Shown here: positions 1 to 40,876 of the stretch, piece after piece
How positions within the stretch are numbered: position 1 is the first letter of the stretch
Layout: each line of letters opens with the position of its first letter
From: Flavobacteriales bacterium
GTDB lineage: Bacteria; Bacteroidota; Bacteroidia; Flavobacteriales; UBA7312
Direction of reading: 5' to 3'
Length of the DNA stretch: 40,876 nucleotides
Assembly (NCBI GenBank): GCA_016779935.1
Contig: JADHMQ010000002.1
Span: 167,649 to 208,524 of the forward strand
Made by a program: the position numbers and the translations under genes
The notes under the pieces: model-generated
What the model saw: only the letters and a program-made list of their open reading frames with translations
Databases searched by the model: none
What the model was told of the DNA's origin: nothing

Positions 1-1008
1 ACCCGTATCTGAAGGAGTAAAACCATCATTAACAAACATAGTATCTCTACTTCCAGACTCAATAGTGTAACCGTAGCTTTCAGCATTAAACCCTTCTGAC
101 TCAATAGAAGCGTCAATTCTTATACTATCAATAACATTAAAGCCTACATTTTCTAAAATTCCACCGAAAAAGTAAGACGTTTGTGAGATTTGCTCTAGTG
201 GCATTACCCTATAGGAAGTTCCTCCAAAATATGAACTTGGCACTCTGTTGTAGCTAGTCAAAATATTTGACGAATAGGGTTGGGTTTTGATGATTTTAAC
301 ATCATCAATCATCCAAAAATAGTGTGAAGCAGTTTCAGCATCATTAGCCCAGTCGAAACGAATTTGAACACTGTCATTCAGTGCAGCCATTTCAGTAATT
401 ATAATTTCAACTTTTACGGTTCCTGATAAAACATTTACCGAGCCTAAATCATTCACTTGAAAACTGTTGGCAGCTAACCAACCGCTACCATTATTAATAA
501 AGACGGTAAGTTCATGAGATCCAGAGCAGCACCATCTATATGCATGCTCAAATGACAGCGTTACGTTTGAGTCGTTTGACAAATCTATATAAGGTGATGT
601 CAATGAACCTTTACGGTTTGAGTATGCAGCGGTTGGCAGTCCAGCATTGGAGCCATCTGCATCAAAAATCATCCATCCATTATCCGCAGATTCAGATTCT
701 AATAAGTAAGGTTCATCTCCTGCATAATCGCCATTAGATCCGTCTAAATCGTATTCCCAAACGGCACCGTCAGAACCTTGAGTAGTCCAACTTGGATCTA
801 TGGAGTTATTATTTCCGTCAAGACCTTCTCTAAAATCTTCATACCATATCACATCAGCGCTATCCGCTACAGTATTTGCTGCAGATTCTTCTAACTGATT
901 GAAATTATTGACTTTTTTTGGAGTGTTAACTATACTATTTATTTTATGCTGAGAGTATGCCGACAAACAGAAAGTTGTTGTTACAAAAAACAGTAAAATT
1001 CGCTTCAT
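1..1008 (-). CDS. Secreted choice-of-anchor J-like protein, 3' end outside window
   Basis: The reading frame opens at an ATG at 1008 and runs without a stop to the window edge, giving 336 codons. Residues 1-20 are a signal peptide (Lys-Arg, hydrophobic stretch, ending S-A-Y-S-Q). Residues ~50-240 look like the beta-rich choice-of-anchor J/MAM-like region common in T9SS cargo: an aromatic-rich start (WYEDF), repeated Asp-Gly-Asn segments and a WMIDDVKI strand near the end. Residues ~250-325 closely match the same region of the next gene (1078-2949), including FGGT-S/T-Y and PLEQ, so the two are tandem paralogs. The missing C-terminus probably carries a T9SS sorting domain, by analogy with the neighbour; this is inference. 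Substrate or ligand is unknown. A terminator at 1026-1055 separates it from the upstream paralog, so it probably has its own promoter, although I see no clear one. Confidence 0.85.
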   Translation of the reverse strand, partial: MKRILLFFVTTTFCLSAYSQHKINSIVNTPKKVNNFNQLEESAANTVADSADVIWYEDFREGLDGNNNSIDPSWTTQGSDGAVWEYDLDGSNGDYAGDEPYLLESESADNGWMIFDADGSNAGLPTAAYSNRKGSLTSPYIDLSNDSNVTLSFEHAYRWCCSGSHELTVFINNGSGWLAANSFQVNDLGSVNVLSGTVKVEIIITEMAALNDSVQIRFDWANDAETASHYFWMIDDVKIIKTQPYSSNILTSYNRVPSSYFGGTSYRVMPLEQISQTSYFFGGILENVGFNVIDSIRIDASIESEGFNAESYGYTIESGSRDTMFVNDGFTPSDTG

Positions 1009-1025
1009 AATTCTTTGATTTAATT

Positions 1026-1055
1026 AAAAAAAGCAGAGGTTAGTCTGCTTTTTTT
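1026..1055 (-). terminator. Rho-independent terminator after the 1078-2949 gene
   Basis: A perfect 12-bp stem (1026-1037 with 1044-1055) has a 6-base loop. The stem core is GCAGA/TCTGC, flanked by 7 A and 7 T. On the minus strand it lies 22 bases past the stop of the secreted protein gene and its T-rich arm serves as the U-tract. It is A/T-symmetric and so could also act on the other strand. Confidence 0.85.
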
Positions 1056-1077
1056 GTTGTTAAGGTTAAGTATATAA

Positions 1078-2949
1078 TTATTGAATAATTATCTTTTTAG
1101 AAGAGCTTAATCCAGTTTCGTTTGTTAATGAAATTGTATAAACCCCTTTTTCGTAGTTTGATAAGTCAATTTGAGTACTTCCATTATTGATAGTTTGGCT
1201 GTACACTACTTGACCTAATACGTTTTGAACTTCAATTTCTTGCTTATCATTAGATGAAGCAGAGATATTAAATATTCCATTGTTTGGATTAGGGTAAACG
1301 TTGAATTTGATAACATTTTCCTCATTAACAGATGCAGGAGGAGTTAATGTTGGATCAAAGTTTAATCTTACCATGGCTGTTGAAGTAGTATAATACCACT
1401 CGCCTGGATCGCCACTCACACCATCAATATCTTGTAAGAGAGTTTCGCCTGGTTGAGAGTTACCAGTTTGTGCAATAACTAAAGTGTCAACAGCATCGTA
1501 ATTAGCGTAGATTGTTGGTAATACAACATCTCCAGCCATTAATTGAACTGGCACATCAAAAACAAAATTCATCCAGTCGTCAGTCATTGAACCAACGTTC
1601 ATTTCAGCTGTTTCAGTTAAGTAAGAAACGTTTCCTGTTTCAATATCCACCATATTCAGAACACCTTTAGCCATACATCCAGGCGATGTCGCAGGGTGAA
1701 TTCTTACTTTAATACCATATACCATTGCCTCTTTGTATATGTCATAAATGTTGCCTCTTTGCTCTGTACCATCATTGTTTACAAATGAACCGCCACTGTA
1801 TCCGCCATTGAAATCAGCGTCATCTCTAGCGTATTCGTAATCAGATACATTGAACTGAACAGTTTTTGTTTCTGTTTGAGTACCGTTAGCATCTGAAGCA
1901 TAAATTTCAGCTTCGTAAGTGCCGTTAGCCGTAGCAGTAAATACATCGTTACAGTAAAATGAATCTACTAATAATGAAGTTGTATTTTCAGCAAAACTTT
2001 GAGAAGTAAAGCCTTCTGAAGAAATAGACGAATATAACCTTGCACTATCTAAGGTATTAAGACCCATATTTTTTACATATCCTGCAAAATTATACGCTGT
2101 TGCACTTGCTTGTTCAAGTGGTACTGTTTGGTAAGTCGTTCCTCCAAAATATGCACTTGGGAAAAGCTGTAGATGCTCGTTAAGTTTCATAGCATACTCA
2201 GGTAGAGGATTTACTATGATGTCATCAATTGCAAGACCACTTGCCCAGCTTCCGTTGTCAGACCAAGTGAATCGAAGAACTACATTTGTATCTGCATAGT
2301 ATTCGCTTAAATTATAAGCAGCAGATTGCCACGCTTGAGTTTCTGGTAGAGGACCGCTTAAATCTGAGAAGTTAACTCCACCGTCAGTGCTGATTTCAAC
2401 GTATGCATCACCACCCCCCCAGTTTTTGTCATGATAAAATTCAAATTGTAGCCACATTCCTGAATCACCTTCTGCAAAGTTTAGTGAAGGAAGCTCAAGA
2501 ACTTCTAATGTAAGGTCGCAATTGTTGTTTTCTCCTGGAGTAGCTCCACCTGGTAGACATGCATCATCGTTAGTCATTGCAAAAGTAGTGTGGTCGTCTA
2601 CATATGTCCAGTAGCCACCAGCACCAGCATCTTGGCTGTTACCTGTGTAAAATCCTTGAACTTGAACATTACTGCCATCAACAGGAACATAATAGTTTTC
2701 TTCGAGGCTTGAAGTGCTCATATCAGCAGGTAAGCTTGGAATACTTACATCTTCAAAATTTTCACAATAAAAATAAGCTGGATTACAGTCTAAAGATGAT
2801 CTAAGCTGTATGGTATTAGAAAATACTTTTGGGATAGTAGAATCAATTACTTTTTTTGGTGCTATTTTCAATTCTTGTGAGTTAACGCCTTGGGCAAAAA
2901 CGCTACCAACAATTAAAAATGAGCATAATACTGAATAAAATGTTTTCAT
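1078..2949 (-). CDS. Secreted protein with T9SS type A sorting domain
   Basis: The protein has 623 residues. Residues 1-20 form a signal peptide ending V-F-A-Q. Residues ~55-250 are a choice-of-anchor J-like beta domain (start YFYCENFED, end LAIDDIIV). Residues ~260-370 match the paralog at 1-1008 (SAYFGGTTY, PLEQ, SISSEGF). The following ~165 residues are a further beta-rich region. Residues ~549-623 are a classic Por secretion (type A) sorting domain: VYPNPNNG at its start, then NVLGQVVY, YEKGVYTISL, and a basic end KKIIIQ. Known biology: such proteins cross the inner membrane by Sec, leave through T9SS, and the domain is cleaved on anchoring. There are no catalytic signatures, so an adhesin or binding role is more likely than an enzyme; this is inference. 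A terminator follows at 1026-1055, and a TAnnTTcG box at 2981-2988 precedes it. Confidence 0.93.
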   Translation of the reverse strand: MKTFYSVLCSFLIVGSVFAQGVNSQELKIAPKKVIDSTIPKVFSNTIQLRSSLDCNPAYFYCENFEDVSIPSLPADMSTSSLEENYYVPVDGSNVQVQGFYTGNSQDAGAGGYWTYVDDHTTFAMTNDDACLPGGATPGENNNCDLTLEVLELPSLNFAEGDSGMWLQFEFYHDKNWGGGDAYVEISTDGGVNFSDLSGPLPETQAWQSAAYNLSEYYADTNVVLRFTWSDNGSWASGLAIDDIIVNPLPEYAMKLNEHLQLFPSAYFGGTTYQTVPLEQASATAYNFAGYVKNMGLNTLDSARLYSSISSEGFTSQSFAENTTSLLVDSFYCNDVFTATANGTYEAEIYASDANGTQTETKTVQFNVSDYEYARDDADFNGGYSGGSFVNNDGTEQRGNIYDIYKEAMVYGIKVRIHPATSPGCMAKGVLNMVDIETGNVSYLTETAEMNVGSMTDDWMNFVFDVPVQLMAGDVVLPTIYANYDAVDTLVIAQTGNSQPGETLLQDIDGVSGDPGEWYYTTSTAMVRLNFDPTLTPPASVNEENVIKFNVYPNPNNGIFNISASSNDKQEIEVQNVLGQVVYSQTINNGSTQIDLSNYEKGVYTISLTNETGLSSSKKIIIQ

Positions 2950-2980
2950 TTGTACTTGTTAATTTTCGGTTAAGTGTTAG

Positions 2981-2988
2981 CGAATTTA
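2981..2988 (-). promoter_or_regulatory. Candidate -7 box for the 1078-2949 gene
   Basis: On the minus strand the bases read TAAATTCG, one mismatch from the Bacteroidota consensus TAnnTTTG. It ends 31 bases before the ATG at 2949. No clear TTG -33 element is seen, so confidence is modest. Confidence 0.4.
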
Positions 2989-3049
2989 CAGCCTTTTTAG
3001 AAAAAATCCTAACTTAATTTACAAGTATTTTAGATTATTTTATAGTATT

Positions 3050-5932
3050 TTAAACGTAATTTTCAATTGAAACGCATGAGCAAACAAGATTTCTATCGCC
3101 ATAAGCATCGTCAACTCTACTTACGCTAGGCCAAAATTTATTTTTTGAAACATAATCTACTGGGAAAGCAGCAGCTTGTCTTGAATAAGGTTTTGTCCAG
3201 TTGTCAGAAGCAATTAAATTGATGGTGTGAGGCGCATTTTTTAGAAGATTATCAGTCTCATCAAAATCACCATTAGCTATAGCATTTATCTCATTTCTAA
3301 TGGACGTCATAGCTAGAATAAAACGATTTAGTTCCTCTACACTTTCACTTTCAGTTGGCTCTACCATTAAAGTTCCTGCAACAGGAAAAGAAACTGTAGG
3401 TGCGTGAAAGCCGTAATCCATCAGTCGTTTAGCAATATCTGTAACTTCAATTCCAATCTCTTTGAATGGCCTACAGTCCAAAATCATTTCATGAGCAACT
3501 CTGCCTTTTTCATTGGCGTACAGAATGGTGTAATGTTCTTTTAATTGTTCCTTTATGTAGTTGGCATTTAGTATTGCCACTTTTGTTGATTTTGTTAAAC
3601 CTTCTTCACCTAACATTTTAATGTATGCATAAGAGATACACAGCACCAAAGAAGACCCCCATGGAGCTGCTGAAATAGAGGTGATGGCTTGTTCGCCACC
3701 CGTTTGAATTAAAGGATTGCTTGGCAAAAAGGGTTTGAGGTGTTCCACAACACCAATAGGACCCATGCCTGGCCCACCACCACCATGAGGAATGGCAAAG
3801 GTTTTGTGTAAATTTAGATGGCATACATCGGCTCCAATTTTTGCTGGATTTGTTAAGCCTACTTGTGCATTCATATTAGCTCCATCCATATATACTTGAC
3901 CGCCATGCTTATGAATAATCTCTGTAACTTCCATTACATTTTCCTCAAATACACCATGTGTGGAAGGATAAGTAATCATCAGAGCTGCTAGATTTTCACT
4001 ATAGGTTTCTGCTTTCTCTTTTAAATCATCAAGGTCAATATTTCCCATTTCGTCACATTTGGTCACAACAACTTTCATGCCTGCCATAGTAGCAGAAGCG
4101 GGGTTTGTACCGTGTGCAGATGAGGGTATCAAGCATATGTTTCTATGTGATTCGTTTCTGCTATTGTGATATGCTCGAATTACCATTAGTCCAGCATATT
4201 CTCCTTGAGCTCCAGAATTTGGTTGTAAGGACATTCCTGCAAAGCCAGTTATTTCACATAAAGATTCTTCTAATTCGTGAAACATGATGTGGTAACCTCT
4301 TGCTTGGTTGATTGGTGCAAAAGGGTGTATGTTACTAAATTCTACCCAACTTAGCGGAAAGAGTTCTGATGCGGCATTTAACTTCATAGTACATGAACCC
4401 AAAGGAATCATAGAATGATTAAGGGCTAAGTCTTTATTTTCTAAACGCTTGATGTATCGCATCATCTCTGTTTCACTGTGAAAGGAATTGAAGACTTCAT
4501 GTTGAAGGAAGTCACTTTCTCTGTAAAGTTCAGTAGGGATAAATGCATTGGCATCGGTATAGTTGCCATTTAACACTTTGTTAATCAATTCACTTGGGTC
4601 GGAATGGTTACAGCTTTTTGCGAATACACTTAGAATGTCATTTATATTTTTTAGACTATCTTTTTCGTCAATAGAAATGGAAAGGTGTTTGTCGTCTATA
4701 TAGTTGAAATTCATTTTGGCATCTTCAGCAAACACTTTTAAGGTTTCCATAGATACATTTTGAATATCAACCAACAAGGTATCGAAATAGTTTTTGTTGA
4801 GCTGTTTATAACCTAAGTCGGTAAGTCCATAAGAAAGAATACAACTTAAATGGTGTATTTTTCGAGCAATATTTTTCAATCGTTTTGGTCCATGATAGAC
4901 GCCATACATTCCAGCCATTACTGAAAGTAAAACTTGAGCCGTGCAAATATTTGATGTTGCACGTTCTCTTTTGATGTGTTGTTCTCTTGTTTGAAGAGCC
5001 ATTCTCAAAGCTCTATTCCCTTCAGCATCTATTGTTACTCCAATAATTCTTCCAGGAATATTTCTTTTATATTTTTCTTTTGTGGCGAAGTATGCCGCGT
5101 GAGGACCTCCATAGCCCATTGGTATTCCAAAACGTTGTGTAGTCCCAACCACGACGTCAGCATCCCATTCTCCCGGAGGGGTTAGAAGGGTCAGACTCAA
5201 TAAGTCAGCTGCAACTGCTACACCCACCTCATTGTTTTTCGCATCTTTTGCTAGAACTTTATAATTTTCAATATTTCCATGCTTACAAGGGTATTGAACA
5301 AGCATACCAAATACATCTTCTCTTGAAAAATCAAATTCACTGTGATCAGCAATAATAAGCTCAATACCTATTGGATTAGAACGTGTCTTGAGAACGTCAA
5401 TCGTTTGAGGCAAACAATCTTTTGAAACTAAGAACACATTTGCGTTGGACTTTTTCTTGTCTCTTGGTCGTGCATTAAAGAGCATTAGCATAGCTTCGGC
5501 AGCAGCAGTGCCTTCATCTAGAAGTGAAGCGTTAGCAATTTCCATTGCTGTTATGTCAGTGACCATAGTTTGATAATTCAATAAGGCTTCTAGTCTGCCT
5601 TGAGCAATTTCTGCTTGATAAGGCGTATAGGCAGTGTACCAACCTGGATTTTCTAGAATATTTCTTTGTATTACTCCAGGCAAAATAGTGTTGTAATAGC
5701 CTAAGCCGATATACGAACGGTAGTTTTTATTTTTTCGGCCCAAAGACTTCATATGGTCTAAAAGCTCAGATTCACTCATAGCGTCTGGTAAATCCATCTT
5801 TTCGTTTAGACGAATTGAGTTCGGAATAGTTTGTTCAATAAGTTCTTCAATAGTAGAAACTCCTATCGAGTTTAACATTGATTCTTGGTCGCTTGAGTTA
5901 GGACCTATGTGTCGTTCAGAAAATTGATTCAT
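3050..5932 (-). CDS. gcvP: Glycine dehydrogenase (decarboxylating), P-protein
   Basis: This is the PLP-dependent P-protein of the glycine cleavage system. It decarboxylates glycine and passes the aminomethyl group to the lipoyl arm of H-protein. From the ATG at 5932 it has 960 residues, the usual length for the fused one-chain form: two aminotransferase-fold halves, with the catalytic half in the second. The PLP-binding lysine is K710 in HLNLHKTF, followed by the family's glycine-rich loop [14 protein letters not shown]. The N-terminal half contains the conserved GYYNT and [12 protein letters not shown] segments. The frame is open to an upstream ATG at 5971, but the family begins near FSERHIGP, and a TAnnTTTG box at 5953-5960 lies inside that extension, so I chose 5932. 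gcvT and gcvH are not beside it, which is common in this phylum. No glycine riboswitch is visible in the short 73-bp upstream gap. Confidence 0.97.
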
Positions 5933-5952
5933 CGAAAAAATATTTGCTGGTA

Positions 5953-5960
5953 CAAAAATA
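5953..5960 (-). promoter_or_regulatory. Candidate -7 box for gcvP
   Basis: The minus strand reads TATTTTTG, an exact fit to TAnnTTTG, ending 20 bases before the ATG at 5932. It would give a leader of about 14 bases. It also supports the 5932 start over the longer frame from 5971. No good -33 TTTG was found. Confidence 0.45.
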
Positions 5961-5993
5961 TAAAATGACACTGTAAACTAAGCTACTATTTTA

Positions 5994-6001
5994 TATTTTT
6001 G
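5994..6001 (+). promoter_or_regulatory. Candidate -7 box for the UbiA-like/kynU/kmo operon
   Basis: The bases read TATTTTTG, an exact TAnnTTTG match, ending only 4 bases before the ATG at 6006. If used, the mRNA would start at or next to the start codon (leaderless). The same 4-base spacing occurs before the genes starting at 11770 (minus) and 21033 (plus). No TTG -33 element is clear. Confidence 0.45.
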
Positions 6002-6005
6002 ATAA

Positions 6006-6872
6006 ATGTCTTGGCTAATAAAATTGAATAACTTTTTTCTCATCAGTAATCTATTCATTTCAGCCTGTGTAGTCGCCCTTTGTCAAAGCTCAGCAATACT
6101 TCTAAATGTTGATGTAAGTCACATATTACCATTTGTATTTTTTTCTACCTTATTTAGCTATAATTTTCAGCGATATGTGAGGTTCAAATCTTCCGACAAT
6201 AAATTTAGTCAATTGGCATGGCTAAAAAATCAAGAAGGCTCACTTCAAATCATTACAGTTCTTTCATTTGTACTTACTATTTATTTTTCGTTTTCGCTTT
6301 CTCTTCATTCCCTCTATGTTTTAGTGCCAGCTGTATTTGTAACACTATTGTATCCATTTACCTTTAGTTTTTTTGGACGTAGTATTGTATTAAGAGAAAT
6401 GCCTGGGCTTAAAATCTTTTTGATTGTCATTGTCTGGACAATTGTCAGTGTCGGCTTGATAATTACTGAAAGTGATATTCCTTTCTCTATTGAAGTTTGC
6501 GTATTAATTGCAAGCAGATTCTTTTTTGTGTTATCAATTACAATACCTTTTGATATTCGCGACTTGAAGTATGATAAGAATTCTATGAAAACAATTCCTC
6601 AGTTATTTGGAGTTGAAAAATCAAAGCAATTAGCATTTTGGTCATTGGCTTTATATGAGTTAGCATCCATAATACATTTTATACTTGCAGATTTTTCACT
6701 CCTATTTTTAATTGCTTTACTCTTAACATCCCTTTATGTAGGACTGTTGATTTATAAAACAAATGAAGAAAACAACGGAAGTTTCTTTACTTTTTGGATG
6801 GAAGGAAGTAGTTTATTAATGTATTTACTTCTTTTTATTATCCCAATGGCTTTTGGTATCTTCGCACCATAA
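6006..6872 (+). CDS. UbiA-like polytopic membrane protein
   Basis: The protein has 288 residues with about 8-9 hydrophobic membrane segments. Near residues 180-205 it has the second Asp-rich motif of the UbiA prenyltransferase superfamily (FDIRDLKYD), followed by KTIPQLFGVEKSKQL, which resembles the loop after that motif in UbiA proteins. The first motif, normally NxxxDxxxD, is degraded: at the corresponding place the sequence is YNFQRYVRF, with the Asn kept but no Asp. The protein therefore looks like a divergent or possibly non-catalytic UbiA relative. It is first in an operon and kynU follows after 9 bases. A link to an aromatic acid such as 3-hydroxyanthranilate is attractive, because classical UbiA substrates are hydroxybenzoates, but this is only inference. 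An alternative is a family member with a structural or lipid role. Confidence 0.75.
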   Translation: MSWLIKLNNFFLISNLFISACVVALCQSSAILLNVDVSHILPFVFFSTLFSYNFQRYVRFKSSDNKFSQLAWLKNQEGSLQIITVLSFVLTIYFSFSLSLHSLYVLVPAVFVTLLYPFTFSFFGRSIVLREMPGLKIFLIVIVWTIVSVGLIITESDIPFSIEVCVLIASRFFFVLSITIPFDIRDLKYDKNSMKTIPQLFGVEKSKQLAFWSLALYELASIIHFILADFSLLFLIALLLTSLYVGLLIYKTNEENNGSFFTFWMEGSSLLMYLLLFIIPMAFGIFAP

Positions 6873-6881
6873 TTTTACGCT

Positions 6882-8150
6882 ATGCAAAACTCGATAGAAT
6901 TTGCTTTACAATCTGATAAAACAGATGAATTGTCTGCTTACAGAGATAAGTTTCATATCCCTGCTGTTAATGGTCAATACGCACTTTATTTTACTGGAAA
7001 CTCATTGGGTTTGCAACCCAAAAGTGTCAAAACTCATTTGATGCAAGAACTGGATGATTGGGCTGAATTTGGTGTTGAAGGTCATTTTGAAGCTAAAAAC
7101 CCTTGGGTTTCTTACCATAAAATATTGAGTGAGCCTTTTGCTAAACTTGTTGGCGCTCAGCCTAAGGAAGTAGTTGCTATGAATGGCTTGAGTGTAAACC
7201 TACATTTAATGATGGTGTCCTTTTACCAACCACAAGGGAAGCGTACCAAAATTATTTGTGAGGCGAAGGCCTTTCCATCTGACCAATATGTGCTTGAAAG
7301 TCAAGTTAAATTTCATGGTTTAAAGCCAGAAGATGTAATCGTAGAAGTCAGCCCTCGAGAAGGCGAACATTGTATAAGAGAAGAAGATATTCTTTCGTGT
7401 ATTGAAGAAGTTGGTGACGAATTGGCTTTGGTATTTTGGGGCGGTGTTAATTACTATACTGGACAAGTTTTTGATATGCCAAAAATTACAAAAGTAGCTA
7501 AAGGTGTCGGTGCCTATGTTGGTTTTGATTTAGCACATGGTGTTGGAAATGTTTCTCTTGACCTTCACGATTGGGGTGTTGATTTTGCGTGTTGGTGTTC
7601 TTATAAATATTTGAACTCAGGTCCTGGCAGTGTTTCTGGCGTGTTTGTACATAGCAAACATGAAAATAATACTGATTTACCGCGCTTCGCCGGCTGGTGG
7701 GGGCATGATGAAGAGCGTCGCTTTTTGATGGAAAAAGGATTTGTTCCCATGCAAGGAGCACAAGGTTGGCAATTGTCTAATGCGGCTGTTTTTTCTATGG
7801 CACCTTGCAAAGCGAGTATGGATATTTTTGATGAGGTAGGTATGCCTAAGCTCATTGAAAAAAGCAGAAAGCTGACTAATTTCATGGAATTTATTTTCAA
7901 TGATATTTCCTCACGCTATGATAACTGTAATTTTGAAATCATTACTCCTAAAGAGGAAAAGTACAGGGGCTGTCAGTTATCGATTTTAATGCATGGGCAA
8001 GGCAAAGAAATGTTTGATTACATCACAAATGAAGGAGTGATAGCCGATTGGCGAGAACCTAATGTAATACGTTTAGCTCCCGTTCCATTATACAATAGTT
8101 TTGAGGATATTTTCAAATTAGGACAAATCATAGAAAACGCAATATCATGA
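6882..8150 (+). CDS. kynU: Kynureninase
   Basis: A 422-residue PLP enzyme of fold type I. It cleaves L-kynurenine to anthranilate plus alanine, or 3-hydroxykynurenine to 3-hydroxyanthranilate plus alanine. The family signature around the PLP lysine is clear: [12 protein letters not shown] with K242, preceded by [10 protein letters not shown], whose Asp contacts the PLP ring nitrogen. [10 protein letters not shown] near residues 38-47, GWWGH around residue 272 and the conserved C-terminal [16 protein letters not shown] are also present. Length is typical (about 415-465). The stop overlaps the kmo start by ATGA, so the two are translationally coupled. With kmo adjacent, the preferred product is likely 3-hydroxyanthranilate. 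Neither tryptophan 2,3-dioxygenase nor the 3-hydroxyanthranilate dioxygenase of NAD synthesis is in the window. Confidence 0.97.
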
Positions 8151-9484
8151 GAAAAAAAGTAACAATTGCAGGTGCTGGTCTAGTAGGCTCCTTAGAGGCT
8201 ATTTACCTCTCTAAAAAAGGCTTTGATGTAGAGGTCTTTGAGCGTAGACCAGATATGAGAAAAGTACAATTGGCAGCAGGTCGTTCAATTAATTTAGCCT
8301 TATCAACTCGTGGGTGGAATGCACTCAAAAAAGTTGGTGTAAATACTGAGGTTGAGAAAATGGCTATACCCATGTATAAAAGGGTTATGCATGCCGTTGA
8401 TGGCACTCTTACAGACCAGCAATATGGGCAAGATGGCGAAGCTATTTTTTCCGTTTCTCGTGGTGGGCTTAATCAATTGCTAATGAATTTAGCAGGTGAA
8501 CAAGACAATGTAAATATGCATTTTAATTACAGATGTAAAGATGTGGATTTACAAACAGCATCTGCCACTTTTGAGCATAAAGATGGGACAGAAAAAGTAG
8601 TGGATGCTGATATGATTATTGGTGCCGATGGCGCTTACTCTGTCATTCGTTCCAAAATGATGAAGCAAGATAGGTTTCAGTATTCACAACATTATATTGA
8701 ACATGGTTACAAAGAGTTAACCATTCCAGCTAATTCGGATGGTTCTCATAAACTTGAGGTAAATGCCTTGCATATATGGCCAAGAGGAAATTATATGCTT
8801 ATAGCCCTTCCCAACATGGACGGTAGCTTTACCTGTACATTATTCTTTCCTTTCGAAGGGGAACATTCTTTTAATAATTTAAAAACCGAAGATCAAGTTT
8901 ATAATTTCTTTAAAGAAGTTTTTCCAGACACCTTAGATTTAATACCTAATCTGGTTGAAGAGTATTTCAATAATCCGACTTCTTCTTTAGCTATTATGCG
9001 TTGTGACCCATGGGTCGTTGACGATAAAGTATTATTGATTGGTGATGCTGCACATGCTACTGTTCCATTTTATGGACAAGGTATGAACGCTGGTTTTGAA
9101 GGCTGTTTCGTCTTGGATGAATTAATGGATAAACATGGTGATGACTTTATGAGTTGTTTCAAGGAATATTCAGAAATTAGAAAACCTGATGGGGATGGCG
9201 TACAAGATTTATCATTACATAATTTTATTGTTATGCGTGATAAGACCGCCGACCCTCAATTTTTATTACAGAAAAAAATAGAACTTCAGTTTTCTAAAAA
9301 ACACCCTAAAAAATGGTTGCCTCTTTATTCGATGGTGTCGTTTAGTAATATTAGATATTCAGATGCTTGGAAAATTGGACAACATCAAGAAGAATTGATG
9401 AAAGAAATCATGAGTATTCCTAACATTGAGAACATTTGGGACAGCGAGGTAGTAGAAGAGAAGATGTTAAGCTTACTTGATTGA
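8147..9484 (+). CDS. kmo: Kynurenine 3-monooxygenase
   Basis: A 445-residue FAD- and NADPH-dependent aromatic hydroxylase that converts L-kynurenine to 3-hydroxykynurenine. The N-terminal Rossmann motif GAGLVG (residues 9-14) is followed by the acidic end of the second strand (VEVFERR). [16 protein letters not shown] is a KMO-type segment, and the FAD motif [18 protein letters not shown] begins at residue 299. The start ATG overlaps the kynU stop by 4 bases. The C-terminal ~70 residues, where eukaryotic KMO has a membrane anchor, are here soluble and charged. The gene ends overlapping a TTG start of the permease-like gene at 9481. Identity rests on both the motifs and the kynU coupling. Confidence 0.96.
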
Positions 9485-10707
9485 GAAAAGTTCTAAAAGC
9501 ATATGCCGACTTAGAAGAGCACGTATTGTTCATGATAAAAGCTGAATTTTTTATTCAGCTTATCGGTGCGGCATTTTTTCTCATACTCAACATTTACCTT
9601 GCAAAATCGGGCTTCACTGACCCTGAAATTGCTAATTTTATTTCTTATAGATTTTTAGCGGTTATGGTTTTGGCATTTCCTCTTGGCTTTTACATTAAAG
9701 GAAAACGACTAAAGCCTTTTTTTCTAGTTGGTAGTTTTGGTGTACCCTTCGTAGCTATAGCTATGGTGTTAGCTATTTCAAAAGGATTTTATTCGATTTT
9801 ACCCGCCTTATTTATTTTATGGGGAGTAGTGTTTACCTGCTTTCAAGTAAGTAGTTTGCCTTTTATAATGAGAACTACCAAAAAAGAAAATCAATCTCAC
9901 GCTATTTCTTTAAATTATGCTACCCATAGCTTTGGTACCATAGCCAGTAGTATCATCATATTTCTTTTGGGAGGCATCTTTAGTAGTTTTGATGAGGGAA
10001 TGATTTTAATAGTTATTTCTATTATTGGATTAGCAGGGATTTATTTTTTATTACAACTCAAAGAAGACGATGTTGTATCCGATAAAAAAGGTATTCAATG
10101 GGCGTCTTATGATTGGTGGTTAGTGACCAAAGCTATTGTTCCAACCATAATTATTTCGGTTGGAGCTGGTCTAACCATACCCTTTATAAATCTCTTTTTC
10201 TATCATATTTTTGATGTGGACTCTTCTGATTTTGCTTTGATTGGAGGAGGAGCTAGTTTGTTAGTCGCTACGATGGCTCTTCTAGTTCCTAAGGTAAAAG
10301 ATATGCTTGGTTTTAAGTTGGGTATTACCTTAACGCAATCCATTGCTGTAATTGCTTTGGTTGCTTTGGCTACAACTGAGTTTTTTGTGGAATATTGGTT
10401 GGCATTACCATTAGCCATTCTGTGTTTTTGGATACGAACTCCATTAATGAATATGGCAGCACCAATGACTTCCGAATTAACAATGAATTATGTTGGAAAA
10501 AATAACCAAGAAATATTAAGTGCTATCACCGCTGCTATTTGGAGTGGTAGCTGGTATTTTAGTTCTCAGATTTTTCGGTTTTTGAAGGGAATGGACTTGC
10601 CGTATGCCTACATATTTTATATCACTGCTGGTCTTTATGCATTTGGTGTATTTACCTATTACCTTTTGATTTTGGACTACGAGAAGAAAAATTCTTTAGA
10701 AAGTTAA
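9481..10707 (+). CDS. MFS-like transporter, 12 membrane segments
   Basis: A protein of up to 408 residues with about 12 hydrophobic segments, a charged loop near the middle (residues ~197-210, KEDDVVSDKKG) and short loops elsewhere, as in the major facilitator superfamily. Residues 41-80 contain a gap between segments 1 and 2 with FPLGFYIKGKRL, which resembles the cytoplasmic loop 2-3 region of MFS proteins. The substrate cannot be read from the sequence. Being last in the UbiA-like/kynU/kmo operon, it may move kynurenine, anthranilate derivatives or tryptophan; this is inference. The start is uncertain: TTG at 9481 overlaps the kmo stop (TTGA) and keeps a plausible amphipathic N-terminus, while the first ATG is at 9532, 17 codons later. 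The 3' 56 bases overlap a convergent gene (10652-11089). Confidence 0.85.
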   Translation: MRKVLKAYADLEEHVLFMIKAEFFIQLIGAAFFLILNIYLAKSGFTDPEIANFISYRFLAVMVLAFPLGFYIKGKRLKPFFLVGSFGVPFVAIAMVLAISKGFYSILPALFILWGVVFTCFQVSSLPFIMRTTKKENQSHAISLNYATHSFGTIASSIIIFLLGGIFSSFDEGMILIVISIIGLAGIYFLLQLKEDDVVSDKKGIQWASYDWWLVTKAIVPTIIISVGAGLTIPFINLFFYHIFDVDSSDFALIGGGASLLVATMALLVPKVKDMLGFKLGITLTQSIAVIALVALATTEFFVEYWLALPLAILCFWIRTPLMNMAAPMTSELTMNYVGKNNQEILSAITAAIWSGSWYFSSQIFRFLKGMDLPYAYIFYITAGLYAFGVFTYYLLILDYEKKNSLES

Positions 10708-11089
10708 ATATCATTTTCTTCTGACGTTTTGATAGATTGGTTGTTAGTATCTGGTGTCGTATGCCATTGTTTTCGAAATGTATGGATTTCCAATCTTCTT
10801 TGATTTCAGAAATAAACTCGATGCTTGCCTCTTGCACTTCTTTTTCGACATCTAATTTCCATTTGATCTTTTGATCATCGTATTTGAAATAGAGTTTATT
10901 AATATTAAATACGCCTCCTAAAATACCTGCTGTTAATCCACAAGTAATGCCAACTAAATATGGAATTGCAGAATCATCACAGCTAGAAAAAATGTGTAGA
11001 AAGGAAACATCTATAATTATGTATGAGCTAATTAAAACGAATAAAGTTAAACGGATTTTTTGACTTTTAAAAATAGGTAATGTTTTCAT
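10652..11089 (-). CDS. Small two-segment membrane protein, unknown function
   Basis: I do not recognise this 145-residue protein. Two hydrophobic segments lie at residues ~13-33 and ~43-62, the second glycine-rich (GITCGLTAGILGGVF). The remaining ~80 residues are soluble and charged, with a basic tail (RSPKSKGNR). It is supported as a real gene by a TACATTTG promoter box at 11114-11121, an ATG start, and membrane segments of plausible length. Its last 56 bases run antisense to the end of the MFS-like gene, so the tail may be shorter in relatives. It is followed by no gene on its own strand. Confidence 0.65.
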   Translation of the reverse strand: MKTLPIFKSQKIRLTLFVLISSYIIIDVSFLHIFSSCDDSAIPYLVGITCGLTAGILGGVFNINKLYFKYDDQKIKWKLDVEKEVQEASIEFISEIKEDWKSIHFENNGIRHQILTTNLSKRQKKMIFNFLKNFSSRSPKSKGNR

Positions 11090-11113
11090 GATGCTTTAAG
11101 ATTGCGTTAATCT

Positions 11114-11121
11114 CAAATGTA
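11114..11121 (-). promoter_or_regulatory. Candidate -7 box for the 10652-11089 gene
   Basis: The minus strand reads TACATTTG (exact TAnnTTTG), ending 24 bases before the ATG at 11089. This gives a leader of roughly 18 bases and places it between the end of the glyoxalase-II-like gene and this one. Confidence 0.45.
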
Positions 11122-11128
11122 AAAAAAA

Positions 11129-11770
11129 TTACTTCAGAAAAGAATTGTTCATTTTTTCGAACCCTATACTTGTACTTGGACCATGACCGCAGTACACTTT
11201 TGTTTGTTCGTCCAGAGGTAATAATTTATCTTTTATGCTATTTATTAGTGTGTCGTAGTCGCCACCTGGCAAGTCAGTTCGTCCAATACTCATCTGAAAG
11301 AGAACATCGCCACCAATTACAAAATGCTGTTCTTTGGAATGTAGAACAATGTGTCCAGGAGCATGTCCAGGAGTGAATAATATATCAAGGCTACTATTTC
11401 CAAAATGTATTTTATCACCTTCTTTCAAAAATATTGATGGCTCTGGACTTTGTTCATAATTATGAAATCCGTACAGTTGACAATAATCCTTTACAGAATG
11501 TAATGTGGACAAGTCCTTTTCATGTATTTCCAAATCTAAACCCCATTTTTTCGCAACAAAATGATTCCCCAAAACATGGTCGATATGGCAATGCGTATTT
11601 ATCAGTTTAACTGGCTCAAGCTCATTGTCAACAATGAACTTTTCCAATTTCAGCTTTTCATTTTCTTCATAGCAGCCTGGGTCTATTATGATACATGTTT
11701 TGCTTTCGTCAAACAGAATATAAGTATTCTCTTGGAAGCCATTGAAGGTAAAAGATTGAATTTTTATCAT
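11129..11770 (-). CDS. Metallo-beta-lactamase-fold hydrolase, glyoxalase II-like
   Basis: A 213-residue single-domain enzyme with the full two-metal site of the family: H60-x-H62-x-D64-H65 (THCHIDH), H136 (TPGHAPGH), D155 (GGDVLF) and H196 (CGHG). Short family members of this type are usually annotated as hydroxyacylglutathione hydrolases or general thioester hydrolases, and they lack the C-terminal helical domain of true glyoxalase II. The natural substrate is therefore unknown; a bacillithiol-like or other thiol ester is possible. The N-terminus (MIKIQSFTFNGFQENTYI) matches the usual family start, so ATG 11770 is well supported. It is divergent from the TSUP/M20 pair, and a TATCTTTG box ends 4 bases upstream of its start. 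Confidence 0.93.
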   Translation of the reverse strand: MIKIQSFTFNGFQENTYILFDESKTCIIIDPGCYEENEKLKLEKFIVDNELEPVKLINTHCHIDHVLGNHFVAKKWGLDLEIHEKDLSTLHSVKDYCQLYGFHNYEQSPEPSIFLKEGDKIHFGNSSLDILFTPGHAPGHIVLHSKEQHFVIGGDVLFQMSIGRTDLPGGDYDTLINSIKDKLLPLDEQTKVYCGHGPSTSIGFEKMNNSFLK

Positions 11771-11774
11771 TGAG

Positions 11775-11782
11775 CAAAGATA
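11775..11782 (-). promoter_or_regulatory. Promoter for the glyoxalase II-like gene, probably leaderless
   Basis: The minus strand reads TATCTTTG, an exact TAnnTTTG, ending 4 bases before the ATG at 11770. A TTG lies 20 bases upstream of it, within the reported 17-23 spacing for Flavobacteria. The start codon is secure from family alignment, so transcription should begin at or beside it. Confidence 0.6.
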
Positions 11783-11794
11783 TTTTGAATTACA

Positions 11795-11802
11795 TATCTT
11801 CG
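11795..11802 (+). promoter_or_regulatory. Candidate promoter for the TSUP/M20 operon
   Basis: The bases read TATCTTCG, one mismatch from TAnnTTTG, with TTG at 11770-11772, 22 bases upstream. It ends 15 bases before the ATG at 11818, supporting that ATG rather than the TTG at 11770, which lies upstream of the box. Confidence 0.45.
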
Positions 11803-11817
11803 CAAGGAAATTATATT

Positions 11818-12186
11818 ATGTCTTTTGTAACATTACTTTTTTTAGTTTTAATTAGTCTTTGCGCAGGTTTCCTCAGCGGATTTAGTGGTGTTGGTGGAGG
11901 AATTATTATCATTCCTTTGTTAATGTTGTTGCTGGGAATGGGACAGCACAATGCGCAGGGAACTAGTCTGGCCGTTATGCTACCACCAATTGGTATTTTG
12001 GCAGCATGGAACTACCATAAGGAAGGTTTTGTGAATTGGAAATATGCCCTCATTATATCTTTAGCCTTTGTTATTGGTGGTTATTTCAGCTCTAGGTGGG
12101 CTGTAAATATCGATTCAAAGACTCTGAAGAAAGTGTTTGGGCTAATGTTATTAATTGGAGGAATTAAACTTATGTTCTCAAAATGA
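11818..12186 (+). CDS. Half-size TSUP (TauE/SafE-like) membrane protein
   Basis: From the ATG at 11818 the product has 122 residues and about four membrane segments. The N-terminal segment contains the TSUP signature GFLSGFSGVGGGIIIIPLL, and the second segment begins with the typical NAQGTSLAVMLP. Full TSUP proteins are about 250 residues, an inverted or direct duplication of this unit; here only one unit is present and the frame ends cleanly. It probably works as a homodimer. Substrates in the family are small organic or sulfur anions; none can be assigned. An in-frame TTG at 11770 would add 16 residues but overlaps the divergent gene and lies upstream of the promoter box. The stop overlaps the amidohydrolase start by ATGA, so the two are coupled. 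Confidence 0.85.
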   Translation: MSFVTLLFLVLISLCAGFLSGFSGVGGGIIIIPLLMLLLGMGQHNAQGTSLAVMLPPIGILAAWNYHKEGFVNWKYALIISLAFVIGGYFSSRWAVNIDSKTLKKVFGLMLLIGGIKLMFSK

Positions 12187-13358
12187 GTCAGTTAAAGTCT
12201 AAAATATTAGCCTTAGCAGAACAGTATTTTAATGATACTGTAGATATAAGAAGGCGACTGCATGAATATCCTGAACTGTCGTTTAAAGAGTATGAAACCT
12301 CAACGTTTATTCAAGAAAAGTTATCAGAATACGGACTCGCTTTTAAATCTGGTTTGGTGGAAACAGGTGTTGTTGCCCTCATTAAAGGTAAAAATCCTGA
12401 ATCGAAATGTATAGCTCTTCGAGCCGATATTGATGCTTTACCAATTCAAGAGATGAACAATCTTAGTTATGCATCTAAAAATGATGGTGTTATGCATGCT
12501 TGTGGTCATGATTTTCATACAGCTTCATTATTAGGCGTTGCACGAATTCTTAATGATTTAAAAGATAGTTGGGAGGGAAGTATGAAGCTTATTTTTCAGC
12601 CTGGTGAAGAAAAATTACCTGGAGGAGCGTCCTTAATGATAAAGGAAGGCGTTTTGGAAAACCCTAAAGTCAATAAAATTATCGGTCAGCATGTTTCACC
12701 AGAGTTAGACTGTGGTATTATTGGAATGAAAGAGGGTATGTTTATGGCTTCTGCTGATGAAATTTATATAGATGTTATCGGTAAAGGAGGTCATGCTGCT
12801 ATTCCAGAAGGGCGAATAAACCCATTAGTTATTGCTTCCAAATTAATTACTAAACTTTACGATAGATTTGATTCAGTTAAAGATACCCCTTCGGTATTGT
12901 CTATTGGAGTAATTCAAGGTGGTAGTGCTGGAAATATTATACCAGAAAAAGTAAGTATGCAAGGTACTTTTAGGGCGATGAATGAAGATTGGAGATCTGA
13001 AGCACATCAGATTATCGAAGAGATATGTTCTAGCACTTCAAAAGAAATGGGCGGTAAGTATGTTCTTGAAATCCGTAAAGGTTATCCATTCTTGAAAAAC
13101 GATGAGCATTTTACTGAACATTGTTTTACACAAGCTTCAGAACTTATGGGGAGTGATAGTGTGATAAAAATTCCTAAGCGAATGACCGCTGAGGATTTTG
13201 CCTATTATTCGCATCATGTGCCTTCATGTTTTTACAGAATAGGGGTCGGTGATAAAAATGGAAGTAGAAGGCACCTACACAACCCAAACTTCAATGTTGA
13301 GGAAGCTGCTTTAAAGCATAGTATTGGGTTAATGAGTTGGTTGGCAATTAAAGCCTAG
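12183..13358 (+). CDS. M20D-family amidohydrolase
   Basis: A 391-residue zinc or manganese peptidase of the M20D group (hippurate, indole-3-acetyl-amino acid and N-acyl-amino acid hydrolases). Metal ligands and catalytic residues are present: C107 and H109 in HACGHD, E142-E143 in QPGEEK, H170, and H366 in the C-terminal HLHNPNF. The dimerisation domain sits around residues 190-300 and starts with GGHAAIPEGRINPL. RADIDALPI is the usual segment upstream. It probably hydrolyses an N-acyl or aminoacyl amide, with no specific substrate visible. Coupling to the TSUP permease by a 4-base overlap suggests transport of a substrate or product. Its stop overlaps the recQ stop by 4 bases, convergent. Confidence 0.94.
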   Translation: MSQLKSKILALAEQYFNDTVDIRRRLHEYPELSFKEYETSTFIQEKLSEYGLAFKSGLVETGVVALIKGKNPESKCIALRADIDALPIQEMNNLSYASKNDGVMHACGHDFHTASLLGVARILNDLKDSWEGSMKLIFQPGEEKLPGGASLMIKEGVLENPKVNKIIGQHVSPELDCGIIGMKEGMFMASADEIYIDVIGKGGHAAIPEGRINPLVIASKLITKLYDRFDSVKDTPSVLSIGVIQGGSAGNIIPEKVSMQGTFRAMNEDWRSEAHQIIEEICSSTSKEMGGKYVLEIRKGYPFLKNDEHFTEHCFTQASELMGSDSVIKIPKRMTAEDFAYYSHHVPSCFYRIGVGDKNGSRRHLHNPNFNVEEAALKHSIGLMSWLAIKA

Positions 13359-15544
13359 TTGGCAACGTCAGAGATAAACTTAATTCTAAAAAGTCTCAAT
13401 TCTTCATCTGTGTATTCGTCTTCTTCGAATTCACTTCTTGCTTCATCAAATGTTCCCTCTTTAGAATTTTTAAAGAAATCGATAAGTTCCTCTTCTTGAT
13501 ACTCATCAATTATTTCCTCTAAATAATAATTGAGATTTATTTTAGTTCCAGACTCTACAATTGTTTCAATTTCAGTGATGAGGTCTTCTACTGTGAGTCC
13601 TTTGGCGGAAGCAATATCTTCTATAGATAATTTTCTGTCTATGCTTTGAATGATGTACACCTTATTGCTTGATTGTTTAGCAATAGTTTTGATGACCATA
13701 TCTTCAGGCCTTATAATATCATTTTCCTCAACATATTCTTTAATGTAATCTAAGAATGGCTTTCCAAATTTATTAGCTTTTCCTTGTCCAACGCCATGAA
13801 TTTGACTTAACTCTTCAGTAGTTATAGGGTATTGATTTGCCATGTCAATTAAAGAGGCTTCAGAGAAAATGATATTGGGAGGAAGTTCTTTTGATTTGGC
13901 AAACTTTTTTCTGAGTTCTTTCAAATTTTTGAAAAGCACAGCATCTGCGGCAGCAGATTTTTGATTGCTATTAGCTGCATTTTTGGAGTTAATAGCATCA
14001 TAATCGTGATCTTCTGTGAATAGCACTTCATACGATTCTTTCAAAAACTCTTTTCCTTTTTCAGATACTTTAAGAATTCCGTAACTCTCAATTTCTTTTA
14101 CAAGTAATCCTTTAACTAAGGATTGACGAATAACGGCATGCCAAAACCCTTTTGATTTGTGACTTCCTTTACCATACTCCTCAAGGGCTTCAGACTTATG
14201 TTGTTTTATTAAGGCATTGCTTTCTCCAACCAACACTTTTACTACCTCTTTTGCTTTCAGTCTTTCGTTTATAGCCAAGACGCACTCTAATAGTTGAATA
14301 ATAAACCTTTCTCCGTTAAATTTTGGTTTTGGATGTCGGCAATTGTCGCACATTTCATTGCAATTAGCTTCATCAAATTTTTCACCAAAATAGTGTAGAA
14401 TGTATTTTCTTCTACACATGGAAGTTTCAGCGAAAGAAATGGTTTCTAATATATGTTGACGACCAATCTCTTGTTCAGCTACGGGTTTACCTTGTAAAAA
14501 CTTTTCTAGTTTTTCAATATCGTTATAACTGTAAAAGGTTACACAGTTGCCTTCACCGCCATCACGCCCTGCTCTACCGGTTTCCTGATAATAGCTTTCT
14601 AAACTTTTAGGAATATCATGGTGGATAACGTATCGAATATCGGGTTTATCGATACCCATTCCGAAAGCAATGGTCGCTACAATAACATCCACATCTTCCA
14701 TGAGGAAAGCATCTTGATGCTTAACACGTGTTTTATTTTCTAAACCAGCGTGATAAGGTAGTGCATTGATGCCGTTTACCTGAAGGGTTTCGGCAATTTC
14801 CTCAACCTTCTTTCTGCTTAGACAGTATACTATTCCAGATTTACCTTGATTTTGTTTTATGTACTTAATAATCTCTTTTTCTACATCAATTTTTGGTCTG
14901 ATATCGTAGTAAAGATTACCTCTATTAAAGGAGTCAAAGAAAACAGGGCAATCTGTTATTCCTAGATTCTTTTGGATATCTTCTCTAACCTTTGTGGTAG
15001 CAGTAGCGGTAAGAGCAATAATAGGAGCACGTCCAATATTCTCTATTATTTTTTTTAGGTTTCTATATTCTCGTCTAAAGTCGTGACCCCATTCAGAAAT
15101 ACAATGTGCTTCATCTATAGCGTAGAATGATATTTTTTTATCTTTTAGATAGTCAATATTTTCCTGCTTTGTGAGGGATTCGGGAGCTACATAAAGAAGT
15201 TTCGTTTTGCCACTTTCTACATCCTCTTTTACCTTCGCCACGTCTTTTTTGGAAAGGGATGAATTGAGGACATGTGCTATTGAGTCGCTATCATTAAAAC
15301 CTCTAATGGCATCCACTTGATTTTTCATTAATGCTATCAGTGGAGAAATAACTACTGCACATCCGTCACTAACTAAAGCAGGTAACTGATAGCACATAGA
15401 TTTACCACCACCAGTGGGCATGATTACAAAAGCATCATTACCATCAAGTGTATTTTGAATAATGGCTTCTTGTTGACTTTTAAAACGTTTGAATCCAAAA
15501 TATTTTTGAAGTTCATCCGTGAGAGATGTAATCTGTAGAGTCAT
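13355..15544 (-). CDS. recQ: ATP-dependent DNA helicase RecQ
   Basis: A 3'-to-5' helicase for recombination and fork repair, 729 residues. Domains: helicase core with GGGKS (K48), DEAH at 144-147 followed by the aromatic-rich loop CISEWGHDFR; C-terminal helicase part with ETGRAGRDG at 321-329; zinc knuckle with C377, C395, C399 and C402; winged-helix RQC region ~410-510; HRDC ~537-605. A further ~120-residue acidic tail follows (residues ~610-729, rich in Asp and Glu), so it is longer than the ~610-residue E. coli enzyme; such tails are common in this phylum. It is transcribed alone, divergently from kdsD. There is no strong TAnnTTTG box upstream on its own strand. Confidence 0.97.
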   Translation of the reverse strand: MTLQITSLTDELQKYFGFKRFKSQQEAIIQNTLDGNDAFVIMPTGGGKSMCYQLPALVSDGCAVVISPLIALMKNQVDAIRGFNDSDSIAHVLNSSLSKKDVAKVKEDVESGKTKLLYVAPESLTKQENIDYLKDKKISFYAIDEAHCISEWGHDFRREYRNLKKIIENIGRAPIIALTATATTKVREDIQKNLGITDCPVFFDSFNRGNLYYDIRPKIDVEKEIIKYIKQNQGKSGIVYCLSRKKVEEIAETLQVNGINALPYHAGLENKTRVKHQDAFLMEDVDVIVATIAFGMGIDKPDIRYVIHHDIPKSLESYYQETGRAGRDGGEGNCVTFYSYNDIEKLEKFLQGKPVAEQEIGRQHILETISFAETSMCRRKYILHYFGEKFDEANCNEMCDNCRHPKPKFNGERFIIQLLECVLAINERLKAKEVVKVLVGESNALIKQHKSEALEEYGKGSHKSKGFWHAVIRQSLVKGLLVKEIESYGILKVSEKGKEFLKESYEVLFTEDHDYDAINSKNAANSNQKSAAADAVLFKNLKELRKKFAKSKELPPNIIFSEASLIDMANQYPITTEELSQIHGVGQGKANKFGKPFLDYIKEYVEENDIIRPEDMVIKTIAKQSSNKVYIIQSIDRKLSIEDIASAKGLTVEDLITEIETIVESGTKINLNYYLEEIIDEYQEEELIDFFKNSKEGTFDEARSEFEEDEYTDEELRLFRIKFISDVAN

Positions 15545-15570
15545 TTAATTATAATCAAGCTAAATTTTGA

Positions 15571-15578
15571 TACTTTTG
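15571..15578 (+). promoter_or_regulatory. Candidate -7 box for the kdsD-tatC-lptB operon
   Basis: The bases read TACTTTTG (exact TAnnTTTG), 58 bases before the TTG start at 15637. No TTG at the right distance is seen upstream. Confidence 0.35.
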
Positions 15579-15636
15579 CTTCAAAGTAATCCCTCTAAAA
15601 TTAGAGAATTTATTTTATTAAATCAAACTTAGTCTA

Positions 15637-16605
15637 TTGAAATCAATTAATGAAATAAAATCTATTGCAAAATCAACCATCAATTTAGAAGGTCAATCCA
15701 TTCTAAAACTTCTTGAGTTTATTGACGATGATTTTGGAAAGGTTGTACAAGAAATTTTAAAATCTAAGGGGCGATTAATTGTTACTGGTATTGGTAAAAG
15801 TGCCAACATTGCACAAAAGATGGTATCTACATTTAATTCTACTGGACAGCCATCAATATTTATGCATGCGGCAGATGCTTTACATGGGGATTTAGGTAAT
15901 ATACAGTCAGAAGATATTGTAGTTTGTATTTCAAAAAGCGGTTCAACTCCAGAAATAAAAACACTTCTTCCACTTCTTAAAGAGATGGGAAATTCAATTA
16001 TTGCTATTACTGGCACTTCTGATTCGTACCTTTCTCAACAATCCGATTGGACGATACTTTCTAAAGTTGACAAAGAGGCTTGTCCAAACAATCTTGCTCC
16101 TACAACAAGTACTACAGCACAATTAGTAATTGGTGATGCATTAGCTGTTTGTTTGCTTGAATGCAGAGGCTTTTCGGATATTGATTTTGCTAAATACCAT
16201 CCTGGAGGGGCTTTGGGTAAAAAACTATTTTTAAAGGTTGACGATTTGTGCTCTGATAAATCTAAACCTAGTGTACCTGCAAATGAAACAATTCAAAATG
16301 TAATTGTAGAAATATCCAACAAACGATTGGGGGCAACGGCTGTTATTGAAAATTATCAACTCATTGGTGTAATTACTGATGGAGACATAAGGAGAATGCT
16401 CGAAAATGAAGGTGCTGATTGGAGCACTCTTAAGGCCACAGATATAATGTGTGATACCCCCAAAACTATTCAGTATAATGAGTTGGCATCAAAGGCTCTA
16501 ACTATTATGGAAGACAATAATATTTCACAATTGATAGTTTGTAAAGGTGACACATACCACGGCATAGTACATATTCATGATATTCTAAAAGAAGGAATTT
16601 TGTAA
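15637..16605 (+). CDS. kdsD: Arabinose-5-phosphate isomerase
   Basis: The KpsF/GutQ/KdsD family converts ribulose 5-phosphate to arabinose 5-phosphate, the first step to Kdo of lipopolysaccharide. The 322 residues contain a SIS domain at ~40-180 (GIGKSAN at 51-57, ADALHGDLG at ~80-87, SKSGSTPEI at ~99-107) and two CBS repeats at ~205-320 (GVITDGDIRRML and the final HIHDIL). The start is TTG at 15637; there is no earlier in-frame ATG, an in-frame stop lies just upstream, and this start matches the usual N-terminus. It is first of three coupled genes: tatC begins in a TAATG one-base overlap. LptB, also in lipopolysaccharide handling, follows. Confidence 0.95.
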   Translation: MKSINEIKSIAKSTINLEGQSILKLLEFIDDDFGKVVQEILKSKGRLIVTGIGKSANIAQKMVSTFNSTGQPSIFMHAADALHGDLGNIQSEDIVVCISKSGSTPEIKTLLPLLKEMGNSIIAITGTSDSYLSQQSDWTILSKVDKEACPNNLAPTTSTTAQLVIGDALAVCLLECRGFSDIDFAKYHPGGALGKKLFLKVDDLCSDKSKPSVPANETIQNVIVEISNKRLGATAVIENYQLIGVITDGDIRRMLENEGADWSTLKATDIMCDTPKTIQYNELASKALTIMEDNNISQLIVCKGDTYHGIVHIHDILKEGIL

Positions 16606-17405
16606 TGAGAAAAATAGGAGAGGAGAAGGAACATTCTTTTTTAGACCATCTTGAAATTTTAAGATGGCATCTTATTAGAAGTGCTGTGGCTATTTTGGTT
16701 TTCACTACATTGGCATTTGTATTCCCAGAGTTTTTATTTGATAAAATAATTTTAGCTGCCAAAAGTCCTGACTTTCCTACTTATAAATTTTTCTGTTGGC
16801 TATCTGAAACACTTCACTTTGGAGAAGCACTATGTATTGATGAAGCTCCTTTTGAATTAATGAATATACAGATGTCAGGTCAGTTTAGTACTCACATAGT
16901 ATCATCCTTAGTAGCTGGTTTTGTATGTGCTTTTCCTTATGTATTTTGGGAAATATGGCGTTTTATAAAACCTGCTTTACATGGCAGTGAAAAAAAATAT
17001 TCTAGAGGTGTAGTATTTTATACGTCATTGCTTTTTACTCTTGGAGTTTTATTTGGTTACTATTGTGTAGCTCCATTGTCGGTACAGTTTCTTGGTAATT
17101 ATCAAGTTAGTTCTCAAGTAGTAAATCAGATAAATTTAAACTCATTTATTTCAACCGTAACTACTGTCTGTTTAGCAAATGGAATAGTATTTTTATTACC
17201 TATTCTTATTTATTTCCTCAGTAAGTTGGGATTGATTTCTCCCGAATTATTAAGACAATATAGAAAGCACTCCTTAGTTATACTTATGATATTAGCGGCT
17301 ATCATTACACCCCCTGATATTTTGAGTTTAATTTTAGTGACTTTCCCACTCATGTTATTGTATGAATTAAGCATCAAAGTATCGGCTAAATTTCAAGATA
17401 AATAA
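16605..17405 (+). CDS. tatC: Twin-arginine translocase subunit TatC
   Basis: The core receptor of the Tat pathway that recognises the twin-arginine signal of folded substrates. It has 266 residues and six predicted membrane segments. The N-terminal [12 protein letters not shown] matches the conserved FxxHLxELR start. The long first periplasmic loop (residues ~45-90) is followed by [17 protein letters not shown], the conserved region after helix 2, and [11 protein letters not shown] lies near helices 5-6. The start overlaps the kdsD stop by one base (TAATG) and the lptB start overlaps its stop in the same way. No tatA/tatB gene lies nearby, so a TatA partner must be elsewhere. Confidence 0.96.
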
Positions 17406-18130
17406 TGAAGTTAAACGCACAACATATTGTCAAAAAGTACCGAAATAGAAAAGTTGTTAATGAAGTTTCTCTTGAAGTAAATCAAGGTGAAATAGTTGGG
17501 CTTTTAGGTCCTAATGGTGCTGGCAAAACAACCTCGTTTTACATGATGGTTGGTCTGGTAAAGCCGGATGCTGGTAAGGTATTCTTGGATGCTGATGAAG
17601 TTACTGAAGAGCCAATGTATAGAAGAGCTCAGATGGGTATTGGCTATTTAGCTCAAGAAGCTTCTGTTTTTAGAAAGTTAAGTGTTGAAGATAATATTTT
17701 GGCAGTGCTCGAAATGACAAATCTGACTAAGGAAGAACAATCCAATAAGCTAGAATCTTTACTAGATGAGTTTGGGCTTCAGCATATTAGAAAAAGTTTA
17801 GGAGATTTGCTTTCTGGTGGTGAACGAAGAAGGACAGAGATAGCTAGATGCCTTGCGACTGATCCTAAATTTATACTTTTGGATGAGCCTTTTGCAGGAG
17901 TAGATCCTATTGCTGTAGAAGATATACAGCATATAGTATCAAAATTGAAAAACCGAAATATTGGCATTTTAATTACGGACCACAACGTTCATGAAACACT
18001 TTCCATTACTGACCGAGCCTACCTATTGTTTGAGGGTAAAATACTAAAGTCTGGTACTGCCGAAGAATTGGCAGCAGACGAGCAGGTTAGACGAGTTTAT
18101 TTAGGTGAGAACTTTGAATTACGACGCTAA
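17405..18130 (+). CDS. lptB: LPS export ABC transporter ATP-binding protein LptB
   Basis: The ATPase that powers lipopolysaccharide extraction from the inner membrane (LptB2FG). Its 241 residues contain Walker A GPNGAGKT (35-42), the Q-loop Q84 in [10 protein letters not shown] (an LptB hallmark), signature LSGGE (136-140) with the family's [11 protein letters not shown], Walker B ending D160-E161 and the H-loop H193 in ITDHNV. LptF and LptG are not adjacent, as is usual. It is last in kdsD-tatC-lptB. Its final 12 bases overlap the convergent purS gene. Confidence 0.96.
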
Positions 18131-18382
18131 TTCAACTTCGTGTAGTTCAAACTTATAGCCTTCCATAATCTGGTTACAAAGTAATTCTTTACAAGCTTTA
18201 TCAACCTTTTCACTTGCCTCAGACTTATCTTTTGCTTCTATTTCCAAGCTGATGTGTTTGCCAATTCTTACATTGGTTATTTCTGGTAAACCAACATTCT
18301 TCATGCTGCCACTAACTGCTTTTCCCTGTGGGTCTAAAAGTGCCTTAAGAGGCATTACATCAATCTCTGCAATAAATTTCAT
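18119..18382 (-). CDS. purS: Phosphoribosylformylglycinamidine synthase subunit PurS
   Basis: This 87-residue protein is the small dimeric subunit that joins PurQ and PurL in the three-part FGAM synthase of purine synthesis. The family pattern is visible: an N-terminal strand [19 protein letters not shown], then [13 protein letters not shown], and a helix [21 protein letters not shown]. Finding purS implies that the organism has the split PurSQL enzyme rather than only the ~1,200-residue fused PurL. purQ and purL are not in this window. Its ATG overlaps the pssA stop by ATGA, so it is translated with pssA. Its 3' end overlaps lptB by 12 bases in antisense. Confidence 0.9.
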
Positions 18383-19095
18383 TTTCTTGGATTATTAATG
18401 AGCGATAATACTGTATACAAAAGTATAATAATTGGCACAGCTACAAAATAGAAAAGCAATAATAATATTACACTTATTCCAACTAAGATAAATCGTGATT
18501 CGTTACCCTTCCAACTGAATGACTTAAACTTAAGTGCTATGAAGTTTATATTTGATACCATTAGCCAGCACAAGCCAATAACAAAGCCAATTAAAATTAT
18601 TTTTTGCGACAAAAATTCTAATAAAACTCCCTCATTATCGAAGTGTGTAGCAATAGGGATAGATATAAAAAACAAAGCGTTTGCTGGTGTTGGAAGCCCA
18701 ATAAATGCGTCTGACTGATTAGTGTCAATATTAAACTTTGCTAGTCTGTATGCTGAAAATAAAGGGATTAAAAAAGCGATATAGGCAATGTAACTAAATT
18801 CAGATTCATTAAAATACGATTGTGATTCGGACAAGAAAATAAGTTGGAACACAATTACACTTGGAGCTACACCAAAAGTGATTAAATCTGCAAGACTATC
18901 GAGTTGTTTTCCGAGTTCGCCACTAACCTTAAGTAGTCTAGCGAAGAAGCCATCAAAAAAGTCAAGAAAAGCACCACTTAAAATACAAAGTGAAGCCAAA
19001 TATAAGTGGTTAGAATAAGCGTACTGAATAGCCAATAAGCCAAAAGATAAATTGCCTAATGTAAATAGATTCGGTATGTGTCTTAAAATGCCCAA
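18379..19095 (-). CDS. pssA: CDP-diacylglycerol-serine O-phosphatidyltransferase
   Basis: A membrane enzyme making phosphatidylserine, precursor of phosphatidylethanolamine. It has 238 residues and about seven hydrophobic segments. The CDP-alcohol phosphatidyltransferase motif DGx2ARx8Gx3Dx3D is perfect: D48, G49, A52, R53, G62, D66, D70. The N-terminus ILRHIPNLFTLGNLSFG is typical of the PssA branch. The start is TTG at 19095; the next methionine is well inside the protein. It is divergent from lnt, with 36 bases between them. purS overlaps its end by 4 bases. Confidence 0.93.
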   Translation of the reverse strand: MGILRHIPNLFTLGNLSFGLLAIQYAYSNHLYLASLCILSGAFLDFFDGFFARLLKVSGELGKQLDSLADLITFGVAPSVIVFQLIFLSESQSYFNESEFSYIAYIAFLIPLFSAYRLAKFNIDTNQSDAFIGLPTPANALFFISIPIATHFDNEGVLLEFLSQKIILIGFVIGLCWLMVSNINFIALKFKSFSWKGNESRFILVGISVILLLLFYFVAVPIIILLYTVLSLINNPRK

Positions 19096-19131
19096 TAAAA
19101 ACGATATTTGTTACTGCAATAATACAAAAAG

Positions 19132-20655
19132 ATGTATCGTAACCTATTACTTAGCTTTGCTTCAGCTCTATTATTAGTTTTTTCGTGGCCTTCAGGCGGC
19201 TTTCCTTTTCTTATATTTTTCGCCTTGGTTCCATTGTTTTCTATTGTAGAGAATGCAACTAATAAGAAGCAAGTCTTTTTTCATTCTTTCATTGTATTTG
19301 CTCTCTGGAATTTAGGAACAACCTATTGGATTTATCATGCAAGTTTATTTGGTGTTATTGCAGCGATACTTGTAAATAGTTTATTAATGTCAACTGTAAT
19401 TCTCCTTTTTTCAGTAGTTCATACTAAATTTAATGATAGAAGAGCATGGTGGGCATTGTTAACTTTTTGGTTAGGGTTTGAATATTTACACCACAATTGG
19501 GATTTATCCTGGCCTTGGTTGACATTAGGTAATGTATTTGCATCATATCCTAGTGTTATTCAATGGTATGAGTATACAGGAGTTCTTGGTGGCAGCTTAT
19601 GGATTTTACTTTTTAATGTGGTTATTTATCATTCATTCAAGAATAAAAAAAGTTATCGATTACTAACTTCCATTTTGATTTTACCTTTTATATTTAATTT
19701 TTTCATTTCAACAGAAGAAAAAGGAGAGGAGGTAAATATTGTAATTGTTCAACCAAATATAGACCCGTATTTTGAAAAATTTGATGGGCTTTCCTCAATA
19801 GAGCAATTAGAAAAATTAATAGAAATAGCCGAAACAGAATTAGATTCAACAGTTGATTATTTAATAGGTCCAGAGACAGCAATAGTAGATGCTCTTTGGG
19901 AAAATAAAATAGAATATACAGGTGAACTCATTCGCTTAAGAGAATTAATAGAAAAGTATCCACAACTCACAATTATAGTTGGTGCTTCTACCTTTAAAGC
20001 CTTCGATTCTAATGAAAAAATAAGTGGAACCGCTCGAAAATTTCTTAACTCAGAAAACTACTATGACGTATATAATTCGGCTTTATGTGTTTCAAAAGAT
20101 GGGTTGTCAATCTACCATAAGTCTAAGTTAGTTCAGGGCGTAGAGTTTACACCTTTTTCATTTTTACTGAAGAATATTGAGTTCTTGACCATTGATTTAG
20201 GTGGTATTTCTGGAAGTTTAGGAACTCAAGATTACAGAGAAGTGTTCAGAGGCAAAGCTAATGTTGCACCTATTATTTGTTATGAATCTATTTTTGGAGA
20301 ATTTACATCTGAATATGTTCGAAATGGATCGGATTTATTTACAATAATAACTAACGATGGTTGGTGGAAGGATACGCCCGGATATAGGCAACATTTGAAT
20401 TATGCTAGTCTTCGAGCTATTGAGTGTAGACGACCAATTGCTCGTTCTGCCAATACTGGCATATCAGCTTTTATAGATATTCGAGGAAAAGTCTTTCAGC
20501 CAACAAAATGGGATGAAGAGCTTGTTATAAAAAGAACATTGAGTACTCATTCAGTCAGCACTTTTTATGTTCGTTTTGGCGATTATATTGGAAGAATATC
20601 GGCCTTTATAGCCGTAATGTTTATTTGTTTTACTCTAGCTAAAAGAAAAGATTGA
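19132..20655 (+). CDS. lnt: Apolipoprotein N-acyltransferase
   Basis: Adds the third acyl chain to the N-terminal cysteine of lipoproteins. It has 507 residues. About 7-8 membrane segments occupy residues ~1-190, and a nitrilase-like periplasmic domain follows. The catalytic triad is complete: E248 in GPETA, K330 in YHKSKLV and C383 in IICYES. TNDGWW after it is the family's conserved loop, and a last membrane segment ends the protein. Two residues differ from the classical KxxLVPFGE pattern (here KSKLVQGVEF). It is the only gene of its unit, divergent from pssA and convergent with the next small gene (2-bp gap). Confidence 0.94.
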   Translation: MYRNLLLSFASALLLVFSWPSGGFPFLIFFALVPLFSIVENATNKKQVFFHSFIVFALWNLGTTYWIYHASLFGVIAAILVNSLLMSTVILLFSVVHTKFNDRRAWWALLTFWLGFEYLHHNWDLSWPWLTLGNVFASYPSVIQWYEYTGVLGGSLWILLFNVVIYHSFKNKKSYRLLTSILILPFIFNFFISTEEKGEEVNIVIVQPNIDPYFEKFDGLSSIEQLEKLIEIAETELDSTVDYLIGPETAIVDALWENKIEYTGELIRLRELIEKYPQLTIIVGASTFKAFDSNEKISGTARKFLNSENYYDVYNSALCVSKDGLSIYHKSKLVQGVEFTPFSFLLKNIEFLTIDLGGISGSLGTQDYREVFRGKANVAPIICYESIFGEFTSEYVRNGSDLFTIITNDGWWKDTPGYRQHLNYASLRAIECRRPIARSANTGISAFIDIRGKVFQPTKWDEELVIKRTLSTHSVSTFYVRFGDYIGRISAFIAVMFICFTLAKRKD

Positions 20656-20657
20656 GA

Positions 20658-20936
20658 TTACTCAGAAGTAACATCTTCTGAATTACTTACTTCTAGAATT
20701 GAATCAGTAGACATTGTAGTGTCCATTTCAATAACAATTTCTTCTTCAACAATTTTAGCCACAAACGGATTCATTTGAAGATTAACCTCCATATTAGTAT
20801 TTGAAGATTCAATAGAAACAGATGTATTCATCTGAGAATTATAAACTGTAGGAGCAGAATTGGTAATGTTATAAAATCCAAATCCAAAGGCTGCTAACAC
20901 TAGTACTGCAGTGATGATAAATTCGCTTTGTTTCAT
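20658..20936 (-). CDS. Small membrane-anchored acidic protein, unknown
   Basis: Unrecognised. From the ATG at 20936 it has 92 residues: a short charged start (MKQSEF), one hydrophobic segment (residues ~7-23), then an acidic Ser/Thr/Asn-rich region with little secondary structure (VEEEIVIEMDTTMSTD). An earlier in-frame start at 20963 adds 9 residues. The topology suggests a single-pass protein with a periplasmic tail. A 7-bp inverted repeat (20662-20668 with 20675-20681) lies in its last codons and just past the lnt stop. Confidence 0.6.
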   Translation of the reverse strand: MKQSEFIITAVLVLAAFGFGFYNITNSAPTVYNSQMNTSVSIESSNTNMEVNLQMNPFVAKIVEEEIVIEMDTTMSTDSILEVSNSEDVTSE

Positions 20937-21020
20937 GATAAAATATGATTTGTTAGCTGACAAGTTAAAAAAAATAATCTAATACAATTAATTCTTAGAC
21001 CTTTCAGATGCAATAATCAT

Positions 21021-21028
21021 TAGTTTTG
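21021..21028 (+). promoter_or_regulatory. Candidate -7 box for the pabB operon, probably leaderless
   Basis: The bases read TAGTTTTG (exact TAnnTTTG), ending 4 bases before the GTG start at 21033. The pabB start is supported by the family N-terminus, so the transcript would have essentially no leader. Confidence 0.5.
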
Positions 21029-21032
21029 TAGT

Positions 21033-22325
21033 GTGAGACAAACAGCAACATATCACATAGCAAATATTGAAACGTTCAAGAAAAATCTATTGTATTGGGC
21101 ATCTCAATTTCAACATTCAGCATCGTATATAGGTGGGACTAGTGTAGAAAATGGTTTGCATATGAAATATGATATGTTGGTTGGGGCTGATTCTATATCG
21201 ACACTTATTTCTAATGAAGATTCCTTTAATTCGTTGAGGTCTTTCCACGATGCAAAAAAGGACTGGATATTTGGGTTTTTGAGTTATGATTTAAAAAATG
21301 AAGTTGAAGACTTACAGTCGAAAAATATGGATGAAATTCAGCTTCCTAATTTATGTTTTTTTCAGCCAAAATGGCTGTTTGAAATTATTGGTAACGATAT
21401 TAATATTCATTTTCCTTTTGATGTGCCAAGAAAGAAAATGCAGTTAGTATTCAAAGAAATTATGCTAACTCAAAAAGAGGATTCTAGTGTATCAGTTGTT
21501 AGTGTGAAAAGTAGAATTTCAAAGTCTGAATATATTTCAACATTTAACAAGCTTCAAAAGCATATTAAAAGAGGTGACATTTATGAAATTAATTTTTGTC
21601 AAGAGTATTTTGCAAACTCAGCAGAGCTAAATCCAGTCAATACTTTTGAAAATCTCAATGAAATTTCAAATTCCCCATTTTCAGCATTTTTCAGAGCCGA
21701 TGATTTTTATTTAATGAGTGCTAGTCCTGAGCGATTTATTAAGAAAGTTGACAACATAGTTGTTTCTCAGCCCATAAAAGGAACACGAAAACGAGGTAAT
21801 TCATTAGAAGAAGACCTGAAATTAAAAGAGGAGTTGCGTCAATGTCCAAAAGAACAGTCAGAAAATGTGATGATTGTTGATTTGGTCCGAAATGACTTAT
21901 CTAAAACAGCTGAGAAATCTTCAGTAAAGGTTGAGGAGTTATTTGGTATTTATTCCTTCTCACAAGTGCATCAGATGATTTCTACCGTTACCTCTAAACT
22001 AAAAGACGATGTTCATTGGAGCGAGGTTTTGAAAACTACCTTTCCAATGGGAAGCATGACTGGAGCACCAAAAATTAGAGCTATGCAGCTTATCGAAGAA
22101 TATGAAACTTTTAAAAGAGGCTTATATTCAGGTTCAGTAGGTTATGTGACACCGGATGGAGATTTTGATTTCAATGTAGTCATTCGAAGTATTTTGTACA
22201 ATGCTACTAATGGCTATGTTTCATTAGCTGTTGGTAGTGCAATTACCTCCAATGCTAAAGGGGACGAAGAATATGCCGAATGTGAACTTAAGGCAAAAGC
22301 GATGTTGGAGGTGCTAAATGCTTAA
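21033..22325 (+). CDS. pabB: Aminodeoxychorismate synthase component I
   Basis: A chorismate-binding enzyme of the anthranilate synthase I/PabB/MenF family, 430 residues. PabB is indicated by K249 in PIKGT (247-251), the lysine that attacks chorismate in PabB. The rest of the chorismate site is present: ENVMIVDLVRND (277-288) with metal-binding glutamate, SMTGAPK (341-347) and the C-terminal SGSVGYV. Product: 4-amino-4-deoxychorismate for folate, with PabA supplying ammonia. pabC is not adjacent. The GTG start at 21033 fits the family N-terminus. It heads a five-gene operon; tilS overlaps its end by 8 bases. A MenF or TrpE role is less likely because of PIKGT. Confidence 0.9.
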   Translation: MRQTATYHIANIETFKKNLLYWASQFQHSASYIGGTSVENGLHMKYDMLVGADSISTLISNEDSFNSLRSFHDAKKDWIFGFLSYDLKNEVEDLQSKNMDEIQLPNLCFFQPKWLFEIIGNDINIHFPFDVPRKKMQLVFKEIMLTQKEDSSVSVVSVKSRISKSEYISTFNKLQKHIKRGDIYEINFCQEYFANSAELNPVNTFENLNEISNSPFSAFFRADDFYLMSASPERFIKKVDNIVVSQPIKGTRKRGNSLEEDLKLKEELRQCPKEQSENVMIVDLVRNDLSKTAEKSSVKVEELFGIYSFSQVHQMISTVTSKLKDDVHWSEVLKTTFPMGSMTGAPKIRAMQLIEEYETFKRGLYSGSVGYVTPDGDFDFNVVIRSILYNATNGYVSLAVGSAITSNAKGDEEYAECELKAKAMLEVLNA

Positions 22326-23625
22326 TACGCTATCTCAATTTATTTCTAAGCATAATCTTATTGCCGATGATGATAAGCTGTTGCTAGCCGTTAGTGGAGG
22401 CAAAGATAGTGTGTGTATGGCACATCTATTTAGTGAATTACCATATGAATTTGGGATTGCACACTGTAACTTTAAACTTAGAGGTGAAGACAGTGATTTA
22501 GACGAACAGTTTGTTAGAAACTTATCCAAAGATTTGGGTGTAGAATTTTATTCAAAATCATTTGAGACTAAGCTTTATGCTAAGAAAAATAGCCTATCAA
22601 TCCAAATGGCAGCAAGAGATTTACGCTACCAATTTTTTAATGAGACAGTGCAGGAATACAATTACACCAAAATTGTAACAGCTCACCATTCTGAAGATAT
22701 TCTTGAAACGTTATTAATAAAGAAAAGTAGAAAATCTAGCGTTGGGGCATTACAAGGCATCCCCATTAAAAATGGAAATATCATTCGACCAATGCTTGAT
22801 TTTAGTGTTCAACAAATTGAAGGTTTTATCAAAGAACAGTCAATTGAATTTAGATTAGATAAATCAAACCTATCTTTAGACTACCAAAGAAATAGAATAA
22901 GGCACGAAATTATGCCAGATTTGTCTAAATCGGATTTGCTAGATGAAATTGAAGCTAATAAACGTAAATATGCACGCCTTTTAAAAGAGGTAGAGTATTA
23001 TCTAGAACACCATACTTTCGAAAAAGAGAGTGTAAAATTTTTTGAAATCGGACGCCTAAATACCCTGAATAATAAAGAAGAAGTTCTCTACGAATGCCTT
23101 AAACATTATGGCCCTTTTAATTGGAAAGATGTATTCTCTCTGTTGAAGGGTGAAGTAGGTAAAAAGGTTTTAAATTCAGTATATCGAATTGTAAAAGAAA
23201 GAAACGCTTTATGCCTCTCCTTAATCCCATCTAACCCTGATGTTAGTATTCAACTTAATGAAGATACTAGAAAGGTAGATGAGCCTATATCATTGAAGAT
23301 TGATGTTTATGATTATTCATCTTTTGACTTTAAAAAGGATAGTAAAATATCGATATTAGATTATGATAAGTTGCACTTTCCATTGACACTAAGAAAATGG
23401 AAGCATGGCGACGTCTTCATTCCACTTGGCATGAAAGGGAGAAAGAAAATAAGTGACTATTTAATCGATGAAAAACTCTCTTCCGTTCAAAAAGAAAATA
23501 CTTGGGTGATTTGTTCGTTAGATGATATTGTATGTGTGCTTGGTGAACGTATAAATGAGTCTTACAAACTTGTCGCAGAAACAGAAAAAGTTTATCTTGT
23601 CCAACCTTTGAAAAATCAAACATGA
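22318..23625 (+). CDS. tilS: tRNA(Ile)-lysidine synthase
   Basis: Modifies C34 of the tRNA-Ile CAU anticodon to lysidine, so that AUA is read as Ile. The 435 residues have the PP-loop SGGKDS at 26-31, the middle segment TAHHSEDILETLL and the family's RNRIRHEIMPDL. The C-terminal tRNA-binding region includes RKWKHGDVFIPLGMKGRKKISDYLID. The gene overlaps the end of pabB by 8 bases and the next gene by 4 (ATGA), so translation is coupled. It should be essential. Confidence 0.96.
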   Translation: MLNTLSQFISKHNLIADDDKLLLAVSGGKDSVCMAHLFSELPYEFGIAHCNFKLRGEDSDLDEQFVRNLSKDLGVEFYSKSFETKLYAKKNSLSIQMAARDLRYQFFNETVQEYNYTKIVTAHHSEDILETLLIKKSRKSSVGALQGIPIKNGNIIRPMLDFSVQQIEGFIKEQSIEFRLDKSNLSLDYQRNRIRHEIMPDLSKSDLLDEIEANKRKYARLLKEVEYYLEHHTFEKESVKFFEIGRLNTLNNKEEVLYECLKHYGPFNWKDVFSLLKGEVGKKVLNSVYRIVKERNALCLSLIPSNPDVSIQLNEDTRKVDEPISLKIDVYDYSSFDFKKDSKISILDYDKLHFPLTLRKWKHGDVFIPLGMKGRKKISDYLIDEKLSSVQKENTWVICSLDDIVCVLGERINESYKLVAETEKVYLVQPLKNQT

Positions 23626-24113
23626 GTGATGAATTATTATTTGAAGAAAGTCAGCATTTAGGCTACAACCGTTTGTCTTTTTTAAGACGCATGGTACTCG
23701 CTCTTTTCTGCTTTTTATCGTTCTACTGGTCGGAAGATACTCAAGAAGCTATAGGCTCTGGAAATCTTTTATTTTTCCTTGGTGTAGCTATAGTGTTTGT
23801 TTCAGCCGTACTTGTTTTTATCATTCACTTTAAAACAAAAGTCATCAATGGAAGCCTCATTTTAGAAGGATTATGGACTGCTAGAAAAGTGAAAATTGAT
23901 ATGTCATCAATCAAAAGTGTTTCCAAAATAAAATATAGTCGATTTTTCTTTAATAGAGCCGTATACAACCTTCATAGAAATGGAGCGATACATTTTTACA
24001 CTAGAGGAAGAGAATGTGTAGAATTAGTTGATAAGGATGGTTTAAGATATCTTATCGGAAGTCAAAAACCCTCAGAATTACTATTAGTTTTAAAACAACA
24101 GATAAATAAATAA
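23622..24113 (+). CDS. Two-helix membrane protein with PH-like region
   Basis: Unrecognised, 163 residues. Two hydrophobic segments lie at ~25-40 and ~46-70. A beta-rich C-terminal half (KTKVINGSLILEGLWTARK, DMSSIKSVSKI) with a closing helix (PSELLLVLKQQI) resembles the bacterial PH-like domains often found behind two membrane helices. It starts in an ATGA overlap with tilS, and dsbD follows 2 bases after its stop. The role is unknown. Confidence 0.75.
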   Translation: MSDELLFEESQHLGYNRLSFLRRMVLALFCFLSFYWSEDTQEAIGSGNLLFFLGVAIVFVSAVLVFIIHFKTKVINGSLILEGLWTARKVKIDMSSIKSVSKIKYSRFFFNRAVYNLHRNGAIHFYTRGRECVELVDKDGLRYLIGSQKPSELLLVLKQQINK

Positions 24114-24115
24114 TT

Positions 24116-26116
24116 ATGAAAAAGTTTCTTTTAGCCCTTATATTTTTCTTACCTAGCTTACTGTTTTCCCAAATTTTCAACCCTGTTGAATGGAGTTTTT
24201 CTCATGAGGATTTAGGCGATTCAGAATATAATTTAGTTTTCGAAGCCAACATAGAAGATGGTTGGTATGTATATTCCCAACATGTGGGTGATGACGGTCC
24301 AATACCAACAGAGTTTACCTTTTTCGATTCAGAGGACTATGAACTAGTTGGAAATGTAGAAGAGGGAGAGCCTATTGAAGAGTTTGACCCAAACTTTGAT
24401 ATGGTGCTAAAATACTTTAAGAAAACAGCCGTCTTTAGTCAAAAAGTTAAGTTATTAGACCAATCAGCTACAGTTAGTGGTGAATTTGTATTTATGGTTT
24501 GTGATGAGTCTCAATGCTTACCTCCTGAGTATGTTGAGTTTTCTTTTGCACTTGGCAGTGGTAAATCTACTGATGAGACTGAAACTGTTGTTGAAGAAGA
24601 AAGTGAATCGTCATCATCACTTAATTTGATATCTTCAGATGATAGTCCATCTTCAGATAATGAGGAAAAAAAATCTAAAAAAGGCATGTGGAGTATATTT
24701 TTTATTGCATTTTTTAGTGGTTTTGCAGCTCTACTAACACCTTGTGTATTTCCAATGATTCCAATGACGGTAAGTTATTTTACGAAGCAAAGTAAAAGTA
24801 AAGCAAAAGGAGTTTCAAATGCCATTATTTATGGATTGTCAATCATATTCATTTACGTTGCGCTAGGCGTTGGTGTATCGGCAGTATTTGGTCCTGAAGT
24901 ACTGAACAGTATGGCTACTAATGCCTACTTCAATATTGCATTCTTTGTATTACTTGTTGTTTTTGCAGCTTCCTTTTTAGGTGCCTTTGAGTTGACTTTA
25001 CCACACTCATGGATAAACAAAGCCGATAAAGCCTCAGATAAAGGAGGATTAATTGGTATCTTCTTCATGGCTTTAGTATTGGCTTTAGTATCATTTTCTT
25101 GTACAGGTCCAATAGTGGGAACACTTTTAGTTGAGGCAGCTTCAGGTGGTGATTATATGGGGCCAATAATTGGTATGTTAGGATTTTCATTAGCCATAGC
25201 ATTGCCTTTTGCTCTTTTTGCGGCTTTCCCAGGATGGTTGAATTCTTTACCTCAGTCGGGCGGTTGGTTGAATTCAGTAAAGGTAGTTTTAGGATTTCTA
25301 GAATTGGCATTAGCTTTTAAATTCCTTTCAAATGCTGATTTAGTTTGGCAAACACATTTCATAGAAAGAGAAGTATTTATTGCCATATGGATAGTAATTT
25401 TTGGACTTCTTACTATGTATTTATTAGGTATGTTTAAGTTGTCCCATGATAGCGATATAGAATACCTTTCAGTAGGGCGATTATTCACTGCTATACTAAC
25501 AGGGGTGCTAACTATTTATATGATACCTGGATTATGGGGCGCGCCTTTAAAGCTAATTAACGCTTTCCCACCGCCAATGCATTACAGTGAGTCGCCATAC
25601 GGAGTGGGTTATACTGCTGGAGGATCTTCAGTTGATTCTCATGATGAGCATGAGGGACAGCATTTAGGCCCTCAAGGTTTGATGGTCTTTCACGATTATG
25701 AAGATGGACTTGCTCATGCCAAGAAAGTTGGGTTGCCAGTAATGATTGATTTTACGGGTTGGGCGTGTGTTAACTGCCGTAAAATGGAAGAGCAAGTATG
25801 GTCTAACCCCGAGGTTAAGAAAACTCTAAAAGAAGAAGTGGTACTTATCTCCTTGTATGTCGATGAACGAACGCCTCTTCCTGAAGAGGAACAATATGAA
25901 ACTACTATTGCTGGTAAAAAGAAGAAGGTAAGGACTGTAGGAGACAAATGGACGGTACTACAAGCTGAAACGTACAAAACAAACTCACAGCCTTATTATG
26001 TTATTCTTGACCACGATGAAAATCAATTAGGTGTCTCAGCAAATTACCAAGACTATGGTGAGGTTGGTTTATTCAAAGCGTGGCTAGATAATGGTATAGA
26101 AGAATTTTACCAGTAA
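24116..26116 (+). CDS. dsbD: Thiol:disulfide interchange protein DsbD
   Basis: Moves reducing power from cytoplasmic thioredoxin to the periplasm. The 666 residues have a signal peptide (1-18), then an alpha-like domain with the cysteine pair C129/C134 (CDESQC). An acidic Ser/Glu linker (~155-188) follows. The eight-helix CcdA-like core has C210 (LLTPCVFP) and C328 (SCTGP). A C-terminal thioredoxin domain carries C551-V-N-C554 in FTGWACVNC. All three cysteine pairs are present, so the whole electron path can work. It sits between a PH-like gene and yifB in the pabB operon. Confidence 0.95.
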   Translation: MKKFLLALIFFLPSLLFSQIFNPVEWSFSHEDLGDSEYNLVFEANIEDGWYVYSQHVGDDGPIPTEFTFFDSEDYELVGNVEEGEPIEEFDPNFDMVLKYFKKTAVFSQKVKLLDQSATVSGEFVFMVCDESQCLPPEYVEFSFALGSGKSTDETETVVEEESESSSSLNLISSDDSPSSDNEEKKSKKGMWSIFFIAFFSGFAALLTPCVFPMIPMTVSYFTKQSKSKAKGVSNAIIYGLSIIFIYVALGVGVSAVFGPEVLNSMATNAYFNIAFFVLLVVFAASFLGAFELTLPHSWINKADKASDKGGLIGIFFMALVLALVSFSCTGPIVGTLLVEAASGGDYMGPIIGMLGFSLAIALPFALFAAFPGWLNSLPQSGGWLNSVKVVLGFLELALAFKFLSNADLVWQTHFIEREVFIAIWIVIFGLLTMYLLGMFKLSHDSDIEYLSVGRLFTAILTGVLTIYMIPGLWGAPLKLINAFPPPMHYSESPYGVGYTAGGSSVDSHDEHEGQHLGPQGLMVFHDYEDGLAHAKKVGLPVMIDFTGWACVNCRKMEEQVWSNPEVKKTLKEEVVLISLYVDERTPLPEEEQYETTIAGKKKKVRTVGDKWTVLQAETYKTNSQPYYVILDHDENQLGVSANYQDYGEVGLFKAWLDNGIEEFYQ

Positions 26117-26140
26117 AAAGGTAGATTAAAATAAACTTAA

Positions 26141-26524
26141 ATGCTTGTCAAAACTTATGGCTCAGCCGTTTTCGGTATAGATGCCACTACCATTACGATT
26201 GAAGTAAATGCCTCAGCTGGCATAAAATTTTTTCTAGTAGGACTGCCAGATAATGCGGTTAAAGAAAGTCATTATCGAATAGAAGCGGCACTAAAAAATA
26301 CTGGCTATCGTATTCCTGGAAAGAAGTTTATAATTAATATGGCACCTGCCGATATTAGAAAAGAAGGTTCTGCTTATGACCTTCCGCTTGCTATTGGAAT
26401 CCTAGCTTCCACACACCAAATAAAAGAAGATAAGTTAAAAGACTTTGTTACAATGGGCGAATTATCTTTAGATGGGGGGGGTACAACCCATAAAAGGAGC
26501 TTTACCAATCGCCATACAGGCTAG
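26141..26524 (+). CDS. YifB/ComM-family ATPase, N-terminal part before frameshift
   Basis: This 127-residue frame matches the start of the Mg-chelatase-like family (MLVKTYGSAVFGI, then GLPDNAVKESHYRIEAAL and GYRIPGKKFIINMAPADIRKEGS). The match holds until residues LSLDGG (111-113), where the G tract shifts the frame. The final 14 residues are out of frame and meaningless. The rest of the protein continues from 26474 in the next frame (see 26472-27680). Removing one G restores DGGVQPIKGALP and a 512-residue protein, the normal family length. It follows dsbD by 24 bases. Confidence 0.9.
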   Translation: MLVKTYGSAVFGIDATTITIEVNASAGIKFFLVGLPDNAVKESHYRIEAALKNTGYRIPGKKFIINMAPADIRKEGSAYDLPLAIGILASTHQIKEDKLKDFVTMGELSLDGGGTTHKRSFTNRHTG

Positions 26525-27680
26525 AAAAGAAGGCTTTAAGGGTTTGATTGTTCCTAAAGCAAATGCAAAAGAAGCGGCAATAGTTAATAACCTTGACGTT
26601 TATGGAATTGAAAATATTAAAGAATTAATTGATTACTTTAATGGAGAGCTTGAATTAAAACCGCTATACGTTGATACAAGAAAAGAGTTTTTTGATGCTA
26701 TTCAACAATCTGACATCGACTTTTCTGATGTGAAAGGGCAACGAAATATCAAGCGTTCATTAGAAATTGCTGCCGCTGGAGGGCATAATGTAATATTGAT
26801 AGGCCCTCCAGGTTCAGGCAAGACAATGTTGGCAAAACGAATACCTGGAATCTTACCACCACTAAGTTTGAATGAAGCTTTAGAGACTACTAAAATTCAT
26901 TCTGTTTCAGGCAGAATGTCAGACAATACCTCTTTACTCACTTCTAGGCCATTTAGATCGCCACACCATACTATTTCTGATGTAGCACTAGTAGGTGGAG
27001 GTGCATTTCCTCAACCAGGAGAAATTTCTCTTTCGCATAATGGAGTTCTTTTTTTGGATGAACTGCCTGAGTTTAAAAGAACGGTATTAGAGGTTATGCG
27101 TCAGCCTCTGGAAGATAGAGTTGTAACAATTTCAAGAGCAAAGTTTAGCGTAGACTTCCCTGCTAGCTTTATGTTAGTCGCTTCAATGAACCCGTGTCCA
27201 TGTGGATTTTACAACCATCCAGAAAAAGAATGTCTGTGTAGCCCAGGAATAGTTCAAAAATATTTAGCTAAAATTTCAGGACCATTGTTAGATAGAATTG
27301 ATTTACATGTTGAGGTAACTCCTGTAAAATTTGAGGAATTATCAAATTCATCTAAATCTGAGTCAAGTGTTGTTATTCGAGATAGGGTAATAAAAGCTAG
27401 AGAAATTCAGCAGGATAGATACTCAACTATAGATGCCATTCACTGTAATGCGCAAATTAGTCCAAAACTGATAAAAAAATATTGTGAGCTTACTGAAGAT
27501 GGTCAATCGCTTTTGAAAAAAGCAATGAAGAAATTGGAGTTATCAGCTAGGGCTTACGACCGAATTCTTAAAGTTGCACGAACAATTGCCGATTTATCGC
27601 AGTCAGAATTTATAGAAACCCCACATATTGCAGAGGCGATTCAGTTCCGTTCGCTAGATAGAAGTGATTGGGCTGGGTAA
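26472..27680 (+). CDS. YifB/ComM-family ATPase, C-terminal part after frameshift
   Basis: A 402-residue frame that opens at an accidental ATG in the GATGGG sequence. It carries Walker A GPPGSGKT at 111-118 (221-228 in the joined protein), Walker B FLDELPEF, the RPFRSPHHT loop, the NPCPCGFYNHPEKEC cysteine cluster and the C-terminal LDRIDLHVEV with helical domain. ComM, a member of this family, is a branch-migration helicase in natural transformation of Gram-negative bacteria. The two fragments together match the family across their full length. Whether the extra G is a real mutation, slippage-tolerated or a sequencing error cannot be decided here. Confidence 0.9.
   Translation: MGGVQPIKGALPIAIQARKEGFKGLIVPKANAKEAAIVNNLDVYGIENIKELIDYFNGELELKPLYVDTRKEFFDAIQQSDIDFSDVKGQRNIKRSLEIAAAGGHNVILIGPPGSGKTMLAKRIPGILPPLSLNEALETTKIHSVSGRMSDNTSLLTSRPFRSPHHTISDVALVGGGAFPQPGEISLSHNGVLFLDELPEFKRTVLEVMRQPLEDRVVTISRAKFSVDFPASFMLVASMNPCPCGFYNHPEKECLCSPGIVQKYLAKISGPLLDRIDLHVEVTPVKFEELSNSSKSESSVVIRDRVIKAREIQQDRYSTIDAIHCNAQISPKLIKKYCELTEDGQSLLKKAMKKLELSARAYDRILKVARTIADLSQSEFIETPHIAEAIQFRSLDRSDWAG
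26474..26481 (+). other. Eight-G homopolymer at the yifB frameshift
   Basis: A run of 8 G follows GAT. Seven G would keep the yifB frame, giving DGGVQP. This is the exact point where the two frames meet. Runs of this length are prone to both replication slippage and sequencing error. Confidence 0.9.
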
Positions 27681-27684
27681 AAAA

Positions 27685-27710
27685 TAAGGCAGTTATTGCT
27701 AACTGCCTTA
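27685..27710. terminator. Strong hairpin between yifB and the hydrolase gene
   Basis: A perfect 11-bp stem (27685-27695 with 27700-27710), loop TTGC, core AAGGCAGTTA. It starts 5 bases after the yifB stop. The T-run (TTATTTTTT) follows only in the minus-strand reading, so it is a normal terminator for the hydrolase/crp unit and may also stop the pabB operon from the other side. A weaker 6-bp hairpin lies at 27728-27746, overlapping the hydrolase stop. Confidence 0.75.
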
Positions 27711-27744
27711 CAAAAAACAACAATGAAAAGGGTGTTTTCTACCC

Positions 27745-28581
27745 TTAAATGTTCAGTAGTATTTCAGCTACTTTTTCTGGTTGTGAGATGTTTGGTGTAT
27801 GGCTTGAATTTATAGTAAATACTCCTTCTACTTTATCTTGGTACATAGCACGTTGGATTTCGATTGGAATCGCTCTATCTTCAGTACACTCGATATAGTA
27901 CTTTGGAATTGAACCAAAGTTCTCATCTGTAATTTCTAATTCATACATAAGCGGTGCAGATGGTTCTGGCACTATGTAAGGTTTTGCTCCATTGAATGCT
28001 TCAACTGGAATGTCATGTGCAAATGCATTTTGAATTTCTTCTTCGACAACATAAGCATATGTTTTATCATCAGATAAACGGAAATTCTCAACAGCTTTTG
28101 AGCCTTCAACACCTTGTACAGCACCAAAGAATGAGCCGCCATTTGGAAGTAAAAATGCAGTTAGGTAAACTAAGCTCTTTACTTTTTCTGGTCTCAATTC
28201 TGCTGCCCTACTTACAGTGATTCCATTGAAACTATGTCCTAATAGAATTACTGGCTCTTCTTGAGCATCAAGAATGTCAGTCACTGTTTTCACATAATTT
28301 TCCATAGTAATTTCAGCAGGGCTTGTTTTGTCATTTCCGTGACCTGGAAGATCTGGAGTAATAACGTTGTGTCCTTCAGCTCTAAGTACATTGGCTACGC
28401 CTTCCCATTGCCATGCACCTAGCCAAGCGGAATGAACTAATACATAAGTTTCTTTTTTCATTTCTTCAATTTTCATTTCGTTAGATGTGTTTTGTTCTTC
28501 CTTTGTCGCTGTTGATGAGCAACTAGCGAAAAGCATTAGCGAAAGAGTGCTAATAGTAATAATGTTTTTAAGTTTAATCAT
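27745..28581 (-). CDS. Lipoprotein alpha/beta hydrolase
   Basis: A 278-residue protein with a lipoprotein signal: hydrophobic residues 6-19, then FASC with C21 as the lipidated cysteine. An acidic/Ser-rich linker leads to an alpha/beta-hydrolase fold of the small esterase/hydroxynitrile-lyase-like (methylesterase) type: VHSAWLGAWQW, PDLPGHG, the nucleophile S117 in GHSFNG, D235 in ECTEDRAIP and H261 in NSSHTPNISQP. The triad is complete. The substrate is unknown. It is downstream of, and on the same strand as, a Crp/Fnr gene (74 bases). A promoter TTTG-N16-TAAATTTG lies in that gap, so the pair may be regulated together. Confidence 0.9.
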   Translation of the reverse strand: MIKLKNIITISTLSLMLFASCSSTATKEEQNTSNEMKIEEMKKETYVLVHSAWLGAWQWEGVANVLRAEGHNVITPDLPGHGNDKTSPAEITMENYVKTVTDILDAQEEPVILLGHSFNGITVSRAAELRPEKVKSLVYLTAFLLPNGGSFFGAVQGVEGSKAVENFRLSDDKTYAYVVEEEIQNAFAHDIPVEAFNGAKPYIVPEPSAPLMYELEITDENFGSIPKYYIECTEDRAIPIEIQRAMYQDKVEGVFTINSSHTPNISQPEKVAEILLNI

Positions 28582-28606
28582 GTTTTTAAGTATTTAATTA
28601 ATAATG

Positions 28607-28634
28607 CAAATTTAAGAACTAAAGACCTTGCAAA
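28607..28634 (-). promoter_or_regulatory. Promoter for the lipoprotein hydrolase gene
   Basis: The minus strand has TTTG (28634-28631), 16 bases, then TAAATTTG (28614-28607), fitting the Bacteroidota -33/-7 pattern. The leader would be about 18 bases to the ATG at 28581. Confidence 0.55.
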
Positions 28635-28649
28635 CTTGTGCCTTTAGTT
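28617..28649. repeat. Inverted repeat over the hydrolase promoter
   Basis: Perfect 8-bp arms (28617-28624 and 28642-28649, AACTAAAG/CTTTAGTT) lie 17 bases apart. The span covers the -33 element of the hydrolase promoter and starts 7 bases after the crp stop. It may be an operator or a weak terminator of the crp-like gene. Confidence 0.4.
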
Positions 28650-28655
28650 ACAGGT

Positions 28656-29297
28656 TTATATTTTTTTTAGTTTTATTTTTTTAAAGTCTAATTCAACATT
28701 TCCTTTTTTCTCAAAATCCTTTAAGGTTCTTGAAACGACCTCTCTAGTTGAACCAATTTCGTTGGCTAGTTTATTATGGGAAATGTTAATTGTGTCTGAT
28801 TTTGTCTTTTCAGAGACCTTTCTAAGAAACTCTAGCAGTCGCTCATCTACTTTTTTGAAAGCCAGCTTATGAATACAGTCAAGTAAATTTTCATACTTCC
28901 CAATAAGAGTTTCGCTCATAAATTTCTGCCATGAGTGATATTTTTTCCATTCTTTGAGATTGCTTAAAGGTATTTTAAGAATTGTAGCGGTATCACTGAC
29001 TACAATAGCATTGACCAAAGCTTGATATTGTTTTTCAATAGCCACTATAGAATAAGCACAAGTTTCGAATTTACCGATTTTGTATAGAGTTACTTGTTTA
29101 TTATCAGATTCATGCCAAACCCTAATCTTTCCTTCTAGAACTATGATGAACCATTTAATAAATTGGCCTTCTCTAATTACTACATCATTTTTATGAATGG
29201 TTTCAATAATGGAAGAAGAAAATATTTCTGATTGTAGGTCACTATCCGAAAAATTATGGAAATCTATTAAATGCTTTAAGTCAGTTAGCAGTTTCAT
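28656..29297 (-). CDS. Crp/Fnr-family transcription regulator
   Basis: From the ATG at 29297 it has 213 residues. Residues ~15-130 form a cyclic-nucleotide-binding-type beta-roll (VVIREGQFIKWFIIVLEGKI). Residues ~145-213 form a winged helix with ISHNKLANEIGSTREVVSRTL as recognition helix. No iron-sulfur cysteine set is seen, so it is not an FNR-type oxygen sensor. Ligand and targets are unknown. A TTG at 29303 would add two residues. A TAnnTTTG box at 29315-29322 precedes it. The neighbouring lipoprotein hydrolase is a possible target. Confidence 0.93.
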   Translation of the reverse strand: MKLLTDLKHLIDFHNFSDSDLQSEIFSSSIIETIHKNDVVIREGQFIKWFIIVLEGKIRVWHESDNKQVTLYKIGKFETCAYSIVAIEKQYQALVNAIVVSDTATILKIPLSNLKEWKKYHSWQKFMSETLIGKYENLLDCIHKLAFKKVDERLLEFLRKVSEKTKSDTINISHNKLANEIGSTREVVSRTLKDFEKKGNVELDFKKIKLKKI

Positions 29298-29314
29298 GTT
29301 CAAGGAATTATCAT

Positions 29315-29322
29315 CAAAAATA
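29315..29322 (-). promoter_or_regulatory. Candidate -7 box for the Crp/Fnr gene
   Basis: The minus strand reads TATTTTTG (exact TAnnTTTG), ending 17 bases before the ATG at 29297. It lies in the 40-base gap after the oxygenase gene. Confidence 0.5.
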
Positions 29323-29337
29323 GTTAAAAAAATGTAT

Positions 29338-30096
29338 TTAAAAAAGGCTTAAATATTTTTCATAATAATCTCTGCTCTGATAATTAAGTATTGGTAAAAA
29401 TGAATCTTTTGGTATAGAGAAAAAAACAGATGAGTTTCGATCTTCATTTTTATGATTAATCACTTTGTGGTTTGTTGCCATGATTTCAGCATTGCTTATA
29501 CATTCCATTAGATAGCCATAAAATCCAATAATTTTATTTGTGGATGGAATTTCTTCCCATTTTCCTTCATTGTTTTGCAATACTAAGCCTTCTTTAATTC
29601 CATATGGGAAAATGCTAAAAAGGGACACGTCTTTATGCTCGGATAAGCGTATAATTTCATTTTTGTTTTCAATTTTTGGATAAAAATTAGTCGACACCAT
29701 ATGCTTTATATAATTCGAATGAAATGTTCTAATTGGTATGTTATTTACTAATTGAAGCATATCGATTACTTTCTCTTCAATATGTCTCACCAACTTGATG
29801 GTTTTTTTAAAAGAGTGCTCTAAATAGTGTTTAAATTCTTTGGGGTATTTATTGGTCTTGTGGAACTCAGAAAATACAAATGAATGAAGTAAATCATGAG
29901 GGTATTGGTTTGTACTGTCTTTTTGCCCTATGTAAGAATACCCATCAAAGCCATAATTATAATGCTTTTGTAGAAATTTTCCCTTGTAGTAGTCATCTTT
30001 TTGTATAAAATCAATGAATAATTTTTCAATAGGGTCTTTTTCTATGGGTTGATTTGTTTGAAAATATCCATTTTTTAGCTCTATTTGCATATTCAT
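29338..30096 (-). CDS. 2OG-Fe(II)/IPNS-like non-haem iron oxygenase
   Basis: A 252-residue protein with weak overall similarity but a complete active-site set of the isopenicillin N synthase-like dioxygenase group. The Fe(II) ligands are H154-x-D156 (SEHKDVSL) and H210 (MATNHKV), 56 residues apart as in IPNS (H214, D216, H270). R220-N-S222 (RNSS) matches the R-x-S that binds the 2OG or substrate carboxylate. The DVSLFSIFPYG, GLVLQNN, KWEEIP and IIGFYGYLMEC segments follow the family strands. The protein is shorter than the usual 300-350 residues. The substrate is unknown: it could be a small acid, peptide or lipid. Its first 12 bases overlap the divergent pnuC start; either start could be trimmed (ATG at 30090 here, TTG at 30109 in pnuC). 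Confidence 0.8.
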   Translation of the reverse strand: MNMQIELKNGYFQTNQPIEKDPIEKLFIDFIQKDDYYKGKFLQKHYNYGFDGYSYIGQKDSTNQYPHDLLHSFVFSEFHKTNKYPKEFKHYLEHSFKKTIKLVRHIEEKVIDMLQLVNNIPIRTFHSNYIKHMVSTNFYPKIENKNEIIRLSEHKDVSLFSIFPYGIKEGLVLQNNEGKWEEIPSTNKIIGFYGYLMECISNAEIMATNHKVINHKNEDRNSSVFFSIPKDSFLPILNYQSRDYYEKYLSLF

Positions 30097-30672
30097 TTTA
30101 TTGGAATTTTGGAGTTATTTTCTATCATAGAAGTTTTTGCAGTTATTTTTGGACTGATATACATATGGCTGTTAATTAAAGAGAGAATTGAGTGTTGGAT
30201 TTTTGGCATATTGGGCTCTTTATTAAGCATCTTTTTATTCGTCCATACTAAGTTGTATTCTGAGGCTATATTGTATTCTTATTATGTATTTATGGGGTTC
30301 TATGGCTATTATTTATGGAATCGGAAAGGAAAAGACGACTCCCTTTTAAGAATTAGTGATGTGAATCCAATCAATCATGTCTATTATATTTTATCATCTT
30401 GTGCAATAGCACTTTCTTTGGCTTGGTTTTTCAATGCTTATACAGATGCGGAGCGTCCATATATCGATGCCTTCACTACTATTTTTAGTTTTCTTGCTAC
30501 CTTTCTTGAAGCAAAAAAGATTTTATCTACTTGGAAATATTGGATAGTTATTAATGGAGTTACTATTGGGCTTTATATTGACAAAGGATTAGATCTTTAT
30601 GCCGGTCTTATCTTAGTGTATTTTATTATGTCTTTTGTAGGGTATTTCAAATGGAAAAACCTTATGGCTTAG
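30085..30672 (+). CDS. pnuC: PnuC-family nicotinamide/nicotinamide riboside transporter
   Basis: A 195-residue polytopic protein with about seven membrane segments. The PnuC pattern is seen: WIFGILGSLLSIFLF, LYSEAILYSYYVFMGFYGYYLW (the repeated aromatic motif) and near the end YWIVINGVTIGLYIDKGLDLYAGLILVYF. PnuC takes up nicotinamide riboside for NAD synthesis. It lacks an adjacent ATPase (thus not a core energised ECF type). Its 3' end abuts the secA stop with no gap. The start is ATG 30085, or possibly TTG 30109, which would remove the overlap with the oxygenase gene. Confidence 0.92.
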   Translation: MHIHFIGILELFSIIEVFAVIFGLIYIWLLIKERIECWIFGILGSLLSIFLFVHTKLYSEAILYSYYVFMGFYGYYLWNRKGKDDSLLRISDVNPINHVYYILSSCAIALSLAWFFNAYTDAERPYIDAFTTIFSFLATFLEAKKILSTWKYWIVINGVTIGLYIDKGLDLYAGLILVYFIMSFVGYFKWKNLMA

Positions 30673-33600
30673 TTATTTTCCATGGCATTGTTTGAATTTT
30701 TTCCCACTTCCACACGGACATGGTTCATTTCTTCCTACTTTTTGCTCAACTCTAACAGGTTGTACTTTTGGTTTAGGTTTTGAGCCTTGATTTGAGCCTC
30801 CACCGCCAATATCTTGCCTTCCGGTTTGAAGATTTTCTTGACTTTGTTGTTGCTCTTGCTTTACATTTGTCTGTTCAGGTAGGTTTGCCTTTGTTAGGAA
30901 AGATACGATATCCTTATTAACCTGTTCCATCATTTGCTTGAAGAGGTTGAAGGACTCAAACTTATAGATAAGCAGTGGGTCTTTTTGCTCATAAGTAGCA
31001 TTTTGAACAGATTGCTTTAGGTCATCTAATTCTCTTAAGTTCTCTTTCCACGAACTATCGATAATGGTAAGAGTTACCCCTTTTTCAATGGATAGTGGAA
31101 TGTTTCCGCCTTCTGTTTCGTAGGCTTCTTTGAGGTTGGTAACAACTTGTAAGGTCTTTAATCCGTCAGTAAATGGAATTACAATATTTTCATAGGTTCC
31201 CGACTGTTTTTCAAAAACATCTTTTATTACTGGATACGTCTTTTTGCCAATTACAGAGTTTTTGATTTTGTAATTTTCAATTGAAGCTTGGTATATTTTT
31301 TCAGTTAATTGATCTGAAGTCAATTGCTTAAAATCTTCTTCATCAACTGGACATTCAATACTTAGGAATCGGATTAGTTCTAATTTAAAGCCGTCAAAGT
31401 CTTGTATTGATTGGTATTCAGTAGCAATACTTTCGCAAGTATCGTATATCATATTATCAATATCAACCGCTAATCGATCTCCAAATAAAGCGTGCTTTCT
31501 CTTTTTATAGATTACAGTACGTTGGGCGTTCATAACATCATCGTATTCTAGCAATCGTTTACGAATTCCAAAGTTATTTTCTTCAACTTTTTTCTGTGCT
31601 CTTTCGATAGATTTGGTAATCATAGAGTGTTGAATTACCTCACCTTCTTCTAAGCCCATTCGGTCCATCATTTTAGCAATTCTATCCGAACCAAACAGTC
31701 GCATTAAGTTATCTTCAAGAGAAACAAAAAATTGAGAGGAGCCAGGGTCTCCTTGTCGACCAGCACGACCTCTAAGCTGTCTGTCTACACGTCTTGAATC
31801 ATGACGTTCTGTACCAATAATTGCTAAACCACCATTTCCTTTTACTTCGTTACTCAACTTAATGTCGGTTCCACGACCTGCCATATTTGTGGCGATAGTA
31901 ACGTTTCCTGCTTTTCCTGCTTCTGCTACAATGTCAGCCTCTTTCTGGTGTAGTTTAGCGTTAAGAACATTGTGCTTAATATTTTTCATGGTGAGCAATC
32001 GACTCAAAAGTTCAGAAATCTCAACAGATGTTGTACCTACTAAAATAGGACGCCCTTGCTTACTGAGTTCTACAATTTCCTCAATTACAGCATTATACTT
32101 TTCACGGGCTGTTTTATAAACTTTATCTTCTTTATCATCACGTTGTATTGGTCGATTTGTTGGAATAACTACAACATCTAATTCGTAGATGTCCCAAAAT
32201 TCACCAGCTTCAGTTTCAGCAGTACCAGTCATACCAGAAAGCTTGTTATACATTCTGAAGTAGTTTTGAAGTGTGATGGTAGCAAAAGTTTGTGTTGCAG
32301 CTTCAATCTTTACATTCTCTTTAGCTTCAATAGCTTGGTGAAGACCGTCAGAATAACGTCTTCCGTCCATGATACGTCCAGTTTGTTCGTCAACAATTTT
32401 TACTTTGTTGTCCATTAATACATACTCTACGTCTTTTTCGAATAGGGTATAGGCTTTTAATAATTGATTAACTGAATGTATTCTTTCGCTTTTTATGGAG
32501 TAATCTCTCATAAAAGCTTCTTTTTTGATGAGCTTATCTTTTTCGTTTAGTTCTGTTTTTTCGAGGTCTGCAATTTCTGAGCCTACATCTGGCATAATAA
32601 AGAATCTGCTGTCGTCGGTACTGCTTGTAATAAGGTCAATTCCTTTATCGGTAAGCTCAATAGAATTGTGTTGCTCATCAATAACAAAAAACAATTCTTC
32701 ATCAACTTTTGGCATTTCTTTGCCTTGGTCTTGCATGTAAAAATTCTCTGTTTTTTGAAGAAGTGCTCTCACACCATCTTCACTAAGGAATTTTATTAAG
32801 GCTTTATTTTTTGGTAAGCCTCTGTATGCTCTGAGTAATTTAAAGCCACCTTCTTTGTTGTCGCCTTCTTTTATGAGTTTTTTAGCGTCTGCTAAAACTG
32901 TATTAATAAATTTCTTTTGAGCATCAACCAGAGAACTTATTTTATGTTTTAGTTCATTAAATTCATGCTTGTCGCCTGTTGGTGTTGGCCCTGAGATTAT
33001 AAGTGGTGTTCTAGCATCATCGATTAGGACTGAATCGACCTCATCTACAATAGCATAGTTATGTGGACGTTGTACTAAATCTTGTGGACGCCTAGCCATA
33101 TTATCTCTAAGGTAATCGAAGCCAAATTCGTTATTTGTTCCGTATGTAATATCAGCTAAATATGCATTTCTTCTGTCTTCTGAGTTCGGCTGATGCCTGT
33201 CTATGCAGTCAATAGATAATCCGTGAAATTGGTATAAAGGCCCCATCCATTCGCAGTCTCTTTTGGCGAGGTAATCGTTTACTGTTACAAGGTGAACACC
33301 TTTGCCAGAAAGGGCATTTAAATATACAGGTAAGGTTGCTGAAAGCGTTTTTCCTTCACCAGTTTGCATTTCAGCGATTTTACCAGAGTGAAGTACGTAT
33401 CCGCCAATTAACTGCACATCGTAATGAACCATGTCCCAAACGATTTCATTTCCTGCTGCTATCCATTTATTGTGATAAATGGCTTTCTCACCTGTTATTT
33501 CAACATTGCCGTATGAAGCAGCAAGGTCTTTGTCAAAATCATTGGCAGTAACTTCGATATTTCCATTAGAAAATCGTTGGGCTGTTTCTTTTATGACGGC

Positions 33601-33939
33601 GAAGGCTTCTGGTAAAATTTGTTCTAGAATTTCTTCAGTTTTTTCAACAACACTCTTTTCAAGTGTATCTATTTCAGTATAAATGGTTTCCTTTTGCTGA
33701 AGCTCTATATCTGTACTTTCGGCCTTTTCTTTAAGAGAGTCAATTTCTTTGTAAGTGTCTTTAGTAGCGTCTTCAATTTGTTGTTTGAAGGTGGCTGTTT
33801 TGGTTCTTAGCTCATCATTACTAAGAGATTGAATAGAAGGGTATACGCTTTTGATTTTTTCAATAATAGGATTGATTTCTTTTAAATCTTTATCGTATTT
33901 GTTTCCAAAAACCTTAGTAGCAAAATCAAATATTCCCAT
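30673..33939 (-). CDS. secA: Preprotein translocase ATPase SecA
   Basis: The motor of SecYEG export, 1,088 residues. This is the long form of Bacteroidota SecA, with an extra ~60-residue N-terminal helical segment and an internal insert. Walker A is MQTGEGKT (191-198). The DEAD-like box is [27 protein letters not shown] and [24 protein letters not shown] are the second nucleotide-binding domain motifs. The C-terminal zinc SEC-C motif has C1074, C1076, C1085 and H1086. A Gln-rich linker precedes the zinc tail. TAAATTTG at 33969-33976 is a likely -7 box. The stop abuts pnuC. Confidence 0.97.
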
Positions 33940-33968
33940 TACTTAAATTTAAGATGTGTTACAATCAG

Positions 33969-33976
33969 CAAATTTA
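33969..33976 (-). promoter_or_regulatory. Candidate -7 box for secA
   Basis: The minus strand reads TAAATTTG (exact TAnnTTTG), ending 29 bases before the ATG at 33939. This leaves a leader of about 23 bases. It sits between the terminator at 34011-34034 and secA. Confidence 0.5.
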
Positions 33977-34010
33977 CTTTTTTTTTGAGGGATTGCTCGC
34001 TTATTAGCAT

Positions 34011-34034
34011 AAAAAAAGCCGCTTTTAGCGGCTT
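34011..34034 (-). terminator. Terminator after the DUF2795 gene
   Basis: The minus strand reads AAGCCGC, loop TAAAA, GCGGCTT, then a run of T (7 bp stem, GC-rich). It starts 7 bases past the stop at 34042. It ends the ABC/cobO/DUF2795 unit and separates it from secA. Confidence 0.9.
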
Positions 34035-34041
34035 GATAATG

Positions 34042-34263
34042 TTAGTACTCATCTTCATTAAAGAAGAAGTCGTCTTTATCTGGATAGTCTGGCCAAATAT
34101 CTTCAATTGAATCAAACATTTCTCCGTCGTCTTCAAGTTCTTGAAGGTTTTCTACAACTTCCATTGGTGCACCAGAGCGAATAGCAAAATCAATTAACTC
34201 ATCTTTGTTCGCTGGCCAAGGCGCGTCTTCTAATTTTGAGGCTAATTCTAATGTCCAATACAT
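34042..34263 (-). CDS. DUF2795-type small acidic protein
   Basis: From the ATG at 34263 it has 73 residues. It begins MYWTLELASKLEDAPWPA and ends with a very acidic DDFFFNEDEY tail. The helical core (PANKDELIDFAIRSGAPMEVVENL) is that of the DUF2795 family, common in Bacteroidota and of unknown function. Upstream in-frame codons exist to 34350 and overlap cobO, but family proteins begin at this Met-Tyr-Trp. It closes the operon ABC ATPase-cobO-this gene before a strong terminator. Confidence 0.85.
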   Translation of the reverse strand: MYWTLELASKLEDAPWPANKDELIDFAIRSGAPMEVVENLQELEDDGEMFDSIEDIWPDYPDKDDFFFNEDEY

Positions 34264-34315
34264 ATCTAAAATTTTTGCAAATGTAATTTTTTTAGCGAAA
34301 TAGACAAGAATTTTT

Positions 34316-34864
34316 TTATTTACCTGAAATCCATGGGATTTCTTTCGCATTCAGATTTTTAGACAGATATCTGCTCAATACAAATAGATAGTCAGAGAGT
34401 CTATTGAGGTATTTTAGAATTATTTCAAATTGTAATACGTCTTCACCAATTTGGATGGTTAATCGTTCTGCTCGCCTACATACACACCTAGCTATATGGC
34501 AAAATGACACTGTAGTGTGACCGCCTGGCAATATGAATGACCGCATTTCTGGTAATGACCCATTCATTTTATCAATTTCGTTTTCTAGCTGGCTTACATC
34601 TTTTTCATCTATAAAGGGTAATTTCATTTTGTTGTTACCATCTTGGTTAGCGAGTAAAGCACCAATGGTGAAAAGTTTATTTTGAATTGTGATAATAAGT
34701 TCTTGAGTTTCCTTATCAACACTTTGGTCTCTTAGTAAGCCCATGTACGAATTTAGTTCGTCAACAGTTCCATAAGCATCAATTCTTTCGTGATTTTTAG
34801 GTACTCTTTTTCCTCCTATTAGTTGAGTAGTTCCTTTATCGCCTTTTTTCGTGTACACTTTCAT
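34316..34864 (-). CDS. Cob(I)alamin adenosyltransferase, PduO type
   Basis: Transfers the adenosyl group from ATP to cob(I)alamin to make adenosylcobalamin, as needed by methylmalonyl-CoA mutase or class II ribonucleotide reductase. The 182 residues include the N-terminal TKKGDKGTTQL (ATP), RIDAYGTVDELNSYMG, CRRAER and YLNRLSDYLFVLSRYL, all PduO-family marks. The 4-base gap from the ABC ATPase shows operon membership. No riboswitch is visible upstream. No cobalamin-dependent enzyme is in the window. Confidence 0.93.
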   Translation of the reverse strand: MKVYTKKGDKGTTQLIGGKRVPKNHERIDAYGTVDELNSYMGLLRDQSVDKETQELIITIQNKLFTIGALLANQDGNNKMKLPFIDEKDVSQLENEIDKMNGSLPEMRSFILPGGHTTVSFCHIARCVCRRAERLTIQIGEDVLQFEIILKYLNRLSDYLFVLSRYLSKNLNAKEIPWISGK

Positions 34865-34868
34865 AAGA

Positions 34869-35567
34869 CTATGAATTTATTGGGGATTTATTAATGGTAT
34901 CGCTTTCAATCTCGCCATCTTTTAGTCTTACTATTCTGTGGGTGTATTGTGCGATTTCATCTTCGTGTGTTACGATAATTACGGTATTACCGTTTTTATG
35001 GATTTCTTGAAAGAGTGCCATTATTTCAACTGAGGTAGCACTGTCAAGGTTACCTGTTGGTTCATCTGCCAAAATTATTGATGGATTATTTACGAGTGCC
35101 CTTGCTACCGCTACTCTTTGTCTTTGACCTCCTGATAGTTCATTTGGTCTATGATTTACTCTATCGGAAAGGTTTACTTTTTCGAGTGCATCTAAAGCCT
35201 TTTTTTCTCTTTCTTCTTTGTTGAATCCAGCGTAAATTAACGGCAACATTACATTTTCTAAAGCAGTGGATTTTGGTAATAAGTTAAAACTTTGAAATAC
35301 AAACCCTATTTCTTTATTTCTAATTTCTGCTAGATTGTTGTCATTTAACTGACTGACATTATTGTTTGCCAGTGAGTAACTTCCTTTGGTAGGAGTGTCT
35401 AAGCAACCAAGGATATTCATTAGAGTAGATTTTCCAGAACCTGATTGTCCCATTAGTGCGACAAATTCGTTTTTCTCTATTGAAAGGTCTATGCTTTTGA
35501 GCGCCTTAATTACTTCATTTCCTACTGTGAAATGCCTTGCGATGTTCTTGATATCGATTACTGCCAT
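34869..35567 (-). CDS. ABC transporter ATP-binding protein (LolD/MacB-like)
   Basis: A 232-residue ATPase of the LolD/MacB branch: [21 protein letters not shown] start, Walker [11 protein letters not shown]-loop in [12 protein letters not shown], signature [15 protein letters not shown], Walker [13 protein letters not shown] and H-loop IVTHED. The branch usually pairs with a MacB-type permease, but no permease is adjacent; cobO lies 4 bases downstream. The partner must be encoded elsewhere. Substrates could be lipoproteins, peptides or a drug. TTTG-N16-TAACTTTG is a likely promoter just upstream. Confidence 0.92.
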
Positions 35568-35576
35568 AACGTGTTA

Positions 35577-35604
35577 CAAAGTTAGTCAAAATACAATCAT
35601 CAAA
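35577..35604 (-). promoter_or_regulatory. Promoter for the ABC/cobO operon
   Basis: The minus strand has TTTG (35604-35601), 16 bases, then TAACTTTG (35584-35577), ending 9 bases before the ATG at 35567. The leader would be 2-4 bases or none. The spacing equals that of the hydrolase promoter. Confidence 0.55.
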
Positions 35605-35656
35605 GCATTCAGTTTTTCTTTCTAAAAGAAGAGAATAAATCGTAGGAATTTGAGTG

Positions 35657-38600
35657 TTATCTAAGTATGGTAATTGTACCTTGTCTATTTATAGTTCTAC
35701 CTGTAAATAATGATTTTACATATAAATTGTAGATGTAGACTCCGGCAGGAACTTGAATGTCATTTTTGTATGAGCCATCCCAAGAAACAGTTTCATCATC
35801 ACTAAAGAAAATTCGTTCGCCATATCTATTAAAAACTTCAAAGGAATAATCGACACCATCCATTGAAAATATTGATACCTCAAAGCTATTATGCATCTTA
35901 TCTCCATTTGAAGGAGTGAAGGAATTAGGAACATAAACTTCAAATAGTTCTTTAAAGTTGGCTACAATGTTATCATCAGAGTTTACGGAGAAATTGACAT
36001 TGGTTTCATTTTCACTTGGCTGAAGAGTATTGTTTTCAATAGTCCAGTGAGAAAATCTCCAGCCATCAATTGCCTGAGCTTGAAGGTTCACTGCCCTCTC
36101 AGCTAAATATGTTAGTGTTTGTTGACTTTCTATGTTATTCGTGTCACTCGCAATTATTCGACCACTATTTGATGGTGATATATCGTAATTTACATTGTAA
36201 AACACGTTTTCATCAAAATGTACAACAATCGTATCACCTTTATTCACGCTGAAATTAATAAAAGGTGAAATAGATTGTCCAATCACATACCCGTTTGATG
36301 AGGTCATGTGCTTAAATTCCCAAAAGGTGTTGGATAGTGCTTGCACACTTATGTTTGTACCATATGTTTCTGTTGTTGTATATGGAAAAGTAGATATACT
36401 TTCGCCATTTACTAAAAGGCTAACATCTGAATTTGATGGATCAACAATATATGTAATGTCAAATGTTTGTTGGTTTAAATGCAGAACGATAGTGTCATCA
36501 TTATTTACAGTAATACTAACGTCTTCATTCGTTGTTGTAGGAGTGAAGGAGTGGTTATTGCTACTCCAATATCCCATTTCCCAGCCAATATTTGGTTGGG
36601 CTCCGAGCGATAGATTTACACCATCAATGTAGCTTTCATTGTGAGGAAAAACTGTAATGTTATTTCCGTCTATCGACATATTCCCTGAGCCAAATGGTTC
36701 AACTAAAAATGTTAGTTCATTGGCGTCGAAGTAAAAGATTACTGTGATATCACTTTCAAGTTCAATTGAAAAATCAGTGTCAGTTGGATTGTATGCATAT
36801 GGTATAGCGCTCACTATTTCATAACTTGAAAAGTTTCCGCTTGTAACACTAAAATCGATGTCTATACCGCCAAAAAAATCACCACTAAAAGGAGAGGTTA
36901 AATTATTTACATCAAAGAAGTTGTTAAAGTCTACTTCTCCTAATCCATTGATTACAACGGTTACTTCATATGGGCCTTCAACATCATAGCAATCAACAAT
37001 AGCAGAATTTAAAACGCTACATCTTTCACTCATAAAGTCTCTCATGTTTTGCACATTGTCAGTCCATTCTTCATATGTGCCACCCCACATGTCTATTTGG
37101 GCTTGCATTTCAGGCTCAATGTTATCAATGAGACTATCAAGGTGTTGAATCATGAAGTCACAGGATAAATATGAGTTTGAAAGATTTGACCATCGGTTTA
37201 TGTAGTCGTCAAAAAATTCTTCGCTTTCTAATAAGGCGTTCCAGATTGGAATGTGACCTTGACCGCCAATATTTCCAAAGCTTTCAGCATCGCAAGGGTC
37301 TGCATCAAAGTCGGTGTTAGGAATTCCTGTATAGTTGGCTCCGTGGTCAAATGTGTTGTCCATATCCCACAAGACGTAACGCCATTTTTTCTTATCTCCA
37401 TCTTCCTTTAACCCGTGCCACCAAGCGGTGTTCCAGTTCAGCCAGTCGGCATTTACAGTGTAGGTGTTGAGGATGTAATAATCAATAAGACTTCCAGTAT
37501 TGAATATGCTCTTTGCATAATCATAATTGGCTTGGACACTCATATCATTTGTGGTGATATAGTTTCTGGTTGTGTTCCAGCTATTAAATACATCTGCAGG
37601 ATCTTGGTCAGTAGTTAATACATCTGCCCATGTTCCTCCCCAAGTTTTTAGAAATTCAACCGAATCTTGGTCATAGTAGTGGTCTGTATAGTCAAGGTCA
37701 TCCGCTTTTTCTCTTAATTCGTAAACGCCCCAATATTCGCCGTTTAAGTACATTACACATGGCTCATACGAACGTTCGTCAAGCCTTAAGCCAGCTACTT
37801 GAGATAAGGATTGTACATAAGCGTCTCTGATATGAGCTCCTGAGCTTCCATATGAAAATGGGTAGTTATCATTGGCGGCACATTTTACAATAAATCTTTG
37901 GAATCGGTCTCTGTCGACATCATTATATACTTCTCCTTTAATGGCGTAATTGTATCCAAACTGATCTCTTGTGATGTAGTCAAAGCCTCTTTGTGCATAA
38001 GCCCAAGAGTCATTACCATGCTCATTAAATTCTCCTCTAGCCTTGTCAAATAGAGTTCCGTCGGCGTTATAAATTTCAAACGTTCCTTTTGGTTCTATTT
38101 GATTTCCTCCTGCAATTAGCTCGTATAATTCAGGTTCACCCATATTATCAGATTCTCTTCCAGAAACTGAGAGAATTTTCATATTGTGAGAAACGCCAAT
38201 AAAATAAGTTCCATATTCCATGAAGCTAGGTAATATTTGTTGTTCGTCATTGTATGAAACAGCTTTTAGTACAGTGGTATTATTAATTGCGATTGGACCC
38301 GTATATAAATTATCTGAATCATCTGGAACACTACCGTCCGTAGTATAATATATTGTTATTCCTGGAGTAGTTGGTATAGTTACATTAATTGTTGCAGGAT
38401 AAATACCCGGTTGAGGGTCAAATGTTGGTGTGACAGAATAGTCATCAAAACCATTGGCGTTTATTGCATCTGGAGTAGGGTCTACAAAAACACTCCAATT
38501 AGCATCACCATCAGTTGTTCTTCCTCTCGACATATTAGTCAAGCAAGGTCTTATAAAAACGGAATCTACAACTGTAACTCCATCAGGGGCTGTAAGAATT

Positions 38601-38983
38601 ACCCATTCATTACCTTTTGTCTGGTGAAGCTTAAAGCTAGTATGGACATTATTACCATTAATTTCATTCCTTCCAGAGCAATAGACTAGTAAATGGTCGT
38701 TTGCAGGAATGATAACTGGAGAATAAAATTGCCATTTTGTAAGATTATTAGCTTTATCGCTGAGGTAGTAGTTGTTTAAATCTACGCTAGCTCCAGAGTT
38801 ATTGTAGATTTCAAACCAATCTTCGTTTTCACCATAATTATCAGTGAATGCATCAAAATTAGCAGCAGAGTATTCGTTAATTAAAACTTGTCCAAATACG
38901 ATAGTATTTGACATTAAAAAAAATGTCAATAATAGCATTTGTTTATAAAAGCAAATAAATATATTAGATGGTCTTAAGATCAT
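35657..38983 (-). CDS. Large secreted CotH-kinase protein with T9SS type B domain
   Basis: An 1,108-residue multidomain surface protein. After a hydrophobic signal (~15-31) comes a lamin-tail domain (~33-150; VLINEYSAANFDAF, EDWFEIYN). Next is a chitobiase C-terminal-like region (~188-262; GITIYYTTDGSVPD, GPIAI), then a CotH-kinase domain (~270-660) with YGVYELREKADDLD-like residues and WDMDNTF (D540-M-D542), a catalytic mark of the family. Four tandem InlB-B-like beta repeats (~690-1010, each ending near DDTIVxHF) follow. The last 92 residues (from 1017) are a gliding-motility-associated T9SS type B domain (PNSFTPSNGD, FNRYGERIF, VPAGVYIYNL). Known CotH proteins phosphorylate spore coat proteins; the target here is unknown. 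Confidence 0.9.
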   Translation of the reverse strand: MILRPSNIFICFYKQMLLLTFFLMSNTIVFGQVLINEYSAANFDAFTDNYGENEDWFEIYNNSGASVDLNNYYLSDKANNLTKWQFYSPVIIPANDHLLVYCSGRNEINGNNVHTSFKLHQTKGNEWVILTAPDGVTVVDSVFIRPCLTNMSRGRTTDGDANWSVFVDPTPDAINANGFDDYSVTPTFDPQPGIYPATINVTIPTTPGITIYYTTDGSVPDDSDNLYTGPIAINNTTVLKAVSYNDEQQILPSFMEYGTYFIGVSHNMKILSVSGRESDNMGEPELYELIAGGNQIEPKGTFEIYNADGTLFDKARGEFNEHGNDSWAYAQRGFDYITRDQFGYNYAIKGEVYNDVDRDRFQRFIVKCAANDNYPFSYGSSGAHIRDAYVQSLSQVAGLRLDERSYEPCVMYLNGEYWGVYELREKADDLDYTDHYYDQDSVEFLKTWGGTWADVLTTDQDPADVFNSWNTTRNYITTNDMSVQANYDYAKSIFNTGSLIDYYILNTYTVNADWLNWNTAWWHGLKEDGDKKKWRYVLWDMDNTFDHGANYTGIPNTDFDADPCDAESFGNIGGQGHIPIWNALLESEEFFDDYINRWSNLSNSYLSCDFMIQHLDSLIDNIEPEMQAQIDMWGGTYEEWTDNVQNMRDFMSERCSVLNSAIVDCYDVEGPYEVTVVINGLGEVDFNNFFDVNNLTSPFSGDFFGGIDIDFSVTSGNFSSYEIVSAIPYAYNPTDTDFSIELESDITVIFYFDANELTFLVEPFGSGNMSIDGNNITVFPHNESYIDGVNLSLGAQPNIGWEMGYWSSNNHSFTPTTTNEDVSITVNNDDTIVLHLNQQTFDITYIVDPSNSDVSLLVNGESISTFPYTTTETYGTNISVQALSNTFWEFKHMTSSNGYVIGQSISPFINFSVNKGDTIVVHFDENVFYNVNYDISPSNSGRIIASDTNNIESQQTLTYLAERAVNLQAQAIDGWRFSHWTIENNTLQPSENETNVNFSVNSDDNIVANFKELFEVYVPNSFTPSNGDKMHNSFEVSIFSMDGVDYSFEVFNRYGERIFFSDDETVSWDGSYKNDIQVPAGVYIYNLYVKSLFTGRTINRQGTITILR

Positions 38984-39003
38984 GTGTAACTTGGTCTAAA
39001 GAA

Positions 39004-39011
39004 CAAATATA
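39004..39011 (-). promoter_or_regulatory. Candidate -7 box for the CotH gene
   Basis: The minus strand reads TATATTTG (exact TAnnTTTG), ending 20 bases before the ATG at 38983. No TTG -33 is clear. Confidence 0.45.
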
Positions 39012-39047
39012 CTGCTTTAAATTCGTAGTATTATATATCATCGGAAA

Positions 39048-39061
39048 AATCCTTACGGATT
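39048..39061 (-). terminator. Weak terminator candidate after htpG
   Basis: The minus strand reads AATCC, GTAA loop, GGATT, then TTT. The stem is only 5 bp with a GNRA-type loop and short T run. It lies about 33 bases after the htpG stop. Confidence 0.4.
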
Positions 39062-39094
39062 CACCCTAATGTTTTTTAGAATAAAATGAGGGTT

Positions 39095-40876
39095 TTATTT
39101 AATCATCCCCACACTTCTATTAATGAAATCTGTTAACTTTTTACCTTTCAATAGACCGTGTGATAGGAGTGCTAAATCTAAAAATTGCTGTATTAGTTCA
39201 GACTGTTTTTTATCATCTTTAGAGTTTAAAAGAAGACTTATTAATTTGTGGTTTGAGTTTACAACTAGGTTATAGTTTTCAGGCAGTTCGCCAAACATAT
39301 TCATTCCACCAGAAAGTTTTTGTTGTTCTTTCATTCGCCTCATAAATTCACTTTGTGTGAGTATGAAAGGAGCGTCGTCTGTAGAAAGACTTTCTACCTG
39401 AACGCTGAACTTACTATCGTCTACTTTTTTCTCAACTAATTCTCTTAATGTTTCTTGCTCTTTTTCACTGAGTAGAGAAGGTGTATCGTCTTCTTTTTGA
39501 ATAAGTTTATCCATAGTGTCAGAATCAACTCTAGTAAATTGGATCTCACTATTTTCAGACTCTAATTTTGAAATCAAATGACTTACTAATGGACCTTCAA
39601 GTTCAAGTACTTCATAGTCCTTTTGTTTTGCCATAGCTACAAAGCTATCTTGTTCTTCTTTGTCATGAGTATAGAGTAAAATTGTCTTACCGTCTTTGTT
39701 GGTCTGATTTACTTTTACTCTTTCTATTAGCTCGCTAAATGTTGAGTATTTAGAATCTGTATTTTTTAGTAAGAAGTACTCTTTTGACTTTTCGAAAAAT
39801 TTATCCTCAGTAAGCATACCATATTCAATGAATACTTTCACATCGTCCCACTTTTTCTCAAAATCCTCTCTCTCATTTTTGAACATTGAGTGTAACTTGT
39901 CGCCTACTTTCTTACTAATGTATTTGGATATTTTTTTGACATTACCATCAGCTTGAAGATATGATCTTGATACATTTAATGGAATGTCTGGAGAATCGAT
40001 TACGCCATGTAATAGAGTAAGAAATTCAGGAACAATATTCTCTACATTATCTGTGATGAATACTTGATTGCTATAAAGGTTTATTTTGTTTTTTTGGACT
40101 TCTAAATTATTTTTCAGTTTTGGGAAATATAATATACCAGTTAGATTGAATGGGTAGTCTACATTCAAGTGGATATTAAATATTGGTTCGTTGAACTCCA
40201 TTGGGTATAATTCTCTGTAGAAACTAGAGTAATCTTCATCCTTTAAATCTTGCGGTAATTTTGTCCAAGCAGGAGAGGTATTATTAATGATGTTATCAAC
40301 CTCTTTATCAACTTGTTTGATTTTTCCTTCATCATCTTTTGCTCCATTTGGATCATCAACAGATATTTTTTTAGTTCCAAATTTAACTTCAACAGGAAGA
40401 AATTTACAATATTTATTCAGGATTGCACTGATTCTATTTTCTTCTAAAAATTCTTTTGAATCCTCATCAATATGTAGAACTATATCGGTTCCTTTTGTCT
40501 TTTTCGTTGTCTCTTCAATGGTGTAGTTTGGTGATCCATCACAAGTCCATTTTACTGCAGTACTATTAGGTTTTTGACTTTTAGTAATAATTTCAACTTC
40601 TTTTGATACCATAAAAGAGGAGTAAAAACCTAGTCCAAAATGCCCAATGATAGAGTTTTTTGTGTCTGAATCTTTGTATTTGTTAACGAATTCTTCAGCA
40701 CCAGAAAAAGCAATTTGATTGATGTATTTGTCAACCTCTTCTTCTGTCATTCCGATTCCATTATCTCTAATGGTAAGGGTTTCTTTCTTTTTATCAATAA
40801 TAACCTCTACTCTTAATTTGTCAATATTGGCTTTTAGTTCGCCGATTGACTTGAGTGTTTTCATTTTTTGAGTAGC
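39095..40876 (-). CDS. htpG: Molecular chaperone HtpG (Hsp90), 5' end outside window
   Basis: The bacterial Hsp90 ATPase. The frame continues past the Met at 40864 to the edge: the last codons give Ala-Thr-Gln-Lys, which fits the family segment after the ATP-site helix. About 30-35 N-terminal residues, including the helix with the catalytic Glu and the Asn of the N-box, lie outside. Visible: DNGIGMT and GHFGLGFYSSFMV (ATP-binding N-domain), the middle domain (PLNVSRSYLQ, the Arg that contacts ATP phosphate) and the C-terminal dimer domain to residue ~593. No internal break is seen. It is convergent with nothing; the CotH gene follows on the same strand after 111 bases. Confidence 0.95.
   Translation of the reverse strand, partial: ATQKMKTLKSIGELKANIDKLRVEVIIDKKKETLTIRDNGIGMTEEEVDKYINQIAFSGAEEFVNKYKDSDTKNSIIGHFGLGFYSSFMVSKEVEIITKSQKPNSTAVKWTCDGSPNYTIEETTKKTKGTDIVLHIDEDSKEFLEENRISAILNKYCKFLPVEVKFGTKKISVDDPNGAKDDEGKIKQVDKEVDNIINNTSPAWTKLPQDLKDEDYSSFYRELYPMEFNEPIFNIHLNVDYPFNLTGILYFPKLKNNLEVQKNKINLYSNQVFITDNVENIVPEFLTLLHGVIDSPDIPLNVSRSYLQADGNVKKISKYISKKVGDKLHSMFKNEREDFEKKWDDVKVFIEYGMLTEDKFFEKSKEYFLLKNTDSKYSTFSELIERVKVNQTNKDGKTILLYTHDKEEQDSFVAMAKQKDYEVLELEGPLVSHLISKLESENSEIQFTRVDSDTMDKLIQKEDDTPSLLSEKEQETLRELVEKKVDDSKFSVQVESLSTDDAPFILTQSEFMRRMKEQQKLSGGMNMFGELPENYNLVVNSNHKLISLLLNSKDDKKQSELIQQFLDLALLSHGLLKGKKLTDFINRSVGMIK

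Follow-up and report, generated by a model that had tools for sequence, protein, structure and literature searches.

In the window analyzed here, a 40,876-nucleotide stretch of a Flavobacteriales genome (contig JADHMQ010000002.1), the gene for a compact oxygenase of the PF03171 type lies beside a gene for a PnuC-family transporter, and the two genes likewise adjoin each other in the five other genomes that carry the full-length oxygenase. The enzyme has the fold class and the conserved catalytic set of its family and belongs to a subfamily of its own, and the linked transporters form a distinct clade of PnuC proteins. The oxygenase and PnuC are likely to constitute a functional module. That the cargo of the transporter is also the substrate of the enzyme is a narrower claim, and one to which we assign even chances.

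The oxygenase gene (29338..30096, minus strand) encodes a protein of 252 amino acids, as an initial annotation of the window had it. The sole Pfam family of this protein is PF03171 (2OG-FeII_Oxy), which matches residues 132-227 with 31.2 bits (E 2.9e-7) against a gathering cut-off of 23 bits; the oxygenase copy in a related genome (G006) also exceeds the cut-off. Among solved structures, the best match by sequence is 3on7 (E 2.4e-10, residues 14-224). An AlphaFold2 model built from 17 sequences reached a mean pLDDT of 66, with residues 43-92, which include the subfamily signature described below, poorly modeled. When the PDB was searched with this model, 3on7 again came first (E 1.7e-13), followed by 3oox and then by plant and bacterial 2OG dioxygenases, with TM values of about 0.6-0.7. 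Because PF03171 is matched and 3on7 ranks best both by sequence and by fold, the predicted double-stranded beta-helix is a secure assignment; the same cannot be said of the modeled details in the N-terminal third. The initial annotation had described the protein as an oxygenase resembling isopenicillin N synthase (IPNS) and had proposed this fold as a check, and the Pfam, sequence and fold searches bear out both. NCBIfam gave no usable name for the protein. The gene almost certainly encodes a real PF03171 enzyme, for which a small-molecule or cofactor-related role is plausible.

The initial annotation had picked out a set of catalytic residues, all of which the protein has: H154-x-D156, H210 at 56 residues further on from H154, and R220-x-S222. 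H154-K-D156 (29629..29637, minus strand) holds two predicted Fe(II) ligands and H210 (29467..29469, minus strand) is the predicted third, while R220-N-S222 (29431..29439, minus strand) is the predicted anchor of the 2OG carboxylate. Both histidines, D156 and R220 are invariant in the six orthologs, the window copy included, which settles the conservation check favorably. S222 is kept in five of the six and is replaced by Ala in the G1077 copy only. In a further motif, N137-F-Y-P140 (29677..29688, minus strand), N137 and P140 are invariant and residue 139 is either Tyr or Phe; we take this motif to be the equivalent of the N-x-Y motif in plant 2OG dioxygenases. By analogy, the N-x-Y and R-x-S motifs favor the use of 2OG by the enzyme. 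The His and Asp of the HxD motif are also kept in the ~320-residue and ~280-residue relatives compared, the one exception being the viral L098, which has Asn for Asp. The full pattern, HxD-(50..60)-H-(8..11)-RxS, appeared in 24 of 20,000 shuffles of the oxygenase protein and was absent from all other non-redundant ORFs of at least 90 amino acids in the window. Since PF03171 is matched above the gathering score and orthologs keep these residues, the pattern is not a product of chance.

Six full-length members of the subfamily were found among the 1939 genomes counted as searched for the oxygenase; they come from two families of one class, mostly from draft genomes. The first ortholog, the only one found in 148 relatives, is the full-length G006 copy, which is 47% identical to the window copy and belongs to a different genus within the window's family. 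Searches of samples from the order, phylum and class with a two-row profile retrieved G1020 (E 2.3e-38), from another family of the same class, and a three-row profile run among the relatives of G1020 retrieved G1087, G1081 and G1077, from the same family as G1020. The initial annotation had called the window protein short for its family. All six members are short (241-259 amino acids, against ~320 in the ordinary relatives), so compactness is a property of the group. The further remark that the protein otherwise has little recognizable similarity holds against ordinary family members and fails within the subfamily, where identity to the window copy is 32-46% over the full length.

The densest block of invariant positions in the six orthologs is an N-terminal signature at residues 50-76 (FDGYSYIGQKDSTNQYPHDLLHSFVFS; 29869..29949, minus strand), which follows the pattern (F/Y)DGYSxxGQx(D/N)SxNQxxxDxLHSxVxS; between residues 41 and 80, 16 of 40 positions are invariant. 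This pattern is absent from the ordinary ~320-residue relatives, in keeping with the earlier suggestion of a little-known group. When the two members from the window's family were placed in a tree with 42 further family proteins, they formed a branch of their own that is very long (100/100, length 6.4) and lies outside the ~320-residue group; the tree is unrooted and has long branches, so the exact placement is unsafe. The subfamily is a bacterial one and apparently undescribed. A viral or plasmid origin was considered and rejected, as the viral contigs, phages and plasmids searched contained no subfamily member and the plasmids gave only weak matches to the general family. Viral (IMG/VR) contigs of up to 177 kb (L086-L099) encode PF03171-type oxygenases, mostly of about 256-300 amino acids, that are related to 3on7.

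The closest known protein by both sequence and fold is SO_2589 of Shewanella oneidensis (3on7), a putative oxygenase of 280 amino acids that has the PF03171-type catalytic set and is also short. However, it is only about 20% identical to the window oxygenase, lacks the signature and has a longer N-terminus. The ordinary ~320-residue Bacteroidota PF03171 oxygenases (e.g., L006-L032) share the domain, the ligands and an equivalent GY...G......D segment, but carry GQRGYxxFGxEHAKG...DLKEF where the compact subfamily has its signature. They also have about 35 more residues at the N-terminus and further insertions towards the C-terminus, are 23-34% identical to the window oxygenase over the best segment, and occupy a separate branch. 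Isopenicillin N synthase, DAOCS, the plant DOXC dioxygenases and thymine-7-hydroxylase, all of which are profile matches of the wider oxygenase alignment, have the HxD...H...RxS spacing in common with the window enzyme. IPNS-type enzymes are larger and act on other substrates, and IPNS itself, which carries out the oxidative ring closure of ACV, does not use 2OG. The window oxygenase additionally differs in that PF14226 (DIOX_N) was not detected in it at an E limit of 1, or in the two-member alignment at an E limit of 10.

The partner gene pnuC (30109..30672, plus strand) matches NMN_transporter with 162 bits and, with 88.4 bits, exceeds the 42.45-bit cut-off of TIGR01528, the equivalog for the nicotinamide riboside (NR) transporter PnuC. 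When called mechanically, the pnuC ORF starts at 30085 and overlaps the oxygenase ORF by 12 nucleotides, and to this extent the shared 5ʹ end that had been described for the two genes is correct. Alignment with the G006 ortholog makes the TTG at 30109 the probable start, which would leave 12 nucleotides between the divergent starts and no overlap. The pair is adjacent in six of six full-length members, and no full-length member without an adjacent pnuC was found among the six. Five of them (the window genome G000, G006, G1020, G1087 and G1077) have the genes head to head with likely starts 10-41 nucleotides apart, while in G1081 they form a same-strand tandem, oxygenase then pnuC, 24 nucleotides apart. 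Four different outer neighborhoods surround the pair: dsbD-comM-hydrolase-crp and secA in the window's family (G000, G006), gpsA and a peptidase-like gene in G1020 and G1077, TrkH-like and NlpC/P60-like genes in G1087, and AraC-like and Crp-like genes in G1081 (names assigned by eye, except for those tested with Pfam). The pairing has outlasted both the rearrangement of its surroundings and a change in its own orientation. The window gave no match to Rfam, where a riboswitch near pnuC might have named the cargo. No description of a PnuC-oxygenase pair was found in the literature searched, of which coverage was partial, so its absence there is not proof of novelty.

In some genomes of the window's family the oxygenase is incomplete or missing. 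G001, the closest relative of the window and a member of its genus, has 45 oxygenase codons left beside pnuC, as a result of a single deletion that joined comM codon 2 and oxygenase codon 45 at a 7-mer common to both, AATGCTT. At this 7-bp microhomology (L001 545-704, on G001 C12), comM after codon 2, the hydrolase gene, crp and oxygenase codons 46-252 were lost. An in-frame internal deletion was rejected, because the LSLF that ends the 49-residue remnant, as it does the intact protein, comes from the dsbD-comM spacer. G003 was dropped as an oxygenase-negative genome because its contigs break inside the block, with the comM start on C27 and the first 19 oxygenase codons beside pnuC on C45; the oxygenase is probably present there. 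In G007, G008 and G009, pnuC lies directly beside dsbD and persists without the oxygenase, which indicates that the transporter does not need the enzyme.

PnuC mediates facilitated diffusion of NR, which is trapped through phosphorylation by NadR (PMC7221760), and the cargoes established or proposed for PnuC homologs are NR, thiamine, riboflavin and deoxynucleosides (PMC7749635). The PnuCs used for comparison lie beside NadR-type enzymes in phages and in G002, G004 and G005, beside thiamine diphosphokinase in Bacteroides finegoldii (compare PnuT-tnr3 of B. thetaiotaomicron; PMC5613172), and beside phosphotransferases in Novosphingobium and Acinetobacter. Some non-Bacteroidota PnuCs (some in Acinetobacter) have no kinase beside them, so a kinase partner is common and not universal. 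The oxygenase-linked PnuCs of both families form one clade (100/100), inside which the PnuCs of G007-G009 also fall and which is separate from the NadR-linked PnuCs of G002, G004 and G005, which represent different genera in the family of the window. At six positions the clade is invariant and has residues that are rare elsewhere. Diagnostic of the clade are Tyr56, counted from the TTG at 30109 (codon 30274..30276, plus strand), where 12 of 12 other PnuC/PnuT sequences carry either Gln or Asn, and Glu134 (codon 30508..30510, plus strand), a position at which none of the 12 is acidic (V, M, L, T, A or G). These residues map to about Asn91 and Met174 of Neisseria mucosa PnuC in a HMMER alignment to 4qtn. 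With Tyr56 and Glu134, the window PnuC does not keep the conserved residues of the NadR-linked PnuCs, nor does it group with them. Tyr56 and Glu134 are also kept by the clade PnuCs L059, L060 and L061 of G007, G008 and G009, genomes without the oxygenase, hydrolase, crp and comM genes.

The PnuC-NadR and PnuT-thiamine diphosphokinase modules likewise combine a Pnu transporter with an adjacent enzyme for which the cargo is the substrate (PMC7221760; PMC5613172), and the window pair has this adjacency in common with them. Unlike these kinase modules, it pairs the transporter with a PF03171 oxygenase, and in its PnuC clade Tyr56 and Glu134 replace the Gln/Asn and the non-acidic residue of the kinase-linked PnuC/PnuT proteins compared. 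The adjacency of pnuC and oxygenase in every genome in which the full-length oxygenase was found suggests that both proteins probably handle the same imported compound; gene linkage alone is no proof of a shared substrate. In the mechanism we propose, the PnuC of this distinct clade would admit a small compound resembling a vitamin or nucleoside through the inner membrane, by facilitated diffusion, and the compact cytoplasmic oxygenase would then oxidize it by hydroxylation or oxidative dealkylation, the typical chemistry of the 2OG oxygenase class. The reaction would use Fe(II), O2 and, presumably, 2-oxoglutarate, held by H154/D156/H210 and R220/S222, and the N-terminal signature would probably shape the substrate pocket. 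Oxidation may make the compound usable, stop its back-leak, or both, with the oxygenase standing where other Pnu transporters usually have a trapping kinase (such as NadR or thiamine diphosphokinase). Taken as a whole, this uptake-and-conversion reading has about an equal chance of being right or wrong.

Glu134 would suit a cationic cargo. We tentatively suggest, with somewhat less than even confidence, that the module represents a new Pnu specificity class in which a dedicated 2OG oxygenase and not a kinase converts and traps the cargo, possibly for the salvage of a cationic vitamin or nucleoside analogue that is oxidatively removable (e.g., N-methylated or otherwise alkylated). Pnu transporters are studied as facilitators that rely on a cytoplasmic kinase, such as NadR for nicotinamide riboside, to achieve net uptake. 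If true, Pnu cargo would have a converting or trapping route other than such a kinase, and a vitamin-like compound with undescribed uptake and oxidation would be indicated. The PF03171 subfamily also gains a concrete substrate search, namely the cargo of the neighboring transporter. The module is easy to recognize by the signature and the two PnuC residues, and the small size of both proteins suits simple expression tests.

A genuine 2OG enzyme might instead lie beside pnuC for shared regulation only and act on a substrate other than the transporter's cargo. Such an arrangement would fit the closely spaced divergent starts in five of the six members, which force coupled expression, and the survival of pnuC alone in G007-G009. 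However, the G1081 pair is tandem and still adjacent, and the oxygenase-linked PnuCs branch as a clade apart and differ at conserved positions, which suggests chemistry shared with the oxygenase. We therefore consider regulation by itself a rather unlikely explanation of the pairing. Far less credible is the idea that the protein comes from the ordinary ~320-residue Bacteroidota family and is decaying or has lost catalysis. The protein is shorter than its relatives and evolves fast, and its gene is deleted in G001 and missing from several relatives, but the catalytic residues are invariant in the six orthologs even though identity to the window copy drops to 32%, and the two members from the window's family have their own long, fully supported branch outside the ~320-residue group. 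Decay or loss of catalysis is thus highly improbable.

Downstream of the oxygenase lie two lineage-specific neighbors identified with Pfam, a Crp/Fnr-family regulator gene (28656..29303, minus strand) and an alpha/beta-hydrolase gene (27745..28581, minus strand), the latter by eye a likely lipoprotein. The 40-nucleotide distance reported between the oxygenase and crp is correct from the crp ATG, and is 34 nucleotides from a TTG start at 29303. Small intergenic gaps and the pattern of presence in the window's family, in which G000 and G006 have all three genes and no complete copy of any was found in the other eight genomes, made the regulator and the hydrolase attractive as core partners in a Crp-regulated operon of oxygenase, crp and hydrolase. 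Yet the joint absence in G001 says little about function, because it results from one deletion that also took comM. Moreover, G058, from another family, has a homologous crp beside a hydrolase gene 67% identical to that of the window with no compact oxygenase adjoining. The four distant members have pnuC as the neighbor of the oxygenase, with no hydrolase of the window type seen next to it; G1081 has a Crp-family gene near its copy, but by eye this is of another type than the window's. The Crp/Fnr and hydrolase genes are not general partners of the oxygenase; the partnership was dropped on the evidence of the G001 junction, G058 and the four distant members, and an operon of this kind is improbable. 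The Crp/Fnr gene, to which the initial annotation had pointed as an adjoining gene, is not upheld as a meaningful partner, and the gene-neighborhood comparison that this annotation recommended identifies pnuC, to which it had given only brief mention, as the conserved partner. Its observation is confirmed overall and its interpretation is partly supported.

In the crp-hydrolase pair of G058 (L078 3354-4866), the Crp frame is only 172 amino acids long and by eye seems to be without a DNA-binding domain. In the window, a comM-like gene (26141-27680) is broken into two ORFs because a run of eight G residues (26474-26481) holds one G too many, while the copy in G006 is one intact frame of 512 amino acids; the split may be a real frameshift, a phase-variable tract or an assembly error. 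Elsewhere in the window (6882-9484), two adjacent ORFs resemble by eye a kynureninase and a kynurenine 3-monooxygenase, which may give this genome a tryptophan-to-NAD route.
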